This document shows, in pieces, positions 1-64,000 of a stretch of 64,000 nt of DNA. Source of the stretch: Darksidea phi (taxonomy: Eukaryota; Ascomycota; Dothideomycetes; Pleosporales; Lentitheciaceae); contig JASJFT010000021.1 in NCBI GenBank assembly GCA_030770425.1, forward strand, positions 248,001-312,000. Reading direction: 5' to 3'. The stretch's first letter is position 1. Every line of letters starts with the position of its first letter. The notes under the pieces were generated by a model. It saw nothing but the letters and a program-made list of their open reading frames with translations, did no database searches and had not been told where the DNA came from. Both the position numbers and the translations under genes were made by a program.

Positions 1-145
1 AACCTTCAATGTAAGATCGTTCCGACGCCTGACATCTGTGCAGCGCTCAATCCCCTCGGTCGTCCACTCTGGTTTCTACGAAGGAGAGGCACCCCATATT
101 GAGCGGCGGTCAGAAGCAAGGCTGAGAACGTGTCCGTCCAAAAAT

Positions 146-1056
146 ATGACATCAGTTGTTGAGCTGCGAAAAGAACGGCATCCGGTCACGGCTTTAAAAG
201 TGCGTACTGCTCGAAACACTAGGAATGACGAAGATGTGCTTACGTGCTCTCACAGCCGTTAGTCGAGATTGCCTGGGCTCGGTCTCATACGGCAGTTCCA
301 AGCAACATTGGATTCTTGGATCTACCGCGCGAAATCAGAGATTTATGTTACGAGTTCGCTTTCCGGGTCTCTGGCGCAATATTCATCTATTCTTCTGATG
401 TCTATGGTTACCGGCCCATATTGAAAGGCAAGATTGTAAAGTACAAGGCAGAAGGACCACTTGAACCCCAGCGGATTGAAGATGCTATCCCAGTTGGCCT
501 CGTTAGAACATGCCGACAAGTTCATGCAGAGAGTGCGGAGATCCTTTACGGCCACAACGTCTTCTGCCTTTATATGAGCAATGCCGACTTTGCATCCGCG
601 TACCGCAGTCTCGTCCATCATGTTACGTTCACAATGGAAGCCGGTCGAGGTATATATAGCGATGATCTGGAAGTGATGTGTTACTGGTGGAGAAGAGTCT
701 TCTGGCCTAATATCATTGATAGAAGCACGAGCTTGCTTCTTCGCTATCCCAACTTGGAACTCCTGACATTCCCCATCAAGTCCATCCAGCCGGGGCGGAC
801 GTGGCGACCAGCCTTCCTCGCCCTCGAACAGAAGACTAAAGAGCAGCGTGTAGCTCTGGCGGCGCGATGGCTAAGCGTGAATTGTCCCATACAAGACGAG
901 CGGCTTCGGCAGGTCTTGCGTCTAGAGATTCAACCGGCTGCGGGCTTCTCGAAGGACGAGTTTGAGGGGTCAAGATTCCTTCCAAATGATGAAGATGAAG
1001 ATGAAGATGGATGGGATGGCTCTGAGCTTGCGCAAGCTTGGATAAAGTGCTTATGA
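146..1056 (+). CDS. Fungal F-box/DUF-like protein, two exons
   Basis: Function unknown. The protein carries a LPREIRDLCYEFAF segment followed about 60 residues later by LVRTCRQVHAESAEILYGHN. This two-part pattern is shared by a very large family of Pezizomycotina proteins related to F-box N-terminal regions, so substrate recognition is possible but unproven. The long open frame has no ATG before the conserved part. I therefore place exon 1 at 146-199 and a 56-nt GT-AG intron at 200-255; both exons join in phase and give about 284 residues. The C-terminus is acidic (runs of Asp/Glu near residues 260-270). The stop codon lies in a 30-bp tandem duplication. The start is inferred; the body of the gene is well supported. 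Confidence 0.7.
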
Positions 1057-1086
1057 CTTGCACAAGCTTGGATAAAGTGCTTGTGA
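1027..1086 (+). repeat. 30-bp tandem duplication spanning the stop codon
   Basis: Two adjacent 30-bp copies (1027-1056 and 1057-1086) differ at only a few positions. Each ends in a TGA, so the duplicate simply re-creates the gene's last codons and stop downstream. Confidence 0.85.
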
Positions 1087-1471
1087 AAGGGGTAAACCGT
1101 TATGCCAGAGTGGGATTTAGGCAAGTATAGCTACCAATTAGGACGTGCGCGCCACATCTCATCGACCCTTCCAGCTCTGACAGAACGAACAGTCTGCTCT
1201 ATCCACAAATCTCAGTCTAATACCTCACTTCGCGACAGGGCATCACGCGTCCAACCCGCCTTCACCGTATACTAGGAATCGTTCTGTCCATCGTGGGAGG
1301 TAGTCTAGGCTCTACCCTTCAGTTTTGCCTGCCTTTTCGCTCGGCCTCCTCTTTCCCTAATTATTGGCTAGAACAGCAGGCATCTGCACCCGACCAGATT
1401 CTGTCGTTAGATTATATCTTAGACCTCACACACCTTGAACGCAGCCAGCATCCGCGTTTTGTTACGCCAAG
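1087..1471. other. Intergenic spacer
   Basis: No gene seen. It must hold the 3' end of the upstream gene and the promoter/leader of the gene starting at 1472; a pyrimidine-rich stretch (about 1305-1360) would fit a fungal promoter. Confidence 0.5.
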
Positions 1472-2254
1472 ATGTCGACCGATCCCGTTTTGGCAACCAT
1501 TCTTAGCGCCCTCGAAAATCTGAAGAATGAGGTAGCTGGGCTCACATCAAGTCTTCATTCGGCTGAAGAGAGAATTACGCGGATCGAAGGGGCTACATTC
1601 ACGTCAAGCACATCTTTTCCCTCATCACCAAAGGCGGTCGAGAAACATGAATCGGATTCCACTTCAGTAATAGAACCCCCAGAGAAGGCAGATGTTAGGC
1701 AAGGCTTTGGTATCACGCCTTCCGGCGAATGTTCCTGCGAGATTCGCCACCAGCTAAGACCCGTCCACGATACCCTTGCCGCAATGACGGTTCAGCTCTC
1801 TCGCATTGAACAAGCGATCAGCGTTACAACCCCTAGTCGTCATTCGCCGCCAGCAAAATCAAGAAATCCTTCACGCCAAGCTTGCAATTCCCGTCGAGAA
1901 GAGCCGTTGTCGCTCTATGATACGGAACCGCCCAACACCCCGCCCAAAGATCCGCCAGCAAACTCCAAACTACGATACAGCTTCATACTTTATGGAGATC
2001 CAGTTGCATCGCCTCAAAATGTTCGCCCAGTCTTTGGTCAGCCTTCTACACCGAGTCGTCGGATCGTTTCGCTCGATGTCGCTAAATCGCCGTTTGGGAA
2101 CTATAGTGACGAGAGATCACCGTTCAGCAGACTGGAAATAAAGGGTGGTGGTGATGCGTGGCGCATCAAGACTCCACAGTTTCCTAAGCTCAACGGACTG
2201 AGCTCTAATTCTAGCGTAGCCTTTGGGGCATCGGGGCCGGCCACAACTAGATAA
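1472..2254 (+). CDS. Hypothetical protein with N-terminal coiled coil
   Basis: A 260-residue uninterrupted frame beginning with a clean ATG after a pyrimidine-rich leader. Residues about 8-40 show heptad-like spacing of Leu/Val/Ile (ILSALENLKNEV and following), suggesting a short coiled coil. The remainder is Ser/Pro/Thr-rich with several SP/TP sites and basic patches, typical of a disordered region. I recognise no domain. It could be a real lineage-restricted gene; the lack of introns and of any conserved motif leaves some doubt. Confidence 0.5.
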   Translation: MSTDPVLATILSALENLKNEVAGLTSSLHSAEERITRIEGATFTSSTSFPSSPKAVEKHESDSTSVIEPPEKADVRQGFGITPSGECSCEIRHQLRPVHDTLAAMTVQLSRIEQAISVTTPSRHSPPAKSRNPSRQACNSRREEPLSLYDTEPPNTPPKDPPANSKLRYSFILYGDPVASPQNVRPVFGQPSTPSRRIVSLDVAKSPFGNYSDERSPFSRLEIKGGGDAWRIKTPQFPKLNGLSSNSSVAFGASGPATTR

Positions 2255-2821
2255 TGGGGCGAGGCGCATACTGCGCAATATGTGTGGAGACAAACGAAAG
2301 ACATTCTTGATTTCTTTTATCACAATATTGAATGGGATCTGATCTGGCGAGGAGGGCTTTCGTCGGGAACGGGAAAAATGAATGGAGTGAAATGTAATTG
2401 GTTCTATCATTTTCGAAACATGAAGTTTAAGTAACTTATCGTCCACACATTGTTCTTTAATTACATAGTCAACTTAGCAGAAACAATGTCTCAGTATGGT
2501 GTCCAAAGACAGCAGAATATAAAAAATATCCTGATCCGCTAGTACTAAAGGGTTGCGTACCTCGTAACGCGCTTAGCTTGTCGGTAAACACGACTCCGCC
2601 ATCTTCCCTTTATATCGATATTGCTCAATAAGACCGATATCTGCTCGGGAAGAAGTGGCATGTGCGTGGGATACATATTGGAATAAAGGAATTGTAGTTC
2701 AATCAGACCGGGCATGGTTATTCATAAAAAGTGCAATCTAACGGATTGCCTACATACGGAAGACTATGAAGGAATCCATTATATAACGTTATAAACACTG
2801 CGCTCGAAATCTGGGTACATC
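2255..2821. other. AT-rich intergenic region
   Basis: No gene recognised. The sequence is AT-rich and lies between the coiled-coil gene and the RING relic. Confidence 0.5.
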
Positions 2822-3469
2822 TTAGGCTGGCACATGCTGACGATCGGGCGGCTCACAGAGCGCCGACCTACAATCAGGGCAGGTATGTGACGCACTCATC
2901 GCCGAGTCATTAACCCACTGACCGATACATTTCCCATAGGAAAGATGCCCGCCAAAGGTCGAGACAACTGCGCCATCACCGCCCTCCTCCCTTGTCATCT
3001 CTTGCTAACAGATACTACAACTCGCGGGCAACGACCGATACGCATGGGAGTACTTCGAAGTAGGAATAGTTTCGCCTATGGGCTCCTATTACACAGGCGT
3101 GTTGTTCGGACCCCTGAGCAAGGTTGCTGAGCGCGCCACTCTGCGCGAAGCCGTCATGCTCAACGCTACGTTTTTCCTTGATTTGGTCCCGGTCATGTTC
3201 AGTCAGCTCCTGCTCAGATTCGTCTACTAGAGGCAGAGGCGCGCCCCGCCCGATTCTTCCCTAGACCCACAACTTGAGCTGACGAATCGAAAAAATGTTG
3301 CGGTGCCGTCATTGAGAATGTAGTACATTTTGTACGAGAAATCGCAAACTTCCAATGTTTCTTTCGACATTCGGGATAGTACTTCAATCGGTGGTCCGAT
3401 ATCGAGGGGGTGCTGTTTTGTCCTTGGTTCCAGCAATCCTTGAAAGTCGACATTAAGGAGGCTGGCCAT
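2822..3469 (-). pseudogene. RING-finger protein pseudogene with six nonsense codons
   Basis: Read on the minus strand from an ATG at 3469 there is one frame of 216 codons ending in TAA at 2822. It contains six internal stops: TAG TAG, TGA, TAA TAG and TAG. The last of these falls just after a CSIC pair. Downstream the frame carries FGGHLSYGKCIGQWV and CPDCR, the remaining ligands of a fungal RING-type zinc finger (E3 ligase class). Every internal stop is one C-to-T change away from Gln or Arg and the frame is otherwise unbroken, so this looks like a gene killed by transitions rather than by indels. The N-terminal 80 codons are open and unassigned. A small multi-exon gene is a less likely alternative because the stops lie inside conserved sequence. 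Confidence 0.75.
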
Positions 3470-4035
3470 CGTAGCGACGACTGCAACCTTTTTTGGTGTT
3501 GTAATTTAACGTAGGTAGGTGTTGGCGCGATTTATGGATGATTGTACTCAACGCCAGATTTTCACAGCGTACCTGATAGCTCTTTTATCTACGAACTGTG
3601 GTAATGCGAGTATATGAACCAGAGTTTCAATAGGATAGTAGGTATAAAGCTACTTTTCGTATACCCTTCTCTTCTTATCTATACACTCTTCAAATCAGCT
3701 ACAGCTTAAAATCAGTCCTTCCTTCATCTCTTTCCAACTTCATCTCTCTAATCAACTGCCGCCATGACTGATAACAGTACGACACCCGTTCTTCACTAGC
3801 TATATTCGAAGTATGCAATATATCGATCTAGCCCCCTCCTCTAGCCAAAGGATATTAAGTAGTATAAGACTCTTTTACAAGAGATTAAAAAGATCTCTAA
3901 GTTCGATAAACTCGTATTTGCATGAAACCTGATTGACGGCTTTGCAGGATTTTTTAAATTCATGAACGTCGTGCAACCACGTGGCGCAGAGCATGAAAGT
4001 CGACAATTCCTAATAATATCCCCGTCATCCATTCT
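3470..4035. other. Intergenic region
   Basis: No gene recognised. A CT-rich stretch with repeated TCTT/CATCTC motifs sits at about 3660-3760. Confidence 0.5.
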
Positions 4036-4407
4036 TCATTTCTTCGCTTCCGTTTCTGCTTTGCCAGTCTCAAAATAAAACCCCCAGTGCCCCTTACACC
4101 CGGGGTTGAACCCACTCGCACACTTCGTGCACACACTTCCACTTGCCATATATTCATCCACGCCGAGCACATGTTTGCACTTCCCACAGAGCACGGCCTT
4201 TTCATCTCGCTTAGTTTGAGGCCATACTTCCGGTTTGTGGAGTTCCAGAGCGTTATGGCAGCTGATGCAGGCGTAAAATTTGTTACAGCAGGCGTGTTTG
4301 ATGGCGATGATGTCAAGTGGAGAGGAGTAGTGTTTGCATTGGGTCCGAGGGGTTACAGAGAGGCCATGAACTGTGGGGGTCTCGGGATCGGTGTTTCCTT
4401 GTGTCAT
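4036..4407 (-). CDS. hot13: CHY-type zinc-finger protein, HOT13-like
   Basis: Single-exon gene of 123 residues. Nearly the whole protein is a CHY zinc finger: CKHY at about residue 24, then HACCNKFYACISCHNALELH, then VLCGKCKH and a final CTKC..FNPGCKGH block. In yeast, Hot13 of the mitochondrial intermembrane space helps keep Mia40 reducible and metal-free, supporting import of the small Tim proteins. Length fits the family (yeast about 116 residues). There is no obvious cleavable presequence, as expected for an intermembrane-space protein. Other fungal CHY proteins exist, some fused to RING domains; the stand-alone length favours the HOT13 assignment. Confidence 0.8.
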   Translation of the reverse strand: MTQGNTDPETPTVHGLSVTPRTQCKHYSSPLDIIAIKHACCNKFYACISCHNALELHKPEVWPQTKRDEKAVLCGKCKHVLGVDEYMASGSVCTKCASGFNPGCKGHWGFYFETGKAETEAKK

Positions 4408-4904
4408 GATGTAATGGCATTCGTGACCGAGAAGAGTGTTAGGATAGCTTAGAAGCCGGCGAGTACGCTAATCTCTTTTAGGATATCGTAAAGGACCGAT
4501 CAATGCCATCCGAGTATATGGAAGCCGTAGGGAGGACGATTACAGATGAATGAAGTGGTTGAGATGCATTTGCTTTCTTTTCTAGTCTCATCAGCCGTGA
4601 CGCAGCTGCACGCAGAAGGAGATCGAAGGACGAATTACGAGCTCCACGAATTTGGGTGGATCCAGTCTAGAAAAGCAAAAAGTGGGTTGGAGTAAGTTCT
4701 CCGTTATTTTTTCTTTCGCCCCACTGGTGTGCCAAAGGCAAGTCCGAAGGTCGCGGATTGAGAACTACCCCTCCCCCGCCATCGCAGCCAATACTTTTAA
4801 GCTCAACAGCGCATCGTACCCCCACCACTTCGACTTTACATCTACACTCACTCGTGCCCTTACTTACCACGTTCCTAGCCCCAGTTGAAATATCAACCGC
4901 CACA
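4408..4904. promoter_or_regulatory. Divergent promoter region of hot13-like gene and tpiA
   Basis: No coding sequence seen. The last 150 bases before the tpiA start are rich in CCCC/CACC/CTC pyrimidine tracts, a common feature of highly expressed filamentous-fungal glycolytic genes, and end in a good initiation context (GCCACAATGGG). Confidence 0.5.
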
Positions 4905-5834
<930 letters not shown>

Positions 5835-6124
5835 ATACATGGTGGCGTTGCGCGTCTGTAGCTTGGTAGGAGATGGTTTGTCGGAGTCAACGCCTGTTCG
5901 TATCACTAGGTTTGAGCCAGGATTAGGCCATCTAGATGAATAAAATTTGATTCAAACAAGCTTAGAAGCTCGTAGGCATGTTCATTTTGTACAGTATAGC
6001 ACATGTGATGATGTACATGTCCAATCCAGATGTGCCTTGCGATGCAGATGTATAGCCCTCGAAACCCCACTGGACGGGCCATTGAGAGTATAGCTCGCCC
6101 TTCTCCTAATCAATGCAACCTGCC

Positions 6125-6591
6125 TCATATCTGAATCTTATCGCCGTGGAATGGACTCCAGATGCCCCTAACGCTCTCGTTGATACTCGTCACTGGTTTG
6201 TTCACCCTCTTGTTCTTCTCCCCGCTCGCATCTCTGAGAGCTTCCGCCTTCTCCCGCACACTCTCGCTCGCCAGGTTCCGTACGCAGATGGCTCGTTGGG
6301 CGCCGTTGATGTAGTGTGCCCGTATCACTGGGTGCTTTCTCGGCCGAGGCGAGATGGATATCTCAACTTGAGGGTTACGCTTCGCGAAGGCGGGGAGTGA
6401 GGTCTTGATGAAGGCGTTCATGCCGCGTGAGGATCCGGCCCAGTCGCAGTAGTGGAATTCGAGTTTTTTGCATTGGAGGATGAAGGCGCCGACGCCATTC
6501 TAGGGGAGGTTAACATGCACTCGTCAATGACAAGAGCGCAAATGCATCATACCTGAGGCTTCGCGACCGTCTTGATGGCCGACAGCGGCAT
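6125..6591 (-). CDS. mrpl51: Mitochondrial large-subunit ribosomal protein mL43 (MRPL51)
   Basis: Component of the mitochondrial 54S ribosomal subunit. Exon 1 is 6553-6591, a 53-nt intron follows (6500-6552), and exon 2 is 6125-6499, giving 137 residues. The N-terminal MPLSAIKTVAKPQ joins NGVGAFILQCKKLEFHYCDW, matching the L51/S25/CI-B8 thioredoxin-like fold. The C-terminal SINESVRGIWSPFH segment is very close to the yeast Mrpl51 end. The start ATG is 249 bp from the divergent U1-70K start. No anomaly seen. Confidence 0.93.
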
Positions 6592-6840
6592 GATTGAGGC
6601 GCGATGGCTGAGATAGCGGACGCTTTCACATTTGAATCCGACCCTTGCGCTTCCCCGAACTTTTCGCGAGGAGGCGTAATCACGTGCTAGGCAGCCCGCG
6701 GACGCCAAGCCCCTAGGTTTCTCCTTGCGGCTTGCGACAAACTGCCCGCGAGCTTCCTCGTCGTCACTCCCTCTACTTTTCTTCAACCACAACTTTATCC
6801 CACATTCGCAACCGAGCGCGCAGCTCGAGACAAAGTCAGA
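6592..6840. promoter_or_regulatory. Short bidirectional promoter (mrpl51 / U1-70K)
   Basis: Only 249 bp separate the two divergent start codons, so both genes must share this region. It is GC-rich at the centre, with a pyrimidine-rich leader before the U1-70K ATG. Confidence 0.7.
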
Positions 6841-8064
6841 ATGACGGACAAACTCCCGCCGATGCTGCTCCAGCTCTTCGCTCCTCGCCCGCCGCTGCGC
6901 TGGGTCGAGCCCTCCGATCATGCGCCTGAGAAGCGACAGACGCCTAACATCGGGGGTATCGGCCAGTACATGCAGGCGCTGCGGGAGTACAAGGACAACG
7001 ACGGATATGTGCCGAGCGACAGCTGGCTGCAGAAGCGCGATCGCCGGAGAATGGAGAAGAAGGAGAAGCAAGAACAGCTTGTCGAAAAGGCCAGCCAAGA
7101 GTGTACGCCATCACTTCGCTGCGTCTGTTGTTTCATGATGCGCAGCATGTTTTCACTATTAGTACACACAGCTAACAACGTACCAGATAAACCCAGTGAA
7201 GACCCTAAAGTCCAGGGCGACGCCTTCAAGACTCTGTTCGTCTCCCGCCTAGCCTACAACGTCACCGAAGACGACCTCGAGCGCGAATTCGGTCGCTACG
7301 GCCCGATCGAACGCATTCGTATTGTCGAAAACGTCACTGCTCCGGCTGACGCCCCGCTCAAGAAGCGCAAGCGCGGATATGCTTTCATCGTCTACGAGCG
7401 CGAGAAAGATATGAAGGCTGCTTACAAGGAGACAGATGGCATCAAGATCAAAGATCGACGCGTTCTCGTCGACGTTGAGCGTGGTCGCACTGTATCTGGA
7501 TGGCGCCCACGCCGCTATGGTGGTGGTCTCGGCGGCCGAGGCTACACCAAAGGCCCTCCTCCTCGTCCTACTGGTCCTGGCGGTTTCGGTCCTCCTGCTG
7601 GACCCGGAAGCTTTGGCCGCGGCGGAGGCTTTGGTGGGTCACGATTCGGTGGCGATCGTCGCGGAGGTGGCTTCGGGGGTGATCGCGGATTCCGCGGCGG
7701 TGGCTTTGGGGGCGGTCGAGGTGGTGGTGATCGAGGAGGCCGTGGTGGCATCGGCTACCAACCGAATGGTTACGGTCCCCCTGACGGCGCTCCATCCGGT
7801 CCTCGTGGCGGGTTTGGAGGCGGCGGTCGGGGCGGCGGCTTCGATAGAGGTGGAGGCGGCCGTTATGGAGATGACCGGCGCGGCTACGGCGGCGGTGGCG
7901 ACCGAGGATCGAGCGGTGCGAACAACGAGCCTCTGGGCAGCCGTGATCGAAACCGTGACCGAGATCGCGATGGTGGGTATGGCGGCCGAGACGACTATGG
8001 CTCGCGCAAACGCGGGTATGAAGGCGACAGCTATGACGATCCGAGGCAACGACGGAGGTACTAA
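6841..8064 (+). CDS. snp1: U1 snRNP 70 kDa protein
   Basis: Binds stem-loop I of U1 snRNA and helps define 5' splice sites in the nucleus. The N-terminus has the conserved U1-70K leader (MTDKLPPMLLQLFAPRPPL, then the IGQYM region). It is followed by an RRM with LFVSRL (RNP2) and KRGYAFIVY (RNP1). The C-terminus is a long Arg/Gly-rich region ending in mixed RD/RE-type sequence. An 84-nt intron (7103-7186, GTACGC..GCTAAC..CAG) is a multiple of three with no stop, so the unspliced message also reads through. The spliced form has about 379 residues and restores the family's EYKPSEDP junction. It is unlike yeast Snp1 in its long RGG tail, but typical for filamentous fungi. Confidence 0.95.
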   Translation: MTDKLPPMLLQLFAPRPPLRWVEPSDHAPEKRQTPNIGGIGQYMQALREYKDNDGYVPSDSWLQKRDRRRMEKKEKQEQLVEKASQECTPSLRCVCCFMMRSMFSLLVHTANNVPDKPSEDPKVQGDAFKTLFVSRLAYNVTEDDLEREFGRYGPIERIRIVENVTAPADAPLKKRKRGYAFIVYEREKDMKAAYKETDGIKIKDRRVLVDVERGRTVSGWRPRRYGGGLGGRGYTKGPPPRPTGPGGFGPPAGPGSFGRGGGFGGSRFGGDRRGGGFGGDRGFRGGGFGGGRGGGDRGGRGGIGYQPNGYGPPDGAPSGPRGGFGGGGRGGGFDRGGGGRYGDDRRGYGGGGDRGSSGANNEPLGSRDRNRDRDRDGGYGGRDDYGSRKRGYEGDSYDDPRQRRRY

Positions 8065-9530
8065 GTTACGCCAACAGCTTAGTACGCTCATTTGGGTTTG
8101 TCAAAAGGTTACCTTCCCTTCTTCCGCCTTGTTCATCTAACCTTCTCGTCACCGAGGGTAAGATCAGCAGCTTCATACACGGCAACACAACAATTTCGCT
8201 GGTTTTCCAAGGAGGGTAAGCGTTGTGCTTCACATCATCCTGGCAGGCCGCCCACACCACTCTTATACCACGGCATCGTACGCGCACATTCACAATCGTC
8301 AAAGCATCATTTGAAGCCCTACGGGGCTTTCGGAAAGAAGGTATGGCATGAAAATAAGCGCGCCAACTGGCTTCCGTCAACAGTGGTGTATGCTCTACGA
8401 TGGCAAACGTGCACTCCGTCAGCACAAGCAAAAGATGATGCTTAGGTATTGTGGCTGGGCAGGGCACAGGTGATTTCCCCTCGGTTCGTGTTTTAGTACT
8501 CTCCTGGTTTTCCTTTTCTTTCGTGTGGGGGGGTAGGTATGTAAGTATAGCTTCGGCTGGCCTAATAGCAGTTGCAATGTCAAGGTAGGATCAAAGGTAG
8601 GGAAACTTTTCCATGCTTGATCTTACCGTGAATGGTAAAAGTCTTTTCGAATCTTGTATGAAAGTCGCTGGTGCGATCACGAGCATGGTGTGTTGCTGTC
8701 TGATGTACGATGGCGACAGCTGTGTCTGTCTGTATATGTATGTAATGGTGTTGTCCTATGAATGGTAATACTGCGTTCTGTAGGTGTATTATTCTTCAGG
8801 TTGTTATGGGCTTTCTATTGTCTTAACTATTCGTCAGAAACATGCTTGGGCAATGTGTTCATCAATTCGGCATTAGAGTTGGCAGGTAGTTTGTTCGGAG
8901 AGGGGCTGGATCTGGAGTTGGCCCTTGGGTTTTGTTTCGAAATACGGCTGTACCGCCCAGACCGGCTGCCCTTTCGTGGACACGACTTTGACAGGGCGAG
9001 GACTACTGGCGAGACGAGAAGGCCAGTATTCGTAGGGTGGAGGTCATGTCAGTCAACAAGGGCAATAGAGGCAGAGCTTGTCCACATCTGAAAGAGCAAG
9101 CGAGTGTGTTTTCTCTATACCGTTCAGGAGAGAGGAGTGATAGATTCCTCAACACGGTGAAATATGGCCTAGAGGAAGCGTGAAGAAATTGTGAGTTGCG
9201 AAGTTTATGATTGCGATTCTATCGACATAGCTGCTGGTCTGGATCGTGACCTCGACAATGATGTTCCTGTTCCTGTGCTTTACCGTTTGTCCAAACATGC
9301 AGTTGGTAACTCAATCTTCCGGTACATCTTATTGGCGATAATATTCCGACCCTTTTTCTTGTGTTGCCTTCCGTTTCGGGCGGGATGCATCATGTATGCA
9401 TGGGGCATCAGGCTTCCATGTTGAGATCTGTCAACCTACTTCATCTTTTTCTAAATTTAATTTTAGCTCACCCCAAATTTACTCTTACCGCTCTCGGTAT
9501 CGCCACCAGGAGCAGCATCTGGATACACAG
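8065..9530. other. Long spacer without a convincing gene
   Basis: Open frames here are short and have no recognisable motif. On the minus strand around 8880-9060 there is an open Pro-rich segment (PPPYEYWPSRLASSPRP) ending in a stop at about 8876. It could be a terminal exon, but nothing supports it further. Confidence 0.4.
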
Positions 9531-10840
9531 ATGAGTGAATGTTCAATCTATTCAGAAAGACGCGTTTATCACACATCGCAAAGCGACGAAGATAAAGCCA
9601 CTCTTGGTAGTGCCATGCGGAGAAGCCGTAATAGAACTGGAAGCGATACGAGCCATGAAGATCCTTGAAAGAGACAAAACGGAGAGCATATTCCATACGC
9701 CCAGAAAAGGCTCAACCGAGCTTGAACATCTTCAAGGACAACCAGCAAGACAAAAGTAAGTCTGTATCATAGGGGACCACGGTTACCAAACTGTAACTAG
9801 AGACCGGTTTTCTTTCAAGTTGCAACGATATAAGCGACGAGCCTTCGCCCAAAAGATCATCCCTAACGGGCCGTGCACATGCAGAAGACGAAGATGGTGC
9901 GCTCCAAGCCTTCTAAGGTATTAACACGTTCAGTTCAATCTGTTTGGAGAGCAGCGCACATACAACAAGGTAGAGTAGCGAGGAATCCGTTCCGTCATTG
10001 AAATATTCCCAAACCCTCGAGCTTGTCAAACGAATCTTTGATAAGAGCAGTACAAATGGATTAGACGAGAGCGACAGTGAAGGAAGTCCACCATGCAACC
10101 TTTCTACTGCTTTCAAACGCCTATGGAACCGAATCGCACCTCATGCTGAATGGCGAAAGATGATGATGCTCTGGACCATTGTTGTGTGCCTGTTTCTAAC
10201 ACCACACACCATTGCAAGTGTCATGTTGGAATAAGGTGACTTTGGCCTTGTGAAGCTGCGAACCGTTCCCTGAAAGCTTAGTCTTGTCTGGGAAGTGTTC
10301 GTGATTGCTTTACCGATTAACGTCGTCGCTTCGCTGACCATTGCGGCGTCCGATGATTCTAGACAGATATTGCTCGCGCCATCAAGGCACGACATAGACA
10401 GTGCATGCGAAAGGACTTGAAAGTTGGGACATTGGAGTGACGTCTATCCGCAACTTCAAGCACCTACAAGTACACATGCCCAATGTGTCGTCAGGATTTT
10501 GCCGATTTTGTGCGTGTCCACAGCGAAAATGTGTAGTAATAATTTGCCCTTAATCGGATTATTATACAATCCACAACTAGTGTTTCGAACGGATGAGCGT
10601 TCTGTTTTTAGAAGCTTGCAAGTCTTTTCACTTTTCTTAGAATATTGCTACGCTCGTTCCTCGCTCCGCAATTACATATCTCTAACTCTGCTTTCTTACC
10701 CTTTTCCCCGCATCCGTACGGCTCATAGAGTCTGCTTCTCACAGTTACAACAACGATGCCTTCAGCAATCGATCCTGGCGAAGAATACTGGTAAACTGGC
10801 GGCTTCTCCTCAGGTATATGCTTGCACCCGTGATACCTAG
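9531..10840 (+). pseudogene. Possible eroded gene with transmembrane segments
   Basis: An ATG at 9531 opens a Ser/Arg-rich frame with a TGA after HEDP. A 5' splice site (GTAAGT) at about 9756 can be joined in phase to an acceptor near 9800. From there one frame continues to 10840, interrupted by TAA, TAG, TAA, TGA and TGA, each one C-to-T change from Gln or Arg. Within it are a hydrophobic segment (MMMLWTIVVCLFLTPHTIAS) and a second one (VWEVFVIALPINVVASLTIA). I do not recognise the protein. Stop density is only modestly below chance, so this is a tentative reading. Confidence 0.3.
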
Positions 10841-11312
10841 GTCACGACAGGTACCCCAATAAGATATAGTAGGCGACACCATGGGGCAGTTTTCGTTGGT
10901 ACGTTTTCGAGCCGAGACCAGAGTCATCCGGGATATCAAACTATTGATTGTGAAATTCTCATATGTACGGTGCGACCATGCTTGAATTCTTGATTGAAAG
11001 CGCCAAAGCACAGGAAAGCTTTCTACGGTTTGATTAGTCATTCATCATTATCTAACTATAGCTAACGTCCATCCCTGAGGGGCGGAATACCCCTCGTGCC
11101 GATAAGTATAATTGGTACTGTAACTTTAAACAACTCAAGATTTGTATTTAATGCCAAAGCTTCACAATCTTCATTACTTTTAGTCCACTAAGCTCTAGCG
11201 CGAAACTGGGCATAATCATCCTAATAGCATTCTTCTCGGTCTCGTTGTTGCGCTACTACCTTTGTCTTAACTACCCATTTATAGCTCTATTTTGGACTAG
11301 ACTTAACTCACC
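10841..11312. other. Intergenic region
   Basis: AT-rich sequence with no gene recognised. Confidence 0.4.
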
Positions 11313-11864
11313 TTATACTTGGTCCGTTTCTAGCCTCCACGCCCTCGCTCTAGCCCTTGAAAAAGGATGGTTCACGTCATCTGGCCCCACACGTCCCAGT
11401 TCCCTTTGTACTGCTGACCACATAAGCTGGAGGTATTCGTTTGACCCTTCTGCAATGATGTTTTGCTCCCCCGCGGTATTCAACAAGTTCCGCCTCTCCG
11501 CAGGATTGGTATTCACAGAAAGCAAGCGCACAGTTTCAAGCTGTGACTGCCGTGCTTCTTCGGCTTCTTGCTCCTTGTACTCAGCCTCTGTGGTGGCGGT
11601 GAATAGCACGTGCTTGCAGTATGGACAATGCTGCTTCCGCTGACCTAGTATCCAGTTCAACAGGCAACCACGGTGGAACTGGTGGTTGCAGGATGTTTCG
11701 ACAATAGCATCCCGGCTCAATATCTTTATAAGGTTTGGATATTCTGAATCTTGGTCCGTCGGACGCTCCGCGCCGAATTCTTCCCGACAAATAGGACATT
11801 CAACGGACTGCATGCCTTGTCGCATAAAGTCATTAAGATTTGAAAAAGTGATAGAATGACCCAT
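11313..11864 (-). CDS. RING-H2 zinc-finger protein
   Basis: A 183-residue protein starting at MGHSITFSN. A RING-H2 finger occupies about residues 22-85: CPICREEFG, a long 30-residue spacer, then TSCNHQFHRGCLLNWI and CPYC. Such fingers recruit E2 ubiquitin-conjugating enzymes. The rest is Glu/Ala/Arg-rich and probably helical (EAEYKEQEAEEARQ). The frame is open upstream of the ATG for 23 codons without a start, so an upstream exon is possible. The substrate is unknown. All eight zinc ligands are present, in contrast with the two RING relics in this window. Confidence 0.75.
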   Translation of the reverse strand: MGHSITFSNLNDFMRQGMQSVECPICREEFGAERPTDQDSEYPNLIKILSRDAIVETSCNHQFHRGCLLNWILGQRKQHCPYCKHVLFTATTEAEYKEQEAEEARQSQLETVRLLSVNTNPAERRNLLNTAGEQNIIAEGSNEYLQLMWSAVQRELGRVGPDDVNHPFSRARARAWRLETDQV

Positions 11865-13243
11865 TCCGAAAATGATTGACTGAGAAGGTGTAAAGGATGT
11901 CGTAGACGCGAATGCCTTTGCCTTTCGAAACAAGTGTGCTGGAGTGAAGCCAAACCGCTTTTAGAGTTAAATGACGATGATTATGAGAACACGCGGGGCT
12001 GTTTTGCACTAGTCGGGATTGGATAAATTTGCGCGCCACAGCAGATACAAGTATTAAGTTACGGCCTGGGTAGAGTGGTCGCCAAGGGATTCCGTATCCT
12101 CTGCCCTCTTAAGAGCGTTTAGGGATGGGTATCGGAGAGTCAACCAATACGTGGTTCAGGAATCTGAGTCCAGATTCGTACTCAGGTCAGGGGATTTATC
12201 AGATGGAGAAGATTTCGCACTTCGACAGATATGGATTATTGCCATGCGTTACTCTGAAGCGAAACTGGACTGGAAACCTAGTAAGGCAACCTTATGCAAG
12301 ATTGCCTTTCTTGTTCTACAAGGAGGCCTAATTCTGAGCGTCAAGCGTTGGCTATCAGCAGAGGTGTTAATCGTACCGTCTCAGAAAAATCGACGCACGG
12401 CGTTAATCGATCGTCCGTTAACGGCGTCCGCTACTAGAAGTAACGTTAGCGCTGCCAGGAATTTATGGGTAATTAGATGTTCGGATCGGATAAGATTGTG
12501 GGGAAGGCTATACCAAATTGGGATAATTTTAGATTTTTCTGGCTGTGTTGTTCACATGGAGTGCATCGCGAACACGTGCACCACCAAATCCGACACCAAG
12601 AGGTCCCTGTATCCGCGGAGGGGTTACGTCAAAATACCATTAAGCTATCTACTACTACCCAAATAGACTTAGCGCCAGGGAAATCGTTAGGACGATGTAA
12701 CGGACGATTAACATCACTGGCTATCAGAAGCTGCAAACATGTGTTGGAGAGAGAATCAGTGATGTAGCGACCAAGCTGCGCGTTATGAATAGCACACGAA
12801 TCATTCGAAGAGTTCTTTGGGCATTTCCATGTCCTCCAAGTGAAATAAGTTGCGGATTAGGAAAATATATTAGAGAAGTTCGAGTCAACGCTGGAGCTTA
12901 ATAAAACGTTTGGGTCACATAAGTCACATCCGGCTAGGGTTGCTGCGCAGAAATGTCAGAAGAATGTCGCGGAGCTCAGGCGATGAGGTATCAATGAGTG
13001 ACTCTAGGTTGAGTTCGGGGAGTTGACCCGGACGTTTGTTGCATTACTGTTACAGGCATCACGAAGAATGCATGTGGTTTCACGTCCGGTACGCTCCCCC
13101 GAGCTACGTAGATTTCTCAATAGTAGAGAGGTATTTCTAGTATAAAAGATATTTCTGTACAGTGAAGGAAGAGACATCAACTCAACTTTTCTCCAGACCC
13201 CCCCACCCCCCCTTTGACCCACTCAGCCAACACGCAGCTGCCA
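11865..13243. other. Gene-poor spacer
   Basis: Several overlapping open frames of 70-170 codons at 12120-12770 lack motifs and are probably chance. A run of C residues at about 13199-13213 lies just beyond the 3' end of the fusion gene. I see no RNA gene. Confidence 0.4.
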
Positions 13244-16200
13244 CTACAACTCATCATGAGCTTGCTGAACAAACTCAGCCGCAGCACCCATCGGCTTCCC
13301 ATACGCACCATCATGATCTTTCTTCAAAGCATCAGCCGCAGCACCCAGCGGCTTCCCATACGCACCATCATGATCTTTCTTCAAAGCATCAGCCGCAGCA
13401 CCCAGCGGCTCCCCATACGCATCATCCGGATTATCCCCAACACAATGATGGCACCAGAAATGATTCCCCGGGTCATGCGCCTTCTTGACAGCCAGCAACT
13501 GCTCGTACGTTTTCTGGCTCCAGTACCTCGTCGTCCAGTTATGCATCACATACGAGCTCTCAGAAAAATAGCTGTGCGGCCCAAGTTTATATATCGTGTC
13601 CTTGCACTGCTGCGTCGTCAGGGTCCGCGCATTCCACAGCATGAGCGCCGAGCGGAAGCCCGGCGAGATGGCCGTGTCGCCCGGCCGCGAGCTCCCCAGA
13701 TTGCCCGTCAGCGACGTGTAGAGGTAGTGGAAGCCGCAGCGATAGCCGTTTCGATCCGGCGACGTTTTGTCGGGATTCTTCAGGGACCTAACGCAGATAT
13801 CCAGCACGTCCATCATAGTCGAGGCGAACTTTGTCTCCATGGCCTCGCGCGAGATAAAGACTGAGTTCTGAGAGCCGGTGGCCGCGTCCGAGGGCGGGTA
13901 CGGCGCCGGCAGCGGGTTCGTGACGGCGAGGGGAAACTGGTCGGCGGGCATGGTGAGGACGTACTCATAGGCCGACTTGAAGTTGCGTTCCTTGACGGCG
14001 TCCGTCTGCACCTGCAGCACGTCCTTGAGGCCATCGCGGAACAGAAGGTAGTCACGCTCCTTCTGACCGCCGGCGTAGAAGTACTCAAATTTGAACTGCC
14101 AAGTGACGTCGCAGAGGTCACCCGTCTTCTTGTACTGGGTGGTGTTGATGAAGAAGCCAGGCTGCGTGCTGACCTTGTGGTTGAGCCTCAGCTGCCACGC
14201 GGTGAAGCGAGTCCACATGTCGCGCAACCACTCGTAGCCAAACTTCCGCGAGTCCGGGCAAAAGGTGCCGCTCTGAGACATGACGACGTGGCTGAGGCCT
14301 CCGTCAGGCACAGCGTGGGCGCGGATCGTCATGGAGAGAATCACGCCCCAGACGCCGCCGCCGCCGCCGCGCATGGCCCAGAAAAGCTGCGGATTTTGGC
14401 GGCGACTGGCAATCTTCTTGTGGACGACGGGCTGGCCGTGGGTGCCGCGGCCGACCTGCAGAACTTCAATCTCCAGCAGATTATCGACCCCGAGGCCCAT
14501 AGACGGCGCAAAGGGCCCGTGACCGCCGCCGAGATGAAAGCCAACCACGCCCACGGTGGAGCACCAGCCCGATGCAATGACGCGGGAGTGCTCGGCCGAG
14601 AAGTGGTGCATCTCAGCGAAGATGGAGCCGGCGCCAAAGCGGAATGCGCCAGCGGGGGCTAGGGCCGGGTCCTCGTTCCATGTGGGCAGAAAGGCCTTGT
14701 CCTTGAGCAGGATTGTGCGGATGAGGATGCCGCCAGTCGGGCATGAGTTGCGGCTCTTGTACTCGTGGCCAGTGCCAGCAATGGCGATGCAGAGGCGGTG
14801 CCGCGCGGCAAATGTGAGGGCAGCGGCTATATGGCGCTCGATAAGCGGGAAGACAACGATGAAGGGGTTCCAATTGCGATACTCGTTTTGGTGCGCCGCC
14901 GCCTTGCACATGTCCGACGCGCTGTTCCACACGATCAGATCGTCGGCCGGATTGTCGATCGGGTTGAAGCACGGTTTCTGCATCTCAGCGACGTCGTCGT
15001 AGTAGTAGAGCGCCGCGAGGCCCAAGGGGCTGTTCCCCAAGCCATAGAAGGACTGGTTGTTGACGGAGTACATTGGTACCGGTGCTGGCTGCGGCTGCGA
15101 GTAGCTCCACCGGACGCCGAGCCGGGGCACCAAGGGGTCCAGCTCCAGCTCCAGCTTGCGGATGGCCGTCTTGGTGGGCCAGCAGCTGGAGTCTTGGGGC
15201 GTGCACCAGTCATGGCCGTCTTCCAGCGTTGCGCGCGTATCGCGGGTCTCGGGAGCGGATGCTGCTTGCACCGACTCGGCCGCGTCGCACGAGCCGGCGC
15301 CGCAGAAGTCGTTCTCGGGGCTGCACGAGTAGCGACAGTGGGCGTTGCACGGGTTGCACCGGCCCATGGCCCATTGCGTGTTTTGCAGCGTGTTGTCCGC
15401 GTCTCCTGCTGGCTGGTTCGGCGCTCCGCAGTCGAGCACGGCGTACGAATACACCGGCTGGTATTGGAACTGGAAGCGACAGGTCGTGATGGTGCCGCTG
15501 GCGCCGGCAAGGTGCACCAGGCTGGGATCCTCATCCGAGTGCGAGACGGAGTAGCGCTGCACGCCGCGACTGGGGAAGTTTGGCCATTGCAGCAGCGCCT
15601 GACCGTCGGCAGTAAAGCTCCATTGCGCGAGGCCGGCTTGATAGTGGCTGGATACCTGGAGTGAGCGCCACGAGCCCAGCAGCGCGCGGGGTGCTCCGGC
15701 AATGCCAGGCGGGAAGTGGCTCACCGGGCCGGGCTCGATCTTGGACTCGGTCTCGGGCGTAGACGCCGTGATAGTAGCATCGGGAGAAAAGGAACAGCCC
15801 GCCGTTGACGCCTTACAGCGGAACATGAGAAAGTTGCCGCACCCGGGCGTGTCCATGGCAGCGTAGAAGCTCGCGGGCCCCGGCTCGCCCGTGTGGTTGC
15901 ACGCCAGAAAGGCCGCCTCGAGCCCACCAACATCCGGCAGCCGCTGCACCAAGCAGTCCTCGACGTGGGGATGGGCGCCGCCGCAATGCAGCACCAGCTC
16001 CCCCGCACCGCGCCGCTCGTAGGTGCACGTCTGGGGATATGGGCTGTCGGTGGTCACGGTCAGGGTGTTGTCAGTGAAGGTCTGCGCGAACTCGAACTTG
16101 CCGGACCCGAGCTGCTCGGCGCCAAACGAGCGCCAGGTGCCCTCCCAGGGGGACGTGCTGTCGCTGGCGATGAAGGCTGGTAGAGCAAACTCCAGCGGCG

Positions 16201-17110
16201 CGAAGCCACCACTTGCATTCTCATTGCTGTTACTGCGACTGTCACTCGCCAGCGGCGCGTTGCTGAGGCCTAGCGGCACGGTGCTGTCCAGCTCCGCCGG
16301 CTGGCATATGTCCCAGCTGTCATGGCACGCAAAGCACTGGCCGATGCAGTCGGCCGACATGCGCGGCACGCTCGCCTTGTCGGTGCCTGTCCAGCCCACC
16401 GTGGCCAGATAGGCGCACTGCACGCACTGGGTGCGAATGAGCGGCTCCAGGTCCCCGCCCCGGCGCTGCAGCCCCAGGTTGTCGCGCAGCGCCGCGTTTT
16501 CGTTGATCTCGTTGGCCATCACAAACGCCGTGCGGAAGTAGGCCTCTTGCGACAGCCGGAACGCGGTGCCGTCCTGGCCGGGGATGACTGCGCAGGTGCC
16601 GTGCTTCATCCACTCGGACAGGATGAAGCATTGCATCGTGTTGTTGAACTTTGCGTTGGTCGGCCAGAAGTAGCCCAGCAGGCTATCAAACGTCGTGAGC
16701 ATCGTCTCGTCGAACTCCTGGCCATGGAGGCAGCCGTAGGGCTGGTCCTTCGAGCCACGGCCGAACCTGGACCCAGGCCACAGGCCGTGCAGCGTCCAGT
16801 TGGGCGACTCCGGGGCGAAGTCATTGACCTGCACCGCCAGTGTGTAGGCGTCGACGGGCAGCAGCCCGGCCGGCTGGCCCCATGCGCACAGAGGGAAAGG
16901 CGGCGGCTTCTGTACAAGCCTGCCGTGCTTCTTCTCCGTGCAGCCGCCATTCCACTTGAGGTCGCACGTTTTGGGTTGGAAGTTGAATTCATTGTATTGC
17001 CGCAGCAGGATCGGGTTGGAGGAGCAGCTGTCCGAGAAGCCGGAGCACCGCCAGGCGGCCACGATGCGGACCAGGCCCAGCAACAGGCCAAGTCGGGCAT
17101 GCCAAGTCAT
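13244..17110 (-). CDS. Secretory RNase T2 / FAD-linked oxidase fusion protein ending in HDEL
   Basis: A single intronless frame of 1288 residues. Residues 1-19 form a signal peptide (MTWHARLGLLLGLVRIVAA). Residues about 20-275 are an RNase T2 domain with both active-site boxes, WTLHGLWPG (His108) and SEWMKHGTC (Glu166, Lys169, His170), so RNA cleavage is expected. Residues about 320-445 and 476-600 are two similar Cys-rich modules, both opening with a GTWRS/GSWRS motif; I do not recognise them. Residues about 720-1226 are a PCMH-type FAD domain plus berberine-bridge C-terminal region. GTGH (His782) and GWCSTVG (Cys850) sit where bicovalent flavin attachment occurs in BBE-like oxidases. Three 19-residue repeats (1229-1285) precede the terminal HDEL, the fungal ER-retention signal. 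The gene is visibly more GC-rich than its flanks, which suggests transfer or strong constraint. The substrate is unknown. I chose the first ATG; the frame continues upstream only to a TTG. Confidence 0.9.
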   Translation of the reverse strand: MTWHARLGLLLGLVRIVAAWRCSGFSDSCSSNPILLRQYNEFNFQPKTCDLKWNGGCTEKKHGRLVQKPPPFPLCAWGQPAGLLPVDAYTLAVQVNDFAPESPNWTLHGLWPGSRFGRGSKDQPYGCLHGQEFDETMLTTFDSLLGYFWPTNAKFNNTMQCFILSEWMKHGTCAVIPGQDGTAFRLSQEAYFRTAFVMANEINENAALRDNLGLQRRGGDLEPLIRTQCVQCAYLATVGWTGTDKASVPRMSADCIGQCFACHDSWDICQPAELDSTVPLGLSNAPLASDSRSNSNENASGGFAPLEFALPAFIASDSTSPWEGTWRSFGAEQLGSGKFEFAQTFTDNTLTVTTDSPYPQTCTYERRGAGELVLHCGGAHPHVEDCLVQRLPDVGGLEAAFLACNHTGEPGPASFYAAMDTPGCGNFLMFRCKASTAGCSFSPDATITASTPETESKIEPGPVSHFPPGIAGAPRALLGSWRSLQVSSHYQAGLAQWSFTADGQALLQWPNFPSRGVQRYSVSHSDEDPSLVHLAGASGTITTCRFQFQYQPVYSYAVLDCGAPNQPAGDADNTLQNTQWAMGRCNPCNAHCRYSCSPENDFCGAGSCDAAESVQAASAPETRDTRATLEDGHDWCTPQDSSCWPTKTAIRKLELELDPLVPRLGVRWSYSQPQPAPVPMYSVNNQSFYGLGNSPLGLAALYYYDDVAEMQKPCFNPIDNPADDLIVWNSASDMCKAAAHQNEYRNWNPFIVVFPLIERHIAAALTFAARHRLCIAIAGTGHEYKSRNSCPTGGILIRTILLKDKAFLPTWNEDPALAPAGAFRFGAGSIFAEMHHFSAEHSRVIASGWCSTVGVVGFHLGGGHGPFAPSMGLGVDNLLEIEVLQVGRGTHGQPVVHKKIASRRQNPQLFWAMRGGGGGVWGVILSMTIRAHAVPDGGLSHVVMSQSGTFCPDSRKFGYEWLRDMWTRFTAWQLRLNHKVSTQPGFFINTTQYKKTGDLCDVTWQFKFEYFYAGGQKERDYLLFRDGLKDVLQVQTDAVKERNFKSAYEYVLTMPADQFPLAVTNPLPAPYPPSDAATGSQNSVFISREAMETKFASTMMDVLDICVRSLKNPDKTSPDRNGYRCGFHYLYTSLTGNLGSSRPGDTAISPGFRSALMLWNARTLTTQQCKDTIYKLGPHSYFSESSYVMHNWTTRYWSQKTYEQLLAVKKAHDPGNHFWCHHCVGDNPDDAYGEPLGAAADALKKDHDGAYGKPLGAAADALKKDHDGAYGKPMGAAAEFVQQAHDEL
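13256..13426 (-). repeat. Three 57-bp in-frame tandem repeats
   Basis: Three consecutive 57-bp units encode a 19-residue motif beginning D(D/G)AYG(E/K)P(L/M)GAAA. The first two coded units are nearly identical; the last diverges at its end and flows into the terminal DEL of the HDEL signal. Confidence 0.9.
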
Positions 17111-18103
17111 GTCTGCTTGGCGATGCGCTGCTGCCAAAAAAAAAGTGTTTCAATAGTGATTGGGACGGGAGCTTGAGGACGGACGCATTGACTCTATACA
17201 TATACTATATACATCCAAGATCAATATGCCAATAATCGCAACCTCTGTTCTACTCAGCTATTGTGATATTTCTTTTCAGGGTCCAGTCCAGGCCCTCTAC
17301 CCAGAGCTACCACACGGGAGGAGCCACATGCCAGCGAACGGTCCGCTAGCGGCCTTTGGCGAATGCCCTGCGTCCGAAACTATCAGAAGCGGTCAAACTT
17401 GAGCGAGCTGAGGCTTAGTGGCGAGCTGAAACAGCCTCAACTCAGTCAACCTACATATCAGGTCATTTGGCTTGTCGCGAATGTCTGTATTAGCATTGAT
17501 GGCTGGCTGAAATTGTCGGAAGCGACAGACTTAAGCGAGCGGATGCTTAGAGGCGAGCTGAGATAGAATCTCGACTCAGCCAACCTATTCATCAGGTCTT
17601 TTAAGAATGTCGGTAGTAGTGACGGACTATATTTACAGCGGGCCAAAGCTATCGGAAGCGGCAGACTTGAGCGAGTGGATGCTCAGTGGGAGAGCTGAGA
17701 TAGAATCTCGACTCAGCCAACCTATTCATCAGGTCTTTAGTCCCTCACGAATGTCTATATTGGTAACGGATTGGATTGACTGATAGCCACAGTTTTCAGC
17801 ATGGCTGAAACTAAACATACAGCTCATGAGCTGATTCGAAATTGGATGCATTATCTATATTTGCCACATAACTCGCTTGTAAGCTGAGGGATAATAGATT
17901 GTAGGCAACATTCTGTGTACTTCCTGATGGCGTTCTAGGATGGTCTCCCTTTCTTGTCAATTCACAAAGGTGCTGCATGGCATGAAAACATAAAGTGAAC
18001 ACTCCAGGCCAGTTACAACGGCGAATGAAAAGGTTACACAAAAGAGAACCAAAGCTTGTACTCACTTCTCCAATATTCGGCCACGTGCGATCCTGCCTCC
18101 ATC
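17111..18103. promoter_or_regulatory. Divergent promoter region of the fusion gene and the GMC gene
   Basis: About 1 kb between two divergent start codons with no open gene. It contains a nine-base A run just upstream of the fusion gene and three copies of a ~131-bp repeat in its middle. Confidence 0.6.
17377..17775 (+). repeat. Threefold tandem repeat of about 131 bp
   Basis: Three successive blocks start near 17379, 17508 and 17645. Each carries an (A)TCGGAAGCG..CAGACTT block, a GAGCGAG..GATGCTTAG block, then CTCGACTCAGCCAACCTATT and CATCAGGTCTTT, and ends in GAATGTC. Copies 2 and 3 are closest; copy 1 has more substitutions. Confidence 0.85.
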
Positions 18104-20114
18104 ATGAACACTGAAAGCCTCCCAGACTACATGACCATCCCAGGAAAAACGATCCCCAGCTTCCACTGCCGCGTTGGTAGAAATCACAATGATCGTCAGC
18201 CTATGCCAGCCAACACCTACGGGTACCCGGTGCCTGGCATGCAGGGACCTACTTCCACGTCGGCCATGGCCGATGACTACTTCGCGAGGTATGAAGCAGC
18301 ACGATTTGGATTTTGCAATATTTGTTCCCGCTCTGACCTTGATTCTACGTAGTGACCAGACTTGGGGGAATATCCTGGCCCATGGAGACTTTGATTACAT
18401 CGTTGTCGGTTCAGGCTTTACTGCTCTCGCGTTCATTCAGAAGGCCCTCGAACTCGACCCGTATGTCAAGATTCTTTGCTTAGAGCGTGGAGGCAAGTAT
18501 TTCCTATCAATTTCCCTTGTTAATTCATCACATCCCGTTAGAGTAGTGCCGTCGTCTAGTGTTTTAATTTGTTCCAGGCTTTTGGCTTCCTTCCCACTTC
18601 CAGAACCTACCAATTCCGTTCAAAATGGTTCTGGGAGGTCATTCCGAGACATTCCCCTGGACCCTCTCCCGCAAGACCTTTGAAACAAAGGAGCTCCGGT
18701 TCTGCCATGGCTCCTGCCCGTTTTTTGGCGGCCGATCCACATTCTGGTCCGCCTGGAGCCCAAGACCAAGTCTCGACCTCATGCGCGACTTTACCAAGTC
18801 CATGAAAAGGACTGCGGCATCAGAGAAATTCTGGAAAGAGGCCAAAGAGCTTTTGAATGTCACGTTCGCTAATCAGATCGATGATGGCATCTTTGGAAGT
18901 CTGCAGACTGCCATTGATAACATTCTGAAGGACTCGGTTGGCAATATTCCTACGGCGGACTATGCTGAGCCAGCCCCACTTGCTGTCGGACGACGCAGCC
19001 CAACTTCTCATCTGCGATTCAACAAGTTTTCTGTTCCTGGGCCTCTTCTTGGCATCTTGGAGCAACAGCGGCGACTGGCCAAAACGAACCAGGGATCGCC
19101 TTTAGAAATCATGGTAGACTGTGCCGTGAAAAGCATGGAGAAAGGCGACGATGATGATTTCGTCCGCGTCATCGAAACCAGCAAGGGCACTTTGTCATGG
19201 ACCGGTAACAAGACCAAGATCATCCTCTGCGCTGGAGCCATTCCCAACGCCACCATGTTGCTAAACTCTTTCGAGAGTTGCCGTGACACCGTTGGTAAGA
19301 GGCTTACCGGCCACTACGTGACCCATATCTCAGCAAGATGCCCTGTGAAAAACATCAAGGGCTGGAAAAAGGAAGGCACGCTCCAAATCTCTGCTCAATA
19401 CGTGGCTGGCAAGGATCCGAAGACTGGCCTCCAGTATCATGTCTCGGTCACGGCAATAAATAGTCCCAACCCAAAAGACGATGCCGAGGACGCGGCTCGC
19501 GAATGTCCAGACTATGCTGCTGCGGCGACCCTTGACCAGCTTACTGGCTCTGAGGACCACGTGGTGTTTGGTATGAAGCCGTCCTTTATACGAGCAGATG
19601 GAAGCTAACCTAGAACTGTTTAGTCTGCTCTGCTCTTGGGGAGTTCAACGAGAAGAACCCCAAGAATTATGTCAAACTCAACAAAGGTGCTGACCCGACT
19701 TGCAACGTCACCCTGCAATACACCTTGAGCGACGAGGACTATGGCGCTTGGGATGCGATGGATCAGGGAACCTACGATACCATCATCCAAATGGCAGGCG
19801 GTGCTGACCACGAGTGCGATATCGACTGGTGGGATGAGACAACTCATGGCTGGATCAAGACGAAACCCGCAGTCGACACCATTCGAATCCCTGGTATTGT
19901 TCACGAGTCCAGCACCTGTTTCATGGGACCCAAGGAAATCGGTGGTTCCGTAGATGAGCTCTATCGTCCTCATGGGATTGAGAATGTTTATGTGACTGGA
20001 GCTGCCCTTTTTCCAACTGCGGGGAGTTGGAATCCCACGATGACGATGTGTGGATACGCTCAAGACTTGGCTCGCAAGCTGCATGAAATGAAGCCTCAAG
20101 AGAACGATCAGTGA
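18104..20114 (+). CDS. GMC-type FAD-dependent oxidoreductase
   Basis: Four exons (18104-18288, 18353-18492, 18578-19570, 19624-20114) give 602 residues. The FAD dinucleotide-binding motif DYIVVGSGFTALAF is at about residue 80. The C-terminal GMC domain shows IVHESSTCFMGP and FPTAGSWNPTMTM, supplying the usual catalytic His and Asn. Spacing and the short FAD region resemble pyranose-oxidase-like GMC enzymes more than glucose or choline oxidases, but the substrate cannot be read from sequence. No signal peptide is seen. Intron 2 (18493-18577) begins GCAAGT instead of GT; the AG|GCAAGT donor is the standard context for rare GC-AG introns. It is divergent from the RNase/FAD fusion gene. Confidence 0.88.
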
Positions 20115-20655
20115 TGTGCACCGCACCGCACCGTTCTGGTATGAATGGTGGCCTGACTGTACCGTCTCTATCTTTGGCCGCCGTCTAGGAAACTTTGCGG
20201 AGTCCTTGAATATTTCAAAAGTAGGCGATATCGTACCAAATCTTTGGTGTTTTATGAGCCACTGGCGTGCGTGAGATCTGATGGCACATACGCCAAACAA
20301 TGGCGGTTTAGCAAATACACTCGCTGACAATGCTAGCACTGCTGAAATACCCAAGTTGCTCAACTTTTCTTCATGGTTTTAGTACGTACAAGCATTAATC
20401 TCAAGTTCTCCAGCAAAAGGGGTTATATCGTGATAAGGTACCGTGGTACAGATGGATCGACGATGAACCGATTGGCTGATACAAACCGCAGGGGTATGAA
20501 TCTGATTCCTCAGCCTCAGGATTCCCATGCAGCCGATCCGAACCCCGAGGTCGGGGCCATCGGTGGGTTTGGATAATGTGCGTTGGGGCTTGCGTAAGAG
20601 ATTCGTCGTCGTCGGATATCTCTTCGCTTCCGGTCAAAATCTCAAGAAAATACCA
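20115..20655. other. Intergenic region
   Basis: Holds the GMC gene's 3' end and unassigned sequence leading to the 5' break of the NLR relic. Confidence 0.4.
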
Positions 20656-21411
20656 CGATTGATGGTGTGTGCAAAACTCACAGCGTTTCCACCTGGATTA
20701 GACCCTTTGTACAGGCGAATGCTGGACTACATATGCAAGTCAGAGGCCCCAGACCTCTGCAAGCGGTTACTTGCCTCTATCGCAACGGTTTACCGACCTG
20801 TCACGTTGCAAGAGCTGGCATCTCTTGTTGAGCTGCTTGACGAGGTTGTTGATCTCGAGTCGTTACAGGAGATTATTAGCCTTTGCGGCTCGTTTCTCAC
20901 GGTTCGAGACGGGGTTGTTTATTTTGTACATCAATCAGCAAAGGACTTCTTACTTGAAGAGGTTTCAGATGAGATCTTTCCATCTGGCAGGGAAGCGGTT
21001 CACTACGCACTCTTTTCAAGATCACTCTAGGTCATGTCCATGACGCTCCAACGAGACATGTACACACTAGGGACGCTAGGATATCCAGCCGAGCAGATTG
21101 AGCCACCAGACCCAGATCCACTAGCAGCGTCACGCTATCCATGCATCTACTGGATCGATCACCTCTGTGACTGGAATCCTAGCTCTTCTGGAGAGGATGA
21201 AGTTGATCTACAGGACAGAGGCGCTGTTAACAACTTCATACGACAGCGATACCTCTATTGGCTGGAGGCTCTTAGCCTTTGCAAGAGTATGTCAAAAGGA
21301 GTCGTGTCAATAGCAAGACTTGAGGTCTTTATGCAGGTAATGTATAAGCTTGTCATGCTATATGCAACACATGCTAACGTAACCTAGGGAAGAGCAGATG
21401 CCCTCGAGCCC
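20656..21411 (+). pseudogene. Truncated NACHT-type (NLR-like) protein relic
   Basis: From about 20674 the frame reads KLTAFPPGLDPLYRRMLDYI and, after a stretch on ATVYRPVTLQELASLVE, FVHQSAKDFLLEE. This is the winged-helix region that follows the NACHT ATPase in fungal NLRs of the HET/NWD type. A TAG at 21028-21030 interrupts the same frame (FSRSL-stop-VMSMTLQRD), again one C-to-T change from Gln. The frame then continues to FMQ, and a 51-nt intron (21337-21387) joins GRADA before similarity to the family is lost. Both the NACHT P-loop part and any WD40/ankyrin repeats are missing. It is a non-functional internal fragment of a self/non-self recognition or immunity-type receptor. Confidence 0.8.
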
Positions 21412-21712
21412 CGACGTCTGCTGTTGTTCTCTCCGCTGACGGAACGAAAGACCTGATCAAGCCCACCACGTCCCCATGCTCCTCGAGTCCACCAGCGCCG
21501 ATTCCTAGCCCAAGCCGCAGCGAGCTCGAGTCTCGGCTCGTTGGAGGGAACATCGACATGGCGGGAAGAATATAAGATGAGATAGAGCGTAGCGGGCCTG
21601 GAAATCGAAGCCTGCGCTTCGGCAAGTGGGTTCAACCGAGTGTTACTGGCGAAACGCCGTCGTTCAAGCGCATACGAAGAGACGAACCGTACCCAGGGTA
21701 CACATCGCATGA

Positions 21713-21762
21713 GGTGCTTTTGGTGTAGCGAGCGCTTGCCGCTGTGCATAAATCAGAACACG

Positions 21763-21802
<40 letters not shown>

Positions 21803-21946
21803 AAAAAAAAAAAAAAAAAAAAAACAAAAACACACAGCCCCAAAAAAATACACCACAAACTGCCACACCCCCGGTTCCCCCTGTAACCATCCACCTTGGT
21901 GGTTTTGGTGTTGCCCGCGCTTGCCGCGTGGCATAAACACCAAACA

Positions 21947-21977
<31 letters not shown>
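21713..21977 (+). repeat. Two direct A-tailed repeat modules
   Basis: Copy A (about 21713-21762) and copy B (about 21898-21947) share a ~50-bp sequence containing TTTTGGTGT, GCGCTTGCCGC and GCATAAA, ending in (A)ACAC. Each is followed by a long adenine tract: 38 A, CC, 22 A for copy A and about 30 A for copy B. The arrangement resembles retroposed 3' ends. Confidence 0.8.
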
Positions 21978-21979
<2 letters not shown>

Positions 21980-22982
21980 CCACTACGCAAGCAAAAGTGA
22001 AGTCACTATCACCTGCTGCCGCAAAAAATTCCTCCAAGACTTGACCAACCGCACTGCAACCACTCCCTTTGAAACACATCCGTGATGCCCGTCCACCACG
22101 GCGCCCCTCCCTCCGGAAACACTCCCGGGAAGCCACGCTTTCCCAAAAACCGTCCACCCCGAGCATCCTGAAGATCCGAACAGCTCCCGCAACTCCTCCG
22201 CAGAGAACAACCACAGCCTGGCTTTCCCGAAAAGTGCCCCGCACGCAACCTGAGGAACAACGCCGACACGGCCAGTCCACGACCAAGCAACTCGTCCTCC
22301 GTCCCTTGCTCGCCACACACTACCTGCTGCACCAACGGCAAGACATGCCGCGCAACCACCTCCACCGCTTCAGAAGTCAGCTCCGCCAACACAACACACT
22401 CCTCATCTAACTTCCCAGATTCCGCCCCTTTCACTACTACACCACAATACTATCGTTGAACCTAATACTTCATGCCCCTTCTATGATCACTCTATCATAG
22501 TTACCTATTCCGGTCTAGCGGTTTCATCTTCATCTGGCTGGATTGATGGGCGCAGGGGGCCGTACTCGCTTACAACATTCTCAGGAGAAGCGCGTGTAGC
22601 GAATTGAGAGGGTGAGGGAAATTGTGGATCAAGGGGAAATTATTGGTACCCTCTGATATGCTTCTTTGCGACAGAGACTAGGCCCCTTCTTTTACATATG
22701 CCGAGGTTTGCTGAGTGTGGGCTGAAGGAGCAGTGGGTAAACATACCACCGCTTCAGATCTTCTCGAGGTCGGGAGGGACAGTTCATCACGCGTTTCGCG
22801 AAAACAACACAAAAGGCACATTCGGCGGCTCTATACAACAAACAAAACGCATCTAGATTATAAAGAAGAGTATACGGGTATACTAAGAAAGAACATACAT
22901 ATCTAACATCACCGCGTAACGGAGTTCGTACATGTACATACGAAACCTGCAAATACTCCAGACATTGCTTTCCCCTCCCCGT
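21978..22982. other. GC-rich segment with an unassigned minus-strand frame
   Basis: A minus-strand open frame (22434 down to 22009) begins with helical-looking sequence (AELTSEAVEVVARHVLPLVQ), but has no ATG at its head and a different frame looks better further on. It is more GC-rich than its surroundings and directly abuts the A-tailed modules. It may be part of a retroposed or degraded gene. The sequence from 22440 to 22982 has no gene. Confidence 0.35.
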
Positions 22983-25135
22983 CTACCACGCCGCTCTTCT
23001 AAACCTTCCTTTCCCGTTCGCCTTGCCGTTGCCATTCGCATCCGCATTTGCGTTGCCATTCGCATTTGCGTTGCCATTAGCATTTGCGTTGCCATTCGCA
23101 TTTGCGTTGCCATTAGCATTCGCGTTGCCATTCGCCGCGTCGTTGCCGTTAGTATTTGCGTTGCCATTTGCATTCGCGTCGTTGCCGTTAGCATTTGCGT
23201 TGCCATTTGCATTCGCGTCGTTGCCATTAGCATTTGCGTCGCCATTAGCATTCGCGTCGCCATTAGCATTTGCGTCGCCATTAGCATTCGCGTCGCCATT
23301 AGCATTCGCGTCGCCATTCACCGCGTCGTTGCCGTTAGCATTTGCGTCGCCATTAGCATTTGCGTCGCCGTTAGCATTTGCGTCGCCATTAGCATTTGCG
23401 TCGCCGTTAGCATTCGCGTCGCCATTAGCATTTGCGTTGCCATTCGCCGCGTCGTTGCCGTTAGCATTTGCGTTGCCATTTGCATTCGCGTCGTTGCCAT
23501 TAGCATTTGCGTCGCCATTAGCTTTTGCGTCGCCATTAGCATTTGTGTTGCCATTCGCCGCGTCGCCATTAGCATTTGCGTTGCCATTCGCCGCGTCGTT
23601 GCCATTAGCATTCGCGTTGCCATTCGCCGCGTCAGTGCCGTTAGCATTCGCGTTGCCATTCGCATTCGCGGCGTTGCCGTTCGCATTTGCATTGCCATTC
23701 GCCGCGTCGTTGCCGCTAGCATTCGCGTTGCCATTCGCCGCGTCATTGCCATTCGCATTCGCGGCGTTGCCATTCGCATTCGCGGCGTTGCCATTCGCAT
23801 TCGCGGCGTTGCCATTCGCATTCGCGGCGTTGCCATTCGCATTCGCGGCGTTGCCATTCGCATTCGCGGCGTTGCCATTCGCATTCGCGGCGTTGCCATT
23901 CGCATTCGCGGCGTTGCCATTCGCATTTNNNNNNNNNNNNNNNNNNNNNNNNNNNNNNNNNNNNNNNNNNNNNNNNNNNNNNNNNNNNNNNNNNNNNNNN
24001 NNNNNNNNNNNNNNNNNNNNNNNNGCGTTGCCATTCGCATTCGCGGCGTTGCCATTCGCATTCGCGGCGTTGCCATTCGCATTCGCGGCGTTGCCATTCG
24101 CATTTGCATTGCCGTTGGCTCCGTTCCCTTTGTCTCCGTTTCCTTTGGCTCCCTTGTTCTTCACGATGCCCTCCTGGTCCTGGTTCTGACTCCCATCGCC
24201 GTTCTTGTCATTCGGCGACGGCTGTTTCCCAGGATTGCCGGATTGAACCACCTCGAACTTGGTGCAGTCATCTTGGGCCCCGCGCTGGGCAACAGGCATA
24301 TTGACCGGCTGGTGGTTCCGGGCCGCGATCATGGTGCACACGCGGTAGATACCGACAGGGAGGCCATCCGTGACAACGGCCTGGAGCAGACCCTGTCCAT
24401 TTCCGGCGTCGTCGATGCCTTTAAAGAAGGCAAATTTGGTCGGGTCTGGAGGCGTCGTCGCTTGCATATCGCCGATGTCTTGAACCGTAACGTGGCAATG
24501 ACCGATGATGTCGCCCTTCTCGTCCAGATCTTGCGGCGCGGTGTAGTAGTTTGTTGTTGGGTTGACGAAGAAACCGGCGTTGAGGTGCTGCGTCTGCACT
24601 TCGATGTTGAACGTGGTGTCAGAGGGAATTTGGACGCCCACTTTGGGGTTGGTGATCACGGCAGTGATCATGTTGGTCTGGGCGGGGATCTTGCCCATGG
24701 GGATGCCATTGCAGGACCCTGTCAGAATTTGCATGCCGTTGGTGAGTTCCTGGCCCTCGCAGAAGTTGATGAAGTTTGCTTTATCGCTAGCGGGCAAATT
24801 AGCGCGTGCGACGACTATTGAGGTAGCAGGGAAGCTTACACAGCTGAGGGTGCTTGGCCGGGTTTGATGCCCTCAGTTCCGTCTTCCTGACCGGTGAGGG
24901 TGCTGGCGGTCTGAATCAGGTTGTTGTTCAAGCAGCTTTGGCCACCTTGTTGGCCACCTTGTTGACCACCTTGTTGACCTCCTCGTTGGCCACCTTGCTG
25001 ACCTCCTTGCTGACCTCCTTGTTGTCCTCCTCGCTGCCTAGCGACTACATTGGCCCGGTGAGAAATATCCACAGCGGCTCCCTCGATGAGACCTGCTGAT
25101 GCGAGGAGCGCGATTGGGATCAAGTGAGAAAACAT
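22983..25135 (-). CDS. Secreted protein with QQGG repeats, conserved fungal domain and Asn/Gly/Ala tail
   Basis: Exon 1 is 24840-25135, a 53-nt intron follows (24787-24839), and exon 2 is 22983-24786. The start MFSHLIPIALLASAGLIEGA is a signal peptide. Gln-Gln-Gly-Gly repeats occupy about residues 36-65. A conserved domain of roughly 200 residues follows, from SCLNNN through FINFCEGQELTNGMQ and GHCHVTVQD to NHQPVNMPVAQRGAQDDC. This domain recurs in many fungal secreted proteins of unknown function, some mislabelled ribosomal protein S17 in databases. The rest is a low-complexity array of NANGN/NAANANG units, broken by 96 undetermined bases, ending in KGRFRRAAW. Total about 699 residues including the gap. 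A cell-wall or extracellular-matrix role is plausible but inferred. Confidence 0.8.
22998..24117 (-). repeat. 18/21-bp minisatellite coding for Asn-Gly-Ala repeats
   Basis: The array is made of 18-bp and 21-bp units built on GTTGCCATTCGCATT-like blocks (plus-strand view). Units are heterogeneous at the 3' end of the gene and near-identical 21-bp units occur on both sides of the gap, indicating recent expansion there. All unit lengths are multiples of three, preserving the frame. Confidence 0.95.
23929..24024. other. Assembly gap (96 N)
   Basis: Undetermined bases inside the most homogeneous part of the minisatellite. The true number of repeat units is unknown. Confidence 1.
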
Positions 25136-26100
25136 ATTGACAAGAATAAAAGAGTGAAGCCGAACTAGTCGGTACTGAAGAGCTTAAGGAATGGAATGGG
25201 TAGGTTGAATGGATAGTGAGCTCGATGAGAAGGAAAGCGCACTCATATTAATACTCTCTAGCCTTGACATGCAAGTTATCGTGGAGCTGTTCGTTCCGTA
25301 ATCATATTCCTGACATGGCTAGTTAAGGTATCAAACGTTGTAGTTTCACGTCCGCGACAGGGACGGTGCCTCGGCTCCTCAGGTTAGCTCCTGCTACCCT
25401 GGAGTAGGAGATACTGATTCCATAATCTTACCAAGATTAGTTAGACTCCAAACCTCACAATGAGCGTTTTACGCGCTGGGTAGTGTTACAACAGACTTGA
25501 GGCAAGCTACGGGGTGATGGCGCACGGTTCACAGGGGAGGAGGAGAAAAACGTGCGCTTTCTTGGCGAACCGCCCCGTTTCGCCGCATCAATTGTAGGCG
25601 TCAAAGGAGCGCAATTTCCGTATAGAATCTGTATGCGTATGCGTCTGACGATGTGGAGGGCTACTTAGTCGAGCTTATAGCATTTCGTTTTGGGTAAAAG
25701 AAAAAGAGGGGGAGCATGAACGGACTTACTGCTCACTGTGGGTCACGCTTGCACAGATCACGAAGGGATCTTTTGTATGAAAAATTGCTGTGGCAAAATC
25801 GATCCACAGTAAGTCCGTTCATTCCCCCCCGCCCCCTGGTATATAGAGCGTTGTGGTGAAGATTTAGTGTATAAAAACGTGGTGTTGATGCAGGTACATC
25901 CCATGGTAGTGCTGATGGGTTGCCAAGAAAGCGCTCATTTTTCTCCTGTGGTTCGCATCCTAAAATCCGACAAATTGGGGAACTCGAACAGTACTATCTG
26001 GGTAATCCTATTGGCCTAAGATAACTGAGAATGCGAACCAGCGCTAATACTCTGTACCTAAGTGGATATATATTGGTCTTGGCCCAAGTATTTTTTTGGG
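25136..26100. other. Promoter side of the secreted-protein gene and unassigned spacer
   Basis: No gene seen. Contains a short inverted repeat (separate entry). AT-rich sequence with TATA-like stretches lies at about 25848-25880. Confidence 0.4.
25716..25822. repeat. 16-bp perfect inverted repeat
   Basis: ATGAACGGACTTACTG at 25716-25731 is exactly complemented by CAGTAAGTCCGTTCAT at 25807-25822, with G-runs and C-runs just outside the arms extending the symmetry. The 75-bp interior has no obvious second symmetry. It could be a tiny MITE-like footprint or a cruciform-forming site. Confidence 0.75.
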
Positions 26101-26200
26101 TTGGATTTGCACAATGGGAGTCTCTTTTGTTAGGTCCGCACGAAATACAATAGGAGTTTATACCTACACCTTATATACGATAAAAGAGCTGTACACCGTA
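26101..26200 (+). repeat. Dispersed repeat family A, copy 1
   Basis: Shares GGATTTGCA, GGGAGTCTCTTTTGT, GGTCCGCACGAAA and TAGGAGTTT with copies at 57343, 63900 and (inverted) 35136. The CCTACACCTTATA..GAGCTGTA tail is shared with the 57343 copy. Confidence 0.8.
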
Positions 26201-26612
26201 CAACCGGCTTCGCTCGAGGATAACGGCGCGATGTCGAAAATGAATTTCCCCCTCAGTATAATACTGTGTGAGTATCACCTGTCTCTTACTAGTCTTCTCT
26301 TATCCCCACTTCGCGTTCCGATGGGTATATACTTCCATCTTCGCCGACCTAAGCCGCGCAAATACGAGCTATACCACCAACACGATACTCGCAAAAACGA
26401 AAATTACCCGGCAGAAAATGCCAACAACCGTATTAGCCTTTTGTGATTAGCTTAAAAGTATCTAGAAACATAAAGGGTATGTTTCGTATAAACCTGCTAA
26501 GTCGAGTCTAAAATTATATATAGGGCATCTAGTCTATAAGATGACCCAACTCCTTCTTTCTTCGGTAGCTTGAGCGTATATCAAACGGTCCGGTGCTTGC
26601 CAGCTTTGTATA

Positions 26613-27715
26613 TTATGTACCACTGGTTTTCCTCTCCCATCTCAAGACATCAAACACAATCTCCCTAACGCTCTCATATGCATCTATCCACTGCGTCCCA
26701 AACACTGCATCAGACTTGGACGTGTCTACCTGCACCAGGGTCTCTTTCGCCCACACGCTATCTTCTGGTAGATTTGGGAGTCTCTCAGCTAGTTCGGGGT
26801 GCTCCCTCCGCAACCTCGCCGCGACACGCCTCAGATTCAAAGGCTCAGGGTGAGATAAGAGATAGCGCTGGTTTCCCGCAACTCTGTCGCGGTCGAGAGA
26901 AATGATGTGCGTGCGGGCTACGTCGTCTGTGTCCCTTTGCAACGCATTAATGACTGTTATCGTATGTGCTAGCGAGGGATGGCGACTTACATGAAGAAAG
27001 GAAACGAAGCGTCGACGTCTGCAGCAGTTTTGCTGACCATGAGTGCGTTGTAAGTGCGCGAGATCCCTCTTAGTCCATCTGCGCTGGGCGCAAATGTAAC
27101 TTCGGGGCTGCGTCCTGTGATGGTAGGTGGCAGTAGCATGACAACGTCGAAATTTATGCTAGATTTGTTTTGCTGCATCCACTCCCACGTCTTCCTCTCT
27201 GCATTCGTCTTAGAATACGGATACGCCTTTCGGAACGGTCCATCCTTGGCCTCTTCGAAAGTGATGGGATTCCAGCTGTTTTCGTCGATTACTTGATTTG
27301 GGTTATGGAGGTGCGAGAAGTCCAGTGCTTGGAGCATGGTGCCGCATATGATGACCCTCTTTACACCGCTACTTTTCTTCGCGGCTTCGAGAACATGCTT
27401 ATCTATCTCCCAAGTGGGCTTAATCATTTCTTCAACCCAGTCGTCAGCAGCTAGAGGCGTGGCGGTGTGGATGATTGCTGTTGCAGATGAGGCTGTATCG
27501 TCGAAGGCGCCTGGAATGGTCATGTCGGGGATTACGGTGAAGGATAGACGGCTATTAGCGACCTCGGATGGGTACTTCTTCTCGAGGAGAGAGATATAGG
27601 AGTCTTTGCGGAGAACGGCGTTGACGTTGTGAGATGAGGTAGCAAGGAGTTGATCGAGAGTTACCGCTCCGACATTACCGGTTGCGCCGGTTAGGAGGAT
27701 AGTTTCTTTGGTCAT
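26613..27715 (-). CDS. NAD(P)-dependent short-chain reductase (extended SDR, dihydroflavonol-reductase-like)
   Basis: Exon 1 is 26991-27715, a 56-nt intron follows (26935-26990), and exon 2 is 26613-26934; they join as FPFFM-DTDDVARTH, giving 348 residues. The N-terminal LLTGATGNVG is the TGxxGxxG NAD(P)-binding motif of extended SDR enzymes. YPYSKTNAE supplies the YxxxK catalytic pair at about residue 170. The overall pattern matches fungal ketoreductases annotated as dihydroflavonol-4-reductase/GRE2-like, which reduce aldehydes or ketones with NADPH. Physiological substrate unknown. There is no secretion signal and the protein is likely cytosolic. Confidence 0.87.
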
Positions 27716-28702
27716 GTTGGGACGTCCTCAGTAGTCGATGGAGTCGTGCCGCTAATTTTAATCACGCTATGTCAGTAACCTCTTTAACGTCTCTGCAGCC
27801 TCGCGCATTCAATGTCTTCCCGCGTCCGAAGTGCGAAGTGGGTGAGCTGGCTCAAGTCGGACCAGATATGACGCTTTCAATATCTTGATTACTGAAGCCT
27901 GTAATGACGGAGGGGAAAGCCGACTCGATTGTGGTTGATCGAGTAACCGAGGGGCCTCCGCATTGTTTATTAACCCGAATAGTGACAGCCTGGGCACTGC
28001 CGTGCTGAATGTGGATGTGGGGCATTTTGTACCGCCAACCCGGGAATTTGAGGAGATATTAAGCTGAAGGGCATCCTGATATGATACTCCCTGGATTTAA
28101 TCATTATTCATTATTTATCTTTGATAGTCGACTATGCCAACGTTTACCACGCACTCGTGCTTTTGCACCATTCTGGATCGCCCGCGTTTCACGACCGATT
28201 CTGCGGATCGACCTATAGCCCGCAAGGTGGGCTGGTACTTAGAATTGGAACTGAAGAAGCAAACAAAGGAAAAGGTCGCTGTTTCCTACTTAGGACCCCT
28301 GTGCTAGAGTGATATGAGGACCCGGTTGACCCATGCTGTTAAGATCATCAATATTTGCCTTTACTTGGGACCGATAAGTATTTGCGCAATGGCATGCCCT
28401 ATAGAATTTGGGTAATTAACATTAGGTGGGTTGCGGGAGCCAGTTGATAGGTCAAGCCAGTGGGTGTTAAGTGATAGTTTAAGAGACCAACGGTTTGAAA
28501 CGCTAGGGAAGATTAGAGGTTATCATTGCCCATTGGTATCTAGTAAACCTAACTAGTAACATATTCATCGTTTTTCTTTCGCATGCCGTGACCGTATACC
28601 GGAGTCCCATGTAAGCGGCCTCCTGTCATCTGCTTGTTGGGAGTGTTGGCTGGTATTGGACAGACCGCATTTCAGTCCTGTAATCGTCCTCGTTGTCTCT
28701 TC
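27716..28702. other. Intergenic region
   Basis: No gene recognised between the SDR start and the uracil phosphoribosyltransferase stop; moderately AT-rich. Confidence 0.45.
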
Positions 28703-29566
28703 TCATTTCCCGAGCGTCATGAACAATCGGTCCCCAATATCTCCCAAGCCCGGCTTGATCATCCCTTTGTCGTCCAATTCCTTGTCGCAGCCACCGACCC
28801 AAACCTCGACGCCCTCGGGCCACTCTGCGCACGCCTGTCGCAACCCTTCCTCGTTCGCTAGTACTGCACACACAATGATCCTCTTGACGCCCCACTCCCT
28901 CAGCGTGTCGATCGCGGCACAGGCCGTTGCACCCGTTGCAATAACCGGGTCTACGATGATGGCGAGCTCCGCAGGACCGCCAGCGTTGGGGTTCGTTTGC
29001 GTGGGCCCATGGTAGGGCAGGTTGTTGTAGTATTCTACGGGCTGAAGGGTGGACTTCTCGCGGTAGAGCCCGAGGTGGTGGACTGCAACGGGGGACGGGA
29101 GGAGCGAGGTCAACGCCGGGACCATGGAGAGACCCGAGCGCAGGATTGGGACGAGGGAGATGGAGGAGGGGGCCGGAGAGGTTGTTGTGGTGGTGTAGTC
29201 GTAACCGAGGGGTGATTTGTCCTATAGACAATCGTCAGGACGTCTATAAGATGAACATAGCATAACATGTAACTATGCTATGCGTCGTAATGCAACCGAG
29301 TATAGCGGGGTCCATGACAGTTGCGGGGAGCGTGCTCCGCTGCAAGAGAGGAAACGAAACCATGCGTAGTGGGATGGTGAACGTACCGTGCCGCTGTCTT
29401 GTGCCTCCAGCCCCGAAGCCAGCGCCTCGTACCCGACCATGAGGGCAATCTCATGCACCAACGTCTGAACATCTCTCGAGCTGGTGCCGACGGACCGTAG
29501 CAGCGACAGCTTGGCCTTCAGACATGGATGGGTGGATACGTGCACATTCTTGGGTAAATTCGACAT
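28703..29566 (-). CDS. fur1: Uracil phosphoribosyltransferase
   Basis: Converts uracil and PRPP to UMP in pyrimidine salvage; it also determines sensitivity to 5-fluorouracil. Exon 1 is 29387-29566, followed by a long 165-nt intron (29222-29386), and exon 2 is 28703-29221, giving 232 residues. VDPVIATGATACAAID is the PRPP-binding loop, and GMIKPGLGDIGDRLF is the conserved uracil-binding C-terminus. PILRSGLSMV is the other family block. Length is normal for fungal UPRT. The gene is divergent from the fluoride exporter. Confidence 0.93.
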
Positions 29567-30144
29567 ATTGCGACATGTGAAGTCACACTCAGTGTGCGTC
29601 GGAGGTTAACAATAATAGAGCGAAATGGCGAGGCTCAAAGGCGTTGGGGCTCTCGTCAATGCAGGGCGCCGCTGCGGAGTGATAACGGAGCTCCGGATAA
29701 GTTTAGTTTGCTGTCACTGCAGCGTTAGCGCCCGAACGGCAGCTTGACGCATACTGGTGGACTTGGCCGTCACACGGCTTGCTCTGCTGGTGGTGATGGT
29801 GGCCGTCTCTCGTGCTGAGGGCATTCGCGGCATGCCACCCGCACGATGGTCCGCAAAAAACAACGAGACCGCGCCGGTCGAGTTGTTATCTCTTCTGTCA
29901 TGGGTATGGGCGAGATATAACAGCGCAAGGGTGCCTTGTGCCGATCCGACGGTGACGGCAGGGTTCCTCGAGCTCTGTTATGGTTATTGCTTTTGTTACA
30001 CCATGGGTTGCTAGCTCCATCACACGGGCGGGCGCCTCATGTAGCGTCAAAGCTCCTCCAGCTTCCTCGATGCATCAACAGACGCAGAATATATGAGCGT
30101 GTCCTCGCGCTGAGCGTGGGGCTGTTCGCCATCCGACCATCACA
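29567..30144. promoter_or_regulatory. Divergent promoter region (fur1 / fluoride exporter)
   Basis: No coding sequence seen in the 578 bp between the two divergent start codons. Confidence 0.5.
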
Positions 30145-31947
30145 ATGGCCGACAGCGACGACGGATCTCTTAGTCGCCGCGACTCCCACTACAACCAGCA
30201 GCGCTCTTCATTGCGATCTGACCGTTCCGTCCGAACACCTCCCAGACCACAGTCTCGCCCGCTATCGCACACGCCGAGCTCGCAATTGCTCCCCCAAGTC
30301 GACGACTTTACGCTCCTCGATCGCAGCGAAGTTCCGCGCTCGCCCATCTTCGCGCCAGAGTCGCCCAGCCCGGCGTCGGTGCAGGATGAGGGGCAGGAGC
30401 ATGCGCCGTGGCCGGTCGTCCCGCGCATACCGCAGAGAAAGGGCAGTTTGGAGACGGGAAAGAGAACGAACAGTCCGAGTGGCACCGCGAGCCGTCATGG
30501 CAGCAGAGGGAGCAATACGCGCACCGAATCAAGGGGGAGGAACATTGATGAACTGCTTATGCCAGACGCGTGGGCGAACTTGGATGAAGGAGAAGGGCCG
30601 CCGCCAGTGCAAAACCCGTATGAGAGGTCGCGCTATCAACATCACACACTTGAGGAGGAGCGCACAGAATCGCTAGGGTCAAGATGGCAACGGTCATTGA
30701 GATCTTCGCAACGGCATAGTGTCTTGGGCGGGAGAGGCACGCCAGGAACCGACTTCAACGTCACCGCCCTGCCCGACATCGCAGACAACCGCTACAATCA
30801 CGACGAGTCTTCTTTCTCACCCGCGGCAACCGAGCTCTACGTAATTTCATATCTAATACTTTTCTCCATTCTCGGGACGCTGGCTCGTCTCGGTCTGCAA
30901 TGGTTGACCCTTTACCCCGGCGCTCCCCTTGCCTTCTCCGAGCTCTGGGCGAACGTTGGCGGTACATTCGTTATGGGTTTCCTCTCCGAGGACCGGCACC
31001 TCTTCCGTTCAGAGTGGGGAAACCCTCACACCATGACACCATCCCGGACTCACGGTAAAACTACTGAGCAGGTTCCCGAAGAGCAGAATCAAGCAGCAAA
31101 AGCACTACACGCTAAAGCCAAGAAAGCCATCCCGCTATACATCGGACTAGCGACGGGCTTCTGCGGGTCTTTTACGAGTTTCTCGAGTTTCATGAGGGAC
31201 ATGTTCCTTGCATTTGTGAATGACTTGCCAAATCCTGTAGCTACTATGGCCACAGTTCCCAGGAACGGAGGGTACTCTTTCATGGCCGGCCTGGCCGTCA
31301 TACTACTGACCCTTGCAGCTTGCTACACTGCTCTCAAAGTGGGCGCCCACCTTGCCATCCTCCTCGATCCTATAACGCCAACGCTTCCCTTCCGCTTTAC
31401 ACGACGCTTCCTCGATCCTCTTGTCGTGTTTGTAGCCTGGGCTGCTTGGCTCGGCGCAGTCTTCATGGCCATATGGCCTCCAGACCGGCCAGGGGGTCCA
31501 TCTAGCAGAGGCGCGTGGAGCAACGAAACATGGCGTGGACAGGCAATCTTCGCCTGCGTATTCGCTCCTGTCGGCTGCCTGTTACGCTTCTACCTCTCGC
31601 TCCTCCTGAACCCGCTCATCGCCTCCTTCCCCCTCGGCACCTTCACAGTCAACATTTTCGGCACCGCGGTGCTGGCAATGGCCTATGATCTCCAGCATGT
31701 CGCCATTGGAGATGCCGGCGTCGGTGGCGGGCGAGTAGGGTGTCAGATCCTGCAAGGGCTGATGGATGGCTTCTGTGGGTGCTTGACTACGGTCAGTACG
31801 TGGGTCCTAGAGATCGAGGGCTTGAGAAGGTACCACGCTTATATCTATGCCGCCGCCAGCGTGGCGGTGGGCACGTGTATTTGTGTGGTTGTTATGGGGA
31901 GCGTGAAGTGGAGTGTGGGATGGACAGCTGTTGCTTGTGTTACATAG
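30145..31947 (+). CDS. fex1: Fluoride exporter, fused two-domain CrcB/FEX protein
   Basis: Plasma-membrane channel that lets toxic fluoride out of the cell. 600 residues in one exon. The first ~230 residues are Ser/Arg/Pro-rich and probably cytosolic. Two CrcB domains follow in tandem, as in eukaryotic FEX proteins. The first runs from ELYVISYLILFSILGTLARLG through NVGGTFVMGFL to GFCGSFTSFSSFMRD. The second runs from FAPVGCLLRFYLSLL through NIFGTAVLAMA to GFCGCLTTVSTWVLEIEGL. The paired GFCG..TTFS/T motifs and the Asn-Gly/Asn-Phe segments are the fluoride-path elements. The cytosolic extension is longer than in yeast FEX1 but is common in filamentous species. Confidence 0.93.
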   Translation: MADSDDGSLSRRDSHYNQQRSSLRSDRSVRTPPRPQSRPLSHTPSSQLLPQVDDFTLLDRSEVPRSPIFAPESPSPASVQDEGQEHAPWPVVPRIPQRKGSLETGKRTNSPSGTASRHGSRGSNTRTESRGRNIDELLMPDAWANLDEGEGPPPVQNPYERSRYQHHTLEEERTESLGSRWQRSLRSSQRHSVLGGRGTPGTDFNVTALPDIADNRYNHDESSFSPAATELYVISYLILFSILGTLARLGLQWLTLYPGAPLAFSELWANVGGTFVMGFLSEDRHLFRSEWGNPHTMTPSRTHGKTTEQVPEEQNQAAKALHAKAKKAIPLYIGLATGFCGSFTSFSSFMRDMFLAFVNDLPNPVATMATVPRNGGYSFMAGLAVILLTLAACYTALKVGAHLAILLDPITPTLPFRFTRRFLDPLVVFVAWAAWLGAVFMAIWPPDRPGGPSSRGAWSNETWRGQAIFACVFAPVGCLLRFYLSLLLNPLIASFPLGTFTVNIFGTAVLAMAYDLQHVAIGDAGVGGGRVGCQILQGLMDGFCGCLTTVSTWVLEIEGLRRYHAYIYAAASVAVGTCICVVVMGSVKWSVGWTAVACVT

Positions 31948-32701
31948 CGTCTAGTGTTTCTTTTTGTATGAGCATGTTGGGTGTACAGTATGGGTATGTA
32001 CAACATGTACGAATATGTACCGACGGGGAAACGTGGTGGAGCCGGGCTTGGACAGGGTAGGATATGTCTGGCATGATGTGGGCGGGCATCTGGACTAGCT
32101 TATGTTGTACTGTATGAGAAATCGAAAGGGAATAAATACAAAAGATAAACGGCTGTTCATTATTGATACGCGACCACTATACGTCTGTCATGTCGAGTCA
32201 CTCACAAGCGTGAAGAAATGTAGCCATTCAATGCCTAGAGGCGGCGAGACAGCCTAGTGTAGTTCATCAACTCCCAAGGGTCACCGTGTGCCCATAGGAA
32301 AGAATTAGGACAGCTGCTTTTGCCCTCAAGCTGCTTGGTGACAGCTCGGTCGATATAATGGCGTTGTTGATGTGGTAAGCGATGACAGGCGGCCAGCGAG
32401 AGATCGTCCCGCGGCTTCGCATCAGCGCGGACAAGATCCCTGTCACTCCCTGCAGTGGCGGCGAATAGGGCTGCAGCCTCTGGGAAACTCACGTCCAAGG
32501 CCACGACTGCCGCCTTGCGCGTCTTCCCTCTCCTTCTCCAAGCTGACGGCAGCCTACAGTCCCTCCTCCACCTTCACCGCCCCTTATACACTCCCCTCTT
32601 GCTTCCAACTGCACACCCTCACCGCACATGCGCGCATCCTTCCGCTCACAAGAGCACACACGAGCACACACGGCATTCTTTTAGACCTATCCTCCACCAG
32701 C
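31948..32701. other. Spacer and 5' leader of the DOT1 gene
   Basis: The frame of the DOT1 gene remains open upstream of its ATG without an in-frame start other than GTG. A CA/CT-rich leader occupies about 32560-32700. No separate gene supported. Confidence 0.45.
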
Positions 32702-34243
32702 ATGTTCACCGTTAAACCCCCCAAAATAAAGACTCGGACCGTCTCCGTACCCGTCAAACAGACACCCACCGCCGCCATAAGTACAAATGGCATACGCAAG
32801 GCTAGTGCGACAGCGGCGCCACCGACCAGCCGGTTCAACCTGACGCCTTCAACCAAGGCGCGGACAGCGACATCTTCGGCGCATGCGCAGTCGCGAGAAC
32901 CCGCGCGCAAGTCGTTATCCGTGTCGCATGTGCAGCAACGCAAGCGCAAATTGACTCCGAGTACCCCGCAATGGGCAAGCAGCGATGAGTCGAGCGACGA
33001 GGATACCGACCTCTTGAGCGTCAGGAAGAGGCAGAAAACAAGCAGTAGTATTGAGCCTATGAGTTTGAACCGCTGCCTGGAACCCGATCACAAGAGGCGC
33101 ATACGGATAGACGAGTCGGACGAACAGAAGTTACAAAATGAGGCCGTGGACTCAACGAATGGAACCCAGAAGGCTGTCAAGGAGGCAAGGCTCATACATG
33201 GCCTAAAGATGTCAAGAGGAGAATGGGCCAAGGACTTCAAGCCTGCTTTTCCTGGCAAAGGCCATAGCAACCTCGTGGTAGAGCTACAGTACCCTAGCCG
33301 GGCAAGTCCGGAACGCTTCGAGACTGTGGTGCCATACGATTCTAGTAACTTCAACCCACTCGATGACATATACTTTTCTATCGAAGAAATAATACAACAC
33401 TATCTCCCTGCGGATATCGGTATGGAGCTTTCCTCGGAAGCGGACGGAATTGTCCGCCTACTTAAACGCGCAATTACAAAGAACTCACCAGAAGACTTCA
33501 GGACGACGATCGCAGAGTTCAACAAAATCATCAGGGACAATCTCGAAAACGGCACGGTCGCAGGGGTGTTGGATGGTATGCATGCAATTCCACTCAGTCT
33601 GGTTAAGCGGATATTAGCACAGGTGTACCTACGCACCGTCTCGCCACATGCCCACCTTCTACGCCGTGTTAAGGACAGGAAGACGACATATGGAGAGCTA
33701 TTGCCAAACTTCGTACACAACGTCTTCCAGCAAACAGGCCTGAACTCTTCATCTGTCTTTATAGATCTTGGCTCCGGCGTCGGCAATGTAGTCCTTCAGT
33801 CCGCTCTGCAGACTGGTGCCGAGAGTTGGGGCATTGAAATCATGGACACACCGGCCTCCTTCGCAAACGACCAGGCCAATGAGTTGCGCGCCCGATCGAA
33901 ACTCTGGAACATCTCCCTAGGCCCCATCACCCTTCTCCACGGCGATTTCCTCGAAAGTCCAGCTGTCGACGCCGTGCTCCGCCGCGCAGACGTCGTTCTG
34001 GTCAACAACAAAGTCTTCCCGCAGAAGCTCAACGGCGCGCTGTTAGACAAGTTCTTGGACCTCAAGGAGGGCTGCAAGGTCGTTAGTCTTGAGACCTTTG
34101 GTAGTGGCGCTGGCAAACAGGGTGTCCGCAACGAAAATAGCATTGCTACTATTTTCGATGAGGAGCGCTTTGAGTCTGGGACTAACAGTGTCAGCTGGGC
34201 CTGTGAGAGCGTCGAGTATTTCATTTCGACAAAGTCGCGTTGA
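32702..34243 (+). CDS. dot1: Histone H3 lysine-79 methyltransferase (DOT1)
   Basis: Nuclear enzyme that methylates H3K79 on nucleosomes and affects silencing and DNA-damage checkpoints. 513 residues without introns. The first ~120 residues are Lys/Arg/Ser/Thr-rich and would bind DNA or acidic nucleosome surfaces. The catalytic DOT1 domain fills the C-terminal half. VFIDLGSGVGNVVLQ at about residue 352 is the S-adenosylmethionine loop (motif I), and GIEIMD and ADVVLVNNKVF are motif II and the Asn-rich post-motif typical of DOT1. YGELLPNFV precedes motif I as in yeast. The start MFTVKPPK is the first ATG; only non-ATG codons lie upstream in frame. Confidence 0.93.
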   Translation: MFTVKPPKIKTRTVSVPVKQTPTAAISTNGIRKASATAAPPTSRFNLTPSTKARTATSSAHAQSREPARKSLSVSHVQQRKRKLTPSTPQWASSDESSDEDTDLLSVRKRQKTSSSIEPMSLNRCLEPDHKRRIRIDESDEQKLQNEAVDSTNGTQKAVKEARLIHGLKMSRGEWAKDFKPAFPGKGHSNLVVELQYPSRASPERFETVVPYDSSNFNPLDDIYFSIEEIIQHYLPADIGMELSSEADGIVRLLKRAITKNSPEDFRTTIAEFNKIIRDNLENGTVAGVLDGMHAIPLSLVKRILAQVYLRTVSPHAHLLRRVKDRKTTYGELLPNFVHNVFQQTGLNSSSVFIDLGSGVGNVVLQSALQTGAESWGIEIMDTPASFANDQANELRARSKLWNISLGPITLLHGDFLESPAVDAVLRRADVVLVNNKVFPQKLNGALLDKFLDLKEGCKVVSLETFGSGAGKQGVRNENSIATIFDEERFESGTNSVSWACESVEYFISTKSR

Positions 34244-34811
34244 GGTGCCACTTTGGGACGTTTGTAGGTGTTAGGGTCGGGTGCATCGCGGTATTTTTGC
34301 ATACTTCTTCGATAGGCGCGATGAATTGGTAAGTGCGTGCGTGGGTGTACAGTCTTTTACATTTTTCTCTATCTAGTCATCTGGGTATCCGCGACACTGG
34401 ATGCTCAGTATTTTTTATTTGTTTTTGGTACTGGAGCTGGCATAACATCGATATCCGGATCTAGGGCTAGCAATGGTATTTGGGCTGTGGAGTACGTGAG
34501 CTTCGGCTTTCTTCCAATTTTTCGCACCCTTTTTTGGCTTTTTGTCGGTCGTTACAGCGCAGCGAGCTTGCTTGAGCGTATGAGCTATTTATCGAACGAG
34601 CCTCTTTGGAAATATTTGTGTAGACCTTATTCATATACCCCCTGGTATGTAGGTAGAATGGCAGAGTGGCCGAGTAGATATATATGTCGCGAGCTGTTGA
34701 GAGTTTTCCTGGTCGTGGGGTGATGTGGAGTGGTGTGGGCATGCGTGATCTCCGCTTTCTAATAACAATGTCTTACTTACTATATATACTACATCGCAGA
34801 GAATAATAAGC
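34244..34811. other. Spacer between DOT1 and 5S rRNA genes
   Basis: AT-rich; no gene seen. A tRNA-like string at 34660-34680 was examined and rejected. Confidence 0.45.
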
Positions 34812-34930
34812 ACATACGACCATAGGACGCTGAATACAAGGCTTCCCGTTCGCTCAGCCATATTTAAGCAGCGTACCGGTGGACTAGTAGTTAGGTGGGT
34901 GACCACTAGCGAATCCCCACTGTTGTATGT
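34812..34930 (+). rRNA. 5S ribosomal RNA gene (isolated copy)
   Basis: 119 bases starting ACATACGACCATAGG and ending CTGTTGTATGT. The ends pair as helix I, GCTTCCCGT.CGCTCAGCC is the fungal 5S core, and GGTGGGTGACCAC is the helix IV/V block. ACGCTG pairs with CAGCGT to form helix II. An isolated copy next to protein genes is normal for filamentous ascomycetes, where 5S genes are dispersed. Compared with the fungal consensus I remember, there are a few C-to-T or G-to-A differences (for example CATATTTAAG and GTTAGGTGGG), so it could be a weakly mutated copy. Confidence 0.92.
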
Positions 34931-34948
34931 TTTTGATTTTTTTTTTGG
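34931..34948 (+). terminator. RNA polymerase III terminator of the 5S gene
   Basis: T-run directly after the mature 5S end (four T, GA, then a long T tract), the usual Pol III stop. Confidence 0.8.
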
Positions 34949-35135
34949 CCACAGGGATGACATATTATAGTAAGTTATCTGGCCGCTAGGTAGCTGTATG
35001 TACGGTACGTCCTTTAACTGAAGAATTGTATCTTCGAGCAATTTTTATGTAAATTAGCTCCATCCTATATATAAGTATATTATTTCCTTGCCCTATTCTC
35101 TCCGGAAAATCTTTTGCTCCTAATTAAAACCGCTT

Positions 35136-35245
35136 GTCAATATTCGAAATGCTACCTTATCGGTCTTACTATGTACAGCTCTCATATCGTATATAGGGTA
35201 TAGGTATATTGTGTTTCGTGCGGACCTACGAAAGAGATTCCTTCT
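35136..35245 (-). repeat. Dispersed repeat family A, copy 4 (inverted)
   Basis: Read on the minus strand it matches the family: GTAGGTCCGCACGAAACACAA, CGATA..GAGCTGTA and the GTAAGACCGATAAGGTAGC tail, which aligns with GTAATACCGACGAGGTAAT of the copy at 57343. It lies just beyond the 3' end of the SNF2 relic. Confidence 0.75.
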
Positions 35246-35351
35246 TTATAAAACCAAAACATATAACACGAGCCGTACGGTATCGAGTACTAGCGCCTTT
35301 ATCTTATATGTGGCGCCTTGCCAATTGTGTTTGTCTAGTTTGTTTTGATTA

Positions 35352-36171
35352 TTAATTTTGGCAAGCCAAAAATAGTCCTTGTGTCTGGAAAAACTTGTCG
35401 CGGTCGATGCCCTCGGTGGGGTCCTCGAAGTCGTTATTATCCGGGTCTGCCGTACCGTTAGCATGGTAGTTATACGATCGATAGGGCTAACGTACCTCCA
35501 TCGCTGTCGTCCGGATTATAGTCGTCGTCCGGCCGGGCCTGCTGTGCCGCCCTCTTCCTCGCCTTCCTCGCGTCCGCTCTCGCCTTCTTCATCTGCTCTT
35601 TCTTTTCGTGGGCCTTCACCCACTCGTCGTTCGGGAGATCGAGGAACTTTAGGAGTGGATTGAATGATAGGAACGTAAGAGCACGGGCGGTACGGGCATT
35701 GGGGACGGCGTCGGGGTTGCCGCGGCTATCGACCTTGATCGTGAAGCGGCGAGCACTCCATGCTTCTTGCCCTTAGTCGTAGTAGTCTTGGGCCATCGGC
35801 TTGAATACTCGCTCGAATTCGAAGGCTCGGAGCGGCTTCATATTGCGGCTAATCGTCCGATCAGACCCGATCGGACACGCCGAGCTGTAGTCCCGGCGAA
35901 GCAGATAGTATCGCAGGAACATCTGGCCGTGTCGGTGCAATTCTACTTCGGACTCGAATGGGTTCATCATCATCCATTTCTCGAAGCAATAGACCGCGGC
36001 GCGAAGAATGGCAGCAGGATGGTCATCTGGCAGCTTGTATGGGTTCGTCTGGTTAACCCGGTACCCGATGGCCGGGTCTGAAACCTTGGCCTTCGCCGCC
36101 AGCTCGCGGCTCTCGACCTGGGCGATGAGGGCATCAACGGGCGCCATTGAAATCGGCAAGACTTGTTTTTA
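35352..36171 (-). pseudogene. SNF2-helicase relic, probable C-terminal part
   Basis: One minus-strand frame runs from about 36160 through PYKLPDDHPAAILRAAVYCF and LRRDYSSACPIG to QDYYD, hits a TAA, and continues in the same frame through WSARRFTIKVD to a Lys/Ala/Arg-rich stretch (KKARADARKARKRAAQQAR) and DDDYNPDDSDG. A 50-nt intron (35447-35496, GTACGT..GCTAACG..CAG) leads to a final acidic exon ending at 35352. The TAA is one C-to-T change from CAA. Its strand matches the HELICc piece at 36771-37735, suggesting parts of one gene separated by about 600 bp of unrelated sequence. That linkage is inference. Confidence 0.6.
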
Positions 36172-36384
36172 GATCTTTCGACGGTCGAGAGAACGTCCAG
36201 TTGGAGTATAGCTCTCGGAGGAATTCGACCATAATACAGGTAGGGTTGGGTTATTCGCAGTCGTCCGGCCATAATGGACGAATTTTAAATTCTTCGAGTT
36301 CTCCCACCATTAAACTTGAGAAAGGAGAGTTCCAGAGGACACCACCATACACGGGGCTGCTTGTACATTTTAGAGCCATGTGTG

Positions 36385-36440
36385 TATACTTCCATCTTTT
36401 TTTTACTCCCATCTTTTTTTACTTCCATCTTTTTTACTCC
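36385..36440 (+). repeat. Short tandem repeat of T-rich 18-bp units
   Basis: About three units of ACTYCCATCTTTTTTT in a row. Confidence 0.7.
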
Positions 36441-36697
36441 CCTAACGCCTCCCGCAGGGCAAGCCTATACGGTAGGAGGAGGCTGTTTCCCGCTGCTACT
36501 CAGCGAGAGGCGCGCTCAGCATCGCTTGCGTCCCAGACACGATCCTCATACACATAGAAGGTGCCAAGGTCCGCCGGACGAAAACCCTCCGGTCATCCCT
36601 AACCGTGTCTATGTACCATAAACCGAACACCACAGACGACGTTTTTTCCCGTACTGTCCAATTCGGATCTTTCTTTCCGTTTTTTAGATGCTGTTCA

Positions 36698-36770
36698 TGC
36701 GTTGGCTTTACCCAATGTTTAGACGCCCCCATTATGTTTGCTTTCCCCAGTTTTTAGACACCCCCATCAT
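36698..36770 (+). repeat. Two tandem ~37-bp units
   Basis: Two adjacent units, each built as ATG(Y)..GGCTTTACCC or GCTTTCCCC followed by GTTTAGACGCCCCCAT or GTTTTTAGACACCCCCAT. They lie exactly where the SNF2 relic's frame is cut off. Confidence 0.7.
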
Positions 36771-37735
36771 TTAACCCTTGGCTTCCGTTGAAGTGTTCGA
36801 CATGATCGACTCGGCCTCGACCCCCAGTGCCCGAAGAATGACCGTTACGAACATCTGTTCCCACGGCGATTGGGCAAAGATCAAGGCCTTTTCTCCTAAC
36901 TCGCCCACTTGGGAGTGTATGGCTGCAAGGAGGACTCGAAGTCGAATAGAGGTAGAGGTAAACTGATTGACCATCTCCACCATGCGCATGTTGTCAATAT
37001 CGCCCCACCCTTGGACAATCTTCACATTCCCGTCTCGCTCTGCCGTGGCCTTGATGTTCTTGAGCAACTTTACCAGAAAACCCTTGGCGTCTCTCCTCTC
37101 GAAGAAGGCTTCGTATTCGGTGATGTGCGGATTCTTCTTTTAGCGGGTGTGCTTTCCCCTGTTATTCACGGGGCTATCCTTGTCTGGGATATGGATGCAA
37201 TGCATGTCATCTGCAAAGTGCAGTAACGGGCATATACTGAGGAGGTTTAGGATTCGAGCACTGCGGCCATTGATGTACGACTGTTTGGCGTCGCCGTCCC
37301 CGTCGTCGGAACCGTAGAGAGTGCGGATGTAGTAGGGTGCGACCTGGTCATAGATAGCCTAGGAAAAGGCGTCGTTCTCAAGACGGAGTCGTAGCGCAGT
37401 GGATTGCGGCATCGAATTACCAATGTAATGTGTCCTTCCGTCGGGATATACGACACACTCGGAGGCATAGTCTCGTCGGATTATACAGGCGGCCCAGATC
37501 AGACTGATACGTCTTCTAATCTCGGCGGGGCCAAGCGTGTCGGTAACGAACTTTTAGAAGGCGGCGTAGGTGTAGCAGCAGCGAATCTGCTCGGGCCGTA
37601 GGAGGCGACCGGTCGCCGCGTCAAGCTCGTATGGATCCTCAAGTGTGTCCGTATCGATCCTCCTCTTAGCCTCTTGATTGTCATCTAGGTTTTGGATGAA
37701 CGACGCTCCTAGCAGCACACCGCGGTTTTAAGGCG
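36771..37735 (-). pseudogene. SNF2-family helicase relic with RIP-like stops
   Basis: The minus-strand frame reads FIQNLDDNQEAKRRIDTDTL, later FVTDTLGPAEIRRR, DQVAPYYIRTLYG and QSYINGRSARILNLLS, and ends with KALIFAQSPWEQMFVTVILR. This corresponds to the region between the two RecA lobes of a SNF2 ATPase and the start of the HELICc lobe. Internal stops (TAA after YAAF, TAG after DAFS, TAA after KHTR, and a TAA upstream) are all one C-to-T change from CAA or CAG. The frame ends abruptly after EAKG, before the later helicase motifs. It is clearly dead. Related SNF2 genes are often multicopy in Dothideomycetes, which would explain RIP-type damage. Confidence 0.75.
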
Positions 37736-37755
37736 CTAGTCCTATTTGGGTCGAG

Positions 37756-37881
37756 CAAACAAAAGCGATTTCGGCGCCCGAGCATATAGTGGAAATTTGC
37801 GCGTTTTGTTTTTCGGCGCCCCGAACATGTAGTAGAACCCTGCTCGTTTTGTTTCTCGGCGCCCCGAGCATGTAATAATCA
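37756..37881 (+). repeat. Three ~45-bp tandem units
   Basis: Units near 37756, 37801 and 37846 each contain a (T)TTTGTTTTTCGGCGCCC-like block followed by CGAGCATGTAGTAG-like sequence. The first copy is the most diverged. Confidence 0.8.
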
Positions 37882-38175
37882 ATGGGGAGGATGGCCGAAG
37901 CGAAGGCGAAGCGAGCCGCCGAGAGACTGCGTAAGGCGCGGATCAAGGCCGCGCAGTACTTCTCGAACGATGCCGACGATGCCAACGCTACCTCGAAGCC
38001 TGATGGCGGTCAAGAGACGTCCCAGCCCGGCCAATCGACCAAAGCCAACCGACCCAGCGTAAATCCTGGTCCGTCTGCGACGGGACTAAACGTGTTGTAG
38101 CGTTTCGATCGCAAACCCGTTGTTGTCGGCCAGTATGCCCGTGAATGCTTTTCTATTACCTCTGAGGAGCCCTGA
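37882..38175 (+). pseudogene. Possible N-terminal gene fragment, Ala/Lys-rich
   Basis: ATG at 37882 opens an Ala/Lys/Arg-rich helical stretch (MAEAKAKRAAERLRKARIKA) and a polar linker, then a TAG, then continues in frame as RFDRKPVVVGQYARECFSIT to a TGA. The basic composition resembles the Lys/Ala stretch of the SNF2 relic on the other strand. I do not recognise a family. If genuine, its TAG is another C-to-T-type stop. Confidence 0.35.
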
Positions 38176-39589
38176 CCTCGTGTTCTGTTGCTCGTAGGCG
38201 TATACGGATCGTCATGCGAGAGGACGACGGCGGAAAGGCAGATGCGACGGCGTTGGTGGAGTGGAGAGGGACGGCGGGGAGTATTGTTGTGATGTAGACG
38301 GGCTTGGGGGCGAGCTTATCAGTAAGCGTTTGCCTGTCTCCAAAGTGAAGGTGAAGGTGAAGGCGAAGGTGAAGGCGACTTCCAGACTTAAACACATGCG
38401 CGAGCCTAGGAAGCAACTACACCCACTCCACACATGTGTCCTTTGCTGGCAGGTATTTTTTCCCCACGCCCGCTCCACATGGCTCTGGGTTTTACATTTT
38501 TACTGTCCGGCCAGCTACATATCAAACCGTCTTTGTCTGTTTAGGACCGGCCCAGAGAGGCAGCCATCCGTCTGTTGCGACGACACTTTCAGCGCCATAA
38601 CTTGGCACCCCTCAACTTTTAGATTTTAGCACACATAAGTCGCTCCGCGTAGTGGTTTTAGAGGAAATGTATGGGCGAGTGGTAGCCAGAAGACTTGCTA
38701 CATAGCCTCTTATACTCATTGTTTGGCGCCCGGCTTCGCCGCCTAGATAGAGCTAGTTGAGTACGGCATTGTGCGAGGTTAGATGTTCTGTTTCATTATA
38801 CATCATGCATTGAGTTCTCCGTCGGCGAACGCTTCGTCATAGGTGGGGTGCTGTCAACGGCTGGAGATGGCCGCTTAGGAAGCACACTGGACCAGCATAA
38901 GTTACATCCTTTTTAAAGCTTACATGGTACCTAGGTAAGGTCCAGCTTAATATGATCGTCATATGTAGGTCTCTATCGAGCCGAGAGAGGCTTTGGCAGA
39001 CTTAAAACTATCTTAGAATTGCAACACATGTTCGCTCCATGACGTCAGACTTTGTAAGCATCTGTACCTAGGTGTTTCAAGAAAATCTCTTAAAATCATA
39101 TTCCTCATATTCATGTCATTTCAGTAAGTCTCTCGTGCGATAATTGAAGAACCAGTGGGAAGAGACACATGTTCGCACGATCTGCGAATCCCATCCGGTA
39201 GCCAACGGCACGATAGAAGAATGCAATCGCGATGGGATCTACCTGGAGGCATGTCACGCTGAAATACTCTAAATGAGTCTATATGAGGCACTGCAAGGTC
39301 AAAATCTGTCTAGAAGTGGCAAGGTAAGTTGGTGGTGATGAATCATCCCGCCAGGTATCAGCTGTCCGGCGTTAGATTGGAGCCAGGTCTCAGCTTCAAA
39401 TACAAGTCTAACTGTCAAAACACAGCCACCAAATTCTTTTCTGCTACCTGCATTTGATCTTATATGTCGAACACGCGAAATGCAACGCTCCGCTGATGAA
39501 GAAGTTTATGGGACGTTGAGCAGGCAGCAGGTCACGTTTCTGGCTGCTCTCGAGTCTGGCAGACTACTGTCGCTACCGCTCAACATCAT
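38176..39589. other. Gene-poor AT-rich spacer
   Basis: No gene recognised. A GAAGGTGAAGGCGAAGGTGAAGG-type short repeat occurs at about 38345-38375. Confidence 0.4.
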
Positions 39590-39837
39590 GGCACGCGCCA
39601 CGCCCTCTCTGAGGCTCTGGCTGTTGCCCACATCATACGGCTCGCCCTCTTTTATAAGGCTTGGGCCGTTACCCTCGCAGTTATGCCGTGACGTGAACCT
39701 CAGGCAATCACAGGCAATGAATGACCGCAACCAACAACCTTCTTACGTTTCAACGTATTCGGGACGAAATATCTTTTTGTGTCACCTTTTGGGTATTCCG
39801 TGAGTTTGACGACGCGATGGCTGCTACTCATTCGATA
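39590..39837 (+). repeat. Dispersed repeat family B, copy 1
   Basis: About 248 bp starting GGCACGCGCCACGCCCTC and ending ACTCATTCGATA. Shared blocks include GGCCGTTACCCTCGCA, CAACAACCTTCTTACG, TATTCGGGACGAAATATCTT and TATTCCGTGAGTTTGACGAC. Other copies are at 59227 (same strand), 60297 and 63546 (inverted). Confidence 0.9.
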
Positions 39838-40015
39838 GGTTGAACACGCGCTGCTCATGGTATGGAGCCTGTCAATCCAGCCCTCCGGCCCTTATGGCGC
39901 TGCTATACGGTTTGACCGGTTGGTCAATGTGCAAGGCTGAAATTTGCTTGCTTCGTTAATAAACCCCGCCCTGACTCCCGTCCCTTGCTGCCTTCGCTCC
40001 TCAACATTGCTCGCC

Positions 40016-40938
40016 ATGGACCCGCCACCGGATGGAGCGATCGCCCGCAACAACTCTTTCCAGCAACAGGGGACAACTGACTGGACGCAACTCGCCTCAA
40101 GCATTGTCCGCTACTCTTTGGACGTACTTTCGAGACTTCCGACTGCAAATGTGGACGTATATACTCTCGAGGTTGGAAGAGTTCTATCCAGCCGGTTCAG
40201 TTGTCAGCCGGCGGACGGAACAATATCAATGACGCCTTGGCGAAGCTTCACTCCTACAGAACGCTGGGAGATGCTCTCTGGTTTGTACTCGGCATTAGAC
40301 ATGTTGTGAGGAGTATGCCGATGACTGAAGAGGGTTTCGTTTGTTTGGCGCTGTGCGGAGCTCTGAACGAATTCTATCATGAGACCGTAGGGGCATCGAT
40401 TCTCCATGAGCTTGCGAGGTCCTTGAACGCTCCGCGCCCATTCGCACCCTCCTTATTTCAATGGAGAGCACTTCTGGGTTCTTGTGCTGGTGTATTCTCA
40501 ACCTCAGATTTCGGAGTGCTTGCCACGGAGTACACCGGGATACGACCTGATGGATGGCTTACCTATCAGACCAAGGAGCCTCGCACGCTCTGTGCCATGC
40601 CGAAGTCTATTACCGAAGCTCTCATAGGCATCGCAAGGGTCTCCAAGGGTGATATTTCGAGAATAATGATCACAGGGGACAATGACGTAGGCTTCCCCGC
40701 CGCCCCCTGTCAAGTTTTCCTGGGCCTGTCCTTTGAACTCCAAGATCATCAAGGGCGCCAACTCTTCGCAAACATGCCTGACTACGATACTCAAATAATT
40801 TTTGCCTTCAATGAGTCAACTGGATCCACACACAGTCCTCCGTTATCCTCTCAGTTTAAGGTGATCAGAAAGGCACTCCAGGATGCGGCTATTCGGCCAG
40901 AAAATGTATACACATGGACGAGACAGGAGTCATGCTAG
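40016..40938 (+). CDS. Fungal hypothetical protein, exon structure or frame uncertain
   Basis: The last ~230 codons (about 40220-40938) form a convincing frame: LHSYRTLGDALWFVLGIRHV, FALCGALNEF-like helices, ITEALIGIARVSKGDISRIM and GDNDVGFPAAPCQVFLGLSF. It resembles a family of Pezizomycotina proteins of unknown function. The likely start MDPPPDGAIARNN at 40016 is in a different frame, and WTYFRDFRLQMWTYILSRLE between them is in a third. Either two small introns or frameshifts are needed, and I could not place clean splice sites. The gene may be damaged. It has no transmembrane or secretion signal. Confidence 0.5.
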
Positions 40939-42212
40939 GCATGCTTAGTTGGATTCCAGATCATGTGATGCGATGGCGAATCACGAACGGTGACGTGACG
41001 AGCTAGTCTAGAACATACCCTTAATGCGGGCCTCTACAGGTATACCTCTAGCTCATAGATAGAAAAGAATCATCACATTTGTACCCTTAGTTCAAAGCTT
41101 CAACTTGCTTGGGTCTGTTAAAGTCCTTGCAGGCCAGAACGATCTGCGATACTACAGAGGTGCGGGTGTTGAGCGGATGATGGTAACTGCTAATCTATTA
41201 GAGATACGCTACCGACTTCCCTTAAATTATTGTTTTGCGGCTGGACTTGTATAACTTGAGTTAATCACTTCGCATGGAATTGATGGGGAGGACATCTTGA
41301 ACGCCCCGAACCCAATTCAGAAAGACGATAGGGCTGATAAAGAATACACGGATAGTAAAACTCCGGCCGACAAGCGCGGATGATAGGCTTGAGGCGTGAA
41401 GAGCGTAGCAAACCTGGCCTCACGTAACTACAAGCGTGCTTTATTTAGGTTAGATAAGGCGAAGCTTACCCAGGCACAGCAAGAATGTGCGGAATGCGGA
41501 GTAAGCAGAAGCATGTGGATGCTGGTTGGGCGCTGCCGATGGGCGCAATCCAGTTTTGTCTCTTCATCTGCATGCAGGAATGCTGCGTCACCTTAAGGAA
41601 TTTAAGCGCTACAAGTAGCCATAGGCTTAACGATAACTTCTCAGCATTGCTATAGGACTCCAAGGCTCGAACAAAGGTTGATAAACAAGGTCTAGGCAGG
41701 ATTTTGTGATGCGAGGTGTCAAGCGACAGTTGCTGTAAAGTGTTGCATTCCCGGTTAGTATTTCTGACAAAATGGTGCAAGTCCGATGATCGTATTTCTA
41801 GAATATCATCTTCAAAAAGATTACTGTAGACCGGACCGCCCGCCGATCGTTCCCGAAACCGCCTTCCTATACTGCCCCCTCTACACAATGCAGGCCAAGA
41901 CATCGCCAAAGCGAGGTGAGGACATAATTTAGCTAGAGTTCGCGGACAGTATTACATTGGAAAGCGAGCGTAACGAGGGGGCTTTGAATTACTTCTTCTA
42001 AACGAATGTCATATTCGACTGCGATTATGGTAAATCGCAACTTGATAGCAGCATAAAATCACTACTAACAATTCGGGCCGAACCTTGGGGAAGATCCCAG
42101 TTGAGGGACGAAACCTCTCAGGTACACATGCGAAAGAATGAACGCTCGCTACACCGAGCCTTACTCGACGCTTCACAACGCCTCCCCCCAACCAAAATAG
42201 TAGTATTCTGGC
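40939..42212. other. Spacer with no convincing gene
   Basis: Open frames of 60-147 codons at 41390-41910 have no motifs and poor starts. Treated as intergenic. Confidence 0.4.
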
Positions 42213-45200
42213 CTAGACCTTCTCCTGCGCCTTCTGCATCTCTCCTCCCATATCAACGGGCTCGTTGCTATAGTATCGACCAAAGACGCGGTCTTCGATG
42301 TCCATGTTCTTGTCGACCTTGCCGATCTGCTTGCGTGCCTTGCGGCGGAAGTAGATCCTCTTGCACCATTTCCACATCTCCACGCCAGCGAAGAAAATGC
42401 CCGCGGCAACGAACACAATACCCCATTCCCAGTCGATCGGCGCTTGCTTGAATACTACCGTGTTCAGTGTTGGGATGTAAATCAGTGGAAAAAGCGTAAC
42501 GAAGCCCGCAACTATGGCCCAGAAGAGGAACTGGTTGCGCCAGACATCGAGCGCCCATTGAGTGAAGTAGCGCTTCGAGTTAGGCTGCATGCGGAAGAAG
42601 GAGCGGCGCATATCTATCATTTCCCACGCCAGGAAGAGGGCAAACCACGTAAGACACGCAAACGTAGTAGCACGCGCGCGGAAGACCAGCTCGCAAGGCT
42701 TGCTGTAGCTCTCGTTGCATCCTACGCCCAGCTCGCCATCGCCAAAGCCGTAGACAACGAGAACGAAGCCGGATAGGCACAGCAGCGTGATCCATAGCCC
42801 GTAAACCACCATATCGATGATGAACTCCATAGTGAAGATGCCCGTCTTCAGTGACTGGGGTGGACGATTCAGGATATCAGGTACCGCCCTTTCGAAACCG
42901 AGTCCCATATCGGGCATTCCAGATGTCGCCATGATGATCCAGACTACTTGAACCGGGGCGAGCGGAAACACAGACAACCCAGTGCTATCTTTAAATGCAA
43001 GGCCGACGAGGAGGGTACCGGCCTGTGCAACGTTCTCGGCGAGAACGTGAAGCACGAACTTTTGAATGTTGTCGAAGATTCTGCGACCTTCTTCAATAGC
43101 GGCAAGTATGGATGCGAAGTTATCATCGGTCAATACAATGTCGGACGCTTCCTAGGTTGAGATCAGCGATGGAGTGAACAAGCGGGCTGTGGAAAAGTCT
43201 TCTTACTTTGGCTACATCTGATCCAGCTTGTCCCATGGCAATACCAACGTCGGCGCGCTTGAGCGAAGGTGAATCGTTGACGCCATCACCAGTCTATTTG
43301 ACCGGTCAGCAACCGCAAACTAGCCGAGCAGAGCAACACTGGCCACCACTTACCATGGCACAAAAACGTCCTCGACGATGAAGAGCCTCAATCATACGAA
43401 CCTTAGTGCTCGGCGCACATCTTGCGACTACTAAAGGCAGCACGGGTAGCTCATCGATTTGATCGTCAGTGAGGCTGTCAAATTCAGAAGCGGTCACCAC
43501 CAACGACTTCGCAACGTCTGCAGAGATCCGTTTCATGCGGTGAGAAGAGGGCAAAATGCCAACTTCAATCGCGATAGCTTTGGCAGTCTCCACATGGTCG
43601 CCAGTAAGCATGTGCACCTCGACACCAGCCTCGTGGCATTGGCGCACAGCAGGAGCAGACTCGGGCCGAGGAGGATCGTATAAGCCAATCAGACCACGAA
43701 AAACCAGCTCGGATTCGACGGAGGCGCGGTTGACGTCAGCTCCTTTTTCTACCTCTCCAGTATACTTTTTGCTAGCTAGAGCCAACACGCGAAGACCGAG
43801 ACCGGCCAAGGCCTCCATGTTCTGTAGGATATCATTACGGAAATCCTCAGTGACTTTTTGAGGCTTCTCTGACTCATCGGCGAGGTATGTGGTACAGCTC
43901 TGAATGACTCGTTCGACAGCACCTTTAGTAAAAGCGAAATTACCACTCGAATGCTTCATGATGACCGACATGCGCTTGACGTCCGAGTCGAATGGTAGCT
44001 CCACCAAATCTTCCCACTCGGCTGATTCACCCTTGACAAGGCAACTACGATCCATGCCGAAGCGAGCAGCGAACACTTGGATAGCAATCTCTGTCGGATC
44101 ACCGCGGGCTTCCCAAACACCGTCGTCCTTCTGCTTCACGGCAGCGAGGTTGGCCAAACACGCAACATTGAGAAAGTGCTGAAAGCCGCCGCGTTTACGC
44201 CCGCCAAGCTTCTCCATCGGGATGACTTCACCGCAGGCATCACCACCAGCCTTGAGATCCATCTTCCGAGGTGGGCCGGGGTGGAAGCGGACGTCGCCGA
44301 CTGTAGGGTCCTGGGGCGCGGTAGAGTTCTCGATGGTGTAGGTTCCCACGCCTGGAATCCAGGCACCACGAGCGATCATCTTGCCCTGAGTTAGGGTCCC
44401 TGTCTTGTCCGAGCAAATATCCGTCACGCCGCCGAGGGCTTCCAGAGACTTGAGACTTCTGACGATAACGTGGCGCTTGACCATGCTCTTAGTCCCAGCT
44501 GCCATGGTGATGGTGAGCACAACTACCAAGCTGGCCGGGATCATAGACAAGCCCGTGGCCACTGCGTAGATGACAACTTCCTGTCTTCCATTGAATTCGT
44601 TCGCCGCTAGGACAATGATCGCGCAGATAACAGCGATGCCAAAGAGCAACATGGCGAGCTTGGACAGCTTCTTCTGCAGAGGCGTTCCGACATTGAGGCC
44701 TAGGAATCGCCCGACAGCGTCGGTGAACGTGAGCGTGTACGCCTCAAGGTAGCGGTGTGGCTTTGCTTTCCCGTCTGGTTTTCGCTTCACAGGTCGAACC
44801 TTGGACTTCGTTTCGCGTAGCTGAGCAGCGATAGCGCCAATTTCCGTAAAGGCCCCAGTTGCAAATACTATTCCCTTGGCGCGTCCTTTGGTGACGTTGG
44901 ACGAACTGTAGGCAATGTTGAGGCGATCTCCGGGGCCAGTCTTGTCAGGGAAGGTCGCGTCTTCCTGTTTGCGAACGGGGAGCGATTCCCCGGTCAACAG
45001 AGCCTCATCGGTCTCGAAATTGACAGCCTCGAATAACCTAAGGTACGGTGAGTTGAGGATACCATCGACGAGTTCACATGTGCGGACTAACCTTACGTCG
45101 GCGGGAAGAGTATCGCCCGTCTTGATTTCGATCACGTCGCCAGGGACCACTTCGGCCGATGGCACAGTGATCTGCTGCCCTCCCCGGATTAGGCGAGCGG

Positions 45201-45609
45201 TCGGCGAGCTCAGAGAGCGCAAAGAGTCCATTGTCTTCTCGGCAGACCATTCCTGGAAGAAGCCAACGACGATATTGAGAAGGATTACAGCAGTCACGAC
45301 TCCGCCTTCGATCCAAGACCGGATTCCAAAGCTGACGGCCATGGCAAGTATCAAGACCAGGGTCATTGCGTTGGCGATCTGGGCGATGACGATCTTGAAG
45401 ACGGACACGCTCTGCACCTCTCCGAGTTCATTTCTGCCATAGTCGTCAAGGCGTTGTTTGGCCTCGGCATCATCCAGGCCAGACCATGGCTCCGTTTTCA
45501 GTTCGTCCACAACTTTTTCGATAGAAAGACTGTGAGCGGGTAGTGACAGCGGACGATTTGATTGGCCGCTGACATGGCCCTCGAGGGGCGCACTTCCCTT
45601 CTTTCGCAT
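42213..45609 (-). CDS. ena: ENA-type sodium/potassium-exporting P-type ATPase (type IID)
   Basis: Plasma-membrane pump that exports Na+ or K+ using ATP, important at high salt or alkaline pH. Exons 43354-45609, 43207-43293 and 42213-43151 (introns 60 and 55 nt) give 1093 residues, the normal ENA length. The N-terminus ([16 protein letters not shown]) matches fungal ENA proteins. LLTGESLPV is the actuator TGES loop, [12 protein letters not shown] (Asp near residue 400) is the phosphorylation site, and [10 protein letters not shown] and [20 protein letters not shown] are the P-domain hinge. About ten membrane helices are visible. The small middle exon carries exactly the GDGVND motif. The frame is open upstream of the ATG only to a TTG, so 45609 is the best start. 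Confidence 0.95.
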
Positions 45610-46779
45610 CTCGGAAGCCGACGAGCTCCCCAATATAGTCTGGTAAGTAGTAAATCTACCGCTCGTTCTGCGGAAAATTCTCAATAAAGCTTAGGTTCAC
45701 GTTTCCTTCGAGATCTCGCCCTGCGGACTATGCCGTGGACGAACTGAGTTGAAAATCTGTGAGGTCGAGACTCCATAGACGACTTCAGCACAGGGTTTGG
45801 GACAGACTCCTCCTAGTTGAAGCCGTGATTGGCGGAATAGCGAGGGCTCAGCAATGTGCTCAAGGGAAAGGTACTGGTATTGTGAGCCTGAAGCAGGTGC
45901 AACGACAAAATATGCAGGATGATTTATTCGGATGTCCAATTGTTGGTGGAGGAAGCAAGAAGTGTAGTTTGTGCAAGATATTTGTTTGTGGAGATTTGCC
46001 AAGCATTACGTAGGCATGCCAAGCCCGTCCGCGGGGTCTACCAAGAGAGTGCAGACTTTTTTCGAGTCTCGGCAGTGAACAGAGCCACTGGGATCTCATC
46101 GCGGTCCTCGGCCTGACGCTGATCCAACGTCGCCGGCGCAGAGAGGGTCGGCCTTGGCAAGGGCGGAGACTTGGGCACAATTCCCCTTTAGCGGCGGGCA
46201 CGCCACAGGTCTCAGCCTGAAGCCATTGCATTAAATGACCTCGACAAGGCCGCTAATTCCCCTCTTGAGCGAGAAATTCAACCCTGATGACCACCTACAG
46301 CGCTATCCCAGCACCTTCCCCGTCTCAGCGGAGCGGGAAGATCGTTGACCCAGCAGTCGGACGTGATGTGATTGTGGGGTTAACGATCTTTTTGCTTCTC
46401 TTCACTGTCATTCTACTGTAAACTAACCCATCTCAAGATACAGTGATCTCACTATTTGTTCAATTCCACGTCAGAGCTGATTGGTACGACTAGCCTATGT
46501 GTGCATACTAAGCATAGGGGAAAGAAAAGAGCTCTGCACGCTCCGCCACTCGAGAGAAGAGAAGCGCGGAGAAAGCTAGGGCGTGTGGCAGAAAAGAAGG
46601 ATGGCTGGTTCGACAACACAGAGTGGTGAGTCCCGCCGTCTAACGAGGACGAAGCGGCTTGCCCGGACACTTCATGACAGTCGGTGGTAGCGACAACAGG
46701 AAGCTAATATCTCGCAAGCGCCATATGCTTAGCGCCGCTTATCACATACATAACGCTAGCGGGGACAGGAACAGGGACT
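45610..46779. other. Intergenic region
   Basis: Promoter side of the ENA gene and unassigned sequence; no gene recognised. Confidence 0.4.
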
Positions 46780-47070
46780 GTGGATGGGGAAACTCAATCT
46801 AGTCCAGACTCGCATCACCGACCCATGGTCTGTACGGAGGAGGTGCTTATGCTTCGGGTGTACCAGCATGCTTTCCATGGCACATGTTTGACTTCCTGGT
46901 TTCTCATCAAGAGATATGACTGTCCGGTATGTCGATCGACTTATTTTCACCATGGGAAATGGCAATGGCTAGGTTTTCCCCAGAGATGCCGTCGGCTAGT
47001 GCAAGAGACGACGGAAAGAGCGAACAACAAAGCTATAATAGTACTAGTAAGCGTATTACTACTTAGGTAG
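46780..47070 (+). pseudogene. Degenerate RING-H2 fragment
   Basis: The frame contains LRVYQHAFHGTCLTSWFLIK followed by RYDCPVCR, the second half of a RING-H2 finger. The first zinc pair is reduced to a single Cys (MVCTEE) and the usual PC before H-x-F-H is replaced, so at least two ligands are missing. No ATG opens the frame in a sensible place. It is probably a dead copy of a transmembrane-RING type gene. Confidence 0.5.
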
Positions 47071-47949
47071 TAGTTCTCTATAGCTAGAAACTACTACCTT
47101 TACTTCTATAGGTACCTAGTACTTATTTAATAAATAGGTAAAAAACAGCGTTTTTTTTCTATTTATTAACTTAGAAATTAGTAGCTGGATTTTCTAAGTT
47201 AATAAATAGACTTTGGGTTCCTAGTGTATAGTAACGAAATTTAACAGCTCTTTTGATCGTTGGCCAAATGTACGACGCTACGAGCCCGGAAAGCGAGCTG
47301 CTACGCTGTTCTATACAGGAAGATATTTGCCAAGACAGGCACACGCGCCTGCGCCGAACAGCCTTAGGCGGTGCACCGGTAATATACTTAGAAGTCGCAA
47401 AAAACAGTAGCATGAAAGAAGATGTCTGACCTACACTTTAATGTACCCTCCTTCTTGCTCTTTGCTGGGTCCTCACTACAAGAAATCTCCTTATCCCGGA
47501 CAGAATAGTCTGCCAGTATTAGTCCCATCGTACTTGTATTGACAACTCTGCCCCTTAATCGTCATATTGAATATACCTCCGGGCCACGGCGGATTCTCGG
47601 AATCCGCGATTGAGGGTAGGCTTGGATTACTTGGGCCCTCTGAAGTAATTTCTTGGCCGTCGGTCTCGCCGTAGCTGCCGACTGCTTTTCCGACGCTTGT
47701 AGTATAGAATTTCTACATATAGCTAACGTCCGCGCCGCCGAAGTGTGGACTCACGCTCGATATTATAGCGATGGAAAGAGATTTTCCGTTTTCAGGTGTA
47801 TCCTTAATAGACAACTCCTGGTCCGGCTCCAGGTCGTCGGTTAAAGATACAGTTGAGGACGGATTAGTAAATATACATCCCTTGGATTGAAAGTAGGCTT
47901 CCTATACTATACGTTTAGTAGTTGGCTTGTAATTAAGAAAAGAAGTTTA
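47071..47949. other. AT-rich spacer
   Basis: Contains short inverted and direct repeats of TTAATAAATAG-type sequence at about 47125-47215. No gene seen. Confidence 0.4.
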
Positions 47950-48649
47950 CCTACAGATACAAGATATACGTAATTCTGTACGTTGATGAGCTTATCTGCT
48001 AGTTAGAGCGTAAAGTGTTCGAATGCTCTATTACCACGCGGTACATCTGTAATATACTTCCCTAAGACTTCGTCGCCAATCTGCTTCTAGTATCTACAGA
48101 GACGAGACGTATTAGTAGTTATAATAGCGTTGAACTTATACTTGCAGCACGAATGGAGAGAAAGGTAGGTACGTACACAGCCTCGTGCAACATTACGCCT
48201 GCAACGGTCTTAATCTTATTTAAGGATATTCTCTTACTCTGGTCTCCTCTCCTAGGCTTATCTAGATCGTCGCATGTCATAGTAGCCAAATTCGGCTTTG
48301 AATGGCCTGCAGGACAAATGTGATGTCTCCCGGATGTTGGAGAGGTGTACCCGTTCACCTCTCCTGTCGTGCAGAGGTTTGAGTAATCGGTCCGTTCGAG
48401 CACCCGGTCTTTCATTCGCGGTTGGTACTCGGGGACTGGGAGTGTCATATCTACTATTCTCCCCAAAACGTTCTTCACGCTTTCGGAATCGGAGTTGGCA
48501 AACCAGCGCTCAAAGGTTGGAGTCTTTGCATCAGCTTCATGCCAAGCAAGGACAACCATTTCCCCCATAGTTTCATAGGCGTCGTGAAGCTGCTGCCCCT
48601 CGGCACACTCGGTCCCGGTGTCTTGAGGATCCCAGCCTCGCCACTTCAT
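47950..48649 (-). pseudogene. M35-type (aspzincin) metallopeptidase relic
   Basis: Exon 1 (48177-48649) begins MKWRGWDPQDTGTE and contains TPTFERWFANSD, YTSPTSGRHHICPAGHSKPN and VAGVMLHEAV. After an 83-nt intron (48094-48176) the next exon reads Y-stop-KQIGDEVLGKYITD, then RAFEHFTL-stop-LADKLINVQNYVYL. The arrangement matches fungal lysine-specific/deuterolysin-like M35 proteins. The second His of HExxH has become Tyr (CAC to TAC) and two Gln codons have become TAG and TAA, all C-to-T changes. No signal peptide is visible at this start, so an upstream exon has been lost or is missed. The enzyme would be inactive. Confidence 0.7.
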
Positions 48650-49693
48650 TTCGTTTACATGTTCGTCGCCGTACGGGTAGGAAGATGGGTCAAGAGCTAT
48701 GGCAATGCGACATTAGCGTGTGTTCCAAGGTATTCTCCAAACAAGTATCGTACCAACATGCCTGACCAAATTTGGTATAGAATTTGCGGTGGCTGTTGGA
48801 GAGCTAGGATGTATTAGCCATGTCGTCAATCCATAACCATCCGGACTCACTCAGCTATCGGACTGGCGGCCGCCCATGTTGCGAAAATTTGGCAACAGAA
48901 GAATCACCATTTGAAGCGATGCATGACGAGAAATGTAGTGATGGAAAGTAAGTATGGTGTGTGCGAGGACACAGTTACCGTAACGTAGTTTCATGTTATC
49001 TACCACATCTTGAAGAGTGCCAGTCAGCTGCATGCGGCTCAGTCGTTCAGCCTTACGATTACAGCACAGCCTGCCTAGATGCGCTTTGGAGACGTGGTCG
49101 ATTTGAAAATGTGCCTTACGGGCGGTAAACGGCCAGGTGCTAATAAAATCCAAGGGCGCTATAGACATTTACGCAGTGTATATACCTACCGAACAATAAG
49201 CCCACTACTCTATCTACGGTGTTTAAGCTCACATTCTAGACGTCTTTGTCCTAGACATTGCATATAACTCTACTTATCAAGGCCACAATCTTAAAGGCCT
49301 ATATGAGGCAAGACCGTACTGGACTCACGTAGGGTCTGTAATTGCCAACCTAGTAATACGCCGCTTGGGTACCTAGCGGCGTAGTGATTATCTACCTCGT
49401 ACCTGTGCCACACACCAACGCTCTATATTTAGCATAGGTAGAATAAGGCTTCCTCGTGATCAAATGTTAGTGTGCGGCACATATAAATGTCTGAGCTTAC
49501 AGAGATTGCAGTGGTGCTGGGTTTCGCGCTTCTGACGTCAGCGGGGCATGTCAGGGTACGCCCAGCGTCAACACAGTCATGGACACTGAACATTGCTCGA
49601 TTTCGCAATAACGGTTAAATCACATCGTATGTTTGTTCGACCCACCGCGAAGACTGTTGCGAATAGATCTCAAATACCGTACACGTCGACAGA
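48650..49693. other. Intergenic region
   Basis: No gene recognised; AT-rich around 49140-49500. Confidence 0.4.
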
Positions 49694-50728
49694 ATGACCA
49701 CTACAACCCCGCGGGTCGAGGTCAAACTCAAGGCTCCAGGAACGTGTTACCTCTCAAACGAACCTCCCTTCTATTTCATTCTCGATAGTAGGCTCTCCGA
49801 CAGTGCAGAGCGAGCGATCTTTCTTGAAGATGGCTTCGCGGGTTCTCGAGATTACCAGCCCATCAACTCAAACCGGGTCATCCAGTGTTTCGACTATGAA
49901 ACGGGCGAACAAGTACAGGTCCTCCACCAAGGCACCCAGCCTGTCTTTTCCGACAGTGGCTACAGCCGATTTACGGCATCCAACCGCCGTGAGCCTTACG
50001 ACCTACCATTCATAACCTCCTCGCTCCGGCCAGGTAGAAAGTACATACTGCGCTTGAAGCCGACAACCTCGATCTCGCACTGGCCGGCTAGTGTAAAGGA
50101 TACTTTAAACTCTCTTGCCGGAGTATATAGCAGCTCAGTTTCTACGCCAGACATTCCTGCGCTGTCCACACAAGCCATACTCTGGGAAGCTGCTGACGGC
50201 AATGACACGATTATCTTCAAAACCCGGAGCTTACAACCAAGCATACCAAATGTCACTGTCTCTCTATCAGCGCCATCAACATGCTCCTTATCGAAGCCTT
50301 TTATATTCACGCTCACGTTCTCGACAGACGCTGAATATCCTATCACTGTCCTTGCCGATCGCTCGTTCGTTAAGTCCGTGTATTCCGATATCAACATCCG
50401 AGACTCCACTTCGCGGGTCCAAGACGCACCCAATATTATCGTTTGTCGCGACGATGATGAAGAACAAAGACAAAAATTACTAAGATTCAAAGGGACCTTC
50501 ACGGAGCACCGGGAGCTGAATATCAGTGACCCGTTCTGGGAGGAATTGAAACCGGAGGTTGGAAAGGAGTATATTCTTAGACATTTACCAGAGACGTGGT
50601 GGTGGACAGACGAATCGATTGACGAAGTCATGACTTATCTCGGATCAAAGAGCAGTCTTGGTTTGGTATACACTGACTGCATCAAGTTTGCGAGCGCAGG
50701 TGAAGTGAGATTCAAGGTAGTAGAGTAG
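49694..50728 (+). CDS. Hypothetical protein with two similar beta-rich halves
   Basis: A 344-residue intronless frame with a good ATG context. It has an internal duplication. The first half opens with VEVKLKAPGTCYLSNEPPF and closes with LRPGRKYILRL..; the second half opens with VTVSLSAPSTCSLSKPFIF and closes with LKPEVGKEYILRHLP. Alternating hydrophobic patterns suggest two immunoglobulin- or arrestin-like beta sandwiches. Related fungal proteins exist as small lineage-specific families of unknown role. No signal peptide or membrane segment is seen. Confidence 0.7.
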   Translation: MTTTTPRVEVKLKAPGTCYLSNEPPFYFILDSRLSDSAERAIFLEDGFAGSRDYQPINSNRVIQCFDYETGEQVQVLHQGTQPVFSDSGYSRFTASNRREPYDLPFITSSLRPGRKYILRLKPTTSISHWPASVKDTLNSLAGVYSSSVSTPDIPALSTQAILWEAADGNDTIIFKTRSLQPSIPNVTVSLSAPSTCSLSKPFIFTLTFSTDAEYPITVLADRSFVKSVYSDINIRDSTSRVQDAPNIIVCRDDDEEQRQKLLRFKGTFTEHRELNISDPFWEELKPEVGKEYILRHLPETWWWTDESIDEVMTYLGSKSSLGLVYTDCIKFASAGEVRFKVVE

Positions 50729-52119
50729 ATCTAGGCGGACCCAGACTCTGCACGCAGCTACATGGAGGCTTTTTAAAGTCACCCAGTCCCGTGATACTTT
50801 CTTCAAACATGCTCTCATACTCATCCGACATTTCAAACGATAACACTTCATGAGCCGACATTTGACATGAATGCAGTTATGGGGATTTAAAAGGTTACTA
50901 TCCTCGGCGTGGATTCAGTGCGCGAGGCATTGGAGTCAGGAGACAAGATTGCAACAGCTAAGGTCGGCCCAACGTTGAGGCTCTACTTTATCTTTAAATT
51001 CGGTTAGGGCTTGTGGAGACTTGCACCCAATGGGTCAGGGAGTTCCAAGACGTTAATACGGTCCACCGTGTTCTGAAATCGGCAGATAAACTCATATTTG
51101 CCATTTGAATTGTCTATCTGTAAAGTTTCGCGGGATTCGCTGTGATGATAACCTACCAGTAGAAATGATTACTCCACCACCGTTAATAGACTTCGAACCA
51201 ACAGAGTTTGCATACTGAATATTGCCGAGAACAGCCTTGATATTACCGATCTATCCTGCTAGGGCACCGCCTTTACCTTACAGCTTTCAACATTCAGGCA
51301 ACACCAGACCCAGCTTCGAAGGCTATCATGCATCAAATAGCCTAGTTCTGGGACGCCTTATATGGCGACCTATTTCTAGATAATTAAGCTGACTAACAGA
51401 GTAGTGAGACAGCGTGCGTGACATCTGTGAGATCGTGCCGCAGCGTGTTGTGCCGCAGTACGACCGCATCAGCCTCAAGAATATATGCTCGATCCTGGGG
51501 CCATGCCAAGCCTTCCGTTTGCATACACCGATACTGAGAGGACAATGTTTCTCACTGAAACATGTTGGATTATTCGTTCATCCAACAGGAAGATCGAAGA
51601 GGAGGCGTTCAGAAACACGTCCACTCCAACGTTCTGGACCCGTATCGCATGACGATGAATTTATAGCTCCACGATCCTCTGTCGCTCCTGAGCAAAACAC
51701 AGCTACATCAGGAAACACTTTGATAATGGCCAGAAATCTATGCGCACGCGAGGGAATTGTAGTATACCATAGGTTGTAGCCCAGTGTTTCTCGTGAATCA
51801 ATGGCAGTGCAAATGGCGCAGATACCCATCTAAGGTAAGAATGACCTAAGAAGGACCGCAATCCCGAAGTGGAACACATTAGAAGGTTTGAAAGTGGCAA
51901 TGTGGAAATGAACATGCGCGAAGACAAGAACACAGCCCCTTCCTTCGATGGGGCACCGCAGAGGGCGTCTCGCACGAAGAGGCAGCCGTGTAAACGGCGT
52001 GGCATAGCTTGGTAACATATAAAAGACAGATAAGAGTCGAATGTTTGAATCAATGTGAGAATCGTCACTGAAAAACCTTCGGACGCTTTTAGGAGTAAAT
52101 ACATTGTCATATCATTCTT
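50729..52119. other. Spacer without a supported gene
   Basis: A minus-strand open frame at 51703-52110 overlaps the 5' side of the SGNH gene and has no recognisable motif; not annotated. The rest is AT-rich. Confidence 0.4.
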
Positions 52120-53599
52120 ATGTCTCGATTATACTGGACTGGTCTCCTAGCGCTGGCAGCTCAGCTGCGTGGGGCTTTCTCATACCCTGCGAATATTTCA
52201 GAGGGGCAATTAGTCACAAGGGACGATGGAGATTTCATCTTCGCCGCCCTTGGTGACTCTTGGGCTGTAAGCTTTCTCGAACTACAACCATAAAAGGACC
52301 TACTAACAGACAGTAGAGCGGGGTGATGTACGGGGTTGGGAACGATTACGATAATAACAAAGACAATTGCTGGCGCTACAAGTACGGCTGGTCGACCGTG
52401 GTAGAAAGCCATGGTTCCGACTGGCTGCCCGACAGCAAAAAAGCGAAGCTTGAATTCGTAGCTTGCTCCGGCTCAAGAACAGACAACGTGATGGAACAGA
52501 TGGATAAAACGACGAGACCGAAGGTTACACTCATGGAGATTGGCGGTAACAACGCGGACTTTTATCCCATGGCGGATTCATGCCTTTTCCACTCAGACAA
52601 GGACAAGGATTATGGTACATTTTTCGAAGACGACAACCCAGACAATCCCACAGGAGAATGCTGGAGAGAGATCAAGCTGGTTAGAGGCAGACTCGAGTCA
52701 AACGACATCAAGAACAAAATTGTGGATGTCATCCACGCATGGAGAGGTCACCGGGCTAACATGGGAAATGACGCTAGTCTGTTCCTTTTTGGATATCCCT
52801 GGTTCTTCGGTGACAACGAGGAGTGCGACAATTGGACCTTTTCCGTCTTTTACGTCGATCGCGATAAACAGCAAAAAGTTGTACGGCCAATGCGCACAGA
52901 ATTCAATAAACTGGTACGTACGCTCTTACAAAATGCAAATCAAGTCGCTCTCCGAGGAATCTATCCGCTGACAACGGCTCCTATCCACAGATTGACGGAA
53001 TGAACCGCAATATTCGAGAGGCTGTTGAAGTGTTCCAGGATTCGAAAATCCAATATATTGACATCAACACCGCATTCGACAAGCATCGTTTCTGCGAACC
53101 AGGATCCTCAAAGGGGGACCAATTCAACTGGAATAACAACGTATGGATCTGGAACAGCCCTGGGAGATGGTGGATCACTATCAAGAAGGGGAATGATGAG
53201 AAAATGTATGACATGCTTGCAGAAAATCCCGAGATGCCGCCTTGGGACGAGGTAGAGAAGATGTTGGACCATCCTGATGGTGAAGTCAATCAGGTGGGCG
53301 ACATAATATCACGAAAATACCGCGATCCCGATGATCCCAGTCACAGCATGATGTGGGGAGGCAGCCTGAAGGACTTCGAAGCGGTTCGCAGTAGTGGAAG
53401 TGGAAGTGGAGGTGGAGGTGGTATAGTGGCTCGGACACTTCATCCCACGAAATCCGGTCACGAAGCCATGGGATTGACCATTATTGAACGGCTTAAGCAG
53501 GATTTCAAGGGTGGCCCTACGCAGCAACCATGGGGTCCAACAAATTGCCCCACCGGCTGTACTTGCTCCAGCTCCGGCGCGCCGCCGCTTTGTACTTAG
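52120..53599 (+). CDS. Secreted SGNH/GDSL-family esterase
   Basis: Exons 52120-52266, 52317-52913 and 52991-53599 (introns 50 and 77 nt with CTAAC and CTGAC branch sites) give 450 residues. The start MSRLYWTGLLALAAQLRGAF is a signal peptide. GDSWASG contains the nucleophilic Ser (block I), reconstituted across intron 1. EIGGNNADF is block III, with the oxyanion Asn, and LHPTKSGHEAMG carries the HxxxxxH-type catalytic His region (block V). A Ser/Gly linker follows at about residue 380, and the C-terminus is Cys/Pro-rich. Family members hydrolyse lipid or carbohydrate esters outside the cell; the substrate here is unknown. Confidence 0.87.
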
Positions 53600-54724
53600 T
53601 TCTGTTATAGTTAGCAAGCTTTGAAGAATTATGTTTCTTTACAATCACATCGGCCATTAGTGCAGTAGTTGGGGAAGTAATAAACAGTACAATTTTGGAG
53701 GCGCAGGCTCGTCGTCGGCTCACTAGTAGATCGGACTCAGCCAATTTGTCAGTGCCCCTGAGAGTACTGCCGGCGTGGGCTGCCGGCGTGGGCGACTAGC
53801 TGGCTAGAGGGCGATTAGTGAGCAGGGCGTTGGCCGCGTAGCTATCTATATATATAAACCAAGAAAAAAAAAATTCAAACAAAAGAAACGCCAGTTGTAG
53901 GGAGGTGGGAGGGTGAATTCAAATCGACAGTCGATCGATTTGTGTATGCGATGAGGGCGACGATGAGATTGTTGATGGATGAGGAGAGGCTGACCTCCGA
54001 GGACTTCTGAAATCGATTTGTGTGGGCGCTTGGCAGCAGGGACCCCCGAGTCAGTATAGAACCACCCATTATGTGATCGTCTTTCACGCATGGTAGAGGT
54101 ATGGACTTGAGAAGCAAGGTGCAAAGCGCGGTCAGAAGATGTAGGGCCCCTGATACAAGAAACCGCGGGTGTATTCCCAGGGAAGTTGTTGGTAAAATAT
54201 GTATTCATGGAGTTCCAGCAATACCCTCAATTGTTGTCGGCTTTGTATACCCACGGCTGTATGAATACGCTATTTTCTTTCCTCTCCTTAAAGATTCCTT
54301 TGCATGGGATTGGCGAGTGTTTGACCCATTATACAGCTAATCTGCGTCGAACTAGCAAACCTGGTATTCTCGATGTTACATCGTGGAAACGTAGATGGTC
54401 TCAGCTTACGGTCGTAACATTGTCTAAGATTTACTCGACTATAGTTGATGGCCTGGAAGTTAGTCTAATTCGGTTAGAAGAAGGGAAAAATGAACTGACT
54501 TAGTTTCCTAAGACTCCTTTGGTATAATACAGTACTTTGAAGTGCTGCATTCATCTTTCGTCTATTCTTCTAAGTAGATCGCTATAAAATGTGTGACCGG
54601 GAACAGTGACCTAGGCAGCGGATGTTGAAAAGATTCTCGTATGTAACTAACTCTAGCTAGCAGTGAACGATGGGAATGATGGATAGCGACATATATATGC
54701 CGCCTGTTATGCCAATACCAGCCA
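53600..54724. other. Intergenic region with a small GC repeat
   Basis: A direct repeat of GCCGGCGTGGGC occurs at about 53769-53793. No gene is supported; short frames on both strands lack motifs. Confidence 0.4.
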
Positions 54725-56258
54725 CTAATCCAGCTCCTGTAGACCAAGGTGAATAGTTAGGGCTCCAGTACTAACATGTGCCTCCATCTGAGACTCTCCC
54801 CTCCCTCTCTTCGCTGTTACATACCCCTCGCCTCGCTTTATATCCTCAAGCAAGTTTCCATCAAATTCTAACTTGCCATGCTCAATCTTGCCTTCCATCT
54901 TGCCCCACCAAGCAAAGGGGTAATCTACCCATAATTCCCCCTCCCCAACTTCGTGCTTGCTGACAGTGTTGAGAAGCGGATTATAATTCCCATCAAGTGA
55001 TTCATTGGGCGGACTATAAAGCGTCACCCAAGAGTCGCCAGATCTCGAAGTCGTATATATTTCACTCGTGGCATTTGGACTGGCAGCACCGTATGACCTG
55101 ATCGCTGTCTTAATGGTGCCGCTGATGCTGGAAATGTTTGTGTGTACACCGTGCGGTACCACCGCGCTAATATCGCCTGAAACCGACTCAATCTTAGTTC
55201 GATGCGTATAGACTTTTGCGGGCCACACTACATTGATGAGACCCACACGAACTCTGCCAGACACAGTCGAGATCGAAATACTCTTTGGATCGAATGGCAC
55301 ACCTTCAGTGAGCCTAGGACAGATAAAGGCGCCAATTCCGCCATCCTCGTTGCGGAGTTCGAGGTTCTCGTCTGGAATGAACCAGCCAAAAATGATCCCA
55401 TCAATCGAGCTAATGGAGACGTTATGTGCGATTAAGGGATCATTGTAGGGGAAGCGAGAGTCCATAAACAAGTCGCCATGCGAGGTATGTGTAATTAGGT
55501 TGTTAATCTCCCAGCCAAGCGAGGGTTCGTAGTCGATGTCGAAAATACTAGTTCGGATGTCGAACCAATCTAATGAACGTTTAGGCCATGGTCGAAGAAG
55601 TACTAGTATCTCAACTTCTGTGCAGACATCGCTGTCGTCCCTGAAAGTATAGTCGATATTCAGCACGGAGTCTGATTTGTGCAAGTGCACGTTTTTAAGG
55701 TCCTTCTCGTCGCTAGAGCGAATGATAACGTGGACCTCCATATCAGAAGCTTGAGAGGAACTTCCTCGGTCAACGGTTATGTGACCTCGAAGGCTCTTGC
55801 GGGATTCGGGAACTGAGGAATCGAGTAGCTGCCATCGGTTCGCGGCTGCGCCATCGCCCGTGAAGTTGAAGCCGAACTGGCGATTCCTAGAGGAGACGAC
55901 GGATGAACAGCCCTTATCTTGAATTCCCTCTTGCGGCATTTTGTGGAGATTGAATTCTATTTGGGGAAATAGGATCGTGTCATTGGAGATTTTCCGGGGT
56001 GTGTATCGGGAGATGTTCCAGGAGAGAGACAGGAGAGTCAACAACAGGAGAGAGTAATAGAAGGGCCGAAGAAAGTGTCGCCATGATCTCGTATGGGACT
56101 TATAGGTCGATTCCTGATGCTCGACATGCTGCCCAATGTTAGATTTAGCATTGGGAAGCGGGGGTGATGCTAACATTCGCGAGCTCCAAGTCACTATTGC
56201 CCTGCGACCGCTCTTCGAGGAGGGGCTTTTTCTCGTTAACAACTTTCTCAGTTGCCAT
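54725..56258 (-). CDS. Single-pass membrane protein with DUF4097-like beta-helical ectodomain
   Basis: Exon 1 (56175-56258) encodes MATEKVVNEKKPLLEERSQG and a few more residues. A 46-nt intron (56129-56174) with a CTAAC branch site leads to exon 2 (54725-56128), giving 495 residues. A hydrophobic segment (FYYSLLLLTLLSLSW) at about residue 52 predicts a signal anchor with a short cytosolic tail. The ectodomain has the repetitive ISSIDG.., ISTVSGRVRVG, IESVSGDISAVVPHG and ISSISGTIKTA pattern of DUF4097-like beta-strand repeats, which are common in fungal and bacterial surface proteins. The function is unknown. A much longer frame lies upstream of exon 2 but has no sensible start, so splicing is preferred. 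Confidence 0.8.
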
Positions 56259-57342
56259 GCCGGTGAAGACAAGTTGTATCTTAGGATAAGTGCGGGAAAG
56301 TAAGTTGGCTGGAAATTTGTTAAAGTCGGAATACTGCACACTGAGTCTTCGCAGTGTGTTGGCGCATTCGGGCTGTGTCGGGCTGTGTCGGGCTGTGCCG
56401 CGCTACTGTGTAAGACATGCTGTTTTAAATAAGTTGCACGACGCCGCTTGCGCCGCTTCCTCTCATGCATTCTCCTCCAAGACAAACCAACCCTCAGAAG
56501 GAAGCAGCTCCTATAATTATCATGCTCAATCGGCACGGGTCCACTGCGGGGACCAAAACATGGTCCGCTGCGAGACCCAAAATGGGTTTAGGCATGCCTA
56601 GGTTCTCCTAGCCAATAGGGTGCATGTTCAGTTTTGAACGTGCCTCTGATGTGCAGCTGCGTGGCGCAGTTGCTGAGTCACCTGGCCAGTTCAAAAGCGT
56701 CCTGACTTCCAATCTTTAGCGCCCTTTTGCGCCACCTATGGCAACGCTCCGTGCCTCGCTTCGTCCCTGGAACGAAAGAAATCTTTTGCGCAAGTACGAG
56801 AGGCTTTGATCTTGTGAAACATATAATACTTGGAGTTGTGGTGGTAGTTACCGTGGTGTCCGGAGCTGGTCCCAAATCGATCCCGTTCCCGAGATCCATT
56901 TCGCACCTGGGACAAACCTTCAACTCTAACGGTCCTGCGGCCTCTGGGGGAGCACAATCAAGAGCGGTGCTTAATAGGCTGGGCATTTTGTAGATAGTCA
57001 CGGCATTATTTGATTTCTGTGTGCGCCGTGTGGTGACTCATCTTCTGGTCGTGTGCGGCTAATCCTCCCGCGCCGGAACGAAATATCTTTCAAGCAACTG
57101 AACCCTCTTCCACAAGGTCCTATCAAGTTATATTTATGATAATATTATTCTTTGGGTAATTTTCCCTTACAAACTAGCGTGCAACCAAAAAATACATAGA
57201 TTTGGTTTTGCTGTTGATCGTTCATCTCGGAGCATCCAAATCCGTCTCAGCTCTGCACCTCCGCCACTACGGTTCCGAGCACCCCTAATATAGGGGTACT
57301 AGCCCCCCTAATTATGGAATTATTATAATAATATTATATTTG
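56259..57342. other. Intergenic region
   Basis: Short CGGGCTGTGT triplet repeat at about 56377-56400. No gene recognised. Confidence 0.4.
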
Positions 57343-57500
57343 ATTTGGATTTGTATAGTAGGAGTCTCTTTAGAAGGTCGGTACGAAACACAGTAGGAGT
57401 TTGTATATAGTAGAGGTGCTATACCTACACCTTATACACGATAATAGAGCTGTAGAGCTGTATATAGTAATACCGACGAGGTAATGTTTCGAACATTGAG
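57343..57500 (+). repeat. Dispersed repeat family A, copy 2 (longest)
   Basis: The fullest copy: GGATTTG, AGGAGTCTCTTT, GGTCGGTACGAAACACAGTA, GGAGTTTGTATATAG, CTATACCTACACCTTATACA and the GTAATACCGACGAGGTAATG tail. Confidence 0.8.
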
Positions 57501-57632
57501 GCGACGAGAAATGACATGTGCTGCCGAACTACAGAGCCTGGTTGGGAGACCAACAGCGGTAGCGATGAGTTAGCGCACCTACACTACCATCCACAGTATA
57601 AAAATTGCCTGCGATAATACCAGCATCCCACC

Positions 57633-57702
57633 CACTACATCTATCTCTTATCCTCAGCCAGCTACCTCACTACATCCATCTCTTATCCTCAGCCAGCTTC
57701 CT
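57633..57702 (+). repeat. Two tandem 35-bp units
   Basis: Two adjacent copies beginning CACTACAT and ending CCAGCTACCT or CCAGCTTCCT, differing at two positions. They lie in the leader of the small gene at 57725. Confidence 0.9.
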
Positions 57703-57724
57703 CACATCAACACCCACCAACCAC

Positions 57725-57973
57725 ATGTCTTCACCAACGATCGTTCGCCTAGTCCTTCAGCAGGATAAACTAGAGCACAACAGCCTATTCGAGTACAGCG
57801 CTCTAAACCTTTCGAATATCGCGGCGGAGCATCCCCGGCGCTACAGGCGGGAGGTGCTGTCGACAGGGCTCCTCGACCACAACAACTATTGGTACAAAAC
57901 CAACTACACGTTGGACATGTTCAAGGGAACGAGCGGCGACAGGTTTCTACGTCATATAACTCAACAACCTTAA
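57725..57973 (+). CDS. Small hypothetical protein (82 residues)
   Basis: ATG after a pyrimidine-rich leader (CACC..CCACATG), with a TATA-like AGTATAAAAATTG about 130 bp upstream. The product (MSSPTIVRLVLQQDKLEH and so on) has no recognised domain. It may be a truncated or orphan gene; only the leader and the clean frame support it. Confidence 0.35.
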   Translation: MSSPTIVRLVLQQDKLEHNSLFEYSALNLSNIAAEHPRRYRREVLSTGLLDHNNYWYKTNYTLDMFKGTSGDRFLRHITQQP

Positions 57974-58060
57974 TATTATATACTTACCCTCTCGCTCCTC
58001 CTTAATAATAATATAATAAGAACTATATAGTTTATACGACTAAGTAAGGTACCCTCCTAA

Positions 58061-58175
58061 GCTCGATATACGCTAGCTACTAAGTTCGATATAGGTCAGC
58101 CGCTGAGCTCTGTATCAGCCAGCTACTGAGCTCGATATCAGCTAGCTACTGAGCTCGATATAGGCCAGCCGCTGA
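58061..58175 (+). repeat. Five 23-bp tandem units
   Basis: Units start at 58061, 58084, 58107, 58130 and 58153. Each reads G(C/T)TC..TAT..C(A/C)GC(T/C)(A/G)CT(A/G)A with an exact 23-bp period. Confidence 0.9.
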
Positions 58176-58180
58176 GCTCA

Positions 58181-58257
58181 CGCGATTAGTCGTTTAATCG
58201 CGAGGGCTGTTGGTTCGCTGTACCTGGTGAGTCCTCACGATTAGTGGACTAATCGTG
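58181..58257. repeat. Two similar perfect hairpins
   Basis: CGCGATTAGTCGTTTAATCG plus CG at 58181-58202, and CACGATTAGTGGACTAATCG plus TG at 58236-58257, are each self-complementary with 8-9 bp stems. Both are followed by GAGGGCT or ATGGCT, so they also form a direct repeat. Confidence 0.8.
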
Positions 58258-58698
58258 ATGGCTCTAGATAGTATATAAAGTAATAGGAGAAATTAATTTT
58301 TTTAGAATATTTTACTATCTTTTAAGTGTTTTTTTTTTTTTTTTTTTTAAATTCTTCCTATTCTCCTTAAGGAAAAGCTGCAATGCGCAACTATCCTATT
58401 ATAGGGTATTCTAATGATAACTTGTAAATATCTGAAAACCAGTACAGTAATAGTATCTGTCTGTACATGACACGAGCTTCATCCGACATGAGGTTCAACA
58501 CGATATTTAATATACATTATTAATTATGACAGCTAATTAATAGAGGCCGAAAACTACATATATTGTCATGTATACCATCTCAATAAAAGAAATGGCGATG
58601 CTCCATAGTCTCATTCTTGTTCTGAAAATTTTGGATTCGCACTTCGCCAGGTCCACTGTTCTGGGATAAAACCGTATTATCTCCGCCATCATAATCTA
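58258..58698. other. AT-rich spacer
   Basis: Contains an 18-T run at about 58331-58348. No gene seen. Confidence 0.4.
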
Positions 58699-59031
58699 TC
58701 ACGAAAATGTTAAAGTCTGAGATCCATCTTCACCGATGGTGCAGCTAAAGTCAACTCTAGTGTCAACATGCTCATAATCATCTTCAACCGTTTTCATATC
58801 GATGCGCCCACACTCAGATACTTCGACTCTATAGAGCGGACCTTCAACTACCTTAATATCGATACACTCGCCCTTGAGTAGTCGAAAGACGAATCGCTCG
58901 CTACTATTTACTACCACTTCGACAGGCGTACCTCCAAGTCCTCTAGTATGGGGGGTTTCTTCTTCAGCCCTTCCAACATAAAAAAAGTCCTCTTTGCTCA
59001 GTTGCATAATTATAGTCACCAATTGAGGCAT
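58699..59031 (-). CDS. Small hypothetical protein (110 residues)
   Basis: ATG at 59031 (MPQLVTIIMQLSKEDFFYVG); the frame is clean to a TAA at 58699. The rest alternates hydrophobic and polar residues (VEVVVNSSERFVFRLLKGE, IDIKVVEGPLYRVEV), suggesting a small beta-sheet protein. No family recognised and no signal peptide. Confidence 0.45.
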   Translation of the reverse strand: MPQLVTIIMQLSKEDFFYVGRAEEETPHTRGLGGTPVEVVVNSSERFVFRLLKGECIDIKVVEGPLYRVEVSECGRIDMKTVEDDYEHVDTRVDFSCTIGEDGSQTLTFS

Positions 59032-59226
59032 TTTGGAGTAGGGTTATTGTTGAGTATAGGATAAGGAAACTATAGGGAAGTACCTTTAGTTATTTTTATA
59101 CTAGATTAGCTACAGAGCTATTGTTCATTGACATAATGGTTATAAAAGAACGATGTGCACTTACAATGTGTATATGCATTCACAATACCACTTCGAGGCA
59201 ATTATAGAGGGGCTTTATCGAGGCAT

Positions 59227-60499
59227 GGCACGCTCTCTTTCATGAGGCTCGGGCCGTTGCCCTCGTACTCACGCCGTGACGCCTTAGGCTGCAATCCCCT
59301 CTGGTTTCAACAACCTTCTTACGCTTTAAGGTATTCGGGACGAAATATCTTTTTTAGCGCCTTTGGGGTTATTCCGTGAGTTTGACGACGCGATAGCGGT
59401 TACTCATTCGATACGGTTGAATATAAGATGGTGGTACAGTGATGCGCCGGCTAAACACGTAACATGGCTTTTGATGCGGGTCTGTACCAAGTATGGCATA
59501 GCTTACCAGCAGCGGGTACGTTGAATGGAATTTCACCAGTGGCGACAGGGCGAAGAGACATGATGAGTTTGGAGTTGAGACAAGAGAGACAGCGCACCTG
59601 AGATCAGGAAAACAGAGAAGTAACACAAGCTTGGTGGATGCACGGGCCGGCTTGCATGCCGATTGAGATCGTAGTCAACGATATCGCAAACTTGGGTGCC
59701 CCTTTAAGTGGTACAAGGCGCAGCAGCTTGTTTGCAATTAGCGCTAGTATAACCAAACCTGCAGGTGGGGGCACGTTAAATATACGGAGCTAGCTCGGTC
59801 TACTGCAACGGCCTTCTGCAATTAACTGAGGGAAATCGCTTTGTACAGCCGCCTGTAAGCCCCAGCCGTCTGGTGCTGCTCCATGCGCAGAAGTACCGTT
59901 ATACCTGCATGGTCGTCCGCGCGGCGCGGCGCCTCAATCAAGCAGGTAGCACCAGCACCTCGACCGATCCCTAATGCTGTAGGCAGCACAAGGTTCTCGC
60001 AGAGAGAGGTAAATGGGAATGTGGTGTTACTGTCAGCTACAACTCCGCAGTGTCGGATTCCGAAGGTGTATGAGCATCACATCAGATGCCCTGCTACCTA
60101 CATTAGCGCCCAAAGTCATATGAGCTTTTGGACCGATAAGAAGCGATAGATTGAACCGACCTAGCGGTGCCAATACACCTGCGTACGCCGCAAGAGGAAG
60201 GCATCAAGTCTCCGGACTCCAAAGTTTTGGTCCACGCCACACCAACAGCTCTACATCCACATTGGAGATAGAGTGACTACAGAGTATGATTTGCGGTATC
60301 GAATGAGTAGCAGCCATCGCGTCGTCAAACTCGCGGAATAACCCAAAAAGGTGACACGAAAAGGCATTTCGTCCCGAATGCCTTGAAACGCAAGAAGGTT
60401 GTTGGTTGCAGTCAGTGCCTGTGATTGCCTGAGGTTCACGTCACGGCATGACTGCGAGGGTAACGGCCGAGCCTCATAAAAGAGGGCGTGGCGCGTGCC
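59227..60499. mobile_element. Putative non-autonomous element bounded by inverted family-B repeats
   Basis: Left arm 59227-59413 is family B in plus orientation and right arm 60297-60499 is the same family inverted, so both outer ends start with GGCACGC read inward and both inner ends finish at ATTCGATA. The 0.9-kb interior has no gene. It could be a MITE-like or foldback element, or two independent insertions. I could not identify a clear target-site duplication. Confidence 0.5.
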
Positions 60500-60789
60500 T
60501 TGATTTGCGGTATTTTATCACATGATGTGTCGGTGAGAGCTGGCTGACGGTGCGAATCCGAGCATGTTAGAAGATTGTGTTCTCACATAGAGGGCTTGCA
60601 GACCAAGGAGCAGCGTCACAGCTGCAAAACACAGTACGAGTACCCATAATGATCGTTACTATGACGCACAGTTAAAGAACTAGAAAGAAAATAAGGGATA
60701 TGTGCCATCCTCGAAGGCAGCCGCTGCCAGAAACTTAGAGTGGTGCTTCGACAAGAAATATCTGCTTCCCCCAATTCAATAGTTCGAGA

Positions 60790-61884
60790 CTAGTTCGCAA
60801 GTCCGAAAAATGCCTTCGCTTCCTTCACGGCGCTCTTGACCTCGTTCTCAAATCCCACAGCTCCACCAACAAGCAAAACATCATGCATCGCGTCCTTCGT
60901 TTCCACAAAGCACACGCCATTCCCTTCCATAGCCCTCATTCTCTCCACGAACAGACTAACATCATCGTAAAAAAGTTCAACAGATCCCGCGTTCACAAAG
61001 ATTGGAGTATGAGACCGAAACGGGTGCTCCAAGGGACGAAGATAGCGGTCAGTCTCCTCAGTGCGATAGTTGGAAGCGGGTCCGTACGCCTCACTTCCCC
61101 ACCTTAACAGGCCAGAGTTAAGGAAATCAATACTGAGGTTCTTATTCTTGGCATGCTGTGCAATGGCGAAGTCGCTGACATCGACCCAAGGTGACCAAAG
61201 CATCACACCGCGCGGAGAGGGCAATGTCTTTTTGTTCTCAATGTATCGTATCAGACCGATAGCAATGCTCCCACCAGCCGAATCTCCTGAGATGAGAATA
61301 TTCTCAGGTCGAACGCCTCGTTCCAGTACATGTTGATAGAAGCTCACAGCGTCTTGAAGCGCGGCTGGGAACTTGGACTTATCGTCTCTGGCGAGCCTGT
61401 ACTGCGCATAGAATGTCGTTGCGCCTAACTCTTCTTTGAATACTTTCGCGGGAGGTGTGCCTGTCTGTACAGGATCCGTGGCTAGCACGAATGCTCCTCC
61501 CTGGAAATGAATAACGACTCTCGCGGGCTCAGGACCTGGTAGGGCTGTGGGGAGCCATACTGCCGGCATAGGCGTCGGTTTGATCTTGTCATGTTTGAGA
61601 ACACCAGTGTATAATTCGGACGTCCCGGGTTGAACTAGCACGTAGCGCTCTTTAAGCTTCGAGGCGCTTGCATAACTGGGCTTGAGTCGAGTGTGCGTTG
61701 CGTACGCGAAGAAGAGTCGCATGTATTCGTTGCCGATCGCCTTTTTGAGGGTCCAGCTTGGAACGATTCGGCGGCTTTTGAAAGCATAGAGGAGAGAAAG
61801 AATGAAGAGGTAAGGTGGGGCAATGGCGATAAAGGCAAGCGTAGCAATAGCTTTGAAAGGGTGATTGGAAAGAAGTGGAGCCAT
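60790..61884 (-). CDS. Alpha/beta hydrolase, hormone-sensitive-lipase type
   Basis: 364 residues from MAPLLSNHPFKAI; the frame is open further, with another ATG at 62178 (462 residues), so the start is uncertain. A hydrophobic N-terminal segment (IAIAPPYLFILSLLYAF) suggests a membrane anchor or signal anchor. HFQGGAFVLA is the oxyanion-hole HGG-type motif with an unusual Gln, and ILISGDSAGGSIAIG carries the catalytic Ser. FVNAGSVELFYDD and DAMHDVLL supply the likely acid and His. Such enzymes hydrolyse esters of many kinds; some serve in fungal secondary metabolism. No biosynthetic neighbours are present here. Confidence 0.82.
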   Translation of the reverse strand: MAPLLSNHPFKAIATLAFIAIAPPYLFILSLLYAFKSRRIVPSWTLKKAIGNEYMRLFFAYATHTRLKPSYASASKLKERYVLVQPGTSELYTGVLKHDKIKPTPMPAVWLPTALPGPEPARVVIHFQGGAFVLATDPVQTGTPPAKVFKEELGATTFYAQYRLARDDKSKFPAALQDAVSFYQHVLERGVRPENILISGDSAGGSIAIGLIRYIENKKTLPSPRGVMLWSPWVDVSDFAIAQHAKNKNLSIDFLNSGLLRWGSEAYGPASNYRTEETDRYLRPLEHPFRSHTPIFVNAGSVELFYDDVSLFVERMRAMEGNGVCFVETKDAMHDVLLVGGAVGFENEVKSAVKEAKAFFGLAN

Positions 61885-63545
61885 TGTAAAGCCTTCGATT
61901 GTCGTGCAAATATGAACGTAAGTAGACGAATCCTTCTTGATATCAAGTAGCTTGGATTTGAGCCTTATTTGGTCTGACCCGAATATTCGTGGAGAAGTGC
62001 TGTCGTAGAGGCAGAAGAGAGGAATGGTTCGGGCGTAGCTTTGCCACATGCAGCGCCAACACTGCGCTCGGCCCATGCACGAAGAAGATACTCCGTGCTT
62101 ACCGCCATAATTTAACTGCACCGGGCTACCATATCTTAGGGAAACGTCTTTCGGTTGCTGAATCCACTCGGGGTCCATGGTGCTGGGGAAACATGAGGCG
62201 CAGCCGAGTGAATGGATTCTACAGCGCTGTACGGCGAAGCTAGCTATTAATATCGCCCTGGGCAGGGTAAAAACTGTTGGATGAGTTGTTCAGCATTCGT
62301 AGATAAGCATTTACTAGCAACATTGGCGCGACATGGTTTTCTATATCGGAACTCAACACTCAGGTAGAGTAAGAATATTACGTCCACAGCCATGGATAGA
62401 GAAAGTATGGCAGTTATAGGTTAAAAGTTTTAATAGGTAGGCGCAGAGCGCAGTTATGAAGGGGCCCCTTTTTTTATCATAGGACTATATTAGAATATAT
62501 ATTACGTCACGGAGGGCTAAGATAACGCCAATTTGCTGCTGTGGATGTTCTGGTGGGGCGAAGTACTTTATCAGACGCGGCGTGGACGCTCAAGAAAGCG
62601 CTCAGTATTTGTTAGCGTCTCACAGTTTATTGCTTGTTGCGGCGCAGGCGATCTCGACGCCGTAGCGTTGTCATGCAGCACGGTGGAGAAGGAGGGGCAA
62701 CATCCAATTGATCATTGGCTTTACTACATCGTTGTGCTAGCGAAGGTTCTCCAGGATATGGACTCACGAGGTCGAAATATACTACTTTGTCTCTAGCCCT
62801 TCATACCGCGTCTTCCCTATTAGAAATGGATGGGCCGTTCATACAAGAATTTTCGCAGCTAATCAAGTATTTACAGGGTCTCTGTTCCGAAGCAAATTCC
62901 ACTTTCCAAAAGCGGCTAGTGATCTGTGACTTCATCTCTGCTATTTAAGTGAATATCACACAACCTCACTCTTTTGTTCAGTGTGATCGAAAGAAAGGCA
63001 GCAGCAGGTGTTGGCCAATCCAAGCTAATTGTAGACCATACCATAACCACTGGGACGTTCACTGCGGACAAAAACGTCTCGAATCAGTGAACCGATTTTA
63101 GCGCAGCCGACTTGTACAGCTTTCCACGTTGACTCACTCGCCGGTTGGGGCACTCATCCAGTGTCTGTAGTAGTTCGTCTGTTGAAGTAGCTGGTGCCTA
63201 CAGCGCAGGCGTTATCTCAAGAGAGTCAGCATAAACCATCGTTTATTCCGAAGTGCAGTAGCATCGAGTCTCCTATCCTCAGCAAGGGGTTGTCGCGGGG
63301 CAGGGTTGTCGCGGGGCAATGTTGTCTGTTGGAATGTCCGCAACTCAGACACAGGAATATCTACGTCGGTATACGGATGGGTAGTATTGTCAACACGGTG
63401 TATCCGTCGGATATGTCAATAGTCCCAATAACACAATAGTGGCTGGAGCTAAAGTCGGCATTGACAAACTCAAGAGACATGGTTAGTTACATGTACGAGG
63501 CTCTAACAAAGAGGGACTTGCAATGCTATGATGGAATAACTGGGT
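61885..63545. other. Gene-poor spacer
   Basis: No supported gene beyond the possible upstream extension of the hydrolase to 62178. AT-rich at 62270-62530. GTTGTCGCGGGGCA occurs twice at about 63289-63319. Confidence 0.4.
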
Positions 63546-63650
63546 TTGAATGAGTAACAGCCATTGCGTGGTCACACTCGCGGAATAGCTCAAAAAGGTA
63601 ACAACAAAAGGTATGTCTTCCCGAATCCCTTGAAACGCAAAGAGGTCGTT
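63546..63650 (-). repeat. Dispersed repeat family B, copy 4 (partial, inverted)
   Basis: Matches the inner half of the family: GAATGAGTAACAGCCAT, CACTCGCGGAATAGCTCAAA and CCTTGAAACGCAA, stopping at the CAACGACC-like block. Confidence 0.75.
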
Positions 63651-63899
63651 GAAACCATTAGAAACTTAGAAATATAACAATAGAAGAATACTCGTAGAGA
63701 TCTGGATACAGAGCAGGAGCTAAAAGTGGCAATAATATGTAATCACAAAACCAAGCGGGTGATATGGATAATACATAGCTTCCATTGTCTGGCTCAAAAC
63801 ACTAGCGGTCTCGACGCCTACAGTGACCATATTAAGCAGAAGGGTGTCCATTAGAGCGGGATAGAAGCATGTTTGCCTCTGTAGGAGCCATTATTTGTT

Positions 63900-64000
63900 T
63901 TGGATTTGCATAGTGGGAGACTCTTTTGTAAGATCCGCACGAAACGTAGTAGGAGTTTGTACACGATAGAGGTGCTATAGTAGGAGCGTTGATAGTTATG
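63900..64000 (+). repeat. Dispersed repeat family A, copy 3 (runs into window end)
   Basis: TGGATTTGCATAGTGGGAGA, CTCTTTTGTAAGATCCGCAC, GAAACGTAGTAGGAGTTTGT, GATAGAGGTGCTATAG as in the copy at 57343. The right end may lie outside the window. Confidence 0.8.

What the first reader, a model, noticed from the sequence alone, without database searches (positions are those of the whole stretch)
13244..17110. RNase T2 joined to a berberine-bridge-type FAD oxidase in one secretory protein
One intronless frame carries an intact RNase T2 domain (His108, Glu166, Lys169, His170), two copies of an unrecognised Cys-rich GTWRS/GSWRS module, and a PCMH-type FAD domain with both residues used for bicovalent flavin attachment (His782, Cys850). 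I know of no described protein with this architecture. An RNA-cleaving and an oxidising activity in the same polypeptide would be new, for example a two-part secreted or ER-lumenal defence factor.
Basis: partly seen in the sequence, partly recalled or inferred. Interest (0 to 1): 0.88.

Follow-up and report, generated by a model that had tools for sequence, protein, structure and literature searches.

The report
Fungal RNase-oxidase fusion with ER tag
A fungal gene joins an RNA-cutting enzyme and a flavin oxidase in one secretory-pathway protein; the same fusion is kept, with both active sites intact, in dozens of other fungal records, about half of which end in the tag that holds proteins inside the endoplasmic reticulum.

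Summary
Window 17110-13244 (- strand) is one uninterrupted 1288-aa frame: signal peptide (by eye), RNase T2 domain, two family-specific modules, BBE/VAO-type FAD oxidase, and a tail ending HDEL. It is no oddity of one genome: of 73 database rows, 67 carry both Pfam domains and 63 cover at least 89% of it; every row with an organism name is fungal. Both active sites are kept: of 72 aligned rows, RNase His108 in 69, Glu166 69, Lys169 69, His170 70; FAD anchors His782 71, Cys850 72; 9 of the 12 misses are gaps. The middle modules are predicted as two 8-stranded lipocalin-like barrels and match no Pfam family over cut-off. New here: 35 of 67 tails end in DEL against a shuffled mean of 0.07, while most residues just before vary. 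In one large clade the protein is therefore very probably retained in the ER. Five paper searches aimed at the family listed no description of it. What the two activities do together is unknown; I favour an ER-stored, damage-released RNase/peroxide weapon, with modest confidence.

The parts
13244..17110 (-). whole gene, one uninterrupted frame, 1288 aa RNase T2 / FAD-oxidase fusion
   Evidence: full-length relatives
17054..17110 (-). signal peptide (res 1-19), judged by eye
   Evidence: sequence; hydrophobic N-terminus in relatives
16481..16810 (-). Ribonuclease_T2 domain match (res 101-210)
   Evidence: PDB sequence matches
16787..16789 (-). RNase T2 catalytic His108 (LHGLWP motif)
16601..16615 (-). 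RNase T2 second motif Glu166-Trp-Met-Lys169-His170
16304..16426 (-). Cys-rich extension after the T2 domain (Cys229, 232, 255, 259, 262, 269, each kept in 90% or more of the rows that have a residue there)
15815..16141 (-). middle module 1 (res 324-432), GTWRS, predicted 8-stranded lipocalin-like barrel
   Evidence: no Pfam match over cut-off
15356..15676 (-). middle module 2 (res 479-585), GSWRS, predicted 8-stranded lipocalin-like barrel
   Evidence: no Pfam match over cut-off
15287..15358 (-). Cys cluster (res 585-608)
14441..14860 (-). FAD_binding_4 / PCMH-type domain (res 751-890)
14765..14767 (-). His782, expected 8-alpha flavin attachment
   Evidence: 71 of 72 rows
14561..14563 (-). Cys850, expected 6-S flavin attachment
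   Evidence: 72 of 72 rows
13442..13546 (-). BBE C-terminal domain (res 1189-1223), ending WCHHC
13275..13426 (-). 57-bp (19-aa) tandem repeat, 2.7 copies, in the variable tail
   Evidence: by eye not in the other tails
13247..13258 (-). C-terminal HDEL, ER-retention type signal

Best explanation
This is a member of an undescribed fungal family of bifunctional secretory-pathway enzymes. Shown: the fused frame, both domain memberships by sequence, preservation of the four RNase and two flavin-anchoring residues, and a C-terminal DEL-type ending conserved in one clade. Inferred: the signal peptide sends the chain into the ER, where it folds with many disulfides; the T2 domain cleaves single-stranded RNA by the His/Glu/Lys/His transesterification; the oxidase carries FAD bound to His782 and Cys850 and passes electrons from a bulky alcohol, sugar or secondary metabolite to O2, making H2O2; the two lipocalin-like barrels join the enzymes and may bind a ligand; Erd2-type receptors return the xDEL forms to the ER. 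Most speculative step: the protein is stored in the ER and acts when the hypha is broken or grazed, much as KDEL-type beta-glucosidases are thought to wait in plant ER bodies, attacking RNA and releasing peroxide in a fungivore or competitor. I put about 0.9 on the anatomy, 0.75 on ER residence, 0.3 on the stored-defence role.
Against: The full-length model is weak (mean pLDDT 65, pTM 0.46) and its listed fold matches are all oxidases, so the T2 fold rests on sequence only. 31 of 67 tails lack DEL/HEL, among them all rows outside the one clade, which under my chosen root includes the deepest branches; so retention is not common to the family, and related rows are not independent. No expression, activity or localisation data. 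RNA is not a known ER-lumenal substrate (recalled). No substrate was found for the nearest solved oxidase, MtVAO615 (PMC6017366, passages). Some copies look broken, as for a dispensable gene. The ER-body review itself says direct evidence for the defence role was lacking. Nothing tested here bears directly on defence.
Confidence: 0.55

Rival explanations
1. A secreted A/B-type toxin: RNase as the toxic part, barrels as the binding part, and the DEL tail used for retrograde transport inside the victim's cells rather than for retention in the producer.
For: K28 carries a C-terminal HDEL used for retrograde transport (PMC4974620, abstract and start of introduction); the mushroom nematotoxin CCTX2 carries HSEL whose removal lowered toxicity (PMC13324453, passages). 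A secreted T2 RNase contributes to Fusarium oxysporum virulence (PMC9366063, title and abstract start).
Against: A chain with a signal peptide and an exposed DEL end made by a fungus should first be held in its own ER; the DEL tails are exposed at the very end. The oxidase is not explained.
Confidence: 0.2
2. A biosynthetic ER enzyme: the oxidase modifies a glycan or secondary metabolite in the ER and the T2 domain serves as a binding or accessory domain.
For: Bicovalent flavoprotein oxidases prefer oligosaccharides or secondary metabolites (PMC6017366, abstract start); a GMC-type oxidoreductase gene lies next door, divergently oriented.
Against: The four T2 catalytic residues are kept in 69, 69, 69 and 70 of 72 rows, unlike a decayed domain. 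Whether the GMC neighbour is conserved elsewhere could not be tested.
Confidence: 0.2
3. An anti-RNA-virus factor in the endomembrane system of the fungus.
For: ER-directed RNase with preserved active site; gene history at odds with species groups, as often in defence genes.
Against: Mycovirus RNA is thought to be on the cytosolic side (recalled); no virus data here.
Confidence: 0.1
4. A gene-prediction or assembly artefact joining two neighbours.
For: None found.
Against: The same join at 54-82% identity in many separate assemblies; single uninterrupted frame.
Confidence: 0.01

Closest known systems
RNase T2 family (PF00445), e.g. RNase LE, RNase MC1, RNase Rh
   Same: Both conserved active-site motifs with His/Glu/Lys/His; signal peptide by eye
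   Different: Usually a stand-alone secreted, vacuolar or lysosomal enzyme (recalled); here fused to a FAD oxidase with a Cys-rich extension and, in one clade, an ER tag
MtVAO615 and MtVAO713, VAO/BBE-type flavoprotein oxidases of Myceliophthora
   Same: Best sequence (MtVAO615) and fold matches; His and Cys for bicovalent FAD; BBE domain
   Different: 21% and 17% identical over the aligned fold; the solved chains of 548 and 571 residues hold no RNase or barrels
Lipocalins / calycins (Bla g 4, nitrophorins, LTBP1, VDE lipocalin domain)
   Same: GxW at the start of an 8-stranded barrel in each middle module
PYK10-type beta-glucosidases of plant ER bodies
   Same: Works-like analogy: an enzyme held in the ER by [K/H/R][D/E]EL (PMC3947992, passages)
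   Different: Unrelated enzyme family, plants only
Yeast killer toxin K28 and mushroom CCTX2
   Same: Fungal toxins with HDEL-like ends that exploit Erd2
   Different: Different domains; K28 is virus-encoded, CCTX2 is cytoplasmic

Membership tests
RNase T2 | Profile match over cut-off | tested here: met
   PF00445 54.8 bits, cut-off 26; 38 of 38 scanned members match at E 5 or better
RNase T2 | Catalytic His, Glu, Lys, His in two motifs | tested here: met
RNase T2 | T2 fold | tested here: inconclusive
   full model pLDDT 65; the listed fold matches cover the oxidase part only
RNase T2 | RNA cleavage activity | not testable with these tools
   needs protein
BBE-like / VAO-type FAD oxidase | FAD_binding_4 and BBE profile matches | tested here: met
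   both over cut-off; 38 of 38 scanned members match at E 5 or better
BBE-like / VAO-type FAD oxidase | VAO fold | tested here: met
BBE-like / VAO-type FAD oxidase | His and Cys for bicovalent FAD | tested here: met
   residues present, 71 and 72 of 72 rows; the bonds themselves not tested
BBE-like / VAO-type FAD oxidase | Oxidase activity with O2 | not testable with these tools
   needs protein
Lipocalin superfamily (middle modules) | GxW motif and 8-stranded barrel | tested here: inconclusive
ER-resident soluble proteins | N-terminal signal peptide plus C-terminal [KHR]DEL | tested here: met
   HDEL read directly, conserved ending; signal peptide by eye only
ER-resident soluble proteins | Located in the ER | not testable with these tools
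   needs microscopy or fractionation

The most novel reading that the evidence does not exclude
Fungi keep a pre-made two-enzyme weapon in the ER: one chain that destroys RNA and makes peroxide, held harmless by compartment and released on wounding, the fungal counterpart of the plant ER-body system, with the ER tag gained in one clade and lost again several times.
Probability: 0.25. Interest if true: 0.85.

Novelty: new variant of a known kind. Interest (0 to 1): 0.62.

Why it matters
An RNase and an oxidase in one polypeptide, both kept intact across ascomycetes and also present in the basidiomycete Naganishia, is a combination for which the paper searches listed no description. ER retention of an RNase T2 would raise a direct question: what RNA, or what other job, is there in the ER lumen? 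The family offers natural with-tag and without-tag versions, including two untagged copies in the laboratory fungus Sordaria macrospora, so the question can be tested.

Tried and rejected
Two-gene artefact: rejected. Transposon (Starship) cargo: PF11917, the captain domain (recalled), gives 9 matches in the genome, none on contig C124 where the window lies; counts are lower bounds, so not excluded. Prokaryotic relatives: the search for related loci in genome contigs used only two peptide patterns; 49 stretches matched, none was confirmed, weak evidence. Inter-phylum transfer: in the 71-row tree the Naganishia (Basidiomycota) proteins group with some Trichoderma, but in a 40-row tree all 37 ascomycete rows form one side (support 82), so this is unresolved. 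Clade tests, 40 of 72 rows, quick trees: Fusarium sensu lato rejected (15 rows, p 1.7e-61), Hypocreales rejected (22 rows, p 0.0018), Trichoderma not rejected (p 0.095), Dothideomycetes not rejected (p 0.77; the held tree even scored better, so the free search was not thorough). The groups were chosen after the first tree was seen. Old duplications with losses explain the conflict as well as transfer does.

GC3 of 0.81 against 0.54-0.64 in nine other frames of the window, not all proven genes, fits transfer or high expression equally; the 0.47 printed for the 'FAD part' came from an out-of-frame slice of mine and is discarded. In one search my slice of module 2 alone was also out of frame and is discarded; the whole middle in that call was in frame (0 families), and both modules were rescanned in frame (best weak hits DcaP E 0.19-0.31 and Anti-TRAP E 0.076, all under cut-off). 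Weak hits: Anti-TRAP in 4 of 38 members (E 0.008 at best) and six other families in one member each (E 0.011-0.32); I took these as chance. Middle modules as internal duplicates: not supported (weak test). Naming the organism by an ITS pattern: no match. RIP indices show no sign at the gene (thresholds recalled).
Full report
The thing itself. Window 17110-13244 on the - strand is a single frame of 1288 aa from ATG to TAG. The genome is eukaryotic and, I infer, a filamentous fungus: the window also codes for a U1-70K protein, DOT1, a P-type ATPase and a 5S rRNA; the assembly has 51.35 Mb in 477 contigs, with the window on contig C124. The species was not identified. The protein search of that genome lists 28 matches: one is this gene at full length, the other 27 all fall within query residues 740-1227, the oxidase half. 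The genome has four T2 profile matches at three places, one of them this gene.

Domains. Pfam gives Ribonuclease_T2 (res 101-210), FAD_binding_4 (751-890) and BBE (1189-1223), all over cut-off. By sequence the nearest solved structures are MtVAO615 and other BBE/VAO oxidases for the C-terminal part, and plant and fungal T2 RNases for the N-terminal part.

The family. A full-length search returned 73 rows (P0002-P0074), one of which, P0074, is a distant LRR/FAD protein at 28% over 13% of the query. Of the 73, 67 carry both PF00445 and PF01565 and 63 cover at least 89% of the query. Every row with an organism name is fungal: Fusarium/Neocosmospora, Colletotrichum, Sordaria, Pseudoneurospora, Cercophora, Cladorrhinum, Parachaetomium, Parathielavia, Apiospora, Trichoderma, Beauveria, Stachybotrys, Myriangium, Elsinoe, Boeremia (the last three Dothideomycetes) and Naganishia (Basidiomycota). 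A second search with a profile of eleven members chosen for divergence returned 71 rows, all of them already found. A search with the middle part alone returned 10 rows; compared with this protein they are collinear pieces of the same family. Some of these are partial models or broken copies; one (P0075, 614 aa) ends in the linker before the oxidase. In these searches the middle modules were not found outside the family. All three searches rank candidates by shared exact words and scored only the top 8000 or so, so more distant relatives may be missed.

Both activities look selected. In an alignment of 72 rows (P0001-P0073 less P0071) His108 is kept in 69 (3 gaps), Glu166 in 69 (1 Thr, 2 gaps), Lys169 in 69 (1 Gln, 2 gaps), His170 in 70 (2 gaps), His782 in 71 (1 Tyr) and Cys850 in 72. 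A domain kept only as a relic would not be expected to show this.

The tail. After the conserved WCHHC motif the proteins end in a tail of 15-65 residues. Of 73 rows, this protein included (P0001-P0073), 67 have that motif; 35 of the 67 end in DEL (18 KDEL, 8 RDEL, 6 HDEL, 2 QDEL, 1 GDEL) and one in KHEL, 31 in neither. Shuffled tails give 0.07 on average and never more than 2 in 2000 rounds. On a 71-row tree built without the tails and rooted on P0069 and P0070, all DEL/HEL rows fall in one clade of 50 (47 with a readable tail, 35 with DEL/HEL); none of the 21 rows outside has it; the fewest changes are 7, with no shuffled control. Within that clade, in the 42 tails of 24 residues or more, positions -1, -2 and -3 agree at 0.86, 0.78 and 0.69 and positions -4 to -18 at 0.10-0.32; the first 13 residues of the tail, next to the enzyme, are also mostly conserved (0.47-1.00 save one at 0.28). 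So a free spacer lies between a fixed start and a fixed DEL end: the pattern of an ER-retention signal. This window's own tail has gained a 19-aa repeat (2.7 copies) and still ends in HDEL. One of the two most divergent rows, P0069, instead ends in a hydrophobic segment that looks like a membrane anchor (by eye).

History. The gene tree conflicts with species groupings: Fusarium as one clade is rejected (p 1.7e-61) and Hypocreales also (p 0.0018), while Dothideomycetes and Trichoderma are not (40 of 72 rows, quick trees, groups chosen after a first tree). S. macrospora has two copies. Transfer and old duplication with loss are both possible; the two trees place Naganishia differently.

Mechanism. 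From established knowledge of the families: T2 RNases cut single-stranded RNA by transesterification; bicovalent BBE-type oxidases oxidise bulky substrates and pass electrons to O2, giving H2O2. MtVAO615, the nearest solved relative, gave no activity on the carbohydrates tested and no lead from other compounds (PMC6017366, passages), so no substrate can be carried over. Because signal peptide and DEL end are on the same chain, I read ER residence in the producer as the simplest meaning; toxins that use such ends inside victims (K28, PMC4974620, abstract and start of introduction; CCTX2, PMC13324453, passages) are the main alternative. A precedent for storing enzymes in the ER is the beta-glucosidase of plant ER bodies (PMC3947992, passages), a review whose abstract says direct evidence for the defence role was lacking. 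The defence reading is an analogy, not a result.

Novelty. Nine paper searches were made. Five aimed at this architecture or at locus tags of its members (the last returned nothing) and four at neighbouring topics. No listed title or abstract start describes the fusion, but listings were capped, the listed papers of the five were not opened, and subscription journals are largely not held. Both enzyme families are known, so I file it as a new variant of a known kind: an undescribed, conserved fusion family.

Noticed in passing
window 17394-17738: Three imperfect tandem copies of a ~135-bp repeat lie in the intergenic space upstream of the gene, between it and a divergent GMC-type oxidoreductase gene.
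   Followed up: partly
window 18174-20114 (+): Neighbouring divergent gene; one of its frames (19725-20114) matches GMC_oxred_C. A second oxidoreductase beside this one; whether the pair is kept in other fungi could not be tested.
   Followed up: partly
window 20527-21030 (+): Frame matching GPIID_WHD, a winged-helix domain I recall from fungal NACHT/NLR-type proteins; looks like a remnant or one exon.
   Followed up: no
window 22983-24797 (-): Long 18-bp tandem array (about 47 copies at 23044-23928) coding an Asn/Gly/Ala-rich repeat on the - strand, with a masked stretch inside the frame.
   Followed up: no
window 34812-34931 (+): 5S rRNA gene, 82.7 bits, lying among protein genes.
   Followed up: no
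P0069: One of the two most divergent relatives, from an unnamed source, ends in a membrane-anchor-like segment with a basic tail instead of a DEL signal, possibly another way to stay in the endomembrane system.
   Followed up: partly
P0072 and P0078; P0079, P0080: P0078 covers residues 1-519 and P0072 residues 534-1246 of the fusion, and both list a longest contig of 20,234 bases, so one copy may be split by a frameshift or sequencing error. P0079 and P0080 (Boeremia, Ascochyta) also look like broken or misannotated copies.
   Followed up: partly
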